Assembly (NCBI RefSeq): GCF_004684085.1
Contig: NZ_SRHZ01000077.1
Location: 1-64,000, forward strand
Direction of reading: 5' to 3'
DNA length: 64,000 bases
Source: Stenotrophomonas maltophilia
GTDB lineage: Bacteria > Pseudomonadota > Gammaproteobacteria > Xanthomonadales > Xanthomonadaceae
Shown in pieces: positions 1 to 64,000 of this stretch. The notes under the pieces were generated by a model, which searched no databases, was not told the origin of the DNA, and saw only the letters and a list, made by a program, of their open reading frames with translations. Every line of letters starts with the position of its first letter. The first letter of the stretch is position 1. A program made the translations under genes and the position numbers.

Positions 1-86
1 CATGGGGGCTTGGTCGCCGCATCCATGCGGCTCACACCCCGCAAACCCACAGTGCCCCGCCTTCGACAGATTCCGGCGGCTGTTGG
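1..86. repeat. Partial copy of a ~130-bp palindromic repeat (left arm)
   Basis: This segment is a diverged, reverse-oriented copy of the element at 198-325. Shared blocks include the GGGGGCTTGG stretch, the CCGCATCCATGCGG hairpin, CCCGCAA, CCCCGCC and TTCGACAG. It is cut by the window edge, so its full length is unknown. No open reading frame here is convincing. Confidence 0.6.
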
Positions 87-180
87 TAGGTGTCGACCTT
101 GGTCGACACATCTGTCAGATATCGAATGAGTCATCCACGCATGGCGTGGATCTACTGTGTCGACCAAGGTCGACACCCAC
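86..180. repeat. Cluster of three SMAG-like GTAG palindromes
   Basis: Three short hairpins lie here: GTAGGTGTCGACC...GGTCGACAC (86-109), ATCCACGCATGGCGTGGATCTAC (about 132-155) and GTGTCGACCAAGGTCGACACCCAC (157-180). The first and third are the same subtype in opposite orientation. They match the short palindromic REP-like family, headed by GTAG, that is abundant in S. maltophilia chromosomes. Confidence 0.8.
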
Positions 181-197
181 CGGGGCAATACGTCGTT

Positions 198-325
198 CCA
201 ACAGATCGCGGACAACTGTCGAAGGCGGGGTGGGTCCGGTTGCGGGAGTGTCCGCGGCATGGATGCCGCGGCCAAGCCCCCAGGGAAGGGTTTACGGCGT
301 CTCCCGCAACCGGACCCACCCCGCC
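198..325. repeat. Long palindromic repeat with perfect 25-bp arms
   Basis: Bases 224-248 and 301-325 are perfect 25-bp reverse complements. Inside lies a second hairpin, CCGCGGCAT / ATGCCGCGG (about 252-271). The homology with the left-edge copy extends back to about 198. It would fold into a long stem with an internal hairpin as RNA or cruciform DNA. It is probably a dispersed intergenic element, and no coding function is seen. Confidence 0.75.
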
Positions 326-511
326 ATCCCACGGATAGCCCGCTGTTGCTGTTGCTTCGGCTGTTGCCGTTGCCTCTGCGGGTGCAGGGCGCAGCCCTGC
401 AGACAACACCCCTTCCCTGAGCATTCCGCGCAGTGGTTTGAGCGCCGCGCACACGTCCGCCACGGCACGCTATGCGGCAACGGAACCGCCCGTCGTCCAC
501 CGAGAACCACC
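326..511. other. Gene-free spacer with CTGTTGC repeats and a hairpin
   Basis: Bases 342-374 are a run of imperfect GTTGCT / GTTGCC repeats. A hairpin GTGCAGGGC / GCCCTGCAG follows at about 382-402. The remainder is the upstream region of the MBL-fold hydrolase. No promoter could be assigned with confidence. Confidence 0.5.
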
Positions 512-1486
512 ATGACCCTGCGTCCCCTGCCGCTGCGCGGCGCCCTGCTGCTGGCCCTGTCATCCCTGCCGCTGGCCGCGCTGGCCGAGGCCACCTCGCC
601 CGCCCCCACCCAGCAGGTACCGGGTGTCTATCACCAGCGCGTCGGTGCGCTGCAGGTCACCGCCCTGTTCGACGGTGTGGTCGCGCTGGGCCGGCAGGAA
701 GTGGTGGACGTGCCGCCGACGCTGGTCAGCCGGCTGCTGGAAGGCCGCTACGTGCCGGAAGACAAGAAGGGCCTGCAGACCGCGATCAATGCCTTCCTGA
801 TCCGCCAGGGCAACCACCTGACCCTGGTCGATACCGGCACCGCGCAGTGCTTTGGTCCTGGCCTGGGCCAGGTACTGGGAAACCTGCGCGCCTCTGGCGT
901 GGACCCGGCCGAGGTGGACGAGGTGCTGCTGACCCATGCCCATCCGGACCACCTGTGTGGGGTGCTGGACGCACAGGGCAAGCCGGCCTACCCGAATGCC
1001 ACGGTGTGGCTGTCCAAGGCCGATGCCGATTACTGGCTCAACCCGGCCAGCGGGGCCACCGCGCCGAAGGGCGTGCGATTCGCCTTCCCGCTGGCGCGCA
1101 ACGCGGTGGCGCCGTACCAGGACAACGGCCACCTGCGCACCTTCAGCCCGGGCGATGCCCTGCCCGGCGGTGCGGTAGCGATGGATACCCATGGCCACAC
1201 CCCTGGCCATGTCTCCTACCGCTTCGACAGCCAGGGCCAATCACTGCTGGTATGGGGCGATGTGCTGCACTTCCACGCAGTGCAGTTCGCGCACCCGGAA
1301 GCTGCGTTCGAGGCCGATTCGGACCGCAAGGCAGCCATCGCCAGCCGTCGCGGCCTGCTGCAGCAGGCCACCGCCAACGGTTGGTGGGTGGCCGGTGCGC
1401 ACCTGCCGTTCCCGGGCCTGGGCCATGTGCGTAGCGAGGGAAACGCCTATGCGTGGGTGCCGGCGGAGTATTCGCCGTTGAAATGA
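512..1486 (+). CDS. Secreted MBL-fold metallo-hydrolase
   Basis: Predicted zinc hydrolase of the metallo-beta-lactamase superfamily, probably exported to the periplasm; the substrate is unknown. The 324-aa product opens with a signal peptide (about residues 1-26, cleavage near ALA-EA). It carries the zinc motif HAHPDH at 142-147 and a later THGHTPGH motif that supplies another ligand. The frame stays open to the window edge, but that extension crosses the repeat cluster. ATG 512 is chosen because the export signal begins there. The family includes quorum-quenching lactonases, glyoxalase II types and true beta-lactamases, and nothing here separates these. It is convergent with engB, with two palindromes between. 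Confidence 0.85.
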   Translation: MTLRPLPLRGALLLALSSLPLAALAEATSPAPTQQVPGVYHQRVGALQVTALFDGVVALGRQEVVDVPPTLVSRLLEGRYVPEDKKGLQTAINAFLIRQGNHLTLVDTGTAQCFGPGLGQVLGNLRASGVDPAEVDEVLLTHAHPDHLCGVLDAQGKPAYPNATVWLSKADADYWLNPASGATAPKGVRFAFPLARNAVAPYQDNGHLRTFSPGDALPGGAVAMDTHGHTPGHVSYRFDSQGQSLLVWGDVLHFHAVQFAHPEAAFEADSDRKAAIASRRGLLQQATANGWWVAGAHLPFPGLGHVRSEGNAYAWVPAEYSPLK

Positions 1487-1510
1487 GGTGCCGACCGCGG
1501 TCGGTGAGGT

Positions 1511-1572
1511 TGCCGGCCAGCGGCCGGCACTACCAGCAGGCAGATCGGTAGCGCCCGGCTGCCAGCCGGGCG
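1511..1572. repeat. Two SMAG-like palindromes between convergent genes
   Basis: TGCCGGCCAGCGGCCGGCACTAC (1511-1533) and GTAGCGCCCGGCTGCCAGCCGGGCG (1548-1572) lie between the MBL hydrolase and engB, which converge. Such hairpins could also act as transcription terminators for both strands. Confidence 0.75.
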
Positions 1573-1583
1573 ACCGGAGCGCC

Positions 1584-2186
1584 TTATTCCAGGCCCAGCC
1601 AGCCGCCGACCACGCCGCGGGCTTCTTCCACGCCGGTGCGGTCCTCGCCGGAGAACACCTGCACGCTGACGCTGTCGCCATAGGCCGAATGCAGCTCCTT
1701 GCGCACCTTCTGCAGGGACTGCATCTGCTGGCTGCGGCTGAGCTTGTCGGCCTTGGTCAGCAGTGCGTGTGCCGGCAGGCCACGCTGCACGGCGTAGGAC
1801 AGCATCTGCCGGTCGTAATCCTTCAGCGGGTGGCGGATGTCCATCACCACCACCAGGCCCTTCAAGGCTTCGCGGGTGCGGAAATACCTGTCGATGAAGG
1901 CCTGCCAGTGCGCCTGCAGATCCAGCGGAACCTTGGCGTAGCCGTAACCGGGCAGATCGACCAGATGGGCGTCCGGGGTGATCTGGAAGAACACCAGCTG
2001 CTGGGTGCGGCCAGGCGTCTTGGAGACCCGGGCCAGGCTGTTCTGCCGGGTCAGCGCGTTGAGCGCGCTGGACTTGCCGGCGTTGGAGCGACCAGCAAAG
2101 GCCACTTCGGCCCCTTCATCGGGCGGCAGCTGCCCCATATTGTGGGCAGAGAGGTGGTATTGGGCGCGTTCGATGAGCAATGACAT
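1584..2186 (-). CDS. engB: Ribosome biogenesis GTP-binding protein EngB (YihA/YsxC)
   Basis: Essential GTPase that assists large ribosomal subunit assembly in the cytoplasm. The 200-aa product has the expected length. It shows the P-loop GRSNAGKS (32-39), the G3 motif DLPGYG (77-82) and the G4 motif TKADK (144-148). The start at 2186 gives the typical MSLLIERAQYHLSA opening; the longer frame upstream is unrelated. The gene is divergent from the cytochrome c4 gene, an arrangement known from other gammaproteobacteria such as Pseudomonas. Confidence 0.96.
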   Translation of the reverse strand: MSLLIERAQYHLSAHNMGQLPPDEGAEVAFAGRSNAGKSSALNALTRQNSLARVSKTPGRTQQLVFFQITPDAHLVDLPGYGYAKVPLDLQAHWQAFIDRYFRTREALKGLVVVMDIRHPLKDYDRQMLSYAVQRGLPAHALLTKADKLSRSQQMQSLQKVRKELHSAYGDSVSVQVFSGEDRTGVEEARGVVGGWLGLE

Positions 2187-2342
2187 GCGTATAGGATCGC
2201 ATGTTGCGGCGCCGCGCGCCCGTGCCGGCGGCCTTTGCGGGCATTTTGCTGCACTGCTGCGTTGACCGTGCGCGGAAACGCCGTTGATAATCCGGGCGAT
2301 GCCGGCGGCCACCGCCCGGCCCGGTCCATACGGAGCTTTAGC

Positions 2343-3143
2343 ATGCGCCACGCTCGCGTTCTTGCCGTATCCGCCCTTGCCACTGCTGTAGTCGTTGCCG
2401 CTGCTGCGTTCGCGCAGACCACGTTGACCCCGCTGCCCGACAACGGGCCGATCAACACCGCCTCGCTGGAGGTGGACTTCAGCAAGACCCACTGGGGCGA
2501 TGCCAAGGCCGGCCAGACCAAGGCATCGGCCTGCGCGGCCTGCCATGGCGTCGACGGCAACTCCACGGTGGAGATGTACCCGTCCATCGCCGGCCAGAGC
2601 GAGCGCTATGTGGCCCAGCAGATGGCCCTGATCGCCAATGGCCAGCGCAGCTCCGGTGCGGCGGTGGCGATGGTACCGTTCGTGCAGAACCTCACCCCGC
2701 AGGACATGCGCGATATCGGTGCGTTCTTCGCCACCCAGAAGGCCACCGCCGGCATTGCCGACGACACGGCGGTCACCGAAGGCCCCTACAAGGGCATGAA
2801 GTTCTACGAGATCGGCCAGCAGCTGTACCGCGGCGGCGATGCCAAGCGCGGCCTGCCCGCCTGCATGGCCTGCCACGGCCCCAGCGGCGCCGGCAATCCC
2901 GGTCCGGCCTATCCGCATCTCGGGGGCCAGCACGCCAGCTATGTCGCGCGGCGCCTGCAGGAATACCAGGCCGGCCAGACCCATGAGACCGACAAGGCGC
3001 ACTTCCAGATCATGGCCACCGTCGCGCAGAAACTGAGCGAGCAGGAGGTGCAGGCGCTCTCGAGCTACCTGCAGGGCCTGCACAACAAGGCCGATGACGT
3101 GGCTGCCGCGCCTGCGCCGGCACAACCGGTCGCCGCCCCCTGA
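2343..3143 (+). CDS. Cytochrome c4-type diheme protein
   Basis: Periplasmic electron carrier delivering electrons to terminal oxidases. The 266-aa product has a signal peptide (about 1-24) and two class I cytochrome c domains, each with one heme site: CAACH (64-68) and CMACH (174-178). The duplicated architecture is the hallmark of cytochrome c4. The C-terminus is an Ala/Pro-rich tail. An intrinsic terminator follows at 3201-3231, so it is probably transcribed separately from dsbA. Confidence 0.93.
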   Translation: MRHARVLAVSALATAVVVAAAAFAQTTLTPLPDNGPINTASLEVDFSKTHWGDAKAGQTKASACAACHGVDGNSTVEMYPSIAGQSERYVAQQMALIANGQRSSGAAVAMVPFVQNLTPQDMRDIGAFFATQKATAGIADDTAVTEGPYKGMKFYEIGQQLYRGGDAKRGLPACMACHGPSGAGNPGPAYPHLGGQHASYVARRLQEYQAGQTHETDKAHFQIMATVAQKLSEQEVQALSSYLQGLHNKADDVAAAPAPAQPVAAP

Positions 3144-3200
3144 CCACCATTGGTCGGCCCGGGCCGCCACCACGGCCCGCGCCTGCGGTATGTTTCCTTC

Positions 3201-3231
3201 ACGCCGGCGACTGCGCCGGCGTTGCTTTTTT
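3201..3231 (+). terminator. Intrinsic terminator after cytochrome c4
   Basis: A perfect 9-bp stem ACGCCGGCG / CGCCGGCGT with loop ACTG is followed by TGC and a run of T residues. It lies just ahead of the dsbA ribosome-binding site. Confidence 0.85.
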
Positions 3232-3249
3232 CAACGGAGATGCGTGTCG

Positions 3250-3900
3250 ATGAGGTTGATTTCCCGCCTGCTGTTGTCCCTGCTGGTCCTGCTGCCGCTG
3301 GCAGTCAGCGCCGCCGCCCCTGCCAACGCGCCGCTGGTGGAAGGCAAAGACTACGAGCGCATCGCCCAGCCGGGTCCGTTCCAGCCGCTGGCCGGCAAGA
3401 TCGAAGTGGTCGAGATCTTCGGCTACACCTGCCCGCACTGCGCTCATTTCGAACCGCAGCTGGAAGCCTGGGCGGCCAAGCTGCCGGCCGACGTGCGCTT
3501 CACGCCGGTCCCGGCCGCCTTCGGTGGCGCCTGGGACGCTTGGGCCCTGGCCTACTACGCCGCCGAGCAGGTGGGCGTGGCCAAGCGCAGCCATGCGGCG
3601 GTCTTCAAGGCCCTGCACCAGGACGGCACGCTGCCGATGCAGAACGTTTCGGCCGATGAGCTCGCCAACTTCTACAAGGCCTATGGCGTGACCCCGGACC
3701 GCTACCTGCTGGCCCTGCGTGGTGATGCCGTGCAGAAGAAGGTCGACGCCGCCCGCGCCTTTGCCCAGCGCACCAGGATTCCAGGCACCCCGGCCATCAT
3801 CATCAACGGCCAGTACCTGGTGCGTGGCAACAGTTTCGATGACCAGCTGCGCATCGCTTCGGCGCTGATCGCCCAGGCCCGCGCCGCTCGCGGCCGCTGA
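3250..3900 (+). CDS. dsbA: Thiol:disulfide interchange protein DsbA-like
   Basis: Periplasmic oxidant that introduces disulfide bonds into exported proteins. The 216-aa product has a signal peptide (about 1-23), the thioredoxin-fold active site CPHC at residues 61-64 (the canonical DsbA dipeptide PH) and the cis-proline loop in RIPGTPAII. A GGAG site at 3236-3239 precedes the start; an in-frame GTG at 3244 is an alternative. The next gene encodes a paralogue with a different active-site dipeptide. Confidence 0.93.
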   Translation: MRLISRLLLSLLVLLPLAVSAAAPANAPLVEGKDYERIAQPGPFQPLAGKIEVVEIFGYTCPHCAHFEPQLEAWAAKLPADVRFTPVPAAFGGAWDAWALAYYAAEQVGVAKRSHAAVFKALHQDGTLPMQNVSADELANFYKAYGVTPDRYLLALRGDAVQKKVDAARAFAQRTRIPGTPAIIINGQYLVRGNSFDDQLRIASALIAQARAARGR

Positions 3901-4006
3901 ACCAATACACACCATCGACACGGCGCTGTCGCCGCCGCATGTCATCATTTCCCTCTGGCCGGCACCGGTTGCCGGCCCCACCTTTCCAGATGCTGGAGAC
4001 GTTTCC

Positions 4007-4837
4007 ATGAAGATCCGTTACGCCCTCGCCCTCGCAGCGCTGCTGCCGATCCTGGCCGCCTGCAAGGCCGACGACGGCAGCACCAACACCACCGCCGCCC
4101 CGGCCGAGCCGGCGACCGCCCCGACCACCACCGAGCCTGCCGCTCCGGCGGCTGGCGCCGAGGGTGCTGTCCCGGCCACCTCCGAAGGCGAGAAGGCTCC
4201 GGCTGAAGCTGCACCGGCCGCCGCACCGGCACCGACCACCGCCGCGCTGACCGGCCCGGCTCCGGTAGAAGGCGCCGACTACCAGGTGATCACGAACGGC
4301 CAGCCGTTCCAGCCGGCCGCCGGCAAGATCGAAGTGACCGAGATCTTCGGCTATGTGTGCCCGGCCTGCGCCGCGTTCCAGCCGCTGGTCGGCCCATGGA
4401 AGGCGGGCCTGCCGAGCGACGTGAACTTCGTCTACGTGCCGGCCATGTTCGGCGGCACCTGGGATGACTACGCCCGTGCCTTCTACGCCGCGCAGACCCT
4501 GGGCGTGCAGGAGAAGACCCACGAGGCGCTGTACGCCGCCATCCATTCGCAGAAGACCCTGAAGGGCGAGCGTGGCCGTGATTCGGTCGACGACATCGCC
4601 AAGTTCTACGGTGCCTACGGCGTGGATCCGAAGCAGTTCGCCGCCACCATGGGCAGCTTCGCGGTGAATGCCAAGACCAATTCGGCCAAGCAGTTCGCCC
4701 AGCGCAGCCAGATCAGCGGCACCCCGTCGATCATCGTCAACGGCAAGTACCTGGTGAAGGGCAAGAGCTTCCCGGACATGCTGCGCATTGCCGACCACCT
4801 GATCGCCCGCGAGCGCGGTGCGGCCCAGGCTCACTGA
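4007..4837 (+). CDS. DsbA-family lipoprotein with CPAC active site
   Basis: Paralogue of the preceding DsbA, predicted to be lipid-anchored. The 276-aa product begins with a lipoprotein signal ending LAAC (Cys19). A linker of about 65 residues rich in Ala, Pro, Thr and Glu (20-85) follows, then a DsbA domain. The active site is CPAC (118-121) and the cis-proline loop is SGTPSIIVNG. The A dipeptide instead of H suggests a different redox potential from its neighbour. The two genes are co-oriented, 106 bases apart. The likely role is a membrane-tethered thiol oxidase, isomerase or partner-specific oxidoreductase; this is inferred. Confidence 0.88.
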   Translation: MKIRYALALAALLPILAACKADDGSTNTTAAPAEPATAPTTTEPAAPAAGAEGAVPATSEGEKAPAEAAPAAAPAPTTAALTGPAPVEGADYQVITNGQPFQPAAGKIEVTEIFGYVCPACAAFQPLVGPWKAGLPSDVNFVYVPAMFGGTWDDYARAFYAAQTLGVQEKTHEALYAAIHSQKTLKGERGRDSVDDIAKFYGAYGVDPKQFAATMGSFAVNAKTNSAKQFAQRSQISGTPSIIVNGKYLVKGKSFPDMLRIADHLIARERGAAQAH

Positions 4838-4860
4838 TCCAAGAGAAGCGTTTCCCGGCC

Positions 4861-5628
4861 GTGAATTCCCCCCGTACACGGACCCTGCGCTTGCTGACGG
4901 CCAACATCCAGGCCGGCTCAAGTACCCGCCGCTACAGTGACTATGTGACCCGCAGTTGGTCACATGCGCTGCCGGCGGGTCGCAAGCGCAGCAGTCTTGA
5001 CGCGATCGCCACTCTGGCACGCGAACACGACATCGTCGGCCTGCAGGAGGCCGACCCGGGCAGCCTGCGCTCGGGCTTCACCAACCAGACCCACTACCTG
5101 GCCCAGCGCGCCGGCTTCAACTACTGGAGCCACCAGCCGAACCGGCGCATGGGCGGTGTCGCGTCCAGCGCCAATGGCCTGCTGAGCAAGCTGGAACCGG
5201 TGGAAGTGCAGGACCACGCCCTGCCCGGCCGCATCGGCGGGCGCGGCGTGCTGCTGGCCAAGTTTGGTGAGGGTGAGGAAGGCCTGGCGGTGGCGGTGGC
5301 CCATCTGTCACTGGGTGCCGGCTCGCGGATGTCGCAGCTGGGCTTCATCGCCGAGCTGCTGTCCGACCACCCCAACGCCGTGCTGATGGGCGACTTCAAC
5401 TGCCTGGCCGAGCGCCCGGAAATGCAGGTGCTGTACCAGAAGACCCGGCTGCAGCCCCCGGGCTGCATCGTGCCGACCTTCCCCAGCTGGCGCCCCGACC
5501 GCGCCATCGACCACATCCTGGTCAGCAGCGGCCTGCAGACCCGCACCGTGGAAGCCGTACCCGCCGCGTTCTCCGACCACCTCGCGCTGGCAATGGCGAT
5601 CGACGTCCCGGCCGACGCCCTGCGCTAG
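4861..5628 (+). CDS. Endonuclease/exonuclease/phosphatase family protein
   Basis: Member of the EEP superfamily of metal-dependent phosphodiesterases. The 255-aa product has the N-terminal LTANIQ strand, the metal-binding LQEAD (Glu63), GDFN (177-180) and the terminal SDH motif (238-240). It starts with GTG 24 bases after the dsbA-like lipoprotein and is probably co-transcribed with it. No signal peptide is seen, so it is predicted to be cytoplasmic. The substrate (nucleic acid or other phosphodiester) cannot be told from sequence. A homologue next to dsbA also occurs in Pseudomonas. Confidence 0.85.
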   Translation: MNSPRTRTLRLLTANIQAGSSTRRYSDYVTRSWSHALPAGRKRSSLDAIATLAREHDIVGLQEADPGSLRSGFTNQTHYLAQRAGFNYWSHQPNRRMGGVASSANGLLSKLEPVEVQDHALPGRIGGRGVLLAKFGEGEEGLAVAVAHLSLGAGSRMSQLGFIAELLSDHPNAVLMGDFNCLAERPEMQVLYQKTRLQPPGCIVPTFPSWRPDRAIDHILVSSGLQTRTVEAVPAAFSDHLALAMAIDVPADALR

Positions 5629-5643
5629 CGCTGCCGCTGCGCT

Positions 5644-5783
5644 CGCCGGGCATGGCCCGGCGCTACCGACCCTGGTAGGGGCCAACCTTGGTTGGCACGC
5701 TGCCCTGTTGGGTGCGGACCGTTGCTCGTGTGGGTGCGGACCGTTGGTCCGCACGCTCTCCGCCGGGCATGGCCCGGCGCTAC
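5644..5783. repeat. Cluster of SMAG-like palindromes
   Basis: Four hairpins: CGCCGGGCATGGCCCGGCG-CTAC (5644-5666), GTAGGGGCCAACCTTGGTTGGCAC (5675-5698), GGTGCGGACCGTTGGTCCGCAC (about 5733-5754) and a second copy of the first subtype (5761-5783). The last one supplies the stop codon of the transporter gene on the minus strand. The cluster separates two convergent genes. Confidence 0.85.
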
Positions 5784-6661
5784 CCGGCCTGCACTACCGG
5801 CACCTTCAAGCGCCGCGCGGTCATCGTGCTGCCCACCGAGGCCAGCACGGTGCAGCCGATCGCCAGCCACTGCAGCCCGTGCAGGTGCTCGTGCAGCAGC
5901 AGCATCGCCCACAGCGCGGCCACCGCCGGTTCCATGCTGATCAGGATGCCGAACGTCTCCTTCGGCAGGCGCTTGAGCGCCATCATCTCCAGCGACATCG
6001 GAATCGCGCTGGAGACCAGCGCCACCAACAGGCCAGCCGCCAGGATCTTCGGGTCCAGCAGCGCGGCGCCGGCATGCACCACGCCCACCGGCACCACCAC
6101 CAGCGACGCGGCCAGCAGGCCCAGCGAGACCGAATGCCCGGCGTGCAGATGACCGGCACGCTTGCCGAACACGATGTACAGGCCCCAGCACGCCGCTGCG
6201 CCCATCGCATACATCACGCCGGCCGGGTCCAGCGCCGGGCCGCCACCCAGCGGCAGCAGCAGCAGCAACCCCACCACCGCACAGCCCACCCAGACGAAAT
6301 CGATCGGTCGTCGTGACGACAGCATGGCCACCGTCAGCGGCCCGGTGAACTCGATGGCCACCGCAATGCCGAAGGGAATGGTGCGCAGGGCCATGTAGAA
6401 CAGCAGGTTCATCAGGCCCAGGGTGAGCCCGTAGCGCAGGATGGTGATCGCATCCACGCGGCTGGTCTTCCAGCGCCACGGCCGCCAGAACAGCAGCAGC
6501 AACAGCGCCGAAAAGCCCACGCGCAGCGCGCTGGTGCCCTGCGCGCCGATCAGTGGGAACAGGTGTTTTGCGTAGGAGGTGCCGATGGCCAGCGAGGTGA
6601 CCGAGCCAAGCACCGCCAGCGCCGGCAACATCGGCGCAAGTCGTGAGGTCTGCATGCGCAA
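5780..6661 (-). CDS. EamA/RhtA-type drug/metabolite exporter
   Basis: Inner-membrane exporter of the DMT superfamily, closest in style to RhtA, which exports threonine and homoserine. The 293-aa product is almost entirely hydrophobic, with about ten helices in two EamA repeats and motifs such as FGIAVAIEFTGPL and FGILISMEPAVAALW. It is divergent from an Lrp/AsnC-family regulator with only about 66 bases between starts, so that regulator may control it; such pairings are common for amino-acid exporters. Its TAG stop lies inside a repeat element. An alternative start is Met3. Confidence 0.87.
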   Translation of the reverse strand: MRMQTSRLAPMLPALAVLGSVTSLAIGTSYAKHLFPLIGAQGTSALRVGFSALLLLLFWRPWRWKTSRVDAITILRYGLTLGLMNLLFYMALRTIPFGIAVAIEFTGPLTVAMLSSRRPIDFVWVGCAVVGLLLLLPLGGGPALDPAGVMYAMGAAACWGLYIVFGKRAGHLHAGHSVSLGLLAASLVVVPVGVVHAGAALLDPKILAAGLLVALVSSAIPMSLEMMALKRLPKETFGILISMEPAVAALWAMLLLHEHLHGLQWLAIGCTVLASVGSTMTARRLKVPVVQAG

Positions 6662-6727
6662 AGTCTATTGCGCCGGCGCCGAGCACTTGGCTCAATTGAC
6701 GGCCCGTTCGTGCAATTTCTGCTCGCC

Positions 6728-7210
6728 ATGGCCACCGCCCCCGTGCTCGACAGTTTCGACCGCGCCATCCTCGACCTGCTGCAGCGGGACAACACCCTGC
6801 CACAGCGCGAAATCGCCGAGGCCGTGCACCTGTCCACCCCGGCCGTGCAGCGCCGCATCAAGCGCCTGCAGGACAGCGGCGTGATTGCAGCGAATGTGGC
6901 AGTGGTCGCTGCGGCCAAGGTGGGACGGCCGTTGACCATCATCGTCGAGGTGCGCGTGGTCAGCGAGCAGCGCGAACGCGTGGCGCCGTTCAAGCACCGC
7001 GTGCAGGACGACCCTGCCGTGCAGCAGTGCTACTCGATCACCGGCGACGGCGATTTCCTGCTGCTGCTTTCGGCGGCGTCGATGGAGGAGTACGAAGCGA
7101 TCACCGAGCGGTTGTTCGGCGGCGATGACAACATCGAACGCTTCCGCACCTCGGTGGCACTGGGCACGTTGAAGCGGAGTTTCGAGGTCCCGCTGCTGCC
7201 GGTTCTGTAG
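6728..7210 (+). CDS. Lrp/AsnC family transcriptional regulator
   Basis: Amino-acid-responsive regulator. The 160-aa product has the N-terminal winged helix-turn-helix (FDRAILDLLQRD...LSTPAVQRRIKRL) and a C-terminal RAM/ligand-binding domain (ITGDGDFLLLL). ATG 6728 is chosen over an upstream in-frame start because the HTH of this family begins within about 10 residues of Met. It is divergent from the RhtA-like exporter, which it likely regulates. The M23 peptidase follows 11 bases downstream. Confidence 0.92.
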   Translation: MATAPVLDSFDRAILDLLQRDNTLPQREIAEAVHLSTPAVQRRIKRLQDSGVIAANVAVVAAAKVGRPLTIIVEVRVVSEQRERVAPFKHRVQDDPAVQQCYSITGDGDFLLLLSAASMEEYEAITERLFGGDDNIERFRTSVALGTLKRSFEVPLLPVL

Positions 7211-7221
7211 CATCGGAGACC

Positions 7222-7773
7222 ATGAGTACACCGCCCTCTCCCGCCCGTCGCCAGCGCCGCTGGTTGCTGCGCGGCCTGTGGCTGGCCATCGCCATCGTCG
7301 CCGCGATGGCGCTGTGGAACAGCCCATGGGCCGCTGCACCGAAACTGCTGTGGACACTCTCTCGTATGCCGCCGGCCACGCAACTACCGGTGCCGGTGGA
7401 CGGCGTGCGGCCACGCCAGATTGCCGATACCTTCGGTGCGCCACGTGGCCGTGACCGCTCCCACGCCGGCATCGACATCTTCGCCAAGCGCGGCACGCCA
7501 GTACGCAGCGTCACTGCCGGCGTCATCGCGGATGTCAGCGATCGCGGCCTCGGCGGCCGCCAGGTGTGGGTGATCGGGCCCGGGCGGGAACGCTACTACT
7601 ACGCGCATCTGGAGGACTGGGCCGACGGTCTGGCGCGTGGCCAGGTGGTCCAGGCCGGCGACCTTCTTGGTCATGTTGGCGACAGCGGCAATGCCAAGGG
7701 CACGCCGCCGCACCTGCACTGGGGCATCTACGGCTCGAACGGCCCCCGCGACCCGTTGCCGCTGCTGCGCTGA
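7222..7773 (+). CDS. M23 family metallopeptidase
   Basis: Predicted zinc endopeptidase (LytM/lysostaphin fold) acting on peptidoglycan cross-links, or a LytM-type activator. The 183-aa product has an N-terminal membrane anchor or signal (about 13-33) and a peptidase domain with HAGID (His81, Asp85) and HLHWG (His164, His166). All zinc and catalytic residues appear present, favouring an active enzyme. It is probably co-transcribed with the Lrp-type regulator. Confidence 0.9.
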   Translation: MSTPPSPARRQRRWLLRGLWLAIAIVAAMALWNSPWAAAPKLLWTLSRMPPATQLPVPVDGVRPRQIADTFGAPRGRDRSHAGIDIFAKRGTPVRSVTAGVIADVSDRGLGGRQVWVIGPGRERYYYAHLEDWADGLARGQVVQAGDLLGHVGDSGNAKGTPPHLHWGIYGSNGPRDPLPLLR

Positions 7774-7815
7774 CCGCCATTGCGCACCCGCGCATCGATC
7801 TGTTCATGATTTGTA

Positions 7816-7835
7816 AATAGGAATAGTTCGTATTA
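7816..7835 (+). promoter_or_regulatory. Possible Fur-type operator
   Basis: The AT-rich sequence AATAGGAATAGTTCGTATTA has an inverted AATA/TATT core and lies in an otherwise GC-rich region, 111 bases before the start of a siderophore-type TonB receptor. Resemblance to the Fur box is partial, so the assignment is tentative. Confidence 0.45.
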
Positions 7836-7945
7836 CCATTTCTTTCGATTCCGGTGGTGCCAGGACGGCCTGCCCGCCCTTCCCCCACCCGTAGCGCATC
7901 GCCTCCTGGATGACGGCCAAACGCGCGTGCTCGTCCAGGACTCCC

Positions 7946-10090
7946 ATGACCCGTCCCGCCTTCCGTACCCTGCAGCCGCAGCGGCTGTCCGTTGCCGTGC
8001 TTGCTGTTCTCTGTGTCGTGGCCCCGGCCGCCTTCGCCGACACCGCCGCCGACCCGACCACGCTGGACAAGGTCGTCGTCAAGGGCGAACGCGCCGAAGG
8101 CTACTCGGTGCGCCGCACCTCGGCGGGTACCCGCTTCGACCTGGCACCCCGCGAGATCCCGCAGTCAATCAGCATCATCAGCCACCAGCGCATCGAAGAT
8201 CAGAAGCTGGACGACATCATCGACGTGCTGGCCAACACCACCGGTGTGACCAGCACCCAGTCCGACAGCGAGCGCACCGAGTTCTATGCCCGTGGCTTCT
8301 ACATCGATGCGTACCAGTTCGATGGCCTGCCGACGCAGATGGTGCAGAACTGGAGCTACGGCGATTCCGGTCTGGACCTGGCGCTGTACGACCGCGTTGA
8401 AGTAGTACGCGGCGCCACCGGCCTGCTCAGCGGCGCCGGCAATCCGTCGGCGTCGGTGAACCTGGTGCGCAAGCATGCCGACAGCGCCGAGCTGACCGGC
8501 AGTGTTTCGGTGAACGTCGGCAGCTGGGGGCGCACCCGCACCACCGTGGACGTGGGACGCGCACTGAACGCCAGTGGCAGCGTGCGCGGCCGCGTGATCG
8601 GCAGCTACCTGGACACCGATGGCCAGATGGACCGCTACAACCAGCGCAAGACGCTGGGCTATGCCGTCATCGATGCCGACCTGACCCCGGATACGCAGCT
8701 GAGCGTGGGTTACGACTACCAGCAGAAGCGCGCCAACGGCGCGACCTGGGGCGGCTTCCCGATGTGGTACGCCGACGGCAGCCCGACCAACTACCCGACC
8801 TCGTTCAATCCGTCGCCGGACTGGACCTACTGGGACACCACCAGCAAGCGTGCGTTCGCCACCCTGCAGCATGCCTTCAGCAACGGCTGGAAGTTCAAGA
8901 TCGGCGCCACCCATGACCGCACCAAGGCCGACGACAAGCTGTTCTATCCGGCCTACACCGCGTTCAACAAGACCACAGGCGCGGGCATCACGCCGATGGC
9001 CGGCTTCTACAACACCGAGCGCAAGGTTGATGGCATCGATGGCTACATCGACGGCCCATTCCAGCTGTTCGGCCGCGAACACCAGTTCATGGCCGGCCTG
9101 AGCTACAACAAGCGCGAATTCACCAACTACGGTGACTTCCAGCCGGATTCCACCGATCCCAATGCCCGGTACCTGCCCCTGGCCAGCTACTTCGGCTGGA
9201 CCGGTGATTTCCCGCAGCCGAACTGGCGACCGCTGAAGCTGGCCAGCCAGGGCACCATCACCCAGAAGGCCGGCTATGCCGCCGCGCGCCTGTCGCTGGC
9301 CGATCCGCTGAAGCTGATCATCGGCGCGCGCTACACCGACTGGAAGAGCGAAGACGAAGGCAACGACCGCTCGCACAAAGTGACCACGCCGTATGCCGGG
9401 CTGGTCTACGACATCAACGATACCTACTCCGCCTACGCCAGCTATACCGAGATCTTCCAGCCGCAGACGCTGCGCAACAAGCAGGGCCGCTACCTCGATC
9501 CGGTCGATGGCAAGAGCTACGAAGTGGGCGTCAAGGGCGCGTGGTTCGACAACCGACTGAATGCATCCGTGGGGGTGTTCCGCATCGAGCAGGACAACGT
9601 TGGCCAGGCGACCATGGACAAGGTCGACGGGCAGTTGAACGAGACCGCCTACATCGCTGCGCGCGGTACCGTCAGCCGTGGCTTCGAGTTCGAAGTGAAT
9701 GGCGAACTGGCACCCGGCTGGAACGCGACTTTCGGTGCTTCGCGCTACGTGGCCAAGGACATCAACGGCGCCGACATCAACACCAACCTGCCGCAGACCG
9801 CGTTGAAGCTGTTCACCAGCTACACCCCGCAGTCGCTGCAGGAATTGACCGTCGGTGGCGGTGCCAACTGGCAGAACCGCATCTACTACGCCGCACCGGT
9901 GGTCGGTCGCTTCGAACAGGAAGGCTATGCACTGGTCAGTGCCTTCGTGCGCTACCGCATCTCGCCGGAGTTCAGCGTGCAGGCCAACCTCAACAACCTG
10001 CTGGACAAGAAGTACTACTCGCAGATCACCGGCTACGGTGCCTACGGCGACGGCCGCAATGGCTCGCTGACGTTCACCTGGGCGTTCTGA
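7946..10090 (+). CDS. TonB-dependent siderophore receptor
   Basis: Outer-membrane gated channel taking up a ferric siderophore using TonB-ExbB-ExbD energy. The 714-aa product has a signal peptide (to about residue 33), the plug domain (REIPQSISIISHQRIED..., VEVVRGATGLLSGAGNPSASVNLV) and a 22-strand barrel ending in Phe. The plug resembles FpvA/FhuE/FoxA-type receptors for hydroxamate or pyoverdine-like ligands. ATG 7946 is preferred over 7910 because AGGA lies five bases upstream and the signal peptide starts there. A possible Fur box at 7816 fits iron regulation. The ligand cannot be identified from sequence. Confidence 0.93.
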   Translation: MTRPAFRTLQPQRLSVAVLAVLCVVAPAAFADTAADPTTLDKVVVKGERAEGYSVRRTSAGTRFDLAPREIPQSISIISHQRIEDQKLDDIIDVLANTTGVTSTQSDSERTEFYARGFYIDAYQFDGLPTQMVQNWSYGDSGLDLALYDRVEVVRGATGLLSGAGNPSASVNLVRKHADSAELTGSVSVNVGSWGRTRTTVDVGRALNASGSVRGRVIGSYLDTDGQMDRYNQRKTLGYAVIDADLTPDTQLSVGYDYQQKRANGATWGGFPMWYADGSPTNYPTSFNPSPDWTYWDTTSKRAFATLQHAFSNGWKFKIGATHDRTKADDKLFYPAYTAFNKTTGAGITPMAGFYNTERKVDGIDGYIDGPFQLFGREHQFMAGLSYNKREFTNYGDFQPDSTDPNARYLPLASYFGWTGDFPQPNWRPLKLASQGTITQKAGYAAARLSLADPLKLIIGARYTDWKSEDEGNDRSHKVTTPYAGLVYDINDTYSAYASYTEIFQPQTLRNKQGRYLDPVDGKSYEVGVKGAWFDNRLNASVGVFRIEQDNVGQATMDKVDGQLNETAYIAARGTVSRGFEFEVNGELAPGWNATFGASRYVAKDINGADINTNLPQTALKLFTSYTPQSLQELTVGGGANWQNRIYYAAPVVGRFEQEGYALVSAFVRYRISPEFSVQANLNNLLDKKYYSQITGYGAYGDGRNGSLTFTWAF

Positions 10091-10104
10091 TCCAACAGGC
10101 GTCT

Positions 10105-10129
10105 GTAGAGTCGAGCCTTGCCCGACTCC
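10105..10129. repeat. SMAG-like palindrome
   Basis: GTAGAGTCGAGCCTTGCCCGACTCC, a single element of the GTAGAGTCGAGC subtype, follows the siderophore receptor. A related unpaired half (GGTCGAACAGGGCTCGACC) lies just downstream. Confidence 0.7.
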
Positions 10130-10165
10130 ATCACACAGGGCGGTCGAACAGGGCTCGACCCTGCA

Positions 10166-10192
10166 ACGGCGCCGGGCTGAGCCCGGCGCCGT
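10166..10192. terminator. Hairpin between convergent receptor genes
   Basis: A perfect 12-bp stem ACGGCGCCGGGC / GCCCGGCGCCGT with loop TGA sits between two convergent TonB receptor genes. There is no clear T-run, so it is a likely but not certain bidirectional terminator. Confidence 0.6.
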
Positions 10193-10199
10193 CCCTTCA

Positions 10200-13061
10200 T
10201 CAGAAGCGCAGGTCCGCGCGCAGGTACCAGTAGCGGCCACGCGGGATGTCATAGGTCGAGGCGTCGTAGCCGTTCAACGAGCACGACAGGCAGATCGGCG
10301 GATCCTTGTCGAACACGTTGTTCAAGCCGGCAGTCAGCTGCAGCCCCTTCATCCAGTCGATCTTGTAGCCCACCTGCATGTCGTGGAAGGTGGTGGCCGA
10401 CAGCGTGTTGGTACCTGCGGCCTGGTTGCTGCAGATCGGGAACGCTGCTGCATCACCGCAGTTTTCGGTCAGCTCGGAAATATGGCGCACCGTCCAGTTG
10501 GCGCTCCAGCGGTCCAGTGTCCAGCCGATGCTGGCATTGCTGGTCCATTCCGGAATCGAGCTGTCTGCCACCTCCACGCCCGGCTTCTGCGGCTGCTTCT
10601 GGCCAGCCGCGCCGGTGGCTTCGTAGCGGCCGACGAAGGTGTTCTTCCAGCCCAGCTTGAACTGGCCGATGGAGGACTGCGGCAACGTCCAGAACAGATC
10701 CACGTCCCAGCCGTCGGTCTTGATCGAGCCGAGGTTGGTCAGGCGGTTGTTGAAGCTGCTCACCGCACCGGTGCTGGCACGGGTGATGCCATCGCAGTAG
10801 ATCGAGTCCAGCGTGTCCACACACAGGTCCAGCTGGGTCTGCGCATTGATCGCCTGGATCGCGCCATCGATGGCGTGGCGATAGAAGGTCACTTCCACGT
10901 CAAAGCGTTCCGACCACGAAGTGTTGTTGCCGAACCACGGGCTCCAGACGAAGCCTGCACTGAAGCTGCGCGACCGCTCCGGGTCCAGCTCTCTGTTGCC
11001 GCCGGTGGTCACCGAGATCTGCGAGTTGGCCTGCTGGAAACCGGCCGGCACCCCCAGTGCAGCGCAGTTGGCCGCACTGCCTCGCGGCGGCGTACCGCCC
11101 AGGCCCACCGAGCATGGATCGAACAGCTGCAGGTCGGCACGCGCCGCCGAACCATACAGTTCGCCGATCGACGGTGCGCGGAAGCCCTCGGCATAGGTCG
11201 TGCGCAGCACGAAGTCGTCGGTCACCTGCCAGCGCAGGCCGTACTTGGGCGTGAATTCACCACCGAAGGTCGAGTAATCCGAATAGCGGCCGGCCAGACT
11301 CAGGTCCAGCTTCTTGCCGAAGGTCGAATCGGCGAAGATCGGCACGCTCAACTCCAGGTAGGCCTCGTTGACGTCATAGGAACCCGAGGTGGGCTGCGAT
11401 GGCACGCCGTTGTAATGGCCGGCCACGGTCAGCGGATCCGGCTGGTACGAACCTTCGTACTTGCGGTATTCGAAACCGGTGGCGAACGAGACCGGACCGG
11501 CCGGCAGCGTGAACAGTTCACTGGAGAGGTTGGCGGTGAACAGGCTCAGTTCGTTCTGGCTGCGGTCACGCACCACCGGCTGGATCCACTTCAACATGTC
11601 CGGGGTTATCGAACCAACGCCGCCGAAGATGTTCAGCGGCACGCAGCCCGGCGTCGCCGCACAGATTGCCGGATCGCCGAGCGCCATGTTGACGTTGTAG
11701 ATGTTGTAGCTGCCGTAGTTGGTCTGTTCGGCCTTGTTCTTGCTGTACATGCCGTTGACGTCCCAGTACCAGCTGCGGTTGGCCGCCTGGAAGTTGCCGA
11801 CGAAACCGGTGGCGAAGTACGTGGTATCCACCTTCTGTTCGAACACGCGCGCGCCGCCTTCCACCGGGCGGCGGCCGATCAGGCTCAGGTTGTCGCCGGA
11901 GACCAGATCGAAGCCGAACGGGTTGTAGGGGTTGAGCGCGGACACGGTGATGTTGTCGGCCAGCGGATTGCCGGTGGCGCCATCGGGGCCGAAGAACAGC
12001 GGCTCCGGACCTGCCTGGTTGGTTGACTCGCGGCGGTTGCCCAGCGCCTTGACATACCACTGCACGTTGTCGGTGATGTCGAAGCGGAACTGGCCGAACA
12101 GGCCCTTACGCTCCGACGGTGTCAGCACCATGTTGTATTCGGCGAAGTTGAAGCGATCAGCACTGGTGAAGCAATGATAGTCATCGGTGCGCGCGCAGCC
12201 GGCACTGCCGTCGTAGCGCGGGTTGCTCACGCCGGTATTGGGCACGATGTTCTGCGACGCACCGGTGTTCGGATCGACGAAGGCAAAGCGTCCCTGCGGA
12301 ATGCCGCCGCTGCCGAATGCCAGGCCGGTGCCCGGAATCGGAAAGCGCGACTGCTCGCGATCCTTGGCGAACACGGGGTCCTGCTTGGTCCAGCTGGCGC
12401 CGAGGAACAGGCTGTAGCGGTCGCCGCTCTTGCCCCACGCCAGGTCCACGCCCTTCTGCGTGCCGTCGCCCTTGCTGTACTCACCGTAGTTCAGCGTCAC
12501 CTGGCCGCCATCGAAATCGCGGCGGGTAATGATGTTGACCACGCCGGCGATGGCGTCGGAGCCATACAGCGATGAAGCGCCATCCTCCAGCACTTCGATG
12601 CGTTCGACGATGGCCAGCGGAATGGTATTGAGGTCGGTGGCCGAGCCGACGCCGGATGCGGACGACTCATTGACCCAGCGGATGCCATCGACCAGCACCA
12701 GCACACGCTTGGCACCCAGATGACGCAGATCGACCTGTGCCGAGCCGGCGCCCACACCGCTGCCATCAGGCGGGAAGCCGAAGTTGCCGGACGAGTTGAA
12801 CTTGGCGTTGAGGGCCGAACCGGAACCGGTGAGCTGCTGCAGCACTTCGCCGATCGAGGTCAGGCCGGTGCGTTCGATATCGCCGCGGGTCAGCGTCTGG
12901 ATCGGCACCTGGCCTTCCACTTCAGCGCGCTTGATGCGGGTACCGGTGACTTCCACCGCGTCCAGATTGGTGGTGGATTGTGCAGCGGCACCCAACGGTG
13001 CCAGGGTCATCACGCACAGCGCGACGGCAACCGCCAAAGGGCGGTGGTGCAGGTGATTCAT
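10200..13061 (-). CDS. TonB-dependent receptor (large, carbohydrate/unknown ligand type)
   Basis: Outer-membrane TonB-dependent transporter of 953 aa. It has a signal peptide (about 1-27), a TonB-box-like stretch ([18 protein letters not shown]), a plug with [12 protein letters not shown] and [29 protein letters not shown], and a barrel ending in RADLRF. The plug style ([22 protein letters not shown]) matches the large receptor group common in Xanthomonadaceae and sphingomonads, whose ligands are mostly unknown. ATG 13061 is chosen because GGAGAGAG precedes it; the longer frame opens only with TTG. A 9-bp palindrome lies at 13190-13216, upstream of the promoter region. Confidence 0.9.
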
Positions 13062-13425
13062 TCGCTCTCTCTCCAAAGGAATGTCGGGACTTGGGCTGCC
13101 GCACTCCCTCCCTGCATGGCGGCGCCGTCTCCTTTGTAAACAAGTGGTAAAAATCGCGGCGTGATGATCGACACTCTTTCACGCGAAATTGACGCAATTG
13201 CGGGCCGATTGCGTCAGATAGCTACAGGTTATGACCGGACGATACTGTTCACAGCAGGCAGCCTTGATGCCGGCTGCGACAGCGCGCGCCGGGTGCTGCC
13301 GCATTCATGGAAAAGGTCTTTGCGGGCCCGTTCTAGGAATAGTTTGAAATTCCTTCATTCAGAAGGCACCGCAAATCGACCCCGCGCAGACTCGTATCTC
13401 CAGCCATTCGTGGGAGGACCGAATC
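13062..13425. other. Divergent intergenic region
   Basis: This 364-base region holds the promoters of the TonB receptor (minus) and the small secreted protein (plus). It is more AT-rich than its surroundings, for example TTTGTAAACAAGTGGTAAAA at 13133-13152. It contains one clear palindrome (13190-13216). A GGAGG at about 13412-13416 serves the plus-strand gene. No further gene is seen. Confidence 0.5.
13190..13216. promoter_or_regulatory. 9-bp inverted repeat, candidate operator
   Basis: TGACGCAAT and ATTGCGTCA are perfect reverse complements separated by 9 bases. The site lies about 130 bases upstream of the TonB receptor start and about 210 upstream of the small secreted protein. It looks like a binding site for a dimeric regulator; the regulator is unknown. 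Confidence 0.4.
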
Positions 13426-13767
13426 ATGAAAACAATGACTGCCGTGCTGGGCGTCACGATGGTGTTGACGCTGCTTCTTTCCCTGGCAGACGAATCGAGA
13501 GCAGGCGGCGTGATCGAGTGCAACAACTGCGCTTCTCCCAGCGATGCGGCCTTGGCCTCGGGATCAGGATTGACGGTTGTGGTGGATTTCGAGAGAGCCG
13601 AGTTGACTGCTTTCGACGTTGAACATGACCTTGAGACCAGAAAGTGGCGAGCGCATCCAACGCCGGTTCCAGCGCAGATTGAAATGGCCTTTCTGCGGAT
13701 ACTGGATGCGACGCTGTCAGCAGGGCAAGCGCCGCCCATGCAGCAATCACCGCATGAGCGGCAGTGA
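13426..13767 (+). CDS. Small secreted protein of unknown function
   Basis: A 113-aa product not assigned to a family. It has a clear signal peptide (MKTMTAVLGVTMVLTLLLSLADESRA) and a strong GGAGG ribosome site. The mature part begins with a Cys-x-x-Cys (IECNNCAS), followed by a repetitive small-residue stretch and TVVVDFERAELTAFDVEHD. The two cysteines could form a disulfide or bind metal. Codon use is somewhat less GC-biased than in neighbours. It overlaps nothing and converges on the exbD gene. Confidence 0.65.
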   Translation: MKTMTAVLGVTMVLTLLLSLADESRAGGVIECNNCASPSDAALASGSGLTVVVDFERAELTAFDVEHDLETRKWRAHPTPVPAQIEMAFLRILDATLSAGQAPPMQQSPHERQ

Positions 13768-13776
13768 GACAATGCG

Positions 13777-14184
13777 CTACCGCACGAACGCAATGCGCTC
13801 CATACCGGTCGCCTCGGCCGCGGCCAGAATCTTTGCCATGCCTTCGTACTCGGCGGCCGGATCGGTGGCGATGCGCAGCTCCGGCAGGTTGCCGGCATGC
13901 TCGCCCGCCTGTGCCTGCAAGCGCGCCTGCAGTTCGCCGATTGCCATCGGCTGGCCATCCCAGCTCAGCTGGTTCGATGCATCCAGGCGCAGCTCGATCG
14001 GCGGCGGTGGATCGGGACGGTCAACCACGCGATCGGTGGCCTGTGGCAACTGCACGGCAATCGGCCGGGCCACGATCGGCGCGGTCACGATGAAGATGAT
14101 CAACAGCACCAGCATCACATCCACCAGTGGCGTGACATTGATGTCCGCCAGCGGGCCGCTTCTTCCTGCGCTACTGAACGCCAT
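13777..14184 (-). CDS. ExbD/TolR family biopolymer transport protein
   Basis: Inner-membrane proton-channel partner of the ExbB-ExbD or TolQ-TolR type, coupling proton flow to TonB or Tol work. The 135-aa product has the family signature ADINVTPLVDVMLVLLIIFIV: one N-terminal transmembrane helix carrying the essential Asp, followed by a periplasmic domain. ATG 14184 gives a standard short N-terminus; the longer frame is spurious. No exbB or tonB is adjacent, so it is an orphan here, 87 bases downstream of the asparaginase gene on the same strand. Confidence 0.88.
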   Translation of the reverse strand: MAFSSAGRSGPLADINVTPLVDVMLVLLIIFIVTAPIVARPIAVQLPQATDRVVDRPDPPPPIELRLDASNQLSWDGQPMAIGELQARLQAQAGEHAGNLPELRIATDPAAEYEGMAKILAAAEATGMERIAFVR

Positions 14185-14271
14185 GTGCCGCTCCCTGCAG
14201 CCGGGCCGTTCGCCCAAGGTCGACACTACGGCGCCTGCGGACCTGCGAGGCAGTGCCCACCGCTGTGGCAT

Positions 14272-15270
14272 TCAGCTGCCGTTGCTCACGCCTCCGCCAT
14301 AGCCTTGCAGGCGCTCCTGCAGAGAGTCGAGTGCGTCCGAGCCGATGAGCGCCCACAACAACAGGCGACATTTACGGGGGCACAGTGATCCCGCCATCAA
14401 CAGGCCCCGGCGCTGAAGGTGGATTTCCCCACCGGCAAAGCCGTAGGTGTGACGTGCCGTCGCTCCGGCGCCGGTGCGCGACGCGATGATGATGGGACGA
14501 TGCACTGCGGCACGCGCCAATGGTTCAACCCAGCCCGAAGGCACATGACCGGCACCCATCGCCGCTACTACCACCCCCTCGCATCCGCTTTCGAGCACTG
14601 AATGCAACAGTTCCGGACCTTCACCCAGCGTTGCCTCCAGCAGCGCCACGCGCTGTTGCACCCGCGTGGGAGCGAGCGCAACAGGACGTTCCGGAGCCGG
14701 CCCTGCATACCTGCACTGTCCTTCCCGCACCAAGCCGATGCAGCCATGACCCGGTGATTGGAAGGCGTCGAGGTCGAGGCTGTGCACCTTGCGTACCTGG
14801 TCCGCAGCGTACAGGCGGTCCAGCATGGCGACCACGACGCCGCGCCTGCTTGTATGCGGTTCCAGTGCCGCAACCGCTGCGGCCAGCACATTGCCGGGGC
14901 CATCAGCACCGGCTGCATCTGCGCCGCGCATGGCACCAGTCAAGACCAGCGGCTGTGGATGCGGCCATAGCAGATCCAGCAGGTAAGCCGACTCCTCAAG
15001 CGTGTCGGTGCCTTGGGTGATGACAACGCCGTCAGCGCCGTCGCCCACCATCGTGTCGGCCCAGTCCCGTGCGGCAAGCACGTCAACCCAGGACATCGAT
15101 GCACTGGGGGACAAACCGAGCGTGTGCGCCTGCACGGATGCCAACCTGTTCAGCCCCGGAACTGCCTCCACCACCATCTTTGCGGAGATTTTCGGAACGA
15201 TGCCCACCTCGGCGGCATCATCTCGCATGCTGAGGGTGCCGCCGAGTGACCCCAATGCCAACCGTTTCAT
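14272..15270 (-). CDS. Asparaginase
   Basis: Hydrolyses L-asparagine, possibly glutamine, to the acid and ammonia. The 332-aa product has both catalytic Thr motifs: LGSLGGTLSM (Thr12) and VITQGTDTLEESAY (Thr88-Asp89). It also has the TGAMRGADAAGADGPGNVL and KVHSLDLDAFQSP segments typical of type I/II asparaginases. No signal peptide is seen, so it is predicted to be cytoplasmic. Its ATG overlaps the TGA of the upstream membrane-protein gene (ATGA), implying translational coupling. The upstream nitrilase, also an amide hydrolase, suggests a joint role in amide nitrogen scavenging; that is inferred. Confidence 0.9.
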   Translation of the reverse strand: MKRLALGSLGGTLSMRDDAAEVGIVPKISAKMVVEAVPGLNRLASVQAHTLGLSPSASMSWVDVLAARDWADTMVGDGADGVVITQGTDTLEESAYLLDLLWPHPQPLVLTGAMRGADAAGADGPGNVLAAAVAALEPHTSRRGVVVAMLDRLYAADQVRKVHSLDLDAFQSPGHGCIGLVREGQCRYAGPAPERPVALAPTRVQQRVALLEATLGEGPELLHSVLESGCEGVVVAAMGAGHVPSGWVEPLARAAVHRPIIIASRTGAGATARHTYGFAGGEIHLQRRGLLMAGSLCPRKCRLLLWALIGSDALDSLQERLQGYGGGVSNGS

Positions 15271-16457
15271 ATGGTTCCCTTCAATACCCACCCCACTGCA
15301 GGCACGATCAGCAGAACGCCTGCCGCCATCGACAGGAGATTGCCGATATACGGATGCACGTGCGCCGGCAAGCGAGCCGAACATGCCGCAGCCAACGGAG
15401 GCGTCAGCAGTGCCCCCAGCAGCGCGGACAGCACCACCACTGCCGCGCTGCCGCCGTGAGCAAGAATGCAGGCAGGAACCACGGAGACAATCGGGATGTA
15501 CGTGGGATACCAGCCCCCTTGGATCCAGCGCTCCCGCCATACCCAGACCCCAACCGCAGAGGCGAGCGCCTGGCCGCACAGCAATGCCATCAGCCAACCG
15601 GTGCCATAGAAGGGGCCGACAGGCTGCAGCAGCGCGGCCAGCAGTACGCCGCCGATCAGCCCGGCACTGGCGAGCTCGTTACCCAGGAATGGAGCCTCAC
15701 TGAAGTCTGCCAGCACCCGGCGCATGCCCCATCGCCAGCCATGCCGCGTGACGGGCGCAGCGGGCGCTGGCCCAGGCGCAGCGGGAACCGGATTCCAGCC
15801 CAGCCGCCTCGCGGCGACAAAGGTGGCCGCGCTTGCCAAAGCCATTGCAAGGACGTTGCCGATGACGGCGGGCAGGCCCAGCGGTGCGCAGACCTGATTC
15901 ACCAGCAACAAGGCCAGCGGCGTGACCAGCAATGCGCCAGATGCAGCGGCGATTCCCGTAATCTTCCATCCGCCGCCGAACAGCAGCACCATCGCCGCCG
16001 GCAGCGATACCGCAGCAACAAACGTGGGTTGCCAGCGCCCGTCCTGCACCGCGCTGGCAAATACCATGTTGGCAAGCACCAGTCCGCCGATCGAAGCCAC
16101 CGCGACCCAGGGCCAGCGGCCAGTGCCATAGCAGACCGGAAATCCCTGCCATCGCTTTCCTCGCCGGTGCGCCCAATGGGCTAGTGCAGCACCACCGATC
16201 AGACCGAGCGAGGCGAACTCGTGCTTGTAGAAGGTCACCTCACTGGCATCGCCAACCCACCATCGCCAGCGGCCCGCCCATGTTGCGAGGCTGCCCATCA
16301 ACTGGCTGTGGTCTGGCCAGAGCTGGCCGGGGGACATCGTGCGCCAACCGGCTACCATCGTCACGATGATCGCCAGTGCAAACGTCGCTGAGAACAGTGC
16401 CCAGCCCCAGTGGCTGCGGGCGGCTGGCGACTGAGCCGGTAAGGGGGGGCGCGCCAT
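15267..16457 (-). CDS. Polytopic membrane protein with internal duplication
   Basis: A 396-aa integral membrane protein not recognised as a known family. Two homologous halves are visible. Residues 81-89 (FASLGLIGG) match 262-270 (LASAGLIGG). CYGTGRW (109-115) matches FYGTGWL (283-289). GRWQPTFVAAVSLPA (140-154) matches GGWYPTYIPIVSVVPA (314-329). VIGNVLAMA (198-206) matches YIGNLLSMA (370-378). An Ala/Pro-rich hinge (223-236) joins them. Such duplications are typical of transporters. It lies 9 bases after the nitrilase stop and overlaps the asparaginase start, so a permease for an amide or its product is the leading guess. Confidence 0.8.
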   Translation of the reverse strand: MARPPLPAQSPAARSHWGWALFSATFALAIIVTMVAGWRTMSPGQLWPDHSQLMGSLATWAGRWRWWVGDASEVTFYKHEFASLGLIGGAALAHWAHRRGKRWQGFPVCYGTGRWPWVAVASIGGLVLANMVFASAVQDGRWQPTFVAAVSLPAAMVLLFGGGWKITGIAAASGALLVTPLALLLVNQVCAPLGLPAVIGNVLAMALASAATFVAARRLGWNPVPAAPGPAPAAPVTRHGWRWGMRRVLADFSEAPFLGNELASAGLIGGVLLAALLQPVGPFYGTGWLMALLCGQALASAVGVWVWRERWIQGGWYPTYIPIVSVVPACILAHGGSAAVVVLSALLGALLTPPLAAACSARLPAHVHPYIGNLLSMAAGVLLIVPAVGWVLKGTI

Positions 16458-16466
16458 GCGGGAGCC

Positions 16467-17363
16467 TCAGCGCGGCAGCATGGGATGCTGGCGATAGCCC
16501 AGCATCGGATCGAAGAGATCGGTACGCCTGTCGCGGCAGAGATCGTTCAGGGAATTCCAGATCGGCGCGCTGCGTGCCGTGGACAGGTCCACCTCGGCCA
16601 TCACCACCGCCTCGCCTTCAGGCGCTGCGATCGGGGCCAGCGGCCATCCGTTGGTACCGACAATCAACGAGCACCCCAGGAAGCGTTCCCCGCGATCTGC
16701 GCCGACGCGGTTGGCCGCTGCGATGAACACGTTGTTGACGTGTGCGGCGGTCATCGTCAGGTAGCTGGCCATGCAGCGCCCGCTTTCATCGAACAATGGC
16801 GGCGGCGTCCACACCCAGCAGTTGAGGCTGAGGATGATGTCGGCCCCCTGCAACGCAAGCAGGCGTGGCACCTCCGGGAACCAGACATCCCAGCAGATCA
16901 TCAGGCCGATCCGGCCAACGCTCGTCTCGAACACCGGATAGCCGAGGTCGCCGGCACAGAAGTAGAGCTTCTCACGGCACCATAGATGGGTCTTGCGATA
17001 GCGCCCGATATAGCCGCCCGGACCGAACAACACGGCAGTGTTGTAAAGACGGGCACCATCGCGTTCAGCAATGCCCACGGCCAGATGGATGCCCGCCTCG
17101 CGCGCGAAGGCCTCCCAGTATTGCGCCGTCGTTCCATCAGGCACGGATTCAGCCATCGCAAACGCTTCTGCCCGGCTGTTGAATGAATAGCCGGTGGAGC
17201 AGAGCTCCGGCAGCACGACCAGGTGCGCGCCCCGCTCCACGGCCTGTGCAGCAAGCAGCTGCGCCCGCTCGATGTTGGCCGGAACGTTTTCCGACCCGCA
17301 TTGTGGATCGAACTGGATGACGGCAACCGAGACAGGACTGAATGGCGTAGGCTGGACTGACAT
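16467..17363 (-). CDS. Nitrilase-superfamily carbon-nitrogen hydrolase
   Basis: Amidase-type enzyme that cleaves a C-N bond of an amide or nitrile. The 298-aa product has the complete Glu-Lys-Cys triad: LPELC (Glu53), YRKTHLW (Lys124) and MICWDVWFPEVPR (Cys157). It lacks an N-terminal export signal and a glutamine-dependent synthetase domain, so it is a free-standing cytoplasmic amidohydrolase. The start at 17363 is chosen since the conserved core (VSVAVIQFDP) begins at residue 11; the longer frame adds unrelated sequence. First gene of a three-gene operon with a membrane protein and an asparaginase. The substrate is unknown. Confidence 0.9.
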   Translation of the reverse strand: MSVQPTPFSPVSVAVIQFDPQCGSENVPANIERAQLLAAQAVERGAHLVVLPELCSTGYSFNSRAEAFAMAESVPDGTTAQYWEAFAREAGIHLAVGIAERDGARLYNTAVLFGPGGYIGRYRKTHLWCREKLYFCAGDLGYPVFETSVGRIGLMICWDVWFPEVPRLLALQGADIILSLNCWVWTPPPLFDESGRCMASYLTMTAAHVNNVFIAAANRVGADRGERFLGCSLIVGTNGWPLAPIAAPEGEAVVMAEVDLSTARSAPIWNSLNDLCRDRRTDLFDPMLGYRQHPMLPR

Positions 17364-17616
17364 GCGATGGGCCTCTGCAGGGACGGAGCGGCTGCTCCTG
17401 TTTGACTGCAGCAGGCACGCGTACTGCGCCCGCTTCAATTGGCAAAAGCGTCAACTGAGTGAAACGCCTTCAAAGAGGGCTTTATGCGACCACGCTCACC
17501 GAATTCCGCCCTGGACCGGCCCGAGCATCCCGCCTGACCCACCGCCAAAGCAGGCCGTTTGCAACAGGGCAGCCACCGTGCACGCGATGCGAAACTGAAT
17601 TCAGCCAGCCACCGCT

Positions 17617-19602
17617 ATGCTGATCGCCATGACCCGACGCACTCCCACTGCCCTGTCCCTGCTGCCCTTGGCCACCACGCTGCTGATCGGCTGTGCCAAT
17701 GCCCAGTCCCTCGATGCCCAGAACGCGCAGCTGAAAGCCGCGATCGCTGCCGCCGAACGCGGCCAGTTCGATCCCGGCCAGGCCGGCGCGCTCAGTCGCC
17801 ACCCGGCTTACGGCTGGCTGGAATACGCCAACCTGCGCCGCAACATCGACACGGTCGATACCGCGCAGGCGCAGGCCTTCCTCAAGCGCTACGACGGCCA
17901 GGCCGTGGCCAACACGTTCCGCAGCGTGTGGCTGCCCTCGGTCGCACGCCGCCAGGAGTGGCCGACCCTGCTGGCCAACTGGGTTCCCACCGACAACGCC
18001 GGCCTGCGCTGCGCGCAGCTGACCGCGCGCCAGGTGACAGGCAAGGTCGATCCGCAGTGGATCGGCGAGGCACAGGACCTGTGGCGCAAGAACGGCAAGT
18101 CCCTGCCCGATGGTTGTGATGCCGTTTTCGCCGTGCTGCAGGCGCAGGGCGGCCTGAGCGACGCCCTGCGCTGGGAACGCATCGACGCCGCCGCCGACGC
18201 CCAGCAGCCGGCGGTGATGCGCAGCGCCGCGCGCGGCTTGCCAGCCACCGATCTGGCGCTGGCCAGCACGTACGCCGCTTTTGTCGACAAACCCAATGCC
18301 AGCGCCCTGAACTGGCCGCGCAACGAACGCAGCCGGCGCATCGCCACCGATGGCCTGGCCAAGTTGGCCAAGGCCGACCCGGCCGCCACCGAACAGCAGC
18401 TGCCGCAGTACGCCCAGGCCCTGGGCCTGAGTGCCGACCAGCAGGGCCAGGTGCGGTACCAGATCGCACTGTGGACGGTGGCCTCCTACCTGCCCGATTC
18501 GGCGCGTCGCCTCAACGCGGTGCCGGAGTCGGCCTATGACGAGCGCCTGCACGAATGGCGTGTGCGCGAAGCGATGTCGCGCGGCGATTGGCCAGCGGCG
18601 CTGACCGCGATCCGCAAGATGGCCAGCAAGCAGCGCAGCGACCCGCGCTGGCGCTACTTCGAAGGCCGCATGCTGGAGAAGACCGGCCAGGCCCAGCAGG
18701 CGCAGCCGTTGTTCCGCGAGGCCGCGCGCGCACCGACCTTCCACGGCTTCCTCGCTGCGGACAAGCTGCAGCAGGGCTATACGCTGTGCCCGTGGAAACC
18801 GAACGACAGCGCGCAGGCGCAGGCCGTCATCGCGCGCGATCCGGCCATCCAGCGCGCGATGGCGCTGTACCAGATTGATCGCGCCGGCTGGGCCGTGGCC
18901 GAATGGAACAGTGCGCTGTCGCGTTTTGATGACACCCAGCGCCGCCTCGCGGTACGCGTGGCACAGGACAACGGCTGGTTCGACCGTGCGGTGTTCGCCC
19001 TCGGCAAGCAGCCGCAGGAACAGCGCCTGTATGACCTGCGCTTCCCGCTGCACCACGATGCCACCATCCGCCGCGAATCGGCGCGTAATGCCATCGACCC
19101 GGCCTGGGTCGCCGCGGAGATCCGTGCCGAGAGCACCTTCACCCCGCGCGCGCGCTCGCCTGCCAATGCCATGGGCCTGATGCAGGTGCTGCCGGCCACC
19201 GGTGCCGGCGTGGCCAAGTCGATCGGCCTGACCGGCTACGGCGGTGCCGACAGCCTGTATGACCCGGACACCAACATTGCCATTGGCACCGCTTACCTGC
19301 GCCAGCTGATGAACAAGTACGACGGCCTGCCGTACGTGACCATCGCCGCCTACAACGCCGGCCCGACCCCGACCGCACGCTGGCAGGGCCAGCGCCCGGG
19401 GTTTGATCCGGACCTGTGGATCGAGACCATCAGCTACAAGGAAACCCGCGAGTACGTGGCCCGTGTGCTGGCCTTCAGCGTGATCTACGACTGGCGCCTC
19501 AACGGCGATGCGCTGCCGCTGAGCGACCGCCTGATGGGCCGCCTGGTGGACAAGCGCAAGAGCTTCAGCTGCGCGGCCAACGCCGACCAGGGCGGGGACT
19601 GA
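17617..19602 (+). CDS. slt: Soluble lytic murein transglycosylase (Slt70-like)
   Basis: Cleaves peptidoglycan glycan strands, leaving 1,6-anhydro ends, in the periplasm. The 661-aa product has a signal peptide, a long alpha-helical superhelical U/L-domain (about 30-460) and a C-terminal SLT catalytic domain. The catalytic Glu is at about 505 in AEST, followed by [15 protein letters not shown] and AYNAGP. The N-terminus reads LLIGCANA, which fits either lipidation at Cys or signal peptidase I cleavage after ANA. ATG 17629 is an alternative start. No ribosome site decides between them. Confidence 0.93.
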
Positions 19603-19615
19603 TCGCCCGATGACG

Positions 19616-19642
19616 GTAGCGCCGGGCATGGCCCGGCGCTAC
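19616..19642. repeat. SMAG-like palindrome (perfect GTAG...CTAC)
   Basis: A fully symmetric element, GTAGCGCCGGGC-ATG-GCCCGGCGCTAC, occupies most of the 58-base gap between slt and cca. It could attenuate read-through transcription. Confidence 0.85.
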
Positions 19643-19660
19643 CGTGCCATCATCCTCCAC

Positions 19661-20881
19661 ATGAAGATCTATCTTGTCGGCGGCGCCGTGCGCGACCGCC
19701 TGCTGCAACGCGCTGCCGGTGACCGCGACTGGGTCGTCGTGGGCGCCACGCCCGCTCAGATGGAAGCGCAGGGCTTCACTGCGGTCGGCCGCGATTTCCC
19801 AGTATTCCTGCATCCGAAGACGGGTGAGGAATACGCCCTGGCGCGCACCGAGCGCAAATCCGGCCGTGGCTACCGCGGCTTCGTGGTCGATGCCGATCCG
19901 GCGGTGACGCTGGAAGAAGACCTGCAGCGCCGCGACTTCACCATCAATGCGATTGCCTGCGAGGAAGAGACCGGCACGCTGGTCGATCCCTATGGCGGCG
20001 TCCGCGATCTTGAACAACGCGTACTACGCCACGTCGGCCCTGCGTTCGTCGAGGATCCGCTGCGTGTGCTGCGCGCGGCACGCTTCATGGCGCGCTTCGC
20101 GCCGCTGGGCTTCAGCGTCGCGCCGGAAACCATGGACCTGATGCGCGATGTCGCCGCCAGTGGTGAACTGGATGCGTTGGTGCCAGAGCGTGTCTGGCAG
20201 GAACTACGCAAAGCACTGGTCAGCGCCCAACCCTCCGCTTTCCTGCGCACGCTGCACGATGCGCATGCGCTGGGCCCGATCCTGCCCGAACTGGAAGCGC
20301 TGTACGGCGTGCCGCAGCGTGCCGAATTCCACCCCGAGGTCGATACCGGCATCCACCAGGAAATGGTCAGCGACATGGCCGCAAAGCTGGCGCCGGGCGA
20401 TGATCTGGTCGGCTTCGCCGCCCTCACCCACGATCTCGGCAAGGGCCTGACCCCGCCGGAGGAATGGCCGCGCCACATCATGCACGAGCAACGCGGCATC
20501 AAGCCGCTGAAGGCATTGTGCGCGCGGTTGAAGATTCCCACCGAACATCAGCAGCTGGCCGAAGCGGTCTGCCGCGAGCACTTGAACGTGCACCGCATCG
20601 ACGAACTGCGCGATGCCACCGTGCTGGAACTGCTGGGCCGTTGCGATGCGTTGCGTCGGCCGGAACGCGTAGCCCGCATCGCACTGTGCTGCGAGGCCGA
20701 CAAGCGCGGCCGGCTCGGCTTCGAGGACAGCGACTACCCGCAGGGCGAAACGCTCAAGCGCCTGCACCAGGCGGCGCTGTCAGTGCAGGCGCGGGATCTG
20801 GACACCACCCATCTGAAGGGCCCGGCCATCGGCGAAGCGCTGGCCAAGGCGCGGGTGAAGGCGATCGCTGCCGCCCGCTGA
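19661..20881 (+). CDS. cca: Multifunctional CCA tRNA nucleotidyltransferase
   Basis: Adds or repairs the 3' CCA end of tRNAs. The 406-aa product begins [12 protein letters not shown] with the nucleotidyltransferase G-G-x-V-R-D motif (7-12) and the metal-binding Asp21/Asp23 (DRDWVVVG). It has the [10 protein letters not shown] motif and a C-terminal HD domain (ALTHDLGKG), giving the gammaproteobacterial form with added phosphohydrolase activity. ATG 19661 is chosen for that canonical N-terminus; the longer frame runs through a repeat element. Confidence 0.96.
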
Positions 20882-20889
20882 GGCACCTG

Positions 20890-20914
20890 GTAGTGCCGGC
20901 CGCTGGCCGGCACC
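20890..20914. repeat. SMAG-like palindrome
   Basis: GTAGTGCCGGCCGCTGGCCGGCACC lies between cca and the small membrane protein, which converge. Confidence 0.75.
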
Positions 20915-20928
20915 TTCACATCAACTAC

Positions 20929-21123
20929 CTAGCGACGGCGCTTGCGCGAGAAGTGGTCTACGGCGTGCGCACCCAACAAGATTGGTTGCATCAAGAGGAA
21001 CAGCCATCCGCCCAACCGGAGTGTCTCCACCGGATTGAACCGGGTGATGAAGAATGCGACCGGCATGAATACGACTAGAAGTCCAAGCTCGTACACAAGA
21101 AGAGATCGATTAAAAAATCTCAT
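20929..21123 (-). CDS. Small membrane protein of unknown function
   Basis: A 64-aa product with two hydrophobic helices (about 8-26 and 38-53) joined by a short polar turn, ending in a basic tail (HFSRKRRR). Composition and topology suggest an inner-membrane protein. No family is recognised and the ribosome site is weak. It lies on the same strand 72 bases after the SseB-like gene. Confidence 0.5.
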   Translation of the reverse strand: MRFFNRSLLVYELGLLVVFMPVAFFITRFNPVETLRLGGWLFLLMQPILLGAHAVDHFSRKRRR

Positions 21124-21195
21124 CGCTTCGGCCTGCCCTCGGCGCCTTCAGCCACAAAGGAGGGAAGAGGACGGCCAATTACCTCGCAATCAACC

Positions 21196-21630
21196 TCAGT
21201 GCGCCATCCCGCGGGTGATCGCCGCCGCACGCTGCTTCAGCTGGGCCACTGCATCGGGAATCATCTCCATGCCCACGTCCATGCCTGGGTTCAGCACCAG
21301 GCCGACGCCGTCGCCGATACCGGCCAGCAGCGCGTGTACCGCGATCGGCATGGCATGCGCAAACTGCGGCAGCTGCTCGTGCCACAGGCCGGCGCGCTCG
21401 GGGGCGGTGAACACCGCGAACATCGCTTCACCACTCTCGCTGGTCAGCACCAGCGGCGAAATGCTCTCGTCCCAGGCACCGTCTTCACCAATGGCCTTGT
21501 CCAGCAGCACGAACGCCGTCGAGGTCAGCAGGCCGTCGAGGAACTGCGCTGCGGTCAGCGTGCCGTCCTGGGCCTGCAGCAGGCGCACCTCGAGGTCGTT
21601 GAGGGGTTCGAACGGGGTGTCGTGGTCCAT
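21196..21630 (-). CDS. SseB-family protein
   Basis: A 144-aa cytoplasmic protein resembling the SseB N-terminal domain family: a conserved LDKAIGEDGAWDESISPLVL segment, then GEAMFAVFTAPERAGLW, and a C-terminal helix with GVGLVLNPG. The NPG element is typical of SseB-like proteins. The molecular role of the family is unclear; one member is linked to secretion, many occur in housekeeping contexts. It follows the zinc-ribbon protein by 49 bases and may share its transcript. Confidence 0.75.
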   Translation of the reverse strand: MDHDTPFEPLNDLEVRLLQAQDGTLTAAQFLDGLLTSTAFVLLDKAIGEDGAWDESISPLVLTSESGEAMFAVFTAPERAGLWHEQLPQFAHAMPIAVHALLAGIGDGVGLVLNPGMDVGMEMIPDAVAQLKQRAAAITRGMAH

Positions 21631-21679
21631 GGTCGGTTCCGGTACGTGATTGCAGGGCAGACTTTAACAGGCCCGGTCC

Positions 21680-22015
21680 TCAACCGATGAATCCGTTCCG
21701 CCACAGCCAGCCCAGCGCAGCCAGACCGACCACGAGCACCAGCATCAGCGGCAGGCCGAAGCGGTGCCGCCACGGGATCGGCACCCCGCCCAGCTGCTGG
21801 TCCATGGTGTCGGTGTCCAGCACCCAGCCGTGCCCGCACCGGGTGCAGGCCAGCTCGTAGCGGCGCTGGTAGGTGAGGCCGAACAGCAGGTCGATGCGCG
21901 CCATCTTGTAACGCAGCTGAGGCGCGAACTCGGTTTCCGCCTGGCAGCGCAGACAGTGGTGGGCTTCGGTCGGGCCCACCACCATCACCCGCTCCTGCTG
22001 GCCGATCAGCAACAT
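21680..22015 (-). CDS. Zinc-ribbon protein with C-terminal membrane anchor
   Basis: A 111-aa product with two CxxC pairs (Cys21/Cys24 and Cys57/Cys60) forming a treble-clef or zinc ribbon. A C-terminal transmembrane helix (LPLMLVLVVGLAALGWLW) follows. Function unknown. It starts three bases after the stop of the S41 peptidase, so the two are co-translated. Met11 is an alternative start. Confidence 0.75.
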   Translation of the reverse strand: MLLIGQQERVMVVGPTEAHHCLRCQAETEFAPQLRYKMARIDLLFGLTYQRRYELACTRCGHGWVLDTDTMDQQLGGVPIPWRHRFGLPLMLVLVVGLAALGWLWRNGFIG

Positions 22016-22018
22016 GTA

Positions 22019-23056
22019 TCAGCGGCCCTGGCAGGCCGATTGGGCCAGCAGCCAGGCTTGGGCGGCGGCCAAAGTGGCGGCATCACCCTCGATGCGCTGG
22101 TCGGGCTCGATCTTCAACCCATCACCACGATCATTGCGGTCGCGCATCACGGTGGCGGTCAACAACAGGCGGCTGCCATCGGCCAGTGTGCGCACGCTGT
22201 TGCCAGTCGAGACCCCTGCCGTCGGCTGGCCGAAGCTGCGCGTCTGCGCGCGGCCACGCCACGCCAGCGCCGAGGCCTCGCCCGAACTGCCGGTGCGCGG
22301 TCCGAACAGCACTGCCACCGGCGCGCCGGGCTGCCGCAGCACATAGCCGGTCTGGCCGAAGTCCAGCACCGGCTTGCCTGCACGCTGCACGGCGGTCGCG
22401 GTCAACGTCCAGCGCTCCGGCCCCTGTGCGGTTTCGAACGACCCCACATCTTCGTTGTTCACCACCGAGGTGCGCAGCAGCGGTGCCATGCCCAGCAGCA
22501 TCGGCCACATGTTGCCACCGCTGTTGTCACGCAGGTCGACGATCCAGCCACAGCGCATGCCATCGTCCTTGCTGCGGATGACCTGCTGCCACCGCGCGGC
22601 GCGCTGGATGTTCTGGCGGAACGCTTCCTGTGGCGTCGCGCCGGGCGTGGAGGCATATCCCTCGATGACCAGCCAGCCGATGCGCGCATCCACCGCATCG
22701 GCGGCCTTGGCCCTTTCCACGGCGGCGGCGCCGACCTGCTGCGCGCGCGCAAGGGATTCGCTCTGGCGCTGGGTCGTCGTCCATACGCCATGATTGCCCG
22801 TGCTGACCGCAATGGCTTCGCGCAGCAACGCCAGCCGCTTCACGGGGTCGCCCTGCACCGATTGCAGTCGCGTGCGGGTGGCAGGCCAGTCCACCCGGTC
22901 GCGATACAGCGCCTGCCGTTCAAGCAGGTTGAGGATCTCGGCCTCCGCCTCCGGCGAGGGCACCTCGATTGCCTTGGGCGTATCGGCCATGGCGTTGGCA
23001 GCCACCAGCGCGATCACCAGCGCACCAATACGACGCACTCCCTTGCGAACCTGCAT
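22019..23056 (-). CDS. S41-family peptidase, secreted
   Basis: Serine protease of the tail-specific family, predicted to be exported. The 345-aa product has a signal peptide (about 1-22, ending ANAMA-DT), the strand motif WIVDLRDNSGGNMWPM and the nucleophile region GSSGEASALAWRG. It lacks a recognisable PDZ domain, unlike Prc at 52691-54868. ATG 23056 is chosen because the signal peptide starts there. The zinc-ribbon gene follows immediately, so they may act together; the substrate is unknown. Confidence 0.85.
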   Translation of the reverse strand: MQVRKGVRRIGALVIALVAANAMADTPKAIEVPSPEAEAEILNLLERQALYRDRVDWPATRTRLQSVQGDPVKRLALLREAIAVSTGNHGVWTTTQRQSESLARAQQVGAAAVERAKAADAVDARIGWLVIEGYASTPGATPQEAFRQNIQRAARWQQVIRSKDDGMRCGWIVDLRDNSGGNMWPMLLGMAPLLRTSVVNNEDVGSFETAQGPERWTLTATAVQRAGKPVLDFGQTGYVLRQPGAPVAVLFGPRTGSSGEASALAWRGRAQTRSFGQPTAGVSTGNSVRTLADGSRLLLTATVMRDRNDRGDGLKIEPDQRIEGDAATLAAAQAWLLAQSACQGR

Positions 23057-23467
23057 GTGACGTTTCCTTGTCGTTGAGGCAGGCGCACAGCATAGCCCGC
23101 AGGTGATGGCTTTCGCCATGCGCGAACTGTCGTATCTGGCCCCGCCGCGGGTTGCAGCAAGACTGCGTGCACGCGATCAGTAAATTGCAACTTTGCCCAT
23201 GTCATCGCCACGTAGAACGCGAGAAGGTTGCCTCCGTCGGCGCCTCCTGCGCTGGCCGGGATTGGCGTCCTGAATCAAACATCAAAGAGAACGGGTTGCC
23301 GTCGTTGCGGCAATCACGACAATGCACCGGCTCGCCCATGGCGGGCGGTGCGTGGGGATCCTCGTGATCCGTCGGCTTTTTTCTCTTTGATTTTGACCGG
23401 CACGCCAACCCGCACCGCCCGCCACCTTGCATCCCTGCAGGTGGCCCAGCCTTGTGAGGTTGCTGCC
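23057..23467. other. Divergent intergenic region with structured leader
   Basis: Contains the promoter side of the S41 peptidase (about 23057-23250) and, on the plus strand, a strongly structured segment at 23281-23423 leading to the gene at 23468. No convincing ORF lies within. Confidence 0.5.
23281..23423 (+). ncRNA. Candidate structured leader / cis-regulatory RNA
   Basis: Two long helices interleave. ATCAAAGAGAA (23281-23291) is the exact reverse complement of TTCTCTTTGAT (23381-23391). GGCGGGCGGTGC with a few flanking bases (23340-23355) pairs with CCCGCACCGCCCGCC (23409-23423). The 5' arm of the second helix lies inside the first, so the fold is a pseudoknot or two alternative structures. 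Smaller hairpins lie inside: TTGCCG/CGGCAA (23296-23313) and GGATC/GATCC (23356-23370) followed by GTCGGC and six T. The segment ends 44 bases before ATG 23468. Transcription has not been shown. Confidence 0.5.
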
Positions 23468-23896
23468 ATGACCACGCTCTACCCCACCTATCCACGTCTG
23501 CATGTACTGCTCGGTGCCGCAATGCCCGGCCTGCAGCTCTCCAATGCCGCAGCCGAAGCGTTGGAAGATGCGCTCACAGAAGCCCATGAACACGCTCCGC
23601 CGCCGGCCTTCTTCGCCCGGTTGCACGGCATCGCGCAAAGCCACGCCGCCGATGGTCAGGTCTGGCGCGAACGGCAACTCAGCGATGTGCGTGGCCGGGA
23701 ACTGGCGGAAGCGACGCGCTGCTTGGCAGCATTGTCTGCGTGCGGCGGGGTACTGCTGGCTGCACAGTCGGCGCGCGAGACGGACGATGCGGCGGCACAG
23801 TGTCCGCCGCAGGTGGAGGAAGGCCTGCTGCACGCGGTGGTGGTGTTGGCCGATCATGCCAGCGCGCTGGTGGCGCCGGGTGCATGCGCGGGGTAA
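23468..23896 (+). CDS. Hypothetical cytoplasmic protein behind structured leader
   Basis: A 142-aa protein of no recognised family, Ala-rich and mostly helical, with no signal peptide or membrane helix. The N-terminal third is TLYPTYPRLHVLLGAAMPG; the C-terminal half is amphipathic helices ending LLHAVVVLADHASALV. ATG 23468 follows GTGAGG (23454-23459) at suitable spacing. The long frame upstream only traverses the structured leader. That leader suggests post-transcriptional control. Confidence 0.6.
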   Translation: MTTLYPTYPRLHVLLGAAMPGLQLSNAAAEALEDALTEAHEHAPPPAFFARLHGIAQSHAADGQVWRERQLSDVRGRELAEATRCLAALSACGGVLLAAQSARETDDAAAQCPPQVEEGLLHAVVVLADHASALVAPGACAG

Positions 23897-23912
23897 TGGC
23901 ACCGATGGATTC

Positions 23913-24051
23913 GCGTCGACCAAGGTCGACACCTACCAGAGCCGAGCATGGCTCGGCTCTACAGGATCATGACAGCGGCAGGGTTCATGTCGACCAAGGT
24001 CGACACCCACCAGAGCGGGTCATGCCGCCGGGCATGGCCCGGCGCTACCAG
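23913..24051. repeat. Cluster of four SMAG-like palindromes
   Basis: GTCGACCAAGGTCGACACCTAC (about 23914-23936), AGAGCCGAGCATGGCTCGGCTCTAC (23938-23962), GTCGACCAAGGTCGACACCCAC (about 23989-24010) and GCCGCCGGGCATGGCCCGGCG-CTAC (about 24024-24048). The last supplies the TAG stop of the autotransporter gene. Confidence 0.85.
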
Positions 24052-27000
24052 TCCGCGCGCAGGCCGATGCTGCCTTCGATGATGCGGCGCTTCTCGTTGC
24101 GATCGCCACCCAGTTCACGGGTGTAGTCGGCCACCGCGTACGCACTGATGGTGCGGTTGAAGCGCCCGACCACACCCACACCGGCTTCCAGCGCACGCGA
24201 GCGCTGCGAATTGACGATCACGTCATCATCGAAATGGATGCGATCCTCGCCGGAACGGCCATGCCAGTAGTTGAGCTTGAAGTACGGCTGCCAGCCGTTG
24301 TCGGCCAACTGGTAATCGCCGGCCAGGCGCAGGCCGACGCGCCCGGTCCAGGCGTTGTCGTTGTCGAAGCGCACGGTTGAAACCGCATCGCGACGGTCGT
24401 CCAGCGAGGTGCGCTGCCAGATCACCTGTACCTGCGGTTCCAGCCACCATGCGGACTGACCAACGTGCAGCAGCGGCTTGCCCGCCTCCACTGACAGGCT
24501 GGTGCCATCGCCCTTGATCCCGAAGCCCAGCCCGCGCGAGGAGCGCACGCGGCCGTCGTAGCGGCTCTGCATCGCCACGGCATCGATGTAACCACCGCTG
24601 TTGTCGGTGAACGTCCAGTACAGGCCTACGTGCTTGTCGTCCAAGCGGTTCTGCCCCACCTGCACATTCTCCCAACCCAGTGCCAGACCGGTGGTCTTGC
24701 CCTGCGCGCGGGTGCGGCCGACGAACACGCCGATCTGGTTGCGATGGCTGTCTGCGGCGGCGGCCCACACATCAAGGCCGGCCTGCAGGCCCATCACGTC
24801 GCCATCGAAGCCCGGTTGCGCATCCCCCTTCCAATGGATCTCGCTGCTCTGCCCGACCAGCCGGCCCCAGGCGGTTCGCAGTGTGCCCTGGTTGTACAGC
24901 AGGCGTTGCTCGCCCTGGCGCTCGTGGAAGGTACCCAGGCTGGCCAGCGAGGTCTCGCGCAGCAACGGCGGCACCACGGCATAGGTCGCAGTCTCCACGC
25001 GGTACAGCGGCACCACCGCGCCTTCAGCCGGGCGCGCACCCGGTGTCGGTGGTGTGCCGGTACCGGGCAACGCACCACCGGCCACCGGCACGTCCGGCAC
25101 AGCCGGGTCGCTGGGCGGCGCTACCGGTGCCGGCTCCGCAGGCGGAGGCGGTGGGGCTGTCTCGCCGGCGGTCAGGTCTGGATCGGTGGCGCCTTCGGGC
25201 GGCGGCGGCGGTGCCGGGGTGATCGGCGGCGGTGGTGCCACCTGCGGCGTCAATGGTGGTGGTGTGGCAGTGCCGCCGCCGTTGGGTGCCGGCGTCGGCC
25301 CGCTGACCAGCGTGGAGCGCAGGTACCAGTTCTCGCCGGTACCGGCACTGACGCCGCCCTTGAACAGGAAATACTCGTAGGCACCGGCCGCGACCGGTGC
25401 AAACAGCGAGAACGCGCCCGGCGCGGTGCGGCCACCATTCAAGGCCTGCACCACCAGGATGCCGTCGGCCAGCGTGGCAGCGCCGCTGCCGCCGGCATTG
25501 AGCACGCCGATGCCGGTGGTCCCGGTGGCAGTACCACCATCGATCACCAGGCGGTCGCTGGTGGAATTGTCCGCACCCAACACGGTACGCAGGTACAGGC
25601 CACCGCCATCACCGCGATAGTTGCCACGCACGGTGAACACGTCGCCGGCACCGGTACCGGTCAGGTCGATGCGCCCCGCATTGACCATCTCCACCCGTGC
25701 ACCACTGTTGAACGGGCGGATGGCATGGCCGCCACTGCCCGCATAGACGGTACTGGTGTCATCCACGGTGAGCGTGCCGGTGCCGGTTGCGCTGTCGCCC
25801 AGCACCAGATCGCCATCGAAGGACAGCTCGGTGCTGTTGGCCAGGCTGATCGTCTCCCAGTTCTGGAAGCGGCCTACACCCGTGGTCTTGACGTTGTTGA
25901 AGCTGAGCCTGTCGTTGCCCGCGCCACCGTCGAACAGCGGCACCGCACCGAGATTGCCCTGGTTGAGGTTGCTGAGGTTGGCCACGTCGTCGTCCGGCCC
26001 CAGGTCGATCGCGCCGTAGACGATGCCGCCACCATTCCAGTTGAAGGTGTCATTGCCGGTGCTGAGCAGGACCTGCCCGCGCACAGTGCCATCGGTGATG
26101 GTCACGCTGTCGGCGCCGCCGCTGACGCTGATGTTGCCGCCGATGTACGCCGTACCCGAAATGATGATGGTGTCGGTGTCGAAGCCGGTCACCACATTGC
26201 CGTCAACGGTACCGCCGGACTGGTCCCACAGGTTCTTGTCCAGCTTCATGTTGACCCGGCCGATACGGCCACCGGTCATCCAGGCCTGGTCGCCGTCCTC
26301 GAACGCGCCAACGATGCGGCCGTCGCTCATGCGGAAGGTATCGATGTTGTCACCCTGCTGCAGGGCACCGATGGTGCCGCCGGTCATGACGAAATCATCG
26401 CGGCCACTGCCCTGCGCCACCAGGCCGGTGACGGTGCCACCGCTGATGGTCATCTGGTCATCGCCGGTGCCCTGGTCGACGCTGTCGATCGTGCCATTGC
26501 TCACCAGCAGCACATCATTGCCATCGCCCTGCAGGACGCCACCGGTGATGCTGCCTGCCTGCATCTCCAGGCGGTCGTTGCCCGCACCGAACTGCACACC
26601 CGTGCGGCCACTGATCGTTCCGCGGTTGACCAGAACGCTGTCGCCGGTACCCACGAACTGCAGGGCGGTGTTGTTGCCCGTGGTGATGCTGCCGGTGTTC
26701 TCGACACGGCTGCCGCCACCAAGTTGCACGGCTATACCGCCCGTCGAACTGATCGCGCCCAGATTGGACAACAGGTGGCCACCTGCACCGACCAGCGAAA
26801 TCGCGCTTCCGCCGCCACTCTGCTGCAGTTGTGCCGTACCGGCGACGTTGACGGTGATGCCGGCCGCGCCGTTGGCGGTGATGGGGATTGTCTGCGGATT
26901 CGGCAGGTTGGCATCGCAGGTAACCGTCTGGCCGGCAACAGGAGCGATGGAGTCACAGCCTGCCCAGGCGGCGCTGGCGGTCAGCAGCATGACGGACGGG

Positions 27001-27071
27001 ACGGCCAAAGCCTGCAGCACGGAAACAGTGAGGCGGCGCGGGCGGAACGCACGCGGAACGGCACGGGACAT
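24045..27071 (-). CDS. Type V autotransporter with C-terminal beta-barrel
   Basis: Self-secreting outer-membrane protein of 1008 aa. It has an extended signal peptide (residues 1-37), then a passenger of glycine- and aspartate-rich repeats (TGGTIxxLxQGxGxD types, about 90-400) that predict a parallel beta-helix. A Pro/Ala/Thr-rich linker (about 583-690) follows, then an autotransporter barrel (about 700-1008) ending in an aromatic residue (GLRADW). The passenger has no recognised protease or lipase motif, so an adhesin or surface-shaping role is likely. Its stop codon is donated by a repeat element. Codon use is uniform with the surroundings. Confidence 0.9.
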   Translation of the reverse strand: MSRAVPRAFRPRRLTVSVLQALAVPSVMLLTASAAWAGCDSIAPVAGQTVTCDANLPNPQTIPITANGAAGITVNVAGTAQLQQSGGGSAISLVGAGGHLLSNLGAISSTGGIAVQLGGGSRVENTGSITTGNNTALQFVGTGDSVLVNRGTISGRTGVQFGAGNDRLEMQAGSITGGVLQGDGNDVLLVSNGTIDSVDQGTGDDQMTISGGTVTGLVAQGSGRDDFVMTGGTIGALQQGDNIDTFRMSDGRIVGAFEDGDQAWMTGGRIGRVNMKLDKNLWDQSGGTVDGNVVTGFDTDTIIISGTAYIGGNISVSGGADSVTITDGTVRGQVLLSTGNDTFNWNGGGIVYGAIDLGPDDDVANLSNLNQGNLGAVPLFDGGAGNDRLSFNNVKTTGVGRFQNWETISLANSTELSFDGDLVLGDSATGTGTLTVDDTSTVYAGSGGHAIRPFNSGARVEMVNAGRIDLTGTGAGDVFTVRGNYRGDGGGLYLRTVLGADNSTSDRLVIDGGTATGTTGIGVLNAGGSGAATLADGILVVQALNGGRTAPGAFSLFAPVAAGAYEYFLFKGGVSAGTGENWYLRSTLVSGPTPAPNGGGTATPPPLTPQVAPPPPITPAPPPPPEGATDPDLTAGETAPPPPPAEPAPVAPPSDPAVPDVPVAGGALPGTGTPPTPGARPAEGAVVPLYRVETATYAVVPPLLRETSLASLGTFHERQGEQRLLYNQGTLRTAWGRLVGQSSEIHWKGDAQPGFDGDVMGLQAGLDVWAAAADSHRNQIGVFVGRTRAQGKTTGLALGWENVQVGQNRLDDKHVGLYWTFTDNSGGYIDAVAMQSRYDGRVRSSRGLGFGIKGDGTSLSVEAGKPLLHVGQSAWWLEPQVQVIWQRTSLDDRRDAVSTVRFDNDNAWTGRVGLRLAGDYQLADNGWQPYFKLNYWHGRSGEDRIHFDDDVIVNSQRSRALEAGVGVVGRFNRTISAYAVADYTRELGGDRNEKRRIIEGSIGLRADW

Positions 27072-27268
27072 GGGGCACTCCTGGATGGGATATCAGGAAC
27101 TGCTTATGTGCGGCACTGCGCTCGCAGTCTGCCGTGTGGTGAACCGTTTCGATAGGTGAAATTGCGTGCCAACCATCACAGTTCAGATGCGAACTTGATC
27201 GGGCGTCACCTTGTCTCTACGTGGCTGAAATCGTTCATCTTGGCGGTGGCCACAGGCTGCGCTCAAAG

Positions 27269-27493
27269 CATCCACGCATGGCGTGGATCTACTGCCCCCC
27301 CCCCCCCACCTGGTAGATCCACGCCATGCGTGGACCACGCTGCAGACACACCCGGTTGATCCATCCATGCACCGATGAAACACATCGCGCGGTAGATCCA
27401 CGCCATGCGTGGATCAAACCACCGGCACACCCGGTTGATCCCCCCATTCACAGATGAAACACATCGCGCGGTAGATCCACGCCATGCGTGGAT
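27269..27493. repeat. SMAG-like tract with 13-C run and 79-bp tandem duplication
   Basis: Four copies of the GTAGATCCACGCCATGCGTGGA subtype occur: one reversed at 27270-27292, then at about 27313, 27392 and 27471. Between the first two is a run of 13 C (27295-27307). The units CACACCCGGTTGAT...GTAGATCC...GGAT starting at 27347 and 27426 repeat with a period of 79 bases and few differences. Confidence 0.85.
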
Positions 27494-27506
27494 GCGGGTT
27501 TCCGGA

Positions 27507-27545
27507 GGGGTCAGAGCCCTTTCCTGCGGAAAGGGGTCCGGCCCC
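27507..27545. repeat. Imperfect GGGGTCAGA-type palindrome
   Basis: GGGGTCAGAGCCCTTTCC, loop TGC, then GGAAAGGGGTCCGGCCCC. It is a decayed relative of the perfect 43-bp palindrome at 42477-42519. It lies just downstream of nagX on that gene's strand and might terminate the nag operon. Confidence 0.65.
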
Positions 27546-27551
27546 GTGCCA

Positions 27552-28619
27552 TCAGATCTTCAGATAGATCTTCCGACGGTCCAGCCACCACGCCGCGCCC
27601 CACCACAGTGCGACGAACACCAGCGCCTGCAGCATCGACGCCAGCTCCAGCGCCTGCGGCATCGCCGTGGCCAGCTGCTGCCAGACCCACCCCCACCCCC
27701 CGGTAGCCATCAGCACCACCGACATCACCGATGCCCCCAGGTACGCAGTGATGGCATTGACCCCGAAGCGCCGCCCCAACGCCGGCCAGCCCTTATGGTC
27801 GATCAGCACGTGGCCCAGCCACAGCGCCAGCGCCGCCAGCCCGCCGGTCCACAACACATAGCTCGGTGTCCACAGCTGCTTGTTCAACGGGATAACCCCG
27901 GCCAACAGCAGACCCAGCACAGCGGTCGCCACACCCAGCCCGGCCAACGCAGCCGTTCGCCGGTTACGCAGCAATCCACCGGCCAGCAGGCCCAGCACGG
28001 TGCTGGCCAATGCGCCCAGCGTGCTCAGCAACCCTTCCGGATCATGTCCGAGCCCGGTATCGGCGTGCCATTGATAGATCCACGGTGCGAACAGCGTGGT
28101 ATCCAGACGGCTGGCCGGGTTGGTCCATGGCGCCAGATCACCGATGCCCAGCAGCAGCACCGTGTACCCCACCAGCAGCGTGACCAGCACGCCTGCCTGC
28201 ACGCGCGGCCGCGCATACACCGCCAGCACACCCACCAGCGCCGCGCACACCGCGATCCGTTGCAGCACGCCCCAGATGCGGAAGTGATGGGTATCCAGCG
28301 CCCACCAGATCAGCAGGTGCAGCAGCGCACCGGCCACCAGGATGCGCAGCGCCCGCTCCAGCACACCGCGTGCCAGCGCCGGCCGGGCCGCCGCGTCCAG
28401 CGCGCGCGGCGCTACGCTGAAGGACATCGATACGCCCACCAGGAACAGGAAGAACGGGAACACCAGGTCGGTGGGCGTGCAGCCATGCCATTCCGAGTGA
28501 CGCAGCGGTGCGAACACCGCACTCCAGTCACCCGGGTTGTTGACCAGCAGCATCGCCGCCACGGTGATGCCGCGCAGGGCATCGATCGAGCCCAGCCGAC
28601 GTGGCGGCGAACTGTTCAT
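27552..28619 (-). CDS. nagX: Transmembrane acyltransferase family protein NagX
   Basis: Multi-pass inner-membrane protein of 355 aa in the heparan-alpha-glucosaminide acetyltransferase-like family. It starts RLGSIDALRGITVAAMLLVNNPGDW, carries the HGCTPTDLVFPFFLFLVG signature and has about ten helices. Family members next to nag genes are proposed to act on, or transport, glucosamine or GlcNAc. It is the last gene of the nagP-nagR-nagB-II-nagA-nagX operon. Its ATG shares one base with the nagA TGA. The exact reaction is not settled for bacterial members. Confidence 0.85.
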   Translation of the reverse strand: MNSSPPRRLGSIDALRGITVAAMLLVNNPGDWSAVFAPLRHSEWHGCTPTDLVFPFFLFLVGVSMSFSVAPRALDAAARPALARGVLERALRILVAGALLHLLIWWALDTHHFRIWGVLQRIAVCAALVGVLAVYARPRVQAGVLVTLLVGYTVLLLGIGDLAPWTNPASRLDTTLFAPWIYQWHADTGLGHDPEGLLSTLGALASTVLGLLAGGLLRNRRTAALAGLGVATAVLGLLLAGVIPLNKQLWTPSYVLWTGGLAALALWLGHVLIDHKGWPALGRRFGVNAITAYLGASVMSVVLMATGGWGWVWQQLATAMPQALELASMLQALVFVALWWGAAWWLDRRKIYLKI

Positions 28620-29767
28620 CAGGCGGCCTCGTACTGCCCGGCAATCCAGGTGCCACGCACCTGCAGGGCATCATCCAGCAGCACCAGGTCGGCCTGGTAA
28701 CCCTCGGCGATGTGACCCAGGCGGTCGTCGACGTTGAGGAACTGCGCCGGATAGGTCGAGGCCATGCGCGCCGCCTCGGCCAACGATTGGCCAAGCAGTT
28801 GCACCGTGTTCCGCACGGCGGTGGCCATGTCCAGCGCGGAGCCTGCCAGCGAACCGGCAGCGTTGCGCACCACACCATCGATGGCAGTGATGGTTTCGCC
28901 GTACAGCACGTAGCTGGGGTCGTCGGCCCCCACCGGCGGCATCGCATCGGTCACCAGCAGCAGGCGACCGCGCGGCTTGGCCGCCAGCGCCACGCGCAGG
29001 CTGGCCGGATGCACGTGCACGCCGTCGACGATGATGCCGATCCAGCTGTCGCGGTCTTCCAGCGCGGCACCCACCGCGCCGGGCTCACGCCCCTGCAGCG
29101 GCGACATCGCGTTGTACAGATGAGTGAAGCCGCGCACGCCGGCATCCAGACCCTCGCGGATCTCCTCGTAGGTGCCCGCCGTGTGGCCGGCGGCGACGAT
29201 CACGCCGCGCTCGACCAGCGCGCGGATGGTCTCCAGCGGCACGCGTTCCGGTGCCAGCGTCAGCAGGGTCACGCCGTTGTCCAGCGATGCAGCCAACGCG
29301 ATCTCTTCCTCGTCCGGCACGCGGAACTTGCTGGGATCGTGGGTGCCCTTGCGCGCCGGCGCGATGTACGGCCCTTCCAGGTGGATGCCGATCACACCCG
29401 GCATGCCCTGCGCGATCGCCTCCCGCATCGCCGCGATCGCTTCGCGCATCACGCCCACATCGTCGCTGATCAGCGTTGGCAGCATCGCGGTGGTGCCGAA
29501 GCGGCGGTGCGCCTGTGCGATGGTGCGCAGCGCTGCCACGTCCGGCGTGTTGTTGAACAGCGCCCCGCCTCCGCCATTGACCTGCACGTCGATGAAGCCG
29601 GGCAGCAGCCAGCCGCCGCCCAGATCGACCTGCTCGGCGGCGTGGCCGAGTTGCGGCGCGGCATCGGGCAGCAGCGCGCTGATGCGGCCGTCCTCGATCA
29701 CCACCGCCAGATCGTCGCGGAACGCTTCACCCACGAGGATGCGCGCGTTGCGCAGCACAGTGGCCAT
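28619..29767 (-). CDS. nagA: N-acetylglucosamine-6-phosphate deacetylase
   Basis: Converts GlcNAc-6-P to glucosamine-6-P plus acetate. The 382-aa amidohydrolase-fold protein has GFIDVQVNGGGG, the metal-binding GIHLEGPYIAP, AGHTAGT, FTHLYNAMSP and VTDAMPPVG segments expected for NagA. The catalytic Asp lies in the last of these. ATG 29767 overlaps the TGA of the upstream isomerase gene (TGATG), so translation is coupled. The longer frame is spurious. Confidence 0.95.
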   Translation of the reverse strand: MATVLRNARILVGEAFRDDLAVVIEDGRISALLPDAAPQLGHAAEQVDLGGGWLLPGFIDVQVNGGGGALFNNTPDVAALRTIAQAHRRFGTTAMLPTLISDDVGVMREAIAAMREAIAQGMPGVIGIHLEGPYIAPARKGTHDPSKFRVPDEEEIALAASLDNGVTLLTLAPERVPLETIRALVERGVIVAAGHTAGTYEEIREGLDAGVRGFTHLYNAMSPLQGREPGAVGAALEDRDSWIGIIVDGVHVHPASLRVALAAKPRGRLLLVTDAMPPVGADDPSYVLYGETITAIDGVVRNAAGSLAGSALDMATAVRNTVQLLGQSLAEAARMASTYPAQFLNVDDRLGHIAEGYQADLVLLDDALQVRGTWIAGQYEAA

Positions 29768-30795
29768 CACACCGTCTCCGTAACCTTGTTCAGATGCGGC
29801 GGCAGGTCCGGGTTGAAGCCACGGCGCAGCGCCAGCGTATTGATCGCGCGGTAGAAACTCTGCACGGTCAGCAGTGGTGCGCACAGCGGATGCGGCGCGG
29901 CCGCCACCGGCAGGTTGCCACCGGCACCGGCCATCCACACCTGCGCACCGCGCGCGGTGAATTCTTCGACCACCGCACGGGTACCGGCGCCGGTTTCATC
30001 GGGCTGGGCAAAGGCCAGCACCGGGAAACCGCGATCAACCAGCGCCATCGGGCCATGCTTCACTTCAGCCGAGCTGTAGGCTTCAGCATGCAGGCTGCAG
30101 GTTTCCTTGAACTTCAGTGCAGCTTCCTGCGCCGCGCCCAGGCCCAGGCCACGGCCGAGCACGAACAGATTGGTCGCGTCCACCAGGCCCTCGGTCACCG
30201 ACGTCCAGTCGCACTGCCAGGCCTCGCGCATCGCATCCGGCAGCAGATCCAGTGCATTGCGCAGGCTGCTGTCCTGCTTCCAGTACGCGGCCAGCTGCAG
30301 CAGTGCCGCCAGCGACGCCAGGTAGCTCTTGGTCGCTGCCACGCTCTTTTCGGCACCCGCATGCAGCGGAATGACCGTGTCGGCCAGCTGCGCCAACGGC
30401 GAATCCTCGACGTTGACCAGCGCGATCACGCGCGCGCCAGCGGCCTTGGCGGCCTCGGCATTGCGCAGCAGGTCCGGGCTCTTGCCCGACTGCGAGATGA
30501 CGATGAACAGCGCGCCACGCAGCTGCAGCGGTGCGGCATAGACCGAACCCACCGACGGCGAGGCCGAAGCAACCACCAGGCCCAGCTGGGTTTCCAGCAG
30601 GTATTTGCCATAGGTGGCGGCATGGTCGGAGCTGCCACGTGCACAGGTGACCACGAACGGCGGCGGCGCGGCGCGCAGGCTGGCGGCCAGGGTTTCCATG
30701 GTGGCGTGGTTGCGCGAGAACTGGCGGGCGACCACGTCGGCCGCTTCAGCGGCCTCGGCGAACATCAGGGTAGCGGTGGGGTCTGACAGCGACAT
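29767..30795 (-). CDS. nagB-II: Glucosamine-6-phosphate deaminase, SIS-type (NagB-II)
   Basis: Predicted to convert glucosamine-6-P to fructose-6-P plus ammonia. The 342-aa product consists of two SIS domains, like the isomerase half of GlmS (ISQSGKSPDLL; GRGLGLGAAQEAALKFKETCSLHAEAYSSAEVKHGP). It lacks the N-terminal glutaminase domain with its catalytic Cys. Within a nag operon this is the non-orthologous replacement of classical NagB. ATG 30795 is chosen since the SIS region begins soon after; it lies 7 bases from the nagR stop. Confidence 0.9.
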   Translation of the reverse strand: MSLSDPTATLMFAEAAEAADVVARQFSRNHATMETLAASLRAAPPPFVVTCARGSSDHAATYGKYLLETQLGLVVASASPSVGSVYAAPLQLRGALFIVISQSGKSPDLLRNAEAAKAAGARVIALVNVEDSPLAQLADTVIPLHAGAEKSVAATKSYLASLAALLQLAAYWKQDSSLRNALDLLPDAMREAWQCDWTSVTEGLVDATNLFVLGRGLGLGAAQEAALKFKETCSLHAEAYSSAEVKHGPMALVDRGFPVLAFAQPDETGAGTRAVVEEFTARGAQVWMAGAGGNLPVAAAPHPLCAPLLTVQSFYRAINTLALRRGFNPDLPPHLNKVTETV

Positions 30796-30802
30796 GGCAG
30801 GC

Positions 30803-31870
30803 TCAGGCAGGATCGGAAGGAAGGGGGCGTGCGCCGGCCGGGCGCATCGGCGCGGTCGAACCGCGCACCACCAGCTGCGGCACGAAGCCCTGGTTGTGCA
30901 GCGGTGCCGGCGCATCGTCGTAGGCATCGCTGCGCAGCTGCGCGATCAGCAGGCGCGCGGCATGGCGGGCGATGTCCTCGGTGGCCTGCTTGGCGGTGGT
31001 CAGCGGCGGCCACGACTGGCGCGAGAACGGACTGTCCTCGAAGCCGGCAATGGACAGGTCGTAGGGCACGTTCATGCCGGCCGACTTCGCTGCTGCCAGT
31101 ACGCCGGCGGCGATTTCGTCGTTGGAACCGAAGATGGCAGTGGGCGGCTCACGCAGCGCCAGCAGGCGGCGCGCGCCGCGGAAACCGTCGTCGAAGGTGT
31201 AGTCGCCCTGCACCACCAGGTGCTTGTCCACGGTCATGCCGTAGTCCTTCAGCGCGGCTTCGTAACCGGCGTAGCGCTCGCCCGAGGAGCGGTGCGAGAT
31301 GCCGCCCCAGAGGAAGCCGATGCGCTGGTGACCCAGCTGGATCAGGTGCTCGGTGATCTCATAGGCCGCCTCACGGTCGTCGACGAACACGCAGGCGCCG
31401 TCGGCCGGGTCTTCGGTCGCGGCGATGATGCGCACCAGCTTGATGCCGCGCGCGGTCAACGCCTGGATCAGGTCGCGGCGCTCGGACATCGGCGCGGTCA
31501 GCACCAGCCCGGCCAGCCGCGAACGCTGCACCCAGTCAGCCAGCTCATCGGCCAACAGCGGCGAGCTGGAATCGCAGGGATGGATCTGCAGGCCGAAACC
31601 GGTCTCGCGGCAGGCGGCCAGCACGCCGTTCTGCACGCCGATGATGTGGTACGGGTTCGGGTTGTCGTAGACCAGCCCGATCACGAAGGTGGTGCCGCTG
31701 CGCAGGTTGCGCGCAGACGGATCGGGTTCGTAGTCCAGTTCGGCGATGGCACGCAGCACCCGCGCACGGGTGGCCTGCATCACCGAAGGTTCGTTGTTGA
31801 TCACCCGCGAGACCGTCTTCAGCGAGACCTTGGCCTTCTCCGCAACGTCCTTGATGGTCGCTCTGCGCAT
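30803..31870 (-). CDS. nagR: LacI-family transcriptional regulator NagR
   Basis: Likely repressor of the GlcNAc locus. The 355-aa product opens MRRATIKDVAEKAKVSLKTVSRVINN, the LacI HTH with hinge, followed by a periplasmic-binding-protein-like effector domain (FVIGLVYDNPNPYHIIGVQNGV). Placed between transporter and isomerase genes, it probably binds the palindromes at 33255-33264 and 33490-33503. The start at 31870 is preferred because this family starts right at the HTH; an in-frame ATG at 31903 would add 11 residues. The effector (GlcNAc or a phosphorylated form) is inferred. Confidence 0.88.
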   Translation of the reverse strand: MRRATIKDVAEKAKVSLKTVSRVINNEPSVMQATRARVLRAIAELDYEPDPSARNLRSGTTFVIGLVYDNPNPYHIIGVQNGVLAACRETGFGLQIHPCDSSSPLLADELADWVQRSRLAGLVLTAPMSERRDLIQALTARGIKLVRIIAATEDPADGACVFVDDREAAYEITEHLIQLGHQRIGFLWGGISHRSSGERYAGYEAALKDYGMTVDKHLVVQGDYTFDDGFRGARRLLALREPPTAIFGSNDEIAAGVLAAAKSAGMNVPYDLSIAGFEDSPFSRQSWPPLTTAKQATEDIARHAARLLIAQLRSDAYDDAPAPLHNQGFVPQLVVRGSTAPMRPAGARPLPSDPA

Positions 31871-31909
31871 GGGTTTTACCTGGGGTTGACTGCCGTCCAT
31901 CATCGCCGA

Positions 31910-33199
31910 TCAGACCTTGTCCTGCGGCAGGCCGGCGCGATGGCCGATCACCGAATAGAACAGGATGTACAGGTAGCAGGGCACCATCAGCAGCACGAAC
32001 ACCAGCTGGAAATCGATGTGCTGCTTGAGCACGGCGAACAGCTGCGGAATGATCGCGCCACCGGCGATGCCCATCACCAGCAGGGCCGAGCCGGTCTCGG
32101 TGAAGCGGCCCAGGCCACGGATCGCCAGTGGGAAGATCGCCGGCCACATCATGGCGTTGGCAAAACCCAGCAGGGCCACGAAGGCCACCGACACGTAGCC
32201 GTGGGTGGCCCAGGCGCCGAGGCAGAACACCACGCCCAGCACGGCAGAGAAAGTCAGGTAGCGCGACTGCGACACCACGTTGGGAATCACCAGCAGGCCG
32301 ACCACGTAGCCGATGAGCATGGCGAACAGGGTGAACGCAGTGAACATCTTGGTCTGGTCCAGCGGCAGGTCGAAACCATGGCCGTAGGTACCGATCGCAT
32401 CGCCGGCCATCACCTCCACGCCCACGTAGACGAACAGGCACAGCACGCCCAGCCACAGATGCGGGAACTGGAAGATGCTGCGGCGCTCGGCGGCGCCGGC
32501 GGCAACCGGCGTGGCGTTGGCCTCGGAGGACTTGATTTCCGGCAGCGGCGAGAACAGCACAGCCACCGCCAGCAGCACCAGCAGGCCAGCCATGGCCAGA
32601 TACGGCGCGTGGATCTTGGCGGCGAATTCGTTGAGCAGCTGCGCCTTGGTCGCTTCATCGGCAGCGGCCACGGTCGCCGACAGATCGCCGATGCCATGCA
32701 GCACCACAGTACCGATCACGATCGGCGCCAGGATGCCGGCGATCTTGTTGCAGATGCCCATCATCGCGATGCGGCGCGCGGCGGTTTCAATCGGGCCGAG
32801 GATGGAGATGTACGGGTTGATCGCGGTCTGCAGCAATGCCAGTCCGCTACCGATCACGAACAGGCCGCCAAGCGCGCCCGGGTACCAGCGCTGGGTGGCG
32901 AATTCACCGAACAGCGCGGCACCACCGGCCATCACCAGCAGGCTCAGGCTCAGGCCCTTCTTCATGCCGGTGCGGCGCAGGATCCACGACGCCGGCAGGG
33001 CCAGGAAGAAGTAGGACAGGTAGAACACCATCAGCACCAGGAAGGCGCCGACCTCGCTGAGTTCGAAGGCGAGTTTGACGAAGGTGATCAACGGGCCGTT
33101 GAGCCAGGTGAAGAAGCCGATCAGGAAAAACAGCACGCCGACGATGGCGATGGACGAGGCCACGTTCGGACGTGCGCTTGCAGCGGGGACGGCTGACAT
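31910..33199 (-). CDS. nagP: GlcNAc transporter NagP (FucP-type sugar MFS)
   Basis: Inner-membrane proton symporter for N-acetylglucosamine. The 429-aa product has about 12 helices and the fucose/glucose-galactose permease signature FFTWLNGPLITFVKLAFELS near the first helix. The central loop (about 230-250) is hydrophilic. ATG 33199 gives a short polar N-terminus; the longer frame runs into the regulatory region. First gene of the operon. A TGACAACGTTGT palindrome lies about 55 bases upstream. Confidence 0.9.
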   Translation of the reverse strand: MSAVPAASARPNVASSIAIVGVLFFLIGFFTWLNGPLITFVKLAFELSEVGAFLVLMVFYLSYFFLALPASWILRRTGMKKGLSLSLLVMAGGAALFGEFATQRWYPGALGGLFVIGSGLALLQTAINPYISILGPIETAARRIAMMGICNKIAGILAPIVIGTVVLHGIGDLSATVAAADEATKAQLLNEFAAKIHAPYLAMAGLLVLLAVAVLFSPLPEIKSSEANATPVAAGAAERRSIFQFPHLWLGVLCLFVYVGVEVMAGDAIGTYGHGFDLPLDQTKMFTAFTLFAMLIGYVVGLLVIPNVVSQSRYLTFSAVLGVVFCLGAWATHGYVSVAFVALLGFANAMMWPAIFPLAIRGLGRFTETGSALLVMGIAGGAIIPQLFAVLKQHIDFQLVFVLLMVPCYLYILFYSVIGHRAGLPQDKV

Positions 33200-33253
33200 C
33201 AGGGAGGCTCCTGCGGCGACGGCCGCAGAACACGGCGTCGGAGAGTGGCTGGG

Positions 33254-33267
33254 AACAACGTTGTCAC
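33254..33267. promoter_or_regulatory. Operator-like palindrome proximal to nagP
   Basis: Read on the minus strand, TGACAACGTTGTTC with core ACAACGTTGT (33255-33264). It matches the site at 33490-33503 in all but a few bases and sits about 55 bases upstream of nagP. The central CG and symmetry are typical of LacI-family operators; the likely ligand is NagR. Confidence 0.65.
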
Positions 33268-33428
33268 ATTCTTTCGGTGGACAGCGACCGTTTGTCAACT
33301 TCCATGCACGGGCTCGCACACCTGATGCTGCACTGCGCAAGCAAATCGCAACGCGTCGTGCTGAATGCGCTACAGCCCTTGAGCCCCGTGCTGCAATGGT
33401 TCCCGTGTGAAAGCGGCACTCACGCCAT

Positions 33429-33440
33429 GTAAACGTTTAC
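33429..33440. promoter_or_regulatory. Central LacI-type palindrome
   Basis: GTAAACGTTTAC is a perfect 12-bp palindrome with a central CG, in the middle of the divergent region. Its sequence class differs from the two flanking sites, so a second LacI-family regulator may bind it. Confidence 0.6.
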
Positions 33441-33489
33441 CACCCACTGCATTCGTTGCAACGCAGCAACGAAAGTGTCACGAACTCGT

Positions 33490-33503
33490 TGACATCGTTG
33501 TCA
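33490..33503. promoter_or_regulatory. Operator-like palindrome proximal to sugar kinase
   Basis: TGACATCGTTGTCA, with TGACA/TGTCA arms and a CG near the centre, lies 73-86 bases upstream of the GTG start of the kinase. It pairs in type with the nagP-proximal site and supports NagR control of both arms. Confidence 0.65.
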
Positions 33504-33565
33504 GCGGGGTTACAGACTCCGCCCCAATCGCCGCCCCCGATCCTGGGTCCGGCCCCACCTGCAGC

Positions 33566-33570
33566 AGGAG
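33566..33570 (+). promoter_or_regulatory. Ribosome-binding site fixing the kinase GTG start
   Basis: AGGAG ends five bases before GTG 33576. It decides against the in-frame ATG at 33456, which has no such site and would translate the operator. Confidence 0.75.
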
Positions 33571-33575
33571 CCCGC

Positions 33576-34592
33576 GTGACCGCCAGCCACCCCGCCCCGT
33601 CGCATGTCCTGTCCCGAGTCGCGCCCTCGTTCCTGGCCGCCGACGTCGGTGGCACCCATGTGCGCGTTGCCCGGGTCCAGGCCAGCGGAGATGCCGCCCA
33701 TCCGGTGCAGGTGCTGGAATACCGCAAGTACCGCAATGCCGACCATTCCGGCCTCAGCGCGATCCTGTCCGACTTCCTCGGTAACGGCGTGCGCCCCACG
33801 CATTGCGTGGTCGCCAGTGCCGGTTACGCCCGCGAGGACGGCACGGTGATCACCGCCAACCTGCCGTGGCCGCTGTCGGCCCGCCAGGTGGAAGCCGACG
33901 TCGGCCTGCAGCGGGTCTACATCGTCAACGACTTCGAAGCGGTGGCCTACGCCGCCGCGCAGGTGGACGCCAGCGGCGTGCTGCACCTGTGCGGGCCGGA
34001 CACCGCCCCGCGTGGCCCGACCCTGGTGGTCGGCCCCGGCACCGGCCTCGGTGCGGCGCTGTGGATTCCCACCGCGCACGGCCCGGTGGTGCTGCCGACC
34101 GAAGCCGGCCAGCCGACGCTGGCGGCCAGCACCGAACTGGAAATGGCCATCGTCCGCCATATGCAGCGTGACCGCGCGCATGTGTCGATCGAGCATGCGA
34201 TCTCCGGTCCGGGCCTGATGAACCTGTACCGCGCGGTGTGCGCACTGCAGGGTCAGGTACCGACGCTGGCCAGCCCCGATGCAGTCACTGCCGCCGCCAT
34301 GGCCGATACCGATGCGCACGCGCGCCAGGCGCTGGATGTGTTCTGCGGCCTGCTGGGCAGCACCATCGGCGACATGGCGCTGTTCTACGGCGCCCACGGT
34401 GGCGTCTACCTGGCCGGCGGCATCCTGCCGCAGATCCGCGAGTACCTGCACGCCAGCACCTTCGTCGAGCGCTACCTGCAGAAGGGGCCGATGGGCGAAG
34501 CGCTGGCACGCATCCCGGTGAAGGTGGTCGAGCACGGCCAGCTGGGCGTGGTCGGCGCTGCCAGCTGGTACCTGCAGCAGTCGGCCGCCTGA
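33576..34592 (+). CDS. Glucokinase-family sugar kinase, likely GlcNAc kinase
   Basis: ATP-dependent hexose kinase of the Glk family. The 338-aa product has the phosphate-binding motif FLAADVGGTHVRVARV (about residues 20-35), IVNDFEAVAYA with the catalytic Asp, GPGTGLGAALW and GGVYLAGGILPQI. Its position in a GlcNAc locus, with NagP (which imports unphosphorylated sugar) and no PTS, implies GlcNAc as substrate (NagK role); glucose remains possible. The start is GTG 33576. A TonB receptor and a hexosaminidase follow on the same strand. Confidence 0.88.
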   Translation: MTASHPAPSHVLSRVAPSFLAADVGGTHVRVARVQASGDAAHPVQVLEYRKYRNADHSGLSAILSDFLGNGVRPTHCVVASAGYAREDGTVITANLPWPLSARQVEADVGLQRVYIVNDFEAVAYAAAQVDASGVLHLCGPDTAPRGPTLVVGPGTGLGAALWIPTAHGPVVLPTEAGQPTLAASTELEMAIVRHMQRDRAHVSIEHAISGPGLMNLYRAVCALQGQVPTLASPDAVTAAAMADTDAHARQALDVFCGLLGSTIGDMALFYGAHGGVYLAGGILPQIREYLHASTFVERYLQKGPMGEALARIPVKVVEHGQLGVVGAASWYLQQSAA

Positions 34593-34735
34593 CACCGCAA
34601 CAGGCTTCAACGCAATCGCAGCACGTAGTACGTGGCACGCCAACGCACGGGACTTTGCCGCCGCCCCGCGCATGTCATCGCAACCGCAATCGAATACCGC
34701 CGCCGGCATCCAATCGAGTGATGAGGAGAGACATC

Positions 34736-37396
34736 ATGAACACCCGCAAGACCCTGCTTTCGGCCGCCATCGTCAGCTGCCTCGCCTTCAGTGCGCACGC
34801 GCAGCAGGCCGCCCCGACCGCGACCGACCTGGACACCGTGACGGTCACGGGCATCCGTGGTTCGATGGAAAAGTCGCTGGATACCAAGCGCGAAGCCAAT
34901 GCGCGCGTGGAAGTGGTCACCGCCGAAGACGTGGGCAAGCTGCCCGCGCACAACGTCGCCGACACCCTGCAGCGCCTGCCGGGCGTGAACATCAGCTCGT
35001 CCAGCGCCGATGAAGGCGGCTTCGACGAAGCCGACCGTGTGAGCCTGCGTGGCACCAGCCCGAGCCTGACCCAAACCCTGATCAACGGCCACACCGTCGG
35101 CTCGGCCGACTGGTTCGTGCTCAGCCAGGGCAACAACGTCGGCCGCAGCGTCAGCTACTCGTTGCTGCCGTCGGAACTGGTCAGCTCGGTGGAAGTGAAC
35201 AAGTCCTCGCAGGCCAAGCTGCAGGACGGCGGCACCACCGGTACCGTCAACATCATCACCCGCAAGCCGCTGGAATTCTCCAAGCAGTTCACCGCAGAAG
35301 GTTCGATCGGCGCGGTGCGCTCGGACCAGGCCAAGTCGAACGACCCGCAGCTGTCTGCCCTGTTCAACTACAAGAACGATGAAGGCACCTTCGGCGTGAT
35401 GCTGCAGGCCTTCAGCCAGAAGCGCGAGCTGCGCCGCGAAGCGCAGGAAATCCCGGGTGGCTTCTTCACTATTGAAGCCAACGATCCGGTGGCCAAGACC
35501 AACCCGGATCTGGTCGGCGTACAGGTTCCGGGCCTGCTGGGCTCAACCCTGTTCGAACAGACCCGCAAGCGCACTGGCGGCCTGGTTTCGCTGCAGTTCA
35601 AGCCGACCGACGATCTGAGCTTCGTACTCAGCGGCTTCAGCTCCAAGCTGGAAGCGAACAACTACAACCGCAACTTCATGATGTTCGGCAACAGCTTCGG
35701 CAAGTCGCAGGCTCCTGATCCGGGCTACGTGGTCAAGGATGGCGTGCTGACCCAGGCCAGCTACGCCGGCAAGCCAGGCACGAACTACGCGGTGTACGAC
35801 ATGATCTACCGCGAGTCGACGGCCAAGACCAACTACATCACCCTGGATGCCGACTGGCAGGTCAGCGAGAACCTGACTGCGAAGTTCCAGGCCGGTACCA
35901 CCAAGGGCACTGGCGAGACGCCGCGCCAGTACATCGCCGAGCTGCTGACCGCGAACGGTGGTGGTGCCAACTGGACCACTCATGGCAACGGCTCGCCGGT
36001 GGACTGGAATGTGGGTGGCGATCTCAGCCCCGCCGGCGCGAGCTGGGGCGGCACCTGGGGCAACCAGCAGGTCACTGCAATCGACAAGGAAAAGTGGGCC
36101 AACGTCGATTTCAGCCAGTACTTCAACGCAGGCGTACTGAGTTCGATCGATTTCGGCGCGCGCTACGCCGACCACACGCGTGAAGCAAAGTCGCCGGAAG
36201 GCGCCACCCCGGGCAACATCTGGGACGCCTTGCGCGGCAGCCCCACCGCCAACTACCCGGGTGGCTTCGCCGGCGACATCGGCGGCAGCTTCCCGCGCAA
36301 CATCTGGTACTACACGCCAGCGGCGTTGCGCGACGCGGTGACCAACAATTCCGAATGGCTGTCCGGCAATGATGGCCCCGACGGCCGCCACAACTACGGC
36401 GCCGAATGGAAGGTCACCGAGAAGAATTTCGCCGCCTACGTGCAGGGCAATTTCAGCGGCGACCGCTGGAGCGGCAACGTCGGCCTGCGCTACGTCAACA
36501 TCAAGCAGGACATCGACACCTACGCCGCAGCCACCGGTTCGACCGTGCCGGACGTGAGCAGCCTGTTCGGTGCCTGGACGCGCCAGGCCTTCGAGAACAA
36601 GCACAACCGCGTGCTGCCCAGCGCCAACCTGAAGTTCGACCTGCGTGATGACCTAGTACTGCGTTTCGCAGCGTCGCAGACCCAGACCCTGCCCGACTTC
36701 TCGGCGCTGGGTGCTTCGTCCTACGGTTCGGACCTGAACCGAAAGGGCGGCGGCGGCAATCCGAAGCTGAAGCCGGTGATCTCGACCAACTTCGACGCCA
36801 ACCTGGAGTGGTACTTCATGCCGCGCGGCATGCTGTCGGTCGGTGCCTACTCGATGCGCCTGAAGGACTACGTGGCCTTCAGCACCGAGAAGCAGATGCT
36901 GTTCAGCGAGCTGACCAACCGGCTGGAGGAGTACGACATCTCGCGTCCGAAGAATGCCGACGGCAAGGTACGCGGCATCGAAGTGGCCTATGAGCAGCCG
37001 ATCGGCGAGTACTTCGGCGTCAACGCCAACTATACCTACGCCGATGGCAGCACCGAGCACACCTGGGCCGATGGAACCGACAACCTGCTCGGCACTTCGA
37101 AGAATACCTACAACGTGGGTGCCTACTTCGAGAACGACACCTTCGGTGCACGCGTCAGCTACACGCGCCGTTCGTCGTTCCTGATCGGCCTGTCCGGTGC
37201 CAACCCGTACTACCAGGATGACTTCGGCACCCTGTCGGCATCGCTGAGCTACAAGGCCACCGACTGGCTGAGCATCAGCTTCGATGCGCTGAACCTCAAC
37301 AACCCGACCTACAAGTACTACCAGACCGCGGCCATCCCGACCTCGTTCTACAGCAACGGTCGCCAGTACTACCTCAACTTCCGCTTCAAGTACTGA
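34736..37396 (+). CDS. TonB-dependent receptor, chitooligosaccharide/GlcNAc locus
   Basis: Outer-membrane transporter of 886 aa with a signal peptide (about 1-22, ending SAHA-QQ). It has a TonB-box region DLDTVTVTGIRGSMEKSLDTKR, a plug (HNVADTLQRLPGVNI; VSSVEVNKSSQAKLQDGGTTGTVNIIT) and a barrel ending LNFRFKY. The GIRGSxxKSxxxKR style is that of the carbohydrate receptors of Xanthomonadaceae. Placement between kinase and hexosaminidase indicates uptake of GlcNAc oligomers. GAGGAGAG precedes ATG 34736. A terminator-like hairpin at 37431 may lower expression of the next gene. Confidence 0.92.
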   Translation: MNTRKTLLSAAIVSCLAFSAHAQQAAPTATDLDTVTVTGIRGSMEKSLDTKREANARVEVVTAEDVGKLPAHNVADTLQRLPGVNISSSSADEGGFDEADRVSLRGTSPSLTQTLINGHTVGSADWFVLSQGNNVGRSVSYSLLPSELVSSVEVNKSSQAKLQDGGTTGTVNIITRKPLEFSKQFTAEGSIGAVRSDQAKSNDPQLSALFNYKNDEGTFGVMLQAFSQKRELRREAQEIPGGFFTIEANDPVAKTNPDLVGVQVPGLLGSTLFEQTRKRTGGLVSLQFKPTDDLSFVLSGFSSKLEANNYNRNFMMFGNSFGKSQAPDPGYVVKDGVLTQASYAGKPGTNYAVYDMIYRESTAKTNYITLDADWQVSENLTAKFQAGTTKGTGETPRQYIAELLTANGGGANWTTHGNGSPVDWNVGGDLSPAGASWGGTWGNQQVTAIDKEKWANVDFSQYFNAGVLSSIDFGARYADHTREAKSPEGATPGNIWDALRGSPTANYPGGFAGDIGGSFPRNIWYYTPAALRDAVTNNSEWLSGNDGPDGRHNYGAEWKVTEKNFAAYVQGNFSGDRWSGNVGLRYVNIKQDIDTYAAATGSTVPDVSSLFGAWTRQAFENKHNRVLPSANLKFDLRDDLVLRFAASQTQTLPDFSALGASSYGSDLNRKGGGGNPKLKPVISTNFDANLEWYFMPRGMLSVGAYSMRLKDYVAFSTEKQMLFSELTNRLEEYDISRPKNADGKVRGIEVAYEQPIGEYFGVNANYTYADGSTEHTWADGTDNLLGTSKNTYNVGAYFENDTFGARVSYTRRSSFLIGLSGANPYYQDDFGTLSASLSYKATDWLSISFDALNLNNPTYKYYQTAAIPTSFYSNGRQYYLNFRFKY

Positions 37397-37430
37397 TCCA
37401 GCGGCGGCAACATCGCCGAGTCGTGCACGC

Positions 37431-37466
37431 ACGCCGGGCCTGGGTCATTCCGGGCCCGGCGTTTTT
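37431..37466 (+). terminator. Intercistronic intrinsic terminator
   Basis: A 10-bp stem ACGCCGGGCC / GGCCCGGCGT with a 12-base loop is followed by five T. It ends the TonB receptor transcript or attenuates into the hexosaminidase gene 42 bases later. Confidence 0.85.
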
Positions 37467-37507
37467 CATGTATAGCGTTCATCGCACCGTTCCAAGGAGT
37501 CGTCCCG

Positions 37508-39865
37508 ATGGTCAAGCCTTTCCGCGCCCGGATGCGCAGCGCAGTGCTGCTGGGCAGCCTGCTCGCCATGCTGCCGGCGATGCCGGCACTTGCCGCCGAT
37601 CCCACACCCGCCGCTGAAGCACCCGGCCCGCAGCTGCGCGCCGGCAGCCTGATGCTGATTCCCGCCCCCATCCAGGTGCAGCCTGGCAAGGGCAGCGGCA
37701 TCACCCTCCGCGCCGATACCGCGCTGCAGGGCGAAGGCGAAGCCGCACAGCGGGTCGCTGCACAGTTCGCCGACCTGCTGGCCCGCAGTGGAGGCCCGCG
37801 CCTCGCACTGGCCAAAGGCAAGGCCTCACCTCAGAGCGGCAGCATCCGTTTCCAGATCGTGCCGACCTTCCGCGACAGCGGCGAGGGCTACACGCTGGAA
37901 AGTACCGCACAAGGCGTGCTGATACAGGCTGGCAACGAAACCGGCCTGTTCTATGGCGCGACCACCCTCGCCCAACTCGCTACCGGCGGCAGCAACGGCG
38001 TGCTGCCCGCGGTGCAGATCCAGGACGCGCCACGCTTCAGCTGGCGCGGTTTCATGCTCGACTCGGCGCGGCATTTCCAGAGCCTGGACGAGATCAAGCG
38101 CGTGCTCGACGCGATGGCTGCGCACAAGCTCAATACTTTCCATTGGCACCTGACCGATGACCAGGGCTGGCGCATGGAGATCAAGCGCTACCCGAAGTTG
38201 ACCGAGGTGGGCAGCTGCCGCCTGCCGGCCGGCGATGGCGGTGTTGATCCGGTCAGCGGCCAGGAGCACCCTTACTGCGGTTTCTACACGCAGGAGCAGA
38301 TCCGCGAGGTGATCGCCTATGCCGCAGCGCTGCATATCCAGGTGATTCCGGAAATCGACGTACCTGGCCATGCCACCGCCGCGATTGCCGCGTACCCGGA
38401 GCTGGGTTCGATCAGCACGCCGCTGAAGCCGATCAGCGAATGGGGCGTGTTCCCGAACCTGTTCAACGTGGAAGACAGCACCGTCACCTTCCTTGAGAAC
38501 GTGCTGGAAGAAGTGATCGAACTGTTCCCGGCCAAGTACGTGCACGTGGGCGGCGACGAGGCGGTCAAGGACCAGTGGGAAGCCTCCAGGCAGGTGCAGC
38601 AGCGCATGCGTGCACTGGGCATCAAGAATGAGATGGCCATGCAGAGCCACATCATCAAGCGCCTGGAGACGTTCCTGGAGGAACACGACCGGCGCCTGAT
38701 CGGCTGGGATGAAATCCTCGAAGGGGGGCTGCCGCCGCAGGCCACGGTGATGTCGTGGCAGGGCACCGAAGGCGGCCTGGCTGCGGCCAGTGCCGGGCAT
38801 GACGTGATCATGTCGCCGGTCGGTTACCTCTATCTGGATTACCTGCAGACGGCTTCGCCGAACGAACCGCCGGGCCGCCCGACCCAGGTCAACCTCGGCA
38901 AGCTGTACAACTTCGAACCGGTGCCTGCCGAACTGGCTGCCGACAAGCGCGGGCACATCCTCGGCCTGCAGGCCAACATGTTCACCGAGCACACGCGCAG
39001 CTATGCACGCCTGCAGCACAACCTGTTCCCGCGCCTGGCCGCAGTGGCCGAGACCGGTTGGAGCACGCCGGAACATCGCGACTTCCGCGATTTCCTCGCA
39101 CGCCTGCCCGCACAACTGCAGCGCTACCGTGCCTGGGGCCTGGCCTACGCGCAGACCCCGTTCGAAGTGGGCGTGGACTACACCGACAACCGCGCGGCCG
39201 ACACGGTGACCGTGTCGCTGGCCAACCCGCTGGGCTATGAGGTGCGCTACAGCACCGATGGCCAGCCGGTGACCGCGCAGTCGCCGCTGTACCAGCAGCC
39301 GCTGACCGGAAAACTGCCAACCACTGTGCAGGCCGCCGCGTTCTACCAAGGCCAGATGCTGGCGGCGAAGCCGACGGTGGCGGCCTTCACCGCACAGTCG
39401 CTGCTCAGCCGACGCAGCGATGAGCTGCTCAGCTGCGTGGGCAAGAAGGGTCTGGTGCTGCGCCTGGAGGACGATGGCCCGCGCGAGGGCACCCGTGCGG
39501 TGTTCAACGTGGACATCTTCCAGCCGTGCTGGCGCTGGCCGCAGGCGCAGCTGGACGGCATCGGCAGCATGGAAGTGCGTGCGGGCCGCATTCCGTACTA
39601 CTTCCAGCTGGCCCACGACGAGCCCAAGCGTCGCTTCGAGAAGGCCAGGCGTGCGCACGGCGAGATGCAGGTGCGTCGTGGCGACTGCAGCGGCAAGGTG
39701 ATTGCCGAAGTGCCGCTGCCGGCCAAGCCCGATGCCGATGGCTTCGTGACCCTGCGTGCCGCGCTGCCGAAGGGTACCCAGGGCACCGGTGACCTGTGCA
39801 TCAACTTCACCGGCGACACGCGCCCGGCGATGTGGGTGCTGGATGAGGTCACGCTGGGGAAGTAA
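37508..39865 (+). CDS. Beta-N-acetylhexosaminidase, GH20
   Basis: Releases terminal GlcNAc (or GalNAc) from chitooligosaccharides or glycans by substrate-assisted catalysis. The 785-aa product has a signal peptide (about 1-30), a GH20b N-terminal domain (about 45-165), and the GH20 TIM barrel (about 170-520) with FMLDSARHF, WHLTDDQGWR and the catalytic Asp350-Glu351 in HVGGDEAV. A C-terminal extension of about 240 residues includes an added beta-sandwich. Export places it in the periplasm or outer membrane, where it would trim oligomers entering through the neighbouring receptor for NagP. Confidence 0.94.
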   Translation: MVKPFRARMRSAVLLGSLLAMLPAMPALAADPTPAAEAPGPQLRAGSLMLIPAPIQVQPGKGSGITLRADTALQGEGEAAQRVAAQFADLLARSGGPRLALAKGKASPQSGSIRFQIVPTFRDSGEGYTLESTAQGVLIQAGNETGLFYGATTLAQLATGGSNGVLPAVQIQDAPRFSWRGFMLDSARHFQSLDEIKRVLDAMAAHKLNTFHWHLTDDQGWRMEIKRYPKLTEVGSCRLPAGDGGVDPVSGQEHPYCGFYTQEQIREVIAYAAALHIQVIPEIDVPGHATAAIAAYPELGSISTPLKPISEWGVFPNLFNVEDSTVTFLENVLEEVIELFPAKYVHVGGDEAVKDQWEASRQVQQRMRALGIKNEMAMQSHIIKRLETFLEEHDRRLIGWDEILEGGLPPQATVMSWQGTEGGLAAASAGHDVIMSPVGYLYLDYLQTASPNEPPGRPTQVNLGKLYNFEPVPAELAADKRGHILGLQANMFTEHTRSYARLQHNLFPRLAAVAETGWSTPEHRDFRDFLARLPAQLQRYRAWGLAYAQTPFEVGVDYTDNRAADTVTVSLANPLGYEVRYSTDGQPVTAQSPLYQQPLTGKLPTTVQAAAFYQGQMLAAKPTVAAFTAQSLLSRRSDELLSCVGKKGLVLRLEDDGPREGTRAVFNVDIFQPCWRWPQAQLDGIGSMEVRAGRIPYYFQLAHDEPKRRFEKARRAHGEMQVRRGDCSGKVIAEVPLPAKPDADGFVTLRAALPKGTQGTGDLCINFTGDTRPAMWVLDEVTLGK

Positions 39866-39885
39866 TGGCAGGTCTGTCCTGGTGG

Positions 39886-40082
39886 GTGCCGACCTTGGTC
39901 GGCACCTCGGGCAGTTCATCCACGCGTGGCGTGGATCTACCAATTCCATCCACGCATGGCGTGGATCTACCAATTCCATCCACGCATGGCGTGGATCTAC
40001 CAATTCCATCCACGCGTGGCGTGGATCTACGGGTAGGTGCCAACCTTGATCTACGGGTAGGTGCCAACCTTGGTTGGCACGC
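39886..40082. repeat. SMAG-like array with exact 30-bp tandem repeats
   Basis: A GTGCCGACCTTGGTCGGCAC element (about 39886-39906) is followed by four tandem 30-bp units beginning near 39917, 39947, 39977 and 40007. Each unit is a CATCCACGCATGGCGTGGATCTAC palindrome plus CAATTC. The outer two units read CACGCGTGG and the inner two CACGCATGG. Then come a truncated and a complete GTAGGTGCCAACCTTGG element (about 40034-40082). The array fills the gap between the hexosaminidase and VanZ-like genes. Confidence 0.9.
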
Positions 40083-40084
40083 CT

Positions 40085-40477
40085 TTACCCGCGCCAGCGC
40101 AGCAGCAGGTCGCGCAGTGGGGTCAGTGCGGTGGCCATGCCGGCCAACACGCCGATCGTATTGGCGATAGCATCCATCGGGTCGGCCATGCGGTTGCTGG
40201 TCAGCGCACCCTGCGCGAACTCGATGCCGATCCCCATCAGCACCAGGCCCACGCCTACCCACAGCAGCGGGCGCCCCCGACGGAACAGCTGCACCGCGCT
40301 ACCGGCCAGGATGAAATAGGCCAGGAAGTGCTCGCCCTTGTCACTGTTTTCCGGCAATGGAATCGGCGGCGGTGGGATCAGGCAGACCACGATCACCAAC
40401 AGCACCGCCAGCGCCCACAGCATGGCCCACAGGCGCGGCCGCCGCAGCGGCTTGATCACCGGCAACGCGTGGCTCAC
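40085..40477 (-). CDS. VanZ-like membrane protein
   Basis: A 130-aa protein with about four helices and the VanZ-family signature SDKGEHFLAYFILA followed by GIGIEFAQGAL. Family members reach from teicoplanin resistance to unknown envelope roles; none can be assigned here. It starts with GTG overlapping the TGA of the methyltransferase gene by four bases (GTGA), so translation is coupled. Confidence 0.82.
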   Translation of the reverse strand: MSHALPVIKPLRRPRLWAMLWALAVLLVIVVCLIPPPPIPLPENSDKGEHFLAYFILAGSAVQLFRRGRPLLWVGVGLVLMGIGIEFAQGALTSNRMADPMDAIANTIGVLAGMATALTPLRDLLLRWRG

Positions 40478-41658
40478 AGTCGCCAGCTCAGGTCACCCAA
40501 CTCGAACGCCGGTTCGAAGTCGACGCCCCGCTGCAGGCCGATCGCCTGGAAGCGCTCGCCCATCTCGGTCGGCAGGGTCAGCTTCTTGACCTGGTCGCGC
40601 AGCTGGATGCGCCCCACTTCATCGGTGCGCTCCTCGGCCAGCAGCAGCACCTGGTCCAGGCCATTGCCGAGCAGGAAGCTGGCTTGGCTGCAGTAGCCGG
40701 CCAGTTCAAAGCCACCGTGCAGACCGGCTTCGGCCATCGCGGTGAAATCGACCGAAGCGGTGATGTCCTGCAGGCCCGGCCAGCGATGCACATCGTTGTG
40801 CACGTGGTGGCGATAGAAGGCACGCACGGTGCCATCGTCGCGGTCGTGCTGATAGAACTCGCTGCGGTTGTAGCCATAGTCGACGAACAGCAGTGCGCCC
40901 CGCTTCAGGCCACCGGCCACCGCCTGCAGCCAGTAAGGCAGCTGCGGCAGCACCTCGGAACGGTAGCCCTCGGCAAAGGGCTTTTCCAGGTAGCGCTCGA
41001 TGTGGCGCACCGCGCCGTTGAGCAGGATATCGGCCGGCTGCGCACCACGGATGAAGTTGCCATCGCCATCCAGCTCGACGGTTTCTTCATAGACCTCGCC
41101 GTCCCTGATCAGGAAACGTGGGGTCGGCAATGCATCGATCACTTCGTTGGCGAACACCACGCCCTCCCAGTCCTCTTCGAACGGGCGGTCGACCCAGTCC
41201 ACGCGTGCTGCCAGATCAGCCGGCAGGTTCTGCTGCAGCCGCTGCTGCTGGCGTTCGCGCAGGTCGGCACTGGGTTCGAGGATCGCGTAGCGTGACGGCA
41301 GCGCGTCCAGCTCGGCCAGGCGCAGCAGCACGGCCTCGGCAAAGGCGCCGGTACCGCCGCCCAGTTCCAGCATCCGCGCCTGCGCGCCCAGCTGGGCGAA
41401 CACCGGGGCCAGCGCATTGGCCACGCTGCCTGCGAACAGGCTGCCGAGCTCAGGCGCGGTGGTGAAGTCACCGCTGCCCCCGAATTTGCTGGCGCCGGCG
41501 CTGTAATAGCCCCAGCCGGGAGCGTACAGGCACAACTCCATGAAACGCGAGAACGGCATCGCCCCGCCCTGCGCAAGGATTTCGGCGCGCAGGGCGGCGG
41601 CCAGCTGGTCGCTGTGGGCCAGGGCATCGGCTTCGGGCAGGGGGAAGGTGGGCTGCAT
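40474..41658 (-). CDS. MidA/NDUFAF7-type SAM-dependent methyltransferase
   Basis: Predicted protein-arginine methyltransferase of the COG1565 family, whose mitochondrial member NDUFAF7 modifies a complex I subunit. The 394-aa product has the family N-terminus MPFSRFMELCLYAPGWGYY, GDFTTAPELGSLFAG, the SAM motif MLELGGGTGAFAE and FANEVIDALPTPRF, plus a C-terminal FVDYGYNRSEFYQHDRDDGT. A role in respiratory complex I assembly is inferred from the family. It is coupled to the VanZ-like gene and divergent from the pteridine reductase. Confidence 0.9.
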   Translation of the reverse strand: MQPTFPLPEADALAHSDQLAAALRAEILAQGGAMPFSRFMELCLYAPGWGYYSAGASKFGGSGDFTTAPELGSLFAGSVANALAPVFAQLGAQARMLELGGGTGAFAEAVLLRLAELDALPSRYAILEPSADLRERQQQRLQQNLPADLAARVDWVDRPFEEDWEGVVFANEVIDALPTPRFLIRDGEVYEETVELDGDGNFIRGAQPADILLNGAVRHIERYLEKPFAEGYRSEVLPQLPYWLQAVAGGLKRGALLFVDYGYNRSEFYQHDRDDGTVRAFYRHHVHNDVHRWPGLQDITASVDFTAMAEAGLHGGFELAGYCSQASFLLGNGLDQVLLLAEERTDEVGRIQLRDQVKKLTLPTEMGERFQAIGLQRGVDFEPAFELGDLSWRL

Positions 41659-41717
41659 GGCGTCTTCGAATGCGGTGACAATGGTGCACAGGATAGCCGA
41701 GCCTTGGAGGACCCTCG

Positions 41718-42455
41718 ATGAGCGACACCCACCCCGTGGTCCTGATCACCGGCAGCGCGCGCCGGATCGGTGCGGCCATCGCCCGCCAGTTCCACGCCTG
41801 TGGCTGGTCGGTGGTGCTGCACGCCAACACCTCCAGCGCCGAACTGCAGCAGGCCGCGTTCGATTTCGACAACGTGCGCCCGGGCAGCGTGCTGGCCCTG
41901 CAGGCCGACCTGCGTGACGCCGACGCCCTGGCCGACCTGGTGGAGCAGGCCGTTACCCACTTCGGACGACTGGACGCGCTGGTCAACAACGCCTCCAACT
42001 TTTTCCCCACCCCGCTGGGCCAGGTGACCGCCGAGGCGATGGACGAGCTGTATGCGGTCAATGCGCGCGCGCCGCTGCTGCTGTCACAGGCGGCCGCACC
42101 GTACCTGCGTCGCCAGCAGGGCTGCATCGTCAACCTGACCGACCTGCACGGCACCGACCCGATGCGCGACCACATCGCCTACACCATGGCCAAGGCCGCG
42201 CTGGAGATGGCTACCCGTTCGCTCGCGCTGGAGCTGGCACCGAAGGTGCGGGTCAATGCAGTGGCGCCGGGCGCGATCCTGTGGCCGGAACAGGGCAAGG
42301 ACGATTTCGCCCGCGAGGCGCTGCTGGCACGCACGCCGCTGGCGCGGATCGGTACGGTCGAGGAGATCGCCGAGGCCGTGTACTGGCTGGTGGCCGAGGC
42401 CAGCTTCGTCACCGGCCATACGTTGCGGGTGGATGGCGGGCGCACGGTGAGTTGA
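41718..42455 (+). CDS. Pteridine reductase (SDR family, FolM/PTR-like)
   Basis: NADPH-dependent short-chain dehydrogenase predicted to reduce dihydropterin or dihydrofolate. The 245-aa product has the nucleotide motif TGSARRIG (11-18), whose Arg in place of Gly marks the pteridine-reductase subgroup. It also has LVNNASNF and the catalytic YTMAK. It converges on folK, the folate-pathway pyrophosphokinase, which fits a folate or pterin role. Confidence 0.88.
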   Translation: MSDTHPVVLITGSARRIGAAIARQFHACGWSVVLHANTSSAELQQAAFDFDNVRPGSVLALQADLRDADALADLVEQAVTHFGRLDALVNNASNFFPTPLGQVTAEAMDELYAVNARAPLLLSQAAAPYLRRQQGCIVNLTDLHGTDPMRDHIAYTMAKAALEMATRSLALELAPKVRVNAVAPGAILWPEQGKDDFAREALLARTPLARIGTVEEIAEAVYWLVAEASFVTGHTLRVDGGRTVS

Positions 42456-42476
42456 AGCGTTGCCGGGATTCACAAC

Positions 42477-42519
42477 GGGGTCAGATCCCTTTTCCCGGCG
42501 GGAAAAGGGATCTGACCCC
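42477..42519. repeat. Perfect 20-bp inverted repeat (GGGGTCAGATC type)
   Basis: Arms GGGGTCAGATCCCTTTTCCC and GGGAAAAGGGATCTGACCCC are perfect reverse complements around a 3-base GGC loop. It fills the gap between convergent folM-like and folK genes and may terminate both. It is a different repeat class from the GTAG elements. Confidence 0.9.
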
Positions 42520-42520
42520 A

Positions 42521-43006
42521 TCACTCAAGGTCCACCACCTCAAAGGCCTCGCCAAACTGCGTGTGCGCACGCCACAGCGTGGCGAGGTCCTGGCCACTGA
42601 CCGGATCGATGAAGTCCGGTGCGATGTCCGCCAGCGGCTTCAGCACGAAGGCATGCTTCAGCTCGGGGCGCGGAATGCGCAGATGGCCGGGGCCTTCCAC
42701 CACGAGGTCACCGTAGAACACCACGTCGATGTCCAGGGTCCGGTCGGAGAAGCGCGGCCCGCTGCGGTCACGGCCGTGCGCGTCTTCCAGCGCGTGCAGC
42801 CAGTCGTCCAGTTCCTGCAGCGGCAGATTCGTCTCGATCGCCACCGCATTGTTGAGAAAGGCCGGGCCATCGAAGCCGACCGCGGCGGTACGGTAGGCCG
42901 GCGATACCTGCAGCGCGCCGAAGCGCTCGCGCAGGGCCGTCACCGCGGCGTGGAGGTAGCGGCGGGGCTGGACGTTGCTGCCCAGGCTCAGGAGCACGGT
43001 GGTCAT
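42521..43006 (-). CDS. folK: 2-amino-4-hydroxy-6-hydroxymethyldihydropteridine pyrophosphokinase
   Basis: Transfers pyrophosphate from ATP to hydroxymethyldihydropterin in folate synthesis. The 161-aa product begins MTTVLLSLGSN, with ISPAY-like VSPAYRT, the ATP/Mg motif RTLDIDVVFYGD and IPRPELKHAFVLKPLADIAPD. ATG 43006 is used because LSLGSN is the conserved N-terminus; the longer frame is not homologous. Confidence 0.95.
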   Translation of the reverse strand: MTTVLLSLGSNVQPRRYLHAAVTALRERFGALQVSPAYRTAAVGFDGPAFLNNAVAIETNLPLQELDDWLHALEDAHGRDRSGPRFSDRTLDIDVVFYGDLVVEGPGHLRIPRPELKHAFVLKPLADIAPDFIDPVSGQDLATLWRAHTQFGEAFEVVDLE

Positions 43007-43098
43007 GCGTTCAGGTGACGGCACTTGGGGGGGGCGTGGACATGCCGTCGTCACGGCGGCCTGCCTACAATCCGGGACGCACATGATAGGGCACCGAC

Positions 43099-43848
43099 AT
43101 GACCTATTGCGTTGGAATCGAGGTGGACGAGGGCCTGGTCTTCGCTGCCGACACCCGGACCAATGCCTCGCTGGACGATGTGCGCGTGCACCGCAAGCTG
43201 CACGTGTTCGAATATCCCGGCCAGGCAGCTTACGTGCTGATGGCGGCTGGCAACCTGGCCACCACCCAGCTGCTGGTGTCGCGCCTGGGGCGCGATGCTG
43301 GCGAACGGCGCACGCCCAACCTGCGCGACATGACCCATCTGTTCGAAGCCGCCGAGTACGTCGGCCAGTTACTGGTCGACAGCCAGGTCAAGACCGAGCA
43401 CAGCGAGCACGGCCATGACGGGGTGAACACCCAGGCCACGCTGATCTTCGGCGGCCAGGTTGCCGGTGAACGCCCAGGGCTGTACATGGTCTACCCACTG
43501 GGCAACGCCATCGCCGCATCGCCGGAGACGCCCTACCTGCAGATAGGCGAATCCAAGTACGGCAAGCCGATCCTCGACCGCATCCTGAGCCCGGCCACGC
43601 GCCTGGAAGATGCCGCACGCACGGCCATCGTCTCGCTGGATTCCACCATCCGCTCCAATCTGTCGGTGGGCCTGCCGATCGACCTGGCACTGCTGCGCGA
43701 TGGCGAACTGCGCATCGGCCAACAGCTGCGGCTGAGGGCGGATTCAGCGCTGTATGCGGACATCCACCAGAACTGGTCGCGGCGGCTGGAGCAGGCCGTG
43801 GACAGCCTGCCGCGCTTTCCCTGGGAAACCCCGGAACAACCAACCTGA
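43099..43848 (+). CDS. Anbu-type proteasome-like peptidase
   Basis: Ancestral-beta-subunit (Anbu) relative of HslV and the proteasome beta subunit. The 249-aa product starts MTYCVGIEVDEGLVFAADTRT. After Met removal, Thr1 is the N-terminal nucleophile, with Asp17 and Lys32 in proteasome-like positions. Further marks are VLMAAGNLATTQ and the C-terminal RDGELRIGQQLRL. Anbu usually clusters with a transglutaminase, an alpha-E protein and an ATP-grasp-like protein; none is present here, so it stands alone. Substrates are unknown. Confidence 0.9.
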   Translation: MTYCVGIEVDEGLVFAADTRTNASLDDVRVHRKLHVFEYPGQAAYVLMAAGNLATTQLLVSRLGRDAGERRTPNLRDMTHLFEAAEYVGQLLVDSQVKTEHSEHGHDGVNTQATLIFGGQVAGERPGLYMVYPLGNAIAASPETPYLQIGESKYGKPILDRILSPATRLEDAARTAIVSLDSTIRSNLSVGLPIDLALLRDGELRIGQQLRLRADSALYADIHQNWSRRLEQAVDSLPRFPWETPEQPT

Positions 43849-43852
43849 CCTG

Positions 43853-43915
43853 CCGCCAGGCATGGCCCGGCACTACCCACGGCCTTCGGTAGCGCCGGGC
43901 CATGCCCGGCGGCGC
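43853..43915. repeat. Pair of SMAG-like palindromes
   Basis: GCCGCCAGGCATGGCCCGGCACTAC (about 43852-43876) and GTAGCGCCGGGCCATGCCCGGCGGCGC (43890-43916) lie in opposite orientation between Anbu and the hybrid kinase gene, which converge. Confidence 0.8.
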
Positions 43916-43919
43916 GTGC

Positions 43920-45431
43920 TCAGCCCAGCGCTTCGGCCACCGCGCGGAAGACCTGCTGCATCTGCAACGGCTTGCGCAGCGCATGCACCTGCACGCCTGC
44001 CGGGAACGCGTCGGCCGGCACTGCCACCTCGGCGTCTTCCAGCACCAGCGCCGGGCCGCGGTAACCCAACGTAGCCATTTCGCCCAGCAGCTGGCTGGCC
44101 GGCAGCAGCTTGGAGCCAGCATCGGCGATCACCAGCGCCGGCATCGCCTCCTGCTGCATCCAGCGCAGCGCCGCCGGACCATCGGATGCCAGCTGCAACT
44201 GGTAGCCCTGGCTGGACAGCGCATTGCCCAGCAGCGACAGACGGGTCGCTTCGCCATCGACCACCAGGATCGACTGACCACTGCCCAGCGCCACCAGCTG
44301 CTCGATCGGCTCGCTGCCATCAATGGCGTCATGCATCGGCAGGCGCAGCTCGAAGCAGGTGCCCTGCCCCGGCTGGCTGCTGACGTGGATGCTGCCGCCG
44401 GCGCCTTCAACGATTCGCTTGCAGGAAATCAGGCCCAGGCCAGTGCCATCGGCCTTGGTGGTGAAGAACGGATTGAACAGGTGCGAGAGCGTGTCCGCAT
44501 CCATGCCGATGCCTTCGTCGACCACCCGGATCTGCATCCAGTCCACGCCGTCGCGCTGGCCGGCGTGGCTGGCGGTCAGGCTCAGGCGGCCACCGTTGGG
44601 CATCGCCTGGATCGCGTTGAGCGCCAGGTTCAACATCACCTGCTGCAGTTCGGTGTAGTTGGCGTCGACCACCAGGCCCTCGTCCTGCACCTGCAGTTCC
44701 AGACGCACGGCATCGGGTACGTTGCTGCGCAACAGCAGGGCCACCGCATCGAACAGGCCATTGATCTCGATGCGCTCACTCGGCTTGCGCGAGCCGCGCA
44801 CGAACGACAGCATCGATTCGGCCATCTCGTGGCCACGACGGCCGCACTCGGCGATGACATCGGCCAGGTGATGCAGCTGCGGATCTTCGGTACGGGCCTT
44901 GAGCAGGTCCGGCATGATCAGCAGCGGCTGCAGGATGTTGCGCAGGTCATGGCTGAGGCCGGCGGCAAGCAGCGACAGGCTTTCCAGCCGCTGCGCGCGC
45001 ATCAGTTCGGTTTCCACACGTGCGCGTTCAACAGCACTGCGTGCCTCGCGGATCGCCCGCGCCACCGCCGACGGCAGGCGCGCCGGCAGGTGCTTGATGA
45101 TGTAGTCGTTGGCGCCCTTCTGCAGCGCCGCCACCGCGTTCTCCTCACCCATGGTTCCGGAGACGAAGATGAAGGGCACTTCCGGTGAGGTCTCGCGCAC
45201 GATGCGCAGCGCGTCGTCACCGGAGAACCCCGGCATGCTCAGGTCGGACAGCACGATGTCCGGCACGAACGCGGCCAGCGCCTGGCGCAGTTCGACCTCG
45301 CTCTCGACACGCTCGAAACGGGCTTCCAGGCCCGCATCGAGCATCTGTTCGGACATCAGCTCGGCATCTTCCGGGGAATCTTCCACCAGCAGGATGCGCA
45401 GCGCCCCCAGGGCGGGACCGGTCAGGGGCAT
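43920..45431 (-). CDS. Hybrid receiver-histidine kinase-receiver protein
   Basis: Cytoplasmic signalling protein of 503 aa without membrane segments. Domains: N-terminal receiver (10-125, acidic pair Glu17/Asp18, phosphoacceptor Asp63), HisKA (H-box LSHDLRNILQP, His161), HATPase (about 225-375, with VDEGIGM and TGLGL) and a C-terminal receiver-like domain (about 385-500). In this last domain the acidic pair is reduced to Asp-Gly (ILVVDGEA), so it is probably weak or non-phosphorylated. Third gene of an operon with a membrane kinase and a single-domain response regulator, 4 bases after the latter. Confidence 0.9.
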   Translation of the reverse strand: MPLTGPALGALRILLVEDSPEDAELMSEQMLDAGLEARFERVESEVELRQALAAFVPDIVLSDLSMPGFSGDDALRIVRETSPEVPFIFVSGTMGEENAVAALQKGANDYIIKHLPARLPSAVARAIREARSAVERARVETELMRAQRLESLSLLAAGLSHDLRNILQPLLIMPDLLKARTEDPQLHHLADVIAECGRRGHEMAESMLSFVRGSRKPSERIEINGLFDAVALLLRSNVPDAVRLELQVQDEGLVVDANYTELQQVMLNLALNAIQAMPNGGRLSLTASHAGQRDGVDWMQIRVVDEGIGMDADTLSHLFNPFFTTKADGTGLGLISCKRIVEGAGGSIHVSSQPGQGTCFELRLPMHDAIDGSEPIEQLVALGSGQSILVVDGEATRLSLLGNALSSQGYQLQLASDGPAALRWMQQEAMPALVIADAGSKLLPASQLLGEMATLGYRGPALVLEDAEVAVPADAFPAGVQVHALRKPLQMQQVFRAVAEALG

Positions 45432-45435
45432 GGGC

Positions 45436-45876
45436 TCACTCGAGTTCCGGTGCCTGGTTGATCAACGCCCAGAACTTGCCCAGGGTCTGCACTGCGCCAA
45501 AGAACTGGTCCACGTCCACCGGCTTGACCACGTAGGCGTTCACGCCCATGTCCCAGCTGCGGGCCAGGTCGCTTTCCTCGCGCGAGGACGACAGGATCAC
45601 CACCGGCAGGCGCTTGAGTTCTTCGTGCTCGCGGATCTGCCGCAGCACTTCCAGGCCATCCATGCGCGGCATCTTGATGTCCAGCAGCAACACCGCCGGC
45701 AGGCCTTCCTCACGGCTGGCAAAGGCGCCGCGGCGCAGCAGGTAGTCCATCACTTCCACGCCATCTTCGACGTGGACGATGGGGTTGGCCAGACGCGCCT
45801 CTTCCAGGGCGTCGATCGCCATTTCGGCATCGGCCGGGCTGTCTTCGGCGAGAAGAATGGTGCGCAGAGTCGTCAT
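45436..45876 (-). CDS. Single-domain response regulator (Rcp1-like)
   Basis: A 146-aa receiver-only protein: acidic pair Glu11/Asp12, phosphoacceptor Asp66 (LLLDIKMPRMDG), Ser/Thr switch in ILSSSREE and Lys in VVKPVD. The extended loop and C-terminal helix resemble the Rcp1 group that partners phytochrome-like kinases. Its ATG overlaps the TGA of the upstream kinase by 4 bases. It probably shuttles phosphate between the membrane kinase and the downstream hybrid protein. Confidence 0.92.
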   Translation of the reverse strand: MTTLRTILLAEDSPADAEMAIDALEEARLANPIVHVEDGVEVMDYLLRRGAFASREEGLPAVLLLDIKMPRMDGLEVLRQIREHEELKRLPVVILSSSREESDLARSWDMGVNAYVVKPVDVDQFFGAVQTLGKFWALINQAPELE

Positions 45877-47690
45877 GCGGAAGGACCTTGTTTGTCCGCG
45901 TCGATCGCGGGAGGCAGATAGAAGTGGAAGGTGGCGCCGACATCCGGTTCGGCTTCAGCCCAGATGCGGCCGCCATGGCGGGTGATCACGCGACGTACGC
46001 TGGCCAGGCCGATGCCCGTACCGGGGTAGTCGCTGGCCTTGTGCAGGCGCTGGAACACGCCGAACAGCTTGCCGGCATAGGCCATGTCAAAGCCTGCACC
46101 ATTGTCGCTGACCGTGAACTGATGACCGCCATCGGGCTGCAGCTGGTAATCCACGCGGATCTTCGCCGGCTCGCGGTTACCCGAGTACTTCACCGCATTG
46201 CCGAGCAGGTTCAGCCAGACCTGGCGGATCATGTTCTCATCGCCCACCACGATCGGCAGCGGCGCGATGCTCCACTCGACATGGTGTGCGAGGCCGTTGC
46301 TCTCGGCCTCGGCCTGAAGGTTGGAATCGAGCATGGCGCGGGTGTCTGCCACCAGCGACTGCATGTCCACCGCCTGCTGGCGCATCGCCGCCCGACCGAG
46401 CCGCGAGTAGACCAGCAGGTCGTCGATCAGGGCCGCCATGCGCCGCGCCGAGCTGGAAATCACGTCCAGGTAATGGCGGCTCTTGTCGTCGGCCTCCTCA
46501 CCCAGATGGCGCGACAGCTTGTCGGAGAAACCGGCAACATGGCGCAGCGGCGCACGCAGGTCGTGCGAGACCGAGTAGCTGAAGGCCTCAAGCTCACGGT
46601 TGACCTCGGACACCTGCGCGACCTTGCCTTCCAGTTGGCGGTTCAGCTCTTCCACCCGCAACTGCACCGCCCGCTGCACGGTAACGTCGCTGACGGTCAT
46701 CAGCACCACTTCGTCATCGGTATCGGGCAGCGGCATGCGCCGCGCGTTGAGCAGCATGTAGCGCACCATGCCGTCGGCGGCACGCTGTTCGTGCTCGAAG
46801 TCCCACAGTTCGCGCCCGCGCAGCAGCACATCGGACAATCGCTGGCGCATCACCGGGTCCCGCCAGGCACCGTCCCCGACCGATTCCAGCAGCAGACCGT
46901 CGGCGCGCTCATCCTGCAGCCCATACAGTTCAGCGAACGCAGGATTGTGCAGCTGAACGCGCAGCTCGCGGTCAAGCAGCACGATCGGTTCGCGCACGGT
47001 CTGCAGTACCGACGCCGCTCGCGCGGCCGAGCGCTGCGATTGCCGTTCCGCGTGCAAGCGGCGGCCGATCTGTCGCTGCAGCAACCACAGCACCAGACCC
47101 AGCAGCGCCAACTGCACCACCAGCGAGCTCCAGGAAACAAACTCGGTCTGCCTGCGCTGGCGCGCGGCCTGCTCGGCGCGCAGTGCCAGCAACTTCTCCT
47201 CGCTGGCCTGCAGTTCCTCGACCAGGCCACGGATCGGATAACGCGTGCTCAGGTCCTGCACCAGCTCACGCTGGTCGCTGTTCGGTTCTGACTTGGCCAG
47301 CTCGCGCGCCACCGCCAGGCGTCCATCCAGCATCGACTCGATGCGGCCGATGCGGATCAGCTGTTCGGGGTTGTCGCGGGTCATGCGGCCGAGCTGAGCC
47401 AGACGGCCCGGTATTTCATTTGCGTTGGCCATGCGTTCGCGCAGGCCCGGTGCGTCCACACCCTTGGACAGCGTCAGCGCGGCCGATTCGACGTCGCGGA
47501 CATCGGCCTGCAGCTGCTGCAGGGCCACGCCCACGGCCTGGGTGTGATTGACCCAGGCCATCGCTTGCTCGTTGTCCTGCTGCAGTTTGCGCAGGGTCAA
47601 CCACGGCACCACGATGATCGCGGCAGCCGCCAGCGCCAGGGCCGGCAATCGCCAGCGATCCCAGACGTCGTCACTGAAAACCTGCGCCAT
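45873..47690 (-). CDS. Membrane sensor histidine kinase (CHASE3-PAS-HisKA-HATPase)
   Basis: A 605-aa inner-membrane kinase with TM1 (about 14-33), a helical extracytoplasmic sensor of CHASE3 type (about 34-175), TM2 (about 186-206) and a PAS domain (about 225-340). A coiled linker, HisKA (FSYSVSHDLRAPL, His376) and an HATPase domain (WLNLLGNAVKYS; DNGAGFDM; GTGIGLASV) follow. The HisKA/HATPase pair is of the bacteriophytochrome-like class, but there is no chromophore-binding domain. First gene of a coupled three-gene operon. The signal is unknown. Confidence 0.92.
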   Translation of the reverse strand: MAQVFSDDVWDRWRLPALALAAAAIIVVPWLTLRKLQQDNEQAMAWVNHTQAVGVALQQLQADVRDVESAALTLSKGVDAPGLRERMANANEIPGRLAQLGRMTRDNPEQLIRIGRIESMLDGRLAVARELAKSEPNSDQRELVQDLSTRYPIRGLVEELQASEEKLLALRAEQAARQRRQTEFVSWSSLVVQLALLGLVLWLLQRQIGRRLHAERQSQRSAARAASVLQTVREPIVLLDRELRVQLHNPAFAELYGLQDERADGLLLESVGDGAWRDPVMRQRLSDVLLRGRELWDFEHEQRAADGMVRYMLLNARRMPLPDTDDEVVLMTVSDVTVQRAVQLRVEELNRQLEGKVAQVSEVNRELEAFSYSVSHDLRAPLRHVAGFSDKLSRHLGEEADDKSRHYLDVISSSARRMAALIDDLLVYSRLGRAAMRQQAVDMQSLVADTRAMLDSNLQAEAESNGLAHHVEWSIAPLPIVVGDENMIRQVWLNLLGNAVKYSGNREPAKIRVDYQLQPDGGHQFTVSDNGAGFDMAYAGKLFGVFQRLHKASDYPGTGIGLASVRRVITRHGGRIWAEAEPDVGATFHFYLPPAIDADKQGPSA

Positions 47691-47823
47691 AGTTCCTCGT
47701 CAGCACGGCCGCGGAGCGGAGGCCGAGACCGGCCCGGCTGCGGCGGAACGGGCAATATAGCGCAGGCGGTCACAACTCTGGAGTTTCTGCTCCAGCTGGC
47801 TGAACGGGTTCGCAAACCAGACC

Positions 47824-47886
47824 TGTAGCGCCGAGCCCATGCCCGGCTGCAACCCAAAAGGCAGCCGAGCATGTCCCGGCGCTACA
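47824..47886. repeat. Composite SMAG-like element
   Basis: GTAGCGCCGAGCCCATGCCCGGCTGC and a reversed GCAGCCGAGCATGTCCCGGCGCTAC flank a short AACCCAAAAG spacer. The two halves are complementary overall, forming one long stem. It lies between the BON protein gene and the kinase operon. Confidence 0.8.
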
Positions 47887-47925
47887 GGGGTGGCTGGGCG
47901 CCCCTCAACCGGGCGCCCACCAGGC

Positions 47926-48312
47926 TCAGCGCTTGGCAGCCGCGCTGACCTTCAATGCGGCGGCATCGACGCGGGTCACACCCTTGATGCCCTTGGCGGT
48001 GGTCACCGCCTTGTCCTTCTCGGCCTGGGTGGCCACGGCACCGCTCAGGCTGACCACGCCATTCACGGTTTCCACCTTGATTTCAGTGCCCGGAACATTG
48101 CTGCTGGCCAACAGGTCGGCCTTCACCTTGGTGGTGATCCAGCTGTCGGTGACCGGCTCGTTGGAATCATGGCGGTCAGCGTGGGTCATCGCCGCATGGT
48201 CGGTCTTGGGCGGGCTCTTCGCGGCCGGATCCTTGGCGAATGCGGCCGAGGAGGACAGTGCCAGGCCCAGCGTCAGGGCCGAGGTAATCAGCGTGCGGGT
48301 CGTATTGCTCAT
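47926..48312 (-). CDS. BON-domain periplasmic protein (OsmY-like)
   Basis: A 128-aa exported protein with a signal peptide (about 1-26, ending AFA-KD), a His/Asp-rich spacer and one BON domain (about 55-123). Its segments are DSWITTKVKADLLAS, VNGVVSLSGAV and GIKGVTRVDAAALKV. BON proteins bind phospholipid or envelope surfaces and are often stress-induced. It is divergent from the Gfo/Idh oxidoreductase. Confidence 0.88.
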   Translation of the reverse strand: MSNTTRTLITSALTLGLALSSSAAFAKDPAAKSPPKTDHAAMTHADRHDSNEPVTDSWITTKVKADLLASSNVPGTEIKVETVNGVVSLSGAVATQAEKDKAVTTAKGIKGVTRVDAAALKVSAAAKR

Positions 48313-48482
48313 CGTGTCGTACTCCTGCGGAATGTGCTGCCAGTCTGGACGGGAGCTCGTGCAGCACGCGTGGCGTCACGGTCATGCTGCCGTGAATCGC
48401 GGCCCCTGGAACGGCAACGGTTCAGTTTGGGTCGTCGCCCATCCTCGTTTACCCTGCCTTTCCCCATTGCCGGAGCTTCGTC

Positions 48483-49526
48483 ATGCGTCCCGACCTGCAA
48501 TTGGCGCTGATCGGTTACGGCCTTGCCGGCCGCGTCTTCCACGCGCCACTGATCCAGCACAGCCCCGGTCTTGCACTGCACAGCGTTGTCAGTTCGCAGC
48601 GCGACACTCTGCTGCGCACATTCAGTGATGTGCACGTTCGCAGTGTGCCGCAGGAGGTCTTCGATGATCCCGCGGTAGACGCGGTAGTGATCGCCACACC
48701 GAACGAGCAACACGCACCGCTGGCCATCGCTGCATTGGCTGCGGGCAAGCACGTCCTGGTCGACAAGCCATTCGCACTGGACGTGATCGAAGCGGAAGCG
48801 GTGTTGGCGGCCGCGCGCGATGCAGGACGCATTGTCACCGTGTTCCAGAACCGGCGCTTCGATGCAGACTTCCTCACCCTGCAGGCGCTGATCGCCGAAG
48901 GCGTGCTGGGTGACGTTGCCGAATGCCACGCCCACTTCGATCGCTACCGGCCGCAGGTACGCGAGCGCTGGCGCGAGCAGGACGGCCCCGGCAGTGGTCT
49001 CTGGTATGACCTGGGTCCGCACCTGCTGGACCAGATGCTGGTGCTGTTCGGCTGGCCGCAGGCGATCACGGCCGACCTGGACGTGCAGCGCAAGGGTGGC
49101 AGCGGCATCGATTACTTCCACGCGGTGCTGCACTACCCGCAGCACCGCGCCATCGTGCATGCCGGTTCGCTGGTAGCGGCGCAGACGCCGCACTTCAGCG
49201 TGCATGGCAGCAAGGCCAGCTGGATCAAGCATGGCCTGGACGTGCAGGAATCCCAGCTACGCCGTGGCATCGCACCCGGCGCGCCCGGTTGGGGCATCGA
49301 TCCGCGGCATGGCGAGCGGGTGCAGTGCGATGCGGAGGACAACGTGCAGCGCGAGACCGTGGACAACCTGCCGGGTGACTACCGGCGGCTGTATGCACAG
49401 TTCGCGGCGGCGATGCACGGCGAAGGCGAGCCAACGGTAAGCGCGGTGCAGGCGCTGCAGCTGATGCGGTTGCTGCAGGCCGGCATGGACAGCGCACGCG
49501 AAGGGCGGCGGGTGGTGTTGGGGTGA
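48483..49526 (+). CDS. Gfo/Idh/MocA family oxidoreductase
   Basis: NAD(P)-dependent sugar or polyol dehydrogenase. The 347-aa product has the Rossmann motif LIGYGLAGRVFHAPL (about 9-23), the ATPNEQHAPLA segment, VDKPFALD (the family EKP-type catalytic Lys) and GPGSGLWYDLGPHLLDQ with the active-site His. It resembles the YdgJ-like branch; the substrate is not predictable. Confidence 0.87.
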   Translation: MRPDLQLALIGYGLAGRVFHAPLIQHSPGLALHSVVSSQRDTLLRTFSDVHVRSVPQEVFDDPAVDAVVIATPNEQHAPLAIAALAAGKHVLVDKPFALDVIEAEAVLAAARDAGRIVTVFQNRRFDADFLTLQALIAEGVLGDVAECHAHFDRYRPQVRERWREQDGPGSGLWYDLGPHLLDQMLVLFGWPQAITADLDVQRKGGSGIDYFHAVLHYPQHRAIVHAGSLVAAQTPHFSVHGSKASWIKHGLDVQESQLRRGIAPGAPGWGIDPRHGERVQCDAEDNVQRETVDNLPGDYRRLYAQFAAAMHGEGEPTVSAVQALQLMRLLQAGMDSAREGRRVVLG

Positions 49527-49528
49527 TC

Positions 49529-49652
49529 CGTAGATCCACGCCATGCGTGGATGGCGTGGAAATGATCGGAATGAGACAGCTCGGTAGCGCCGGGCCGCAC
49601 CCGGCGAGCGCAGCGGTGCTGGAACCTCCGCCGGGCATGGCCCGGCGCTACC
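49529..49652. repeat. Three SMAG-like palindromes
   Basis: GTAGATCCACGCCATGCGTGGAT (49530-49552), GTAGCGCCGGGCCGCACCCGGCGAGC (about 49583-49608) and CCGCCGGGCATGGCCCGGCGCTAC (49628-49651) lie between convergent genes. Confidence 0.85.
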
Positions 49653-49684
49653 GGCATGACGGGGATCCGACCCCGTTGCGGGAC

Positions 49685-50590
49685 TTACGACTTCTTGATC
49701 GCGTGGCCGCCGAACTCGTTGCGCATCGCCGACAGCAGGCGGTCGGTGAACGAATTGGATTCGCGCGAACGCAGGCGTTCCAGTAGCGACAAGGTGATCA
49801 CCGGTGCCGGCACATCGAGCGCGATCGCTTCGGCCACGGTCCAGCGGCCTTCACCGGAATCCTCCACGTACGGGGCGATGCCATCCAGCGACGGATTGCG
49901 CTTGAGGGCTTCGGTACTCAGGTCCAGCAGCCACGAACGCACCACGCTGCCATGACGCCAGACCTCGGCCACCTGCGCCAGGTCCAGTTCCATTTCCTGC
50001 TTGCGCTCCATCAACGCAAAGCCTTCGGCGTAGGCCTGCATCATTCCGTACTCGATGCCGTTGTGGACCATCTTGGTGAAGTGGCCTGCACCGGACGGAC
50101 CGACACGCGCCCAGCCACGGTCTTCTGCCGGTGCCAGGGTGCGCAGCAGCGGTGCGACCTGCTCCACCACCGACGCTTCGCCCCCCACCATCAGGCTGTA
50201 GCCTTCCTGCAGGCCCCACACGCCACCGCTGGTGCCGCAGTCGACGTAGCCCAGATCGACCTCGGCCAGTGCCTTGGCACGACGGATCGAGTCCTGGTAG
50301 TTGGAGTTGCCACCGTCGATGACGATGTCACCCTCGGCCAGGTGCGGGGTCAGCTGGCCCAGGGTCTGGTCGACGGTCTCGCCCGCCGGCACCATCAACC
50401 ACACCACGCGGGGCACCGGCAGCGCAGCAACGGCAGCGGCCAGCGAATCAACGACCTCCAGGCCGGCCTCTGCGGCGCGCTGACGCGCGCCCTCGCCCGG
50501 GTCGTAGCCGACCACGCGGTGGCCGCCGCGATGCAGGCGCTGGGCCATGTTGGCGCCCATGCGGCCGAGGCCGATCATTGCAATATCCAT
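49685..50590 (-). CDS. gnd: 6-phosphogluconate dehydrogenase, short form
   Basis: Oxidative decarboxylation of 6-phosphogluconate to ribulose-5-phosphate. The 301-aa product is the short type (classic Gnd is about 470 aa), often NAD-preferring. It has GLGRMGANMAQRL, WLMVPAGETVDQ, IDGGNSNYQDSIRR, DCGTSGGVWG and the catalytic GAGHFTKMVHNGIEYGMMQ. Convergent with the Gfo/Idh oxidoreductase. The upstream unknown gene ends 10 bases before the start. Confidence 0.92.
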   Translation of the reverse strand: MDIAMIGLGRMGANMAQRLHRGGHRVVGYDPGEGARQRAAEAGLEVVDSLAAAVAALPVPRVVWLMVPAGETVDQTLGQLTPHLAEGDIVIDGGNSNYQDSIRRAKALAEVDLGYVDCGTSGGVWGLQEGYSLMVGGEASVVEQVAPLLRTLAPAEDRGWARVGPSGAGHFTKMVHNGIEYGMMQAYAEGFALMERKQEMELDLAQVAEVWRHGSVVRSWLLDLSTEALKRNPSLDGIAPYVEDSGEGRWTVAEAIALDVPAPVITLSLLERLRSRESNSFTDRLLSAMRNEFGGHAIKKS

Positions 50591-50600
50591 TGTTTCACCT

Positions 50601-51851
50601 TCAGTTGGGGTCTAGGGTCAGGCTGCCTGGCCTGCCGGTAGCCGCGCAGTGGCGCAGCTGCGCCTCGCGCCAACGCCGGTAGAGCGTGGTATGCAGATTG
50701 TGCACCGCCAGGTCGATCGAATACGGGGTTCGCGGGTTGCGATCGAGCAGGCGGGCAACGTGGTAGCCGATGGGACGTATACCGCGTGGATGCACATAGA
50801 TCACGAACTGCTGGTAGAACGGATCGTCCAGCAGCTGGTCCATGCGCGCGAGCGTGTCGTGGTAGCGCGGTTCCAGCCGTGCACGAAGATCCGGGTCACG
50901 CTCGAACAGCAGTCGTTCAAAATAGCGCCGGCCGACGCGCGGAATGCGCTGCGCCAGCGTCCACAGTTCGGCATTGCGCTGGTCGTACCAGGCCAGGCCG
51001 CCATGTACGGCCAGCGCCTGCGCCGCCCCCTCGCCCACCGAAACCACGACGAAGTTCTCGGCCTGGTTGCTCAGATCGTCCAGCGTGCCTTTGTCGTACA
51101 CATGTTCGATGAAACCGGGCACGCCCACGAACGCCTGCCGCCCCATCGCCGAGGTGCGCACCGCCTTGCCATCGGCGAAGAAGTCGCCCGCGTGCGCGCC
51201 GAGCAGAATGCTGTCGGTATCGTGCAGTGCGAGGAAGGTACCGATCGACAGTTCATCCGCTGCAAACTCAGTGTCGAACGCAGCGTCGCCATACAGTTCG
51301 CGCTGGGTGGCCAGCTGCGCGACCTGGCGACCGACCCCGCATTCGGCACGCACGGCACCGCTGTAGAAGGCCTGCAGCGCCTGGCTGTTGCCCGTGCTGG
51401 GCACGAAGCCGCGGCCGAAACTGCGCGTGCGCTGCCAGCCTTGCGCGCGCGGGCCCGGCAGGCCGAAGCCGATCCAGCCCAGCTGCGGACCGGAGAAGCG
51501 GAAGCTGGCGTTGCCCTGCAATGCCGAGGCCGCATGGTGCGTGGCTGCGCCCAGCTGGAAGGCATAGGCGCAGATCGTTGCCGGATCGTCCAACAGCGCC
51601 TGCAGCAGCGTCTGTCGGGCTGCAGCGGGCATGTCTGCCGGCCACTGCACGCGCAGATCACCCACCGCCTGCGCCTCGGCCAGCGATGCGCGCGTGCACA
51701 CCGGGCCGCCGTGCACCTGCGGCGCACTGAGCGCGGTTTCATCAAAGCGCCAGCCCAACCGTTGCAGCAGGCCCTGCGTGCAGCCGACGGGAGCTGCTGT
51801 GACCAGCGGTGAGGCCAGCAGCAGGGCCACGCACATCAACCTGCGGTGCAC
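50601..51851 (-). CDS. Secreted protein of unknown function
   Basis: A 416-aa exported protein not assigned to a family. It has a signal peptide (LMCVALLLASPLVTA-AP), at least four cysteines in the mature part (CTQG, VCTR, ICAY, ECG) and a conserved-looking core SILLGAHAGDFFADGKAVRTS. The C-terminal region is Arg-rich (FERDPDLRARLEPRYHDTLARMDQLL). It starts with GTG 51851 two bases after the stop of the lipoprotein gene; TTG 51857 and ATG 51836 are alternatives. The tight linkage suggests a shared envelope role with that lipoprotein. Confidence 0.7.
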   Translation of the reverse strand: MHRRLMCVALLLASPLVTAAPVGCTQGLLQRLGWRFDETALSAPQVHGGPVCTRASLAEAQAVGDLRVQWPADMPAAARQTLLQALLDDPATICAYAFQLGAATHHAASALQGNASFRFSGPQLGWIGFGLPGPRAQGWQRTRSFGRGFVPSTGNSQALQAFYSGAVRAECGVGRQVAQLATQRELYGDAAFDTEFAADELSIGTFLALHDTDSILLGAHAGDFFADGKAVRTSAMGRQAFVGVPGFIEHVYDKGTLDDLSNQAENFVVVSVGEGAAQALAVHGGLAWYDQRNAELWTLAQRIPRVGRRYFERLLFERDPDLRARLEPRYHDTLARMDQLLDDPFYQQFVIYVHPRGIRPIGYHVARLLDRNPRTPYSIDLAVHNLHTTLYRRWREAQLRHCAATGRPGSLTLDPN

Positions 51852-51853
51852 GC

Positions 51854-52447
51854 TCAACCCTGGTCCGTGGCGGCCGGTGCGGGCTCAGGCACTGCGGGCG
51901 GCGGCGAGGCAGCCGGCTTGCCTGCATCCGCCGGCAGGTACTGCTGCAGGCGCTGGAAAAAGCGACGGTAGAACTCGGCGTCGGTCACCGTGCTGCTGGC
52001 CACCTTCACCAGCGAGTCGTCGTTGCTGCCGAACGGCAGCGACACCGAACCGAGTGCACCGACCCCGACACTGGCTGAGGTCGGGCTCTTCTTCAGTGCA
52101 TAGCGGTCCTGCACCGCGCTGACGAAGACCAGTGCCTGGTTGCCGCGTGGTGCGCAGGAAATGCGCAGCACCAACTGTTCGTGGTCATCCTCGCGCGGCT
52201 GGAAGTTCTTGTTGCCTTCCACCTGCGCATCGTCGGAACGGGCGATCGCATAGCCCTGGCTGAGCAGCGTGCGCCGCGCAGCCTCGCAAGCGTCAGACGC
52301 GCGGCCGTCGACGGTCCGCGAAAAGGTATCGCCGGAATCAAAGGATTCGCGCAGCACGGTGTTGTCGGCGGCACGACCACCGCAGGCCGACAGGATCAGG
52401 GCACTGCCGAGGGCCACGGCAGTGCTGGAAAGACGGGAGGCCCGCAT
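51854..52447 (-). CDS. DUF2242-type lipoprotein
   Basis: A 197-aa envelope lipoprotein of unknown function. The lipobox is LILSACGG (Cys22). The body carries a conserved Cys pair (SDACEAARRTLLSQGY; RISCAPRG) and the segment VEGNKNFQPREDDHEQLVLRI, matching the DUF2242 pattern. The C-terminal tail is Pro/Ala-rich. It is linked to the downstream secreted protein, whose start is only two bases past its stop. Confidence 0.8.
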   Translation of the reverse strand: MRASRLSSTAVALGSALILSACGGRAADNTVLRESFDSGDTFSRTVDGRASDACEAARRTLLSQGYAIARSDDAQVEGNKNFQPREDDHEQLVLRISCAPRGNQALVFVSAVQDRYALKKSPTSASVGVGALGSVSLPFGSNDDSLVKVASSTVTDAEFYRRFFQRLQQYLPADAGKPAASPPPAVPEPAPAATDQG

Positions 52448-52556
52448 GGGTACTCCTGCGAGAACGGTAGCGCCAAGGGTAGTCCTGAAGCCGTGTGCGG
52501 CAGGTCGAAACCGGCGCTCCGGGCCGCTCCCGTTGCTGCCGGTTCATGCGACGGCA

Positions 52557-52622
52557 GCGCCGGGCCCTGCCCGGCGGAAGCGCGCGATCCGCTTCGCTCG
52601 CCGCGCACGGCCCGGCGCTACC
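52557..52622. repeat. Interrupted SMAG-like element
   Basis: GCAGCGCCGGGCCCTGCCCGGCGG (52555-52578) and a half CGCACGGCCCGGCGCTACC (about 52604-52622) flank about 25 bases of unrelated sequence. Confidence 0.6.
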
Positions 52623-52646
52623 GGAAACGAGGTCCTGGAACGAAAC

Positions 52647-52667
52647 GGGGCCGGCATTGCCGGCCCC
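52647..52667 (-). terminator. Hairpin downstream of prc
   Basis: GGGGCCGG, CATTG, CCGGCCCC lies 23 bases past the prc stop. On the minus strand it is followed by GTTTCGTTCC, a weak T-rich tail, so it is a plausible terminator. Confidence 0.65.
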
Positions 52668-52690
52668 TTCGGGTTGCTTCGAAACCAGCC

Positions 52691-54868
52691 TCAGTCAGCC
52701 CAGCGACCGGCACCGGTCGACTGCGGCAGCACCTGCGCCGACAGCGGGCGGTCGTTGGCCAGCAGGTTCACTGCATCGGCCAGGATCGAGGCCGACTCGC
52801 GCAGCAGCGGGTCAGGACGCTTCTCGGCAGCCTTCTCGCGGGCGGCATCCTTGACGATGTCGCGCTCGTTGCCGGTCAGGCCGTCGTCGTTGCTGTCATC
52901 GGCCAGCGGGTCCAGAGCCAGGCCCAGTTCCTTGCGCATCGCCTGGCGCTGCTTGCGCTGGGTGTCCTGGCGCTCACGCTCAGCGCGGCGGGTGGCCTCG
53001 TTCAGCGAAATGTACTTCTTCGCCGCCTCGGTGCGGAACTGCTCCACGTCCTCGTTCCACCACTGGAATTCCTTGTCGGCGGCGATGCGCGCGTCATGGC
53101 GGGTTTCCAGCTTCGGCAGCAGCGGCGCGAAGTTGCCGTACTGGGTGTGCGGCACAGCAGCGATGCGGGTCCACGGCAGCGCGTTGTCGTAGGTGCTCTC
53201 GCCGAATTCGGTGGCATCGACGCTGGCCGGGAAGGCCAGGTCCGGCACCACACCCTTGTGCTGGGTGCTGCTGCCGCTGATGCGGAAGAACTGGGCAATG
53301 GTCAGCTTGACCTGGCCGAAGCGCTGGGTTTCGCCACTCGGCCAGCGATCCAGGTCGACGATGTTCTGCACGGTGCCCTTGCCGAAACTGGTCTCACCGA
53401 TGACCAGTCCACGACCGTAGTCCTGGATGGCACCTGCGAAGATCTCCGAGGCCGAAGCCGAACCGCGGTTGATCAGCACCGCCAGCGGGCCATCCCACGC
53501 CACACCCTGGTTGCGGTCGCTGTTGACGGTGACACGGCCACCGGACTCGCGAACCTGCACCACCGGGCCCTGCTCGATGAACAGGCCGGTCAGTTCAATG
53601 GCTTCATCCAGCGAACCACCACCGTTGTTGCGCAGGTCCAGCACCACGCCGTCCAACTTGTCGGTCTTGAAGCCAGCCAGCAGCTTGGCCACGTCACGGG
53701 TGGCCGAGGCATAGTCGGCGGCGTTGCGGCGACGGCCTTCGAAGTCCTGGTAGAAGGTCGGCAGCTTGATCACACCCACCTTGCGCGCCGGCTCACCGTT
53801 GGCGGCCGGAATGGTCATGGTCTCGCCCTTGGCGGCCTGTTCGGCCAGGCGCACCTTCTGCCGGGTCAGCACCAGGGTGTGGTGCTTGCCGTCGGCACCT
53901 TCTGCAGCGGGAATGAACTCCAGCTTGACCTCGGTGTCCTTGGCGCCGCGGATCTTGGCCACGACATCGTCGATGCGCCAGCCGATCACGTCCTCGACCA
54001 GCCCGGACTTGCCCTGGCCGACGCCGACGATGCGGTCACCCGGCTTCAGCGTGCCGTCCACCGCCGCCGGACCACCGGCAATGATCTCGCGGATCACCAC
54101 CACATCGTCCTGGCGCTGCAGCTGCGCGCCGATGCCTTCCAGCGACAGCGACATGGCCTGGTTGAAGTTCTCGGCGGTGCGCGGGGTGAAGTAATCGGTG
54201 TGCGGATCGACCGCACTGGTGTACGCGTTCATGAAGAACTGGAAGACGTCTTCGCCTTTCAGTTCATTGACCGACTTCTGCAGCGTCGCATAGCGCTTGT
54301 CCAGCGTCTTGCGGATGTCGTCCGGCTTCTTGCCGGCCAGCTTCAGGCGCAGCCAGTCGTTCTTGACCGACTTGCGCCACAGCTCATCCAGTTCGCCGCT
54401 GCTGGCCGCCCACGGCACCTTCTTGCGGTCGTATTCGAAGCGCTCGTCGGCGGTGAAATCCGGTTCCTGCTTGAGCAGTTTGCGTGCATAGGCCACACGC
54501 TCGCCGACCCGCTGCTTGTAGACAGCAAACACCTGGAACGCCGGCTCCAGCTCGCCGCCACGGATGGCCGAGGAGATATTGGCTTCGAACGGCGCGAAGC
54601 GCGCCACGTCGGCCTGGGTGAAGTACTGCTTGCCGCCGTCCAGCGTCTCCAGGTAGCGCTTGAACACGTCCTTGGAGGTGGCCTCGTCCAGCGCGCGCGG
54701 GCGGTAGGCATAACGGCTGTCGGACAGCAAGCCGTAGACCAGCTTGGAGGTGGTCACCTGATCGGCAGTGGCCGCTGCGGGCAATGCAGGCGAGTCGGCC
54801 TTGGCCGCCAATGCCAGCGGCGCAACCAGCGCCAGGGCCATCAGGAATGCGGGGGCTTTGAATTTCAT
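52691..54868 (-). CDS. prc: Tail-specific carboxy-terminal protease Prc
   Basis: Periplasmic S41 protease that degrades or processes proteins from the C-terminus, including peptidoglycan enzymes. The 725-aa product has a signal peptide (about 1-21), an N-terminal helical region, a PDZ domain (about 235-325), the LDLRNNGGGSLDEAIEL strand and the nucleophile region RGSASASEIFAG (about 465-476). The general-base Lys lies in GETSFGKGTVQ. A C-terminal DUF3340-like domain has a charged linker. Length and order match E. coli Prc. The start at 54868 begins a standard signal peptide. Confidence 0.95.
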   Translation of the reverse strand: MKFKAPAFLMALALVAPLALAAKADSPALPAAATADQVTTSKLVYGLLSDSRYAYRPRALDEATSKDVFKRYLETLDGGKQYFTQADVARFAPFEANISSAIRGGELEPAFQVFAVYKQRVGERVAYARKLLKQEPDFTADERFEYDRKKVPWAASSGELDELWRKSVKNDWLRLKLAGKKPDDIRKTLDKRYATLQKSVNELKGEDVFQFFMNAYTSAVDPHTDYFTPRTAENFNQAMSLSLEGIGAQLQRQDDVVVIREIIAGGPAAVDGTLKPGDRIVGVGQGKSGLVEDVIGWRIDDVVAKIRGAKDTEVKLEFIPAAEGADGKHHTLVLTRQKVRLAEQAAKGETMTIPAANGEPARKVGVIKLPTFYQDFEGRRRNAADYASATRDVAKLLAGFKTDKLDGVVLDLRNNGGGSLDEAIELTGLFIEQGPVVQVRESGGRVTVNSDRNQGVAWDGPLAVLINRGSASASEIFAGAIQDYGRGLVIGETSFGKGTVQNIVDLDRWPSGETQRFGQVKLTIAQFFRISGSSTQHKGVVPDLAFPASVDATEFGESTYDNALPWTRIAAVPHTQYGNFAPLLPKLETRHDARIAADKEFQWWNEDVEQFRTEAAKKYISLNEATRRAERERQDTQRKQRQAMRKELGLALDPLADDSNDDGLTGNERDIVKDAAREKAAEKRPDPLLRESASILADAVNLLANDRPLSAQVLPQSTGAGRWAD

Positions 54869-55198
54869 TGACGTGCTCGAAGGCGCCTTGCCAAGGGGGA
54901 GACTGCGGGGTGTTCAGACACCACGACAGTGCCGAAAGTTGCCAAGTTTGTCACCCGGCCGCGTTCGGTGGAAAACCAGCCTAGCGGGGCCGGTGTAGCA
55001 AATTGTGAATGCAGGCGAAGGCGTGCGGAACAACGGTCCGCACCCACCCGGGAAGAGGTCAGCAGCGACCGGTAGCGCCGGCCCATGCCCGGCGGAAGCG
55101 TGCGAACCAAGGTTCGCACCCACCAGTGAGGAGGTTCGCACCGAACAGTGAGGAGGTCCGCACCCACCGAAGGCGGCGGGCCGCGCCCGCCTGGGGCA
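54869..55198. other. Intergenic region between lipA and prc
   Basis: The prc-proximal 140 bases (54869-55008) presumably hold the prc promoter; no -35/-10 pair could be called with confidence. The rest is repeat DNA (55020-55195). No gene is seen. Confidence 0.5.
55020..55195. repeat. Cluster of SMAG-like and related palindromes
   Basis: GTGCGGAACAACGGTCCGCACCCAC (about 55023-55047), GTAGCGCCGGCCCATGCCCGGCGG (55072-55095), GTGCGAACCAAGGTTCGCACCCAC (55100-55123), two unpaired GGTTCGCACC/GGTCCGCACC halves and a GGCGGCGGGCCGCGCCCGCC hairpin near 55171-55190. At least two subtypes alternate. Confidence 0.8.
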
Positions 55199-56209
55199 TC
55201 AGGAAACGCCGGCGCCCTTGGCCTGCACGTCGGCGTGGTACGACGAGCGCACCATCGGGCCGGACGCCACGTGGCTGAAGCCCAGCTCGTAGCCGTAGTC
55301 TTCCAGCGCCTTGTAGTCCTCGGGGGTCCAGTACTTCAGCACCGGGTGGTGGTGCGCGGTCGGCTGCAGGTACTGGCCGATGGTGATCATGTCCACGTCG
55401 TGCGCGCGCAGGTCGCGCATGGTGGCCTTGATCTGTTCGAACTCTTCGCCCAGGCCCAGCATGATGCCGCTCTTGGTCGGCACCTCCGGGTGCTGCGCCT
55501 TGAAGTTCTTCAGCAGGTTCAGCGACCACTGGTAGTCCGCGCCCGGGCGCACGTTGCGGTACAGGTCCGGCACGGTCTCGATGTTGTGGTTGAACACGTC
55601 CGGCGGGTTCTGCGCCAAAATTTCCAGTGCGCGCTCCATGCGGCCCTTGCCACGGAAGTCCGGGGTCAGCACTTCGATGCGGGTGCCCGGCGACTTCTCG
55701 CGGATCGCGCTGATGCAGTCGACGAAGTGCTGGGCACCGCCATCGCGCAGGTCATCGCGGTCGACGCTGGTCACCACCACGTACTTCAGGCCCATGTCGG
55801 CCACGGTCTGGCCCAGGCTGGCCGGCTCGTTGGCATCCGGCGGCTTCGGGCGGCCATGGGCGACGTCGCAGAACGAGCAGCGGCGGGTGCAGACTTCGCC
55901 GAGAATCATGAACGTTGCCGTGCCGTGGCCGAAGCACTCGTGGATGTTCGGGCAGCTGGCCTCCTCGCACACCGTCACCAGGCGGTTCTCGCGCAGTTTG
56001 GCCTTCAGGTTCTGCACCGCATTGCCCGAAGGAATGCGCACACGGATCCAGGACGGCTTGCGCAACACCGGCGCGTCGGCGAACTGCACCGGCGAGCGGT
56101 TGATCTTGTCACCGCCCAGCTGCTTGACTCCGGCCTGCAACGGCGCGGCGGACGAAGAATCGCCCTGCACGATCTGCAGGGGAATGGAACGGGCGGTGGA
56201 TTCAGTCAT
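55199..56209 (-). CDS. lipA: Lipoyl synthase
   Basis: Radical-SAM enzyme inserting two sulfurs into octanoyl groups on lipoyl domains. The 336-aa product has the auxiliary cluster motif [12 protein letters not shown] (Cys81, 86, 92), the radical-SAM CxxxCxxC (Cys107, 111, 114) and the C-terminal RSSYHAD Ser ligand. Third gene of ybeD-lipB-lipA. Confidence 0.97.
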
Positions 56210-56227
56210 GGCAGTTCCGGGGGGCGG

Positions 56228-56938
56228 TCAGGCGGCCGCAGAAAAATCAGGCAGTTCAGACGAGTGCTGCAGCAGCAGGCCGAACTGGCGGGCCAGGTGG
56301 TCCAGCAGCACCGGCTTGACGGCCTCCATCCCGGAGGGCCCGCCCAAGTCTACTACCGAGGTCACCTGCAACCCCTGATAGCCACAGGGGTTGATACGGT
56401 GGAAAGGTTCCAGGTCCATGGCCACGTTGAAGGCCAGGCCATGGAAGGTGCAGCCGCGGCGCACACGGATGCCGAGCGCGGCGATCTTGGCGTCACCGAC
56501 GTAGACGCCGGGGGCGCCGTCGCGGCGTTCGGCGCCGATGTTCCATTCGGCCAGGGTGTCGATGATCGCCTGTTCGATGCGGCACACATAGTCGCGCACA
56601 CCGATACCCAGACGCGGCAGGCGCAGCAGCGGGTAGACCACGATCTGGCCGGGGCCGTGATAGGTCACCTGGCCGCCGCGATCCACGTGCAGCACCGGGA
56701 TGTCACCCGGCGCCAGCACGTGCTCATCCTTGCCGGCCTGGCCGAGGGTGAACACCGGATCGTGCTCGACCACCCACAGCTCGTCGGCATCGGCGTCGCC
56801 GCGCTGGTCGGTGAAGCGCTGCATGGCACGCCATACCGGCTCGTAGGCCTGGCGACCGAGATCACGGACTACCGCCGGACGCGGCGCACGGTGTTCCGGG
56901 GCGGCGTCGGCCGGGCAGCTGTCGGCTACAGCGTCCAC
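56228..56938 (-). CDS. lipB: Octanoyltransferase LipB
   Basis: Transfers octanoate from ACP to lipoyl domains. The 236-aa product has the conserved [19 protein letters not shown], the catalytic Lys in [12 protein letters not shown] and Cys in [14 protein letters not shown]. The start is GTG 56938, which overlaps the end of ybeD by 13 bases. The N-terminal 20 residues are low-complexity and the real start could be slightly downstream. Confidence 0.94.
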
Positions 56939-57204
56939 TTCACTTCCGGGTGGTCACGCAGTGCCTGGTGCGCCAGATCGTACTGTTCGCGGCTCTCGGC
57001 CTTGAACACCATGCGCACAGACACGTACCTGCCGTTGGTCGAGTGCTTCCAGCTGATGCGTTCATTGACCACATCGATACCGGCAGCCAGCAGCAGGCGG
57101 GGAAGCTCATGTTCCAGGCCGCGGTTGGCCGGGCCCATCGCGCTGAGCTCGAACTGGCCGGGGAACTGGAAGCCGTGGTCGGGGTTGTCGGACTTGATTT
57201 CCAT
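56926..57204 (-). CDS. ybeD: YbeD/DUF493 family protein
   Basis: A 92-aa ACT-like-fold protein of unknown role, regularly found upstream of lipB. Segments include [45 protein letters not shown] and [24 protein letters not shown] 57204 gives the family length; the upstream extension is not conserved. It overlaps lipB. Confidence 0.92.
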
Positions 57205-57310
57205 GCCCCCATTATCGGGCCGGGAGGCAACAAACCCAAGAGTATTCATCAACGTCAGACGCAGCATCGGCGAGCCGCTGCGTTGCAAGGGGGGCCTTGC
57301 ACGCGGAAAG

Positions 57311-57332
57311 GCCGGCCTGTGAAGGCCGGCCC
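57311..57332. repeat. GGCCGGCCT hairpin
   Basis: GGCCGGCCT / AGGCCGGCC, loop GTGA, upstream of ybeD and downstream of the CsgG-like gene. Confidence 0.6.
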
Positions 57333-57342
57333 CCGGTGGGCG

Positions 57343-57367
57343 CGTACCGGCTCGCAGCCGGTACGCA
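57343..57367 (-). terminator. Hairpin downstream of the CsgG-like gene
   Basis: Perfect 11-bp stem GCGTACCGGCT / AGCCGGTACGC with loop CGC, ending 6 bases from the stop of the CsgG-like gene. No T-run, so termination strength is uncertain. Confidence 0.6.
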
Positions 57368-57373
57368 GGCCGA

Positions 57374-58375
57374 TTACTTGGCCGTTTCCATCAGGGTGGA
57401 GTTGACCCAGCCCTTGTTGCCCATTTCATCTTCCACTTCCCACATCGTGCCTTCCTTGACACCGGTGGGGTACAGCAGCATGCCCGGCTCCAGCGAGCGC
57501 ACCGGCGCGCCGGTGCCCTTGGCGTTGGCCAGCAGGCGACCAGCCTTGAGCATGGTCACGGCCTGGCCGGCGTTGGCCGCCGACGCATTGGCCGGCAGGC
57601 CACCCAGCTCCGCCACCATGTTGGTGTAGGCCTGCAGGTAGGCCAGGGTGATCACCTGGCCGATTTCGGTGTTGGCATAGCCGCCCACACCCATCGCACC
57701 GATTCCGCCGCCGCCGAACAGGCCGCCACCAGCGCCCCAGCCCAGGTCGGTCTTCTTGGAGTTGCCCTCGACAATGGCCACCTGTTCGGAGGAGCGCACG
57801 TCGGTGAGGGTCAGGGTCACGTCCGCGGTCTTGCTGCGGAAGTTCAGACCGCCAACCACGGCCCCGGCCTTGCCGCCGATCAGGCCACCCAGCAGGCCAC
57901 CGATGGCGTTGCCGCCGGAGTTGCTGTTCTGCGAGATCAGGTCCGGCACCAGCACGTAGTCGGCAGCGCGGATCTGGCCCTTGCCGATGTTGGAACGGCC
58001 GCGCAACTGGCCTTCACTGGCCAGCGCGCGCTCAGCCTGGGCCGCGGCCATGCCGACACCACGGTCCACCAGGGTGAAGCACTTGGACTTGTTGACGAAC
58101 ACCTTGATCAGCTTCGAAGGCGCCGGCAGCTGCTGGCCGGTCCACCAGTTCACCACGTCTTCCGGCTCGATCACCGAGATGGAGCCCAGCGGCTTGGCGC
58201 ACACCGGAATCTCGGCCTGGCCCTTCTTGCTCTGCTCCTGGGCAGAGGTACGGCTGTTGGCAAAACTGTCACGCAGGCCAGCCGAAGCCGGGGCACTGAT
58301 GGCCACCAGACCGACACCCAGCAGCGCGCAGGCCAGCGCATGGGCGAGCGAATTCGATTTGTTCATTAGAGTCAT
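57374..58375 (-). CDS. CsgG/HfaB-like envelope protein with C-terminal SH3-like domain
   Basis: A 333-aa exported protein. The signal peptide is at about 10-35 (LAHALACALLGVGLVAISAPASA). A CsgG-like core (about 58-260) holds GSISVIEPEDVVNWW, SKCFTLVDRGVGMAAAQAERAL, IRAADYVLVPDL and VTLTLTDVRSSEQVAIVEGNSKKTDLGWG. A glycine-rich stretch includes GGLLGGLIGGKAGAVVGG. The C-terminus (about 280-333) looks SH3-like. There is no lipobox, unlike curli CsgG. ATG 58375 is chosen since GAGG lies six bases upstream. No curli genes are nearby, so the exported substrate, if any, is unknown. Confidence 0.83.
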   Translation of the reverse strand: MTLMNKSNSLAHALACALLGVGLVAISAPASAGLRDSFANSRTSAQEQSKKGQAEIPVCAKPLGSISVIEPEDVVNWWTGQQLPAPSKLIKVFVNKSKCFTLVDRGVGMAAAQAERALASEGQLRGRSNIGKGQIRAADYVLVPDLISQNSNSGGNAIGGLLGGLIGGKAGAVVGGLNFRSKTADVTLTLTDVRSSEQVAIVEGNSKKTDLGWGAGGGLFGGGGIGAMGVGGYANTEIGQVITLAYLQAYTNMVAELGGLPANASAANAGQAVTMLKAGRLLANAKGTGAPVRSLEPGMLLYPTGVKEGTMWEVEDEMGNKGWVNSTLMETAK

Positions 58376-58724
58376 CCAGCACCTCGCCGACGGCGAAGCA
58401 CAATCCATGGGTTGAGAAAGGGTCTGGGACCTGAATCCTTTGCGACGCCCCCCAGGCGCCGGCGCAGAGAATAGGGCAAGGTGCCCCCAACCACAACCGC
58501 AGCTGACTGGACATCCGGGTCGGCCCCCGCCGGTGCCTGGATCCTGAGCCATCCCCGTGCCCGGCGGCCCCTCCCGACCGATGCCCTCCCCAGATGCTGT
58601 ATCCCATTGTGTCGGGTGGACAATGTTGTTTTCGGAACAGACAAGTGAGCGCAGTGTGGTCGTTTCACGGACCGCCTGGGGGTACCGTGTCGCGGCTGAA
58701 AACGACAAATAGAATCCGCCCCCC
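58376..58724. other. Divergent region between CsgG-like and LpxR-like genes
   Basis: This 349-base gene-free stretch carries both promoters. It is richer in AT near 58610-58650 (ACAATGTTGTTTTCGGAACA), where a plus-strand promoter may lie. No clear operator, riboswitch or ORF was identified. Confidence 0.45.
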
Positions 58725-59798
58725 ATGAGCCCCCCTTCCAAACGCTGTTTCATAGCCCTCGGGCTGTCTGGCCTGCTGGCCACCGCGCTCCCCCTTGCTG
58801 CCCAGGCAGCCGAACAATGTGGCCCGGACGCAATGCGCGACCACCCGCCGCAGATCAACTTCCGCGTCGACAACGACCTGTTCGGTGGCCGCCACCAGGA
58901 CCAGGGCTACACCAATGGCGCGCAGCTGACCCTGGTCTCACCAAATCTGGTGGACTACACCGACGACCCCTGCCTGCCGCGCATGGCGCGCTGGGTGAAC
59001 CAGTACCTGGAAGGCCTGCACCCGGGAAAGTTCGAGCAGCAGAACATGATCTTCAGCATCGGCCAGGGCATCTTCACCCCGACCGATCCGACCCGCCGCG
59101 ACCTGATCGAGGATGACCGCCCGTATGTCGGTGTGCTGCTGGCCAGCTTCGGCTTCAACGCGCGCAGCGGCGACCGCCTGCAGACCACCCAGCTGGCGCT
59201 GGGCGTGGTGGGCCCGTGGGCGCAGGGCAAGCAGGTGCAGGATGCCGTACACAACATCCTGGGCGACAAGAAGTTCGAAGGCTGGGACAACCAGCTGCGC
59301 AACGAGCCGGTATTCATGCTGACCCACGAGCGCATGCGCCGCTGGCCGGCCGATGCCAGCGTGAACGCCGGTGGCTGGGGTTGGGACGCGATCAGCCACT
59401 ACGGCGGTGCAATCGGCAACCTGGAAACCAAGGCCAACGCGGGTGGCGAAGTGCGCTTCGGCTGGAAGCTGCCCGACGACTTCGGCAGCACGCCACTGCG
59501 CCCGGCCGGCGAGAACACCGCACCGACCCGGGGCGGGCGTGCCAGTGGCTGGTCGTGGCACATGTTCGTGACCACCGATGCAGCATGGGTGATCCGCGAC
59601 ATCACGCTGGACGGCAACACTTTCCGCAGCAGCCACAGCGTGGACAAGCGCCACGTCGTGGCACAGGGCGGTTATGGCATTGCAGTGATGCGCGGCCGCT
59701 GGAAATTCGCGGTGGCCCGTTACCACAGCACCCGCGAATTCGATGGCCAGCGCCAGTCGCCGGTGTTCGGCAGCTTCACCATCAGCCGATCGTTGTAA
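58725..59798 (+). CDS. LpxR-type lipid A deacylase family protein
   Basis: Predicted outer-membrane beta-barrel enzyme removing the 3'-acyloxyacyl chain of lipid A. The 357-aa product has a signal peptide (about 1-29) and the family signature NFRVDNDLFGGRHQDQGYTNG (about 45-65), which includes the calcium and catalytic residues. It also has DDRPYVGVLLASF and the C-terminal RYHSTREFDGQRQSPVFGSF typical of the DUF2219/LpxR group. Many members are uncharacterised, so activity is inferred. Confidence 0.88.
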   Translation: MSPPSKRCFIALGLSGLLATALPLAAQAAEQCGPDAMRDHPPQINFRVDNDLFGGRHQDQGYTNGAQLTLVSPNLVDYTDDPCLPRMARWVNQYLEGLHPGKFEQQNMIFSIGQGIFTPTDPTRRDLIEDDRPYVGVLLASFGFNARSGDRLQTTQLALGVVGPWAQGKQVQDAVHNILGDKKFEGWDNQLRNEPVFMLTHERMRRWPADASVNAGGWGWDAISHYGGAIGNLETKANAGGEVRFGWKLPDDFGSTPLRPAGENTAPTRGGRASGWSWHMFVTTDAAWVIRDITLDGNTFRSSHSVDKRHVVAQGGYGIAVMRGRWKFAVARYHSTREFDGQRQSPVFGSFTISRSL

Positions 59799-59812
59799 GC
59801 GCGGCGCTGATG

Positions 59813-59886
59813 GTAGTGCCGGCCGCTGGCCGGCTGCTGGCATATCCGGATGGGTTCATGAGGCGCCGGCCAGCGGCCGGCACTAC
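59813..59886. repeat. Facing pair of SMAG-like palindromes
   Basis: GTAGTGCCGGCCGCTGGCCGGCTGC (59813-59837) and GCCGGCCAGCGGCCGGCACTAC (59865-59886) face each other across a short spacer and together form one long stem. Confidence 0.85.
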
Positions 59887-59928
59887 CCACATCCGGAAGC
59901 ATTCATGCGGAACCGGCATCCCAAAACG

Positions 59929-59954
59929 AAAAAGGCCGGCATTCGCCGGCCTTT
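59929..59954 (-). terminator. Intrinsic terminator of dacC
   Basis: On the minus strand: AAAGGCCGGC, loop GAAT, GCCGGCCTTT followed by TT. The hairpin lies 25 bases after the dacC stop. It may serve the LpxR-like gene in the opposite direction. Confidence 0.85.
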
Positions 59955-59978
59955 CCGTTCACCACGCCGGGGCGTGGA

Positions 59979-61199
59979 TCATTCCGATTCCCACCACATC
60001 CAGAAGCTGTCCCACAGGCGCTTGAAGAAGCCCGCCTGCTCGACGGCAGCCACCGCCACCAGCGGCGCTTCAGCGACCAGCTTGCCATCCAGCATCACCT
60101 TCACGGTACCGATCTGCTGGCCAGCAGTGAACGGTGCTTCCAGGGTCTTGGGCACATCGATGCTCGGCTTCAGGTCGTTGTAGCGGCCGCGCGGCACGCT
60201 CACCAGCATCGGCTGGGCCACGCCCAGCTGCACCTTGTCGGTGGTGCCCTTCCAGACCTTGTGCTCGGCCACGGCCTTGCCCGGCTCGTACAGGCGGTGG
60301 GTTTCGAAGAAGCGGAAGCCCCAGTTCAACAGGGCCAGGCTGTCATCGGCGCGCTGCTTTTCCGACTGGCCACCCAGGACCACGGCCACCAGGCGCTGGT
60401 CACCACGCTGGGCCGAACTCATCAGGCAGTAACCGGCTTCCGAAGTGTGGCCGGTCTTGATGCCGTCCACGCTGCCATCGCGCCACAGCAGCAGGTTGCG
60501 GTTCGGCTGCTTGATGGTGCCGACCTGGAATTCCTTGATCTTGTTGTACGCGTAGGTTTCCGGGTAATCGCGCACCATCGCACGGCCCAGCAGTGCCAGA
60601 TCGTAGGCGCTGCTGTGGTGACCCGGAGCGGTCAGGCCATGGGCATTCACGAAGTGCGAATTCTTCATGCCGATCTTGGCCGCATAGCTGTTCATCAGCG
60701 AAGCGAAGGCTTCTTCGCTGCCAGCCACGTGTTCGGCCAGGGCGATCGCGGCGTCGTTGCCGGACTGGATCGCCATGCCCTTTTCCATGTCTTCCAGGCG
60801 CGCGGTCTGGTTGACCGGGAAGCCACTGTAGCTGCCATCGGTGCCGGCGCCACCTTCGCGCCAGGCGCGCTCGCTCATCATCACCTGGTCGTCCGGGCGC
60901 ACCTTGCCGTTCTTGACCTCGGCGGCGATCACGTAGGACGTCATCACCTTGGTGATGCTGGCCGGGGCCAGCTGTTCGTTGATGTTTTCACCGGCCAGCA
61001 CCTGGCCGGTGGCGTAATCCATCAGCACCCAGGCCTTGGACACGCTGGGCGCGGGCGCCGGCGGGGTGGCAACGGTGGCCGGGGCGGCGGCGGCGGCGGC
61101 AGGCGTCGGCGTGGCCGGGGTCGGCAGCGGCGTCTGGGCGGAGGCCAGGCCCACCACCAGGGTGGCGGCCAGGGCGGTGGCGGCGGAACGGAAATTCAT
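59979..61199 (-). CDS. dacC: D-alanyl-D-alanine carboxypeptidase (PBP5/6 type)
   Basis: Trims the terminal D-Ala of peptidoglycan pentapeptides. The 406-aa product has a signal peptide (about 1-21), an Ala/Pro/Thr-rich spacer (22-52), and the penicillin-binding motifs SITK (Ser81-Lys84), SGN (147-149) and KTG (249-251). A beta-rich C-terminal domain and an amphipathic C-terminal anchor (FFKRLWDSFWMWW) follow. The spacer between signal and domain is unusual. ATG 61199 starts the signal peptide. Last gene of the mltB-rlpA-dacC run; the rlpA stop is 100 bases upstream. Confidence 0.95.
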   Translation of the reverse strand: MNFRSAATALAATLVVGLASAQTPLPTPATPTPAAAAAAPATVATPPAPAPSVSKAWVLMDYATGQVLAGENINEQLAPASITKVMTSYVIAAEVKNGKVRPDDQVMMSERAWREGGAGTDGSYSGFPVNQTARLEDMEKGMAIQSGNDAAIALAEHVAGSEEAFASLMNSYAAKIGMKNSHFVNAHGLTAPGHHSSAYDLALLGRAMVRDYPETYAYNKIKEFQVGTIKQPNRNLLLWRDGSVDGIKTGHTSEAGYCLMSSAQRGDQRLVAVVLGGQSEKQRADDSLALLNWGFRFFETHRLYEPGKAVAEHKVWKGTTDKVQLGVAQPMLVSVPRGRYNDLKPSIDVPKTLEAPFTAGQQIGTVKVMLDGKLVAEAPLVAVAAVEQAGFFKRLWDSFWMWWESE

Positions 61200-61299
61200 T
61201 GGACAGCAGGCTCCAGGGGACGGCCGGGAATGGAGGGTGGAACGTAACGGCCATTGTAAGGCCGGGGGAACGTGGGCCGGCAGCACCGGTCCGGGCGGA

Positions 61300-62577
61300 T
61301 CAATCCTTGACGATCTGCGGTGAACCCAGGCCCAGACCAGCGATGCGGCCGGCAAGTTCCGCGGCACTGGCATGGTCGCTGGCGGGAACGCGCAGGCGGA
61401 ACAGGGTGCGGCCACCGGCGGCGATGTCGCTGATGGTCGCGCCGACGATACCGGCAGCGTTGAGCTGGCCCATCGCACGGTTGGCATTGTCGCGGCTGGA
61501 GAAGCTGGCGACCTGCACCATCACCGCGCCCACCACCTGCTGCGACAGGCTGGGGGCGGCTGGCGTGGTCGATGCGCTGCGCACCGGTGCCGGCGCCACC
61601 GCGCGCGGAGTGGTGCTGGCCACGACAGCCGCAGCGGGCGCCGTGCTGCGCACCGGCGGCGCACTCGGCGGCAGGCTGCTGACCGCCACGTCCGGCAGGG
61701 TGCTGGCTACGCCCTGGGTAGTGGCCGGCTGGCCGCGCGCGGGCGCGCCATCGGCTGGCAGGCGCTTGACCAGGCGATCGATGTCGCTGTCGGCGACGGC
61801 AGCTGCGGCCGGTGCCGGGCGCGCACTCGCCACCGAGGTAGCAGCTGCCGCTTCGGCGGCACGACGCTCGCGGCGCGACGGCTTCTGCGCCATCAGGTTG
61901 CTTTCGCCCGGCTGCAGTGCGCGTACTTCCACGTTGCCGGTGCCGCGCTGGGTGATGCCCAGGCGCACGGCGGCGGCATAACTGAGATCTACCACGCGAC
62001 CGTCATGGAACGGACCACGGTCGTTGACGCGCACGATCACCGATTCGCCGTTGTCCAGGTTGGTCACGCGCGCGAAGCTGGGCAGCGGCAGCGTCTTGTG
62101 CGCAGCCGTGAACTGGTACATGTCGTAGACCTCTCGATTGGAGGTCAGGCGGCCATGGAACTTGGCGCCGTAGTACGACGCGGTGCCACGTTCGACATAG
62201 TTGCGGGTGTCGTCGAGCACTTTGTAGGACTTGCCCAGCACCACGTACGGCGTCTTGTTGCCGATCGCCGAGCGATCTTCCGCAGTCACTTCCGGCTCGG
62301 GGATGCAGGCCACGTTGGGAATGTAGTCTGGCGTACTGTCACGCACGCCCGGCTTGTACAGGCCGCCGGCGGTGTAGTTGCCGCGGGTATTCATGTCTTC
62401 CTTGGCTGCCGCATAGGGCGAACCTTCCGGGCAATGCGCCGGGCGTGAGCCACGGCCCTGCACCAGCGTACCGCTGCTCTTGCCGCCATGGCCGGCCGTG
62501 GCCGGCTTCTTCGGCGCGCTGCTGCAGGCAGCCAGCGCGAGGACGATCAAGCCTGGGACCAGCCATCTGATGTTCAT
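61300..62577 (-). CDS. rlpA: Septal ring lytic transglycosylase RlpA
   Basis: Outer-membrane lipoprotein that cleaves denuded peptidoglycan at the septum. The 425-aa product has a lipobox LALAACSS (Cys18) and a double-psi beta-barrel (about 140-220: GTASYYGAKFHGRLTSNREVYD, VRVNDRGPFHDGRVVDLS). A low-complexity Ala/Pro linker (about 260-345) and a C-terminal SPOR domain (about 350-425: VQVASFSSRDNANRAMGQL) follow. The insert between lipobox and barrel is longer than in E. coli. Its ATG overlaps the mltB TGA by 4 bases (ATGA). Confidence 0.93.
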   Translation of the reverse strand: MNIRWLVPGLIVLALAACSSAPKKPATAGHGGKSSGTLVQGRGSRPAHCPEGSPYAAAKEDMNTRGNYTAGGLYKPGVRDSTPDYIPNVACIPEPEVTAEDRSAIGNKTPYVVLGKSYKVLDDTRNYVERGTASYYGAKFHGRLTSNREVYDMYQFTAAHKTLPLPSFARVTNLDNGESVIVRVNDRGPFHDGRVVDLSYAAAVRLGITQRGTGNVEVRALQPGESNLMAQKPSRRERRAAEAAAATSVASARPAPAAAAVADSDIDRLVKRLPADGAPARGQPATTQGVASTLPDVAVSSLPPSAPPVRSTAPAAAVVASTTPRAVAPAPVRSASTTPAAPSLSQQVVGAVMVQVASFSSRDNANRAMGQLNAAGIVGATISDIAAGGRTLFRLRVPASDHASAAELAGRIAGLGLGSPQIVKD

Positions 62578-63719
62578 GCCGGGGGCAGCTCCTGTCCGGC
62601 AATGGCCTGGGACAGCTGGAACACGGCCATCGCGTACATCTTCGAGAGGTTGTAGCGGGTGATCGCGTAGTAGTTCTGGAAGCCCAGCCAATACTGCTTG
62701 CCGGTGCTGCCTTCAAGGGTGATCGGCGTGGCCGTGGCACCCGGCTGTACGGCGGCGCTGGGCTGGTAGCCGCGCTGTGCCAGGTCGGCCAGCGACCAGG
62801 TAGGCATCCACTCCGTCGGGTTGAATTCCTCGCGACCCGCAGCCAGCGTTGCCGGCACGGCCACCTGGCCACCACGCACCCAACCGCCCTTCTTCACGAA
62901 GTAATTGGCGATGGACGAGAACACGTCGTCATAGCTGGTGAACAGATCACGGCGGCCATCGCCATTGCCGTCCACGGCGTAATCCAGATAGCTGGACGGC
63001 ATGAACTGGCCCATGCCCATCGCACCGGCATAGCTGCCCTTGAGCGTGGTGATGTCCAGCTTCTCTTCGCGCCCCAGCTCGAACAGCTTGGCCAGTTCAT
63101 CGCGGAAGAACAGCTCGCGGCGCACTTCGCGTTCCAGCTTGGCCGGGTCGCCGCTGCGCGGGTAATAGAACGCCAGCGTGTACAGCGCATCGAGCACGCG
63201 ATGGCTGCCGGCATTCTTGCCGTAGCTGGTTTCCACGCCGATGATCGCCACGATCACTTCGGCCGGTACGCCGGTGCGCTGCTGCACGCGATCCAGTTCG
63301 GCGCGATGCTGGGCCAGGAACGCACGGCCGCCATCGATGCGTGCCTTGCTGATGAACATCGGCCGGTATTCGTTCCATGGCTTGACCCGTTCGGCCGGGC
63401 GCGACATGGCGGCGATGATCGGCTGGCGCACCTGCGCCTGGTCGAGCACGCTGCTGATCTGCTCCGGCTTCAGGCCGTAGCGCTTGGCGGTATCGGCAAT
63501 GAAGCGGGCCCGTGCGACCTCGAACGGCACTGGAGTGAGATCGACCGGCGGCGCGGTGGCAGCGGCGGCTTCAGGCGCGGCCTCAGCCGGGCCCTGCGCT
63601 TTGGCGGCAGGTTGGCGCGGCGTACTGCTGGCCTGGGGCGAAGACGGTGGGGACTTCGGCTGGGTCGCGCAGGCGACCAGGCCGAGGGTGAGCATGCAGG
63701 CCAGAGTGCGTCGAATCAT
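62574..63719 (-). CDS. mltB: Membrane-bound lytic murein transglycosylase B
   Basis: Peptidoglycan lytic transglycosylase anchored in the outer membrane. The 381-aa product has a lipobox LGLVACAT (Cys17), an Ala/Pro-rich spacer (20-60) and the catalytic Glu in IIGVETSYGKNAGS. Further MltB motifs are GSYAGAMGMGQFMPSSYLDYAVDGNGDGRRDLF and NYYAITRYNLSKMYAMAVFQLS. First gene of the operon with rlpA and dacC. Confidence 0.95.
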   Translation of the reverse strand: MIRRTLACMLTLGLVACATQPKSPPSSPQASSTPRQPAAKAQGPAEAAPEAAAATAPPVDLTPVPFEVARARFIADTAKRYGLKPEQISSVLDQAQVRQPIIAAMSRPAERVKPWNEYRPMFISKARIDGGRAFLAQHRAELDRVQQRTGVPAEVIVAIIGVETSYGKNAGSHRVLDALYTLAFYYPRSGDPAKLEREVRRELFFRDELAKLFELGREEKLDITTLKGSYAGAMGMGQFMPSSYLDYAVDGNGDGRRDLFTSYDDVFSSIANYFVKKGGWVRGGQVAVPATLAAGREEFNPTEWMPTWSLADLAQRGYQPSAAVQPGATATPITLEGSTGKQYWLGFQNYYAITRYNLSKMYAMAVFQLSQAIAGQELPPA

Positions 63720-63843
63720 CGTCGCAGGTTAGCAGGTCATGGATGAATTAAAACCCCTAACACCATGAATCACAACGATTTGCCTGCGAGCAGCGGGAAT
63801 TGTGAAGACGTCGTGATCCCACTTCCCCATTCAGATAGAGGCT

Positions 63844-63879
63844 GCCGGTTGCGTCCCCATCCCCGCAGACGCAACCGGC
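63844..63879. repeat. 12-bp inverted repeat at right edge
   Basis: GCCGGTTGCGTC and GACGCAACCGGC are perfect reverse complements around a 12-base loop. It lies in the 281-base region beyond mltB, in which no gene is recognised. It could be a terminator for a gene outside the window. Confidence 0.6.
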
Positions 63880-64000
63880 GACCGGATCCGGTCGGTACCT
63901 GCGCGGCTGCCGCTCCCCAGTGGCAGTACCCCGCGCTCCTTGTACCCGTTGGATCAGTACTGCTTCCCGCCCGGCGCCCCCTGCGCTGCATCGGTTGACG

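Follow-up and report, generated by a model that had tools for sequence, protein, structure and literature searches.

A membrane protein with a predicted urea-transporter fold, encoded between two amide-hydrolase homologues in Stenotrophomonas and Pseudomonas

In the window, a 64,000-nucleotide stretch of Stenotrophomonas maltophilia DNA, the gene for a membrane protein (PERM) lies between those for a nitrilase-superfamily protein (NIT) and an asparaginase homologue (ASN) (Table 1). The arrangement raises the question of what the membrane protein carries and how it serves the two enzymes. The initial annotation read the genes as a coupled operon for the uptake and hydrolysis of an amide or nitrile. 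The coupling is as claimed: 9 bases separate the NIT stop from the PERM start, and the ASN start overlaps the PERM stop by four bases (ATGA). A full-text literature search, covering few subscription papers, turned up no description of these genes together among the titles and abstract openings listed. The question was approached by computation, which established the gene order, its conservation, the predicted fold of PERM and the conserved catalytic residues of the enzymes.

Table 1. Genes and PERM segments, in window positions
Feature	Position	Strand	Description
NIT	17363..16467	-	First gene; 298-aa member of the nitrilase (CN hydrolase) superfamily, probable amidase
PERM	16457..15267	-	Second gene; 396-aa membrane protein with a predicted urea-transporter fold
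ASN	15270..14272	-	Third gene; class-1 asparaginase homologue, 332 aa
PERM repeat half 1	15822..16271	-	Residues 63-212
PERM repeat half 2	15306..15728	-	Residues 244-384
PERM motif SEVTFYKHE	16218..16244	-	Residues 72-80; putative pore slot in half 1
PERM motif SEAPFLGNE	15675..15701	-	Residues 253-261; putative pore slot in half 2

Distribution and conservation of the gene set

Of 298 Pseudomonas genomes sampled, 103 contain PERM. A full NIT stands directly upstream of it at 95 of the 99 loci examined, and NIT is upstream of PERM at all 14 loci of a first, smaller set. Since the gene order is kept outside Stenotrophomonas, the initial annotation is not refuted by the condition it set itself, that the genes be missing as a group from other genomes. 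Among the same 298 genomes NIT is carried by 101 of the 103 with PERM and by 6 of the 195 others, a count that leaves out five NIT matches at 48-49% identity. The coupling of NIT and PERM is more than chance, because NIT directly precedes PERM in two genera. For the locus counts 95 of the 103 PERM-bearing Pseudomonas genomes were fetched; those left out comprise four whose PERM frame is broken or split (G613, G622, G859, G862), three already covered as L016, L010 and L007, and one on a short contig (G778). Of the 95, L073, L074 and L081 duplicate L011, L014 and L012; of the four Stenotrophomonas loci, three are duplicates of L003-L005.

The order of the proposed three-gene unit is thus conserved, but its constant core is NIT and PERM only. 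ASN is of normal length at 64 of the 99 loci and absent or cut at 35, where PERM is retained. Many Pseudomonas loci also extend the operon by a fourth gene encoding an amino-acid oxidase/monooxygenase-type flavoenzyme (FMO), which is near full length at 54 of 99. A quick PERM tree, for which contig ends made FMO unusable in two rows and ASN in one, shows 27 changes of intact FMO and 11 of ASN, with the NIT-PERM pair mostly retained; FMO and ASN show no clear co-occurrence (sign test, median p 0.625). At a stricter threshold FMO was unmatched in 29 of 98 usable rows. Neighbouring genes were called from their length and GC3 by a purpose-made rule, which may miss rarer neighbours, and one of 33 regulators was scanned against Pfam.

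Two surveys beyond the two genera returned two PERM matches each, the window's own genome being one in both cases. The other was a doubtful match containing stops (E 3.1e-4) among 369 genomes in the first survey and, among 398 in the second, probably a Pseudomonas genome of the 298 sample (G711), whose match has identical coordinates and score. In the window and at L003 the operon is followed by an ExbD-type gene and a TonB-dependent receptor gene. These were excluded from the system because the other 13 loci of the smaller set gave no ExbD match, and their single receptor match, at L006, is distant and lies on the opposite strand.

Predicted fold and candidate pore of the membrane protein

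That PERM has no recognised family holds at the level of sequence. No Pfam family matched PERM itself, 15 members or 4 further members, PF03253 being unmatched in all, and neither a family in NCBIfam or PHROGs nor a sequence relative in the PDB was found. A weak ThrE match in 6 of the 15 members (E up to 10, best E 0.0066) and matches of ten further Pfam families to one or two members (E up to 10) were judged to be chance. The predicted fold, in contrast, is recognisable. In a Foldseek search of the PDB with the PERM model (pLDDT 82.9, pTM 0.84) the eight top-ranked chains all come from urea transporters (probability 1.00, E 5.5e-4 to 1.9e-2), and all other matches have a probability of at most 0.16. 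VIA-align of Foldseek's list gives Z 21.7-22.9 for 16 urea-transporter entries, aligned over 287-309 residues, and next Z 12.0-13.2 for the Rh/Amt family, and an earlier model built from 15 sequences ranked the structural families in the same way.

PERM is therefore predicted to adopt the urea-transporter fold despite missing the profile and signature of that family. The LPxxTxPF-type signature occurs in none of 93 PERM proteins and in 21 of 21 urea transporters (at least two copies in 14). Whole-profile comparison by hhalign gave a probability of 3.9% (P 0.011; Neff of the PERM alignment 2.2), and the best match between halves of the two families spans 23 columns only (probability 24.3, P 0.0008). 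Within PERM, half 1 aligns with half 2 at a probability of 99.5 (E 2.2e-23, 141 columns, 33% identity), compared with 99.2 for the urea-transporter halves against each other. Each half contains Glu-x-x-Phe, as does the urea-channel filter, the register being set by pattern only. In the alignment used (93 of 100 PERM proteins) E73, F76, K78, H79 and E80 of half 1 and E254 of half 2 are present in 93 of 93, and F257 in 92. An excerpt of PMC4357013 gives the dvUT filter residues as Glu187-Val188-x-Phe190, a pattern that the half 2 motif matches. The placement of both motifs in a putative pore follows this pattern rather than coordinates or a superposition.

The many conserved charges of PERM (R65, D70, K78, H79, E80, R246, R247, D251 and E261, each in 93 of 93) are unlike what is expected of a plain urea slot. 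PERM might accordingly be read as a urea-transporter-fold carrier for an amino acid or charged amide (asparagine, glutamine or succinamate) that NIT and ASN process, given that Lys78, His79, Arg246, Arg247, Asp70, Asp251, Glu80 and Glu261 look unusual for a neutral-solute slot and that the active site of an asparaginase is largely intact in ASN. We consider this quite unlikely; no amino-acid carrier title appears among the urea-transporter-fold entries listed by Foldseek and VIA-align, and PERM stays at the 35 of 99 loci where ASN is absent or cut.

Urea itself is an unlikely cargo, since the PERM-bearing Stenotrophomonas show no urease: urease alpha was found in none of 5 such genomes, compared with 14 of 15 Pseudomonas in the same search. 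Moreover, 64 of 79 Pseudomonas genomes already have PF03253 proteins. Both results count against urea in a reading in which ammonia (or urea), and not an amide, goes through PERM, a vent or scavenging pore for ammonia from NIT, ASN and FMO. For ammonia the fold would suit, Rh/Amt ammonia channels being the next structural neighbours; an excerpt of PMC12839047 states that UT-B passes ammonia too, and every enzyme of the set would release it. The sole counterpoint is that PERM travels with NIT in particular, and such a pore is, on the whole, unlikely.

Catalytic residues and likely chemistry of the enzymes

NIT belongs to the CN_hydrolase family (PF00795, 182.7 bits, cut-off 23.2), and its Glu53, Lys124, Glu131 and Cys157 are identical in 13 of 13 aligned relatives, the Glu-Lys-Cys triad of that family included. 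ASN matches PF00710 (159.1 bits) and PF17763 (71.7 bits) and has Thr12, Ser58, Thr88, Asp89, Lys161 and Glu282 in 9 of 9 relatives; no signal peptide was seen by eye. The conserved residues of both proteins presumably have catalytic roles, so that the initial claim of intact catalytic residues largely stands. What is missing from ASN is the mobile-loop tyrosine of known asparaginases, Tyr25 in E. coli AnsB: Val25 aligns with the loop Tyr of 2wlt, and the position is V, T, K or R in 9 of 9 ASN proteins. ASN shares both Pfam domains, Thr12, Thr88-Asp89, Lys161 and Glu282 with class-1 L-asparaginases (types I and II) and GatD, and differs from them in this loss and in scoring below every NCBIfam cut-off (TIGR00520, 153.9 of 314.3 bits; TIGR00519, 102.4 of 260.5 bits).

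NIT likewise misses every NCBIfam cut-off, among them the equivalog cut-offs for nitrilase (NF040852, 216.1 of 500 bits) and N-carbamoylputrescine amidase (TIGR03381, 160 of 410.25 bits). The former leaves a nitrile substrate, one of the options initially proposed, without support. The closest solved relatives of NIT are chains 3ivz, 1j31, 6ypa and 7ovg (E 2.2e-58 to 2.9e-56), presumably all from Pyrococcus. In contrast to solved nitrilase/amidase chains, NIT has a WTPPPLFDE...CMASYLTMTAAH segment that is absent there in the 3ivz and 1j31 alignments.

FMO is an Amino_oxidase protein in Pfam. Its best solved relative is tryptophan 2-monooxygenase (TMO; E 4.4e-37), and Arg118, Tyr503, Trp505 and Trp606, aligned to 4iv9, occur in 24 of 24. 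By motif (carboxylate-binding Arg, SYxW, cage Trp) it would qualify as an L-amino-acid oxidase/2-monooxygenase. All 11 Pseudomonas genomes queried were matched, seven strongly (E below 1e-150), two by fragments and two by distant paralogues only. The same query found nothing in six Stenotrophomonas entries, which represent four different genomes, and had no match in the window genome, in a search that contained no positive control.

The relationship to TMO brings to mind an auxin-type pathway in Pseudomonas, in which FMO converts tryptophan to indole-3-acetamide, NIT yields indole-3-acetic acid and PERM moves a product. FMO Gly605 aligns with the Gly preceding the cage Trp of TMO, a feature linked to wider pockets (PMC5832979). 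On the other side, FMO has Trp281 and Phe284 at the TMO specificity positions Phe244 and Val247, the latter being the counterpart of Asp238, which selects basic side chains (PMC5832979), and this suggests a narrower pocket. A urea-transporter-type slot also seems too narrow for indoles, and NIT-PERM-ASN is kept in Stenotrophomonas, where no FMO was found; such a pathway is thus improbable. A flavin monoamine oxidase is reported to be induced by 3-cyanoalanine in a Pseudomonas (PMC8567248); the abstract and passages of that paper contain no link to the NIT-PERM-ASN operon.

A possible amide pathway and its known counterparts

In the reading we prefer, at a probability of roughly 45%, small amides pass through PERM, a channel with the urea-transporter fold, and reach amidases in the cytoplasm. 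PERM, as a channel or facilitator, would let a small, mostly neutral amide across the inner membrane, NIT would convert the amide to an acid and ammonia in the cytoplasm, and ASN would take off a further carboxamide, for example from a diamide, or from a product resembling succinamate or asparagine. According to an excerpt of PMC12839047, UT-B carries formamide, acetamide and acrylamide. FMO may also supply amide in Pseudomonas, where it would probably convert a neutral L-amino acid by oxidative decarboxylation, on the pattern of lysine 2-monooxygenase with aminovaleramidase; its product might instead be a keto acid. With FMO at the start of the unit, the amide could therefore come from inside or outside the cell in many Pseudomonas; no FMO was found in the Stenotrophomonas of the window, so there it would come from outside. 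We infer cargo, direction, substrates and a nitrogen-scavenging role for NIT-PERM-ASN. The amide uptake-and-hydrolysis role initially proposed, shorn of its nitrile variant, gains weight because PERM has a predicted urea-transporter fold.

A structural class can thus be proposed for a membrane protein family outside Pfam and NCBIfam that is tied to two amide hydrolases and often to a flavoenzyme. Should amides be what PERM carries, a branch of the urea-transporter fold would be dedicated to them, and a genus common in soil and on plants would have an uncharted nitrogen route. More tentatively, PERM may found such a branch, unrecognised by profiles. The FMO-NIT-PERM-ASN unit would then be an undescribed nitrogen pathway leading from amino acid through amide to acid, with a presence in roughly one third of the Pseudomonas genomes sampled and a patchy one in Stenotrophomonas.

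With urea transporters (SLC14/PF03253; dvUT, UT-B) PERM shares the predicted fold, the two homologous halves and Glu-x-x-Phe in both. It differs from them in having no PF03253 match, no LPxxTxPF-type signature, many conserved charged residues, an extra N-terminal helix in the model and genes coupled to amidase genes. The amiE-amiS genes belong to amide-utilisation operons with an amide channel of the AmiS/UreI family. The present set would act alike, with a nitrilase-superfamily amidase beside a small-solute channel, but its membrane protein has the predicted urea-transporter fold, AmiS/UreI having another, and an asparaginase homologue follows. In DavB-DavA lysine catabolism, lysine 2-monooxygenase is followed by aminovaleramidase. 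The Pseudomonas set likewise combines a flavoenzyme of the L-amino-acid oxidase/monooxygenase type with a member of the nitrilase superfamily; unlike DavB-DavA and L-AAO/MOG (PMC5832979), it has Phe284 of FMO where Asp238 selects basic side chains, and it adds PERM and ASN.

The nitrilase, PERM and asparaginase genes

The initial annotation had described a coupled nitrilase-permease-asparaginase operon with intact catalytic residues and proposed that it serves the uptake and hydrolysis of an amide. The three genes, NIT (nitrilase superfamily), PERM (membrane protein) and ASN (class-1 asparaginase homologue), lie exactly where it placed them, with the spacing it described. NIT belongs to the Pfam family CN_hydrolase and ASN carries both asparaginase domains, and neither reaches an NCBIfam cut-off. 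PERM has no match in Pfam, NCBIfam, PHROGs or among PDB sequences. The catalytic positions of NIT and ASN are identical across the aligned operon relatives; the description of intact catalytic residues holds to this extent, but the loop tyrosine of asparaginases (Tyr25 in E. coli AnsB) is replaced in 9/9 aligned ASN proteins.

Beyond ASN lie an ExbD/TolR-type gene and, further on, one of two adjoining, convergent TonB-dependent receptor genes. This ExbD-receptor arrangement recurs at one (L003) of the 14 PERM loci of a pattern scan and was not seen at the other 13.

The operon and nearby features of the window
Feature	Position	Strand	Remarks
NIT	17363-16467	-	298 aa; first gene
PERM	16457-15267	-	396 aa; 9-base gap after NIT
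ASN	15270-14272	-	332 aa; ATGA overlap with PERM
ExbD/TolR-type gene	13777-14184	-	87 bases past ASN if the ATG at 14184 is used
TonB-dependent receptor gene	10200-13076	-	beyond the ExbD/TolR-type gene
TonB-dependent receptor gene	7910-10090	+	
C4 antisense RNA	23334-23429	+	RF01695, 52.3 bits; no other part of the window matches Rfam at gathering scores; lies closely upstream of a small open reading frame (by eye)
REP-like sequence (by eye)	about 23917-24030		GTCGACCAAGGTCGACACC twice, then a palindromic sequence

Distribution and gene neighbourhood

The pattern scan, over GTDB species genomes, found 14 PERM relatives, of which 11 belong to Pseudomonas and 3 to Stenotrophomonas. With a profile built from 15 PERM proteins, the family was detected in 103 of 298 Pseudomonas genomes (the genus of G576, the Pseudomonas monteilii genome of locus L016). 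A single PERM query detected it in 5 of 199 genomes related to that of the window, itself counted, all of them Stenotrophomonas. Class-wide sampling gave 2/369 (the own genome and one doubtful match) and phylum-wide sampling 2/398, the own genome and one whose match agrees in coordinates and score with that of a genome among the 298. On this sampling, PERM seems confined to Pseudomonas and a small number of Stenotrophomonas. The two Stenotrophomonas PERM types share about 55% identity with each other, no more than they share with Pseudomonas PERM, which suggests separate transfers. The five Stenotrophomonas rows of a quick PERM tree are grouped, but on long branches, and their grouping is no test of separate transfers. 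One Pseudomonas genome (L167, G599) carries two PERM genes with about 10 kb between them.

NIT lies immediately upstream of PERM at all 14 pattern-scan loci (cut by the contig end at L008, with an apparent frame break at L006) and ASN lies downstream at 8. A larger set of 99 fetched loci comprises 95 from Pseudomonas and 4 from Stenotrophomonas; many Pseudomonas loci also contain FMO, the gene of an amino-acid oxidase/monooxygenase-type flavoenzyme. With fragments counted, the gene content is FMO-NIT-PERM-ASN at 51 loci, FMO-NIT-PERM at 21, NIT-PERM-ASN at 14, NIT-PERM at 11, and FMO-PERM and PERM alone at 1 each. The three-gene order, whose occurrence outside Stenotrophomonas had been put forward as a check on the initial annotation, is indeed found in Pseudomonas loci. 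NIT is inside the region at 97/99 loci and a full NIT directly upstream of PERM at 95, the difference being a NIT fragment (L118) and a rearranged order, PERM-FMO-NIT-ASN, in Pseudomonas (L160, G627). At a stricter threshold FMO is matched at 70 of the 99 loci, with more than 600 codons in 54 of these, and ASN at 65, once with merely 71 codons. The PERM tree (100 rows) needs 27 changes for intact FMO and 11 for ASN, and thus FMO and ASN are gained or lost while NIT-PERM mostly stays. At an identity of at least 69%, NIT is present in 101/103 of the 298 genomes with PERM versus 6/195 without, a contrast inflated by kinship.

Upstream in the same orientation, the most frequent further gene encodes a member of a 331-aa regulator family (33/95 Pseudomonas loci), with DJ-1/PfpI and AraC domains in the one member scanned; it also occurs at loci without FMO (e.g., L100, L113, L132). 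A protein of roughly 506 aa, judged by eye to be a PAS-LuxR regulator, is encoded downstream on the same strand at 17/95 Pseudomonas loci (e.g., L013:6937-8457).

The FMO flavoenzyme

FMO has no match in the window genome or in four further Stenotrophomonas genomes; 11 Pseudomonas genomes gave 7 strong matches, 2 fragments and 2 distant paralogues only. It belongs to the Pfam family Amino_oxidase, and among solved proteins tryptophan 2-monooxygenase (TMO; 4iv9) ranks as its best relative (family profile, E 4.4e-37). Arg118, the SYTW motif (Tyr503, Trp505), Gly605 and Trp606 align with their TMO counterparts and can be taken, by motif, as the putative equivalents of the carboxylate-binding and cage residues that PMC5832979 names for L-AAO/MOG. 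The paper also equates Val247 of TMO with Asp238, a selector of basic side chains. FMO has Phe284 at this place and Trp281 at that of TMO Phe244, which argues for a neutral L-amino acid as the probable substrate rather than lysine or arginine. Next to full NIT and PERM genes, FMO is often fragmentary or has an interrupted frame (L012, L015, L081, L114 and others), and so seems to have decayed repeatedly.

Fold, cargo and relation to urea transporters

AlphaFold2 models of PERM were built from 15 sequences (pLDDT 70.2) and from 93 (pLDDT 82.9, pTM 0.84). For both, urea transporters (UTs; PF03253) head the Foldseek matches in the PDB and are alone in reaching a probability of 1.00 (5 chains for the first model, 8 for the second). 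Re-alignment of entries from Foldseek's own list with VIA-align gave 16 UT entries with Z 21.7-22.9 and rmsd 3.3-4.3 across 287-309 residues, followed by Rh/Amt proteins (12.0-13.2) and Rnf/Nqr subunits (<10). PERM is thus predicted, with a probability of roughly 0.9, to have the UT fold.

Urea itself is an unlikely cargo, since the same search found urease alpha in 0/5 Stenotrophomonas genomes with PERM versus 14/15 Pseudomonas, and PF03253 proteins are already present in 64/79 Pseudomonas genomes; the window genome yielded none. The fold suits small amides, as the known transporter UT-B is reported (PMC12839047) to pass formamide, acetamide and acrylamide along with water and ammonia. Small amides also fit the partners of PERM, two amide hydrolases, NIT and ASN, in which no signal peptide was seen. 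Conduction of amides by PERM is slightly favoured; ammonia is a possible cargo, and a charged solute is conceivable too, given how many charged residues are conserved in PERM.

The best explanation of the genes is a small-amide utilisation unit, a joint pathway that is tentative and somewhat less likely than amide conduction. PERM would import a small amide, NIT would hydrolyse it and ASN would act on a further carboxamide. In many Pseudomonas, FMO could provide the amide from an amino acid, amide and keto acid both being conceivable products; the window organism was found to have the uptake-and-hydrolysis part only. The pathway first proposed for the operon therefore stands in part: the UT fold and two amide hydrolases suit small amides, but ASN comes and goes while NIT-PERM mostly persists.

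By sequence PERM stands outside the UT family. The PF03253 profile does not match it, the LPxxTxPF-type signature occurs in 0/93 PERM proteins versus 21/21 UTs, and the PERM profile against these 21 is not significant (best half-to-half P 0.0008, over just 23 columns). PERM is an internal repeat whose halves align with a probability of 99.5 (E 2.2e-23, 33% identity), and the halves of UTs align with each other likewise. Each PERM half contains S-E-x-x-F, with Glu in 93/93 proteins in both halves and Phe in 93/93 and 92/93; in the known transporter dvUT, Glu187, Val188 and Phe190 lie in one filter site according to PMC4357013, the register of PERM being set by sequence pattern. PERM is best filed as a protein of an amidase operon that has the predicted urea-transporter fold but whose sequence falls outside the UT family.
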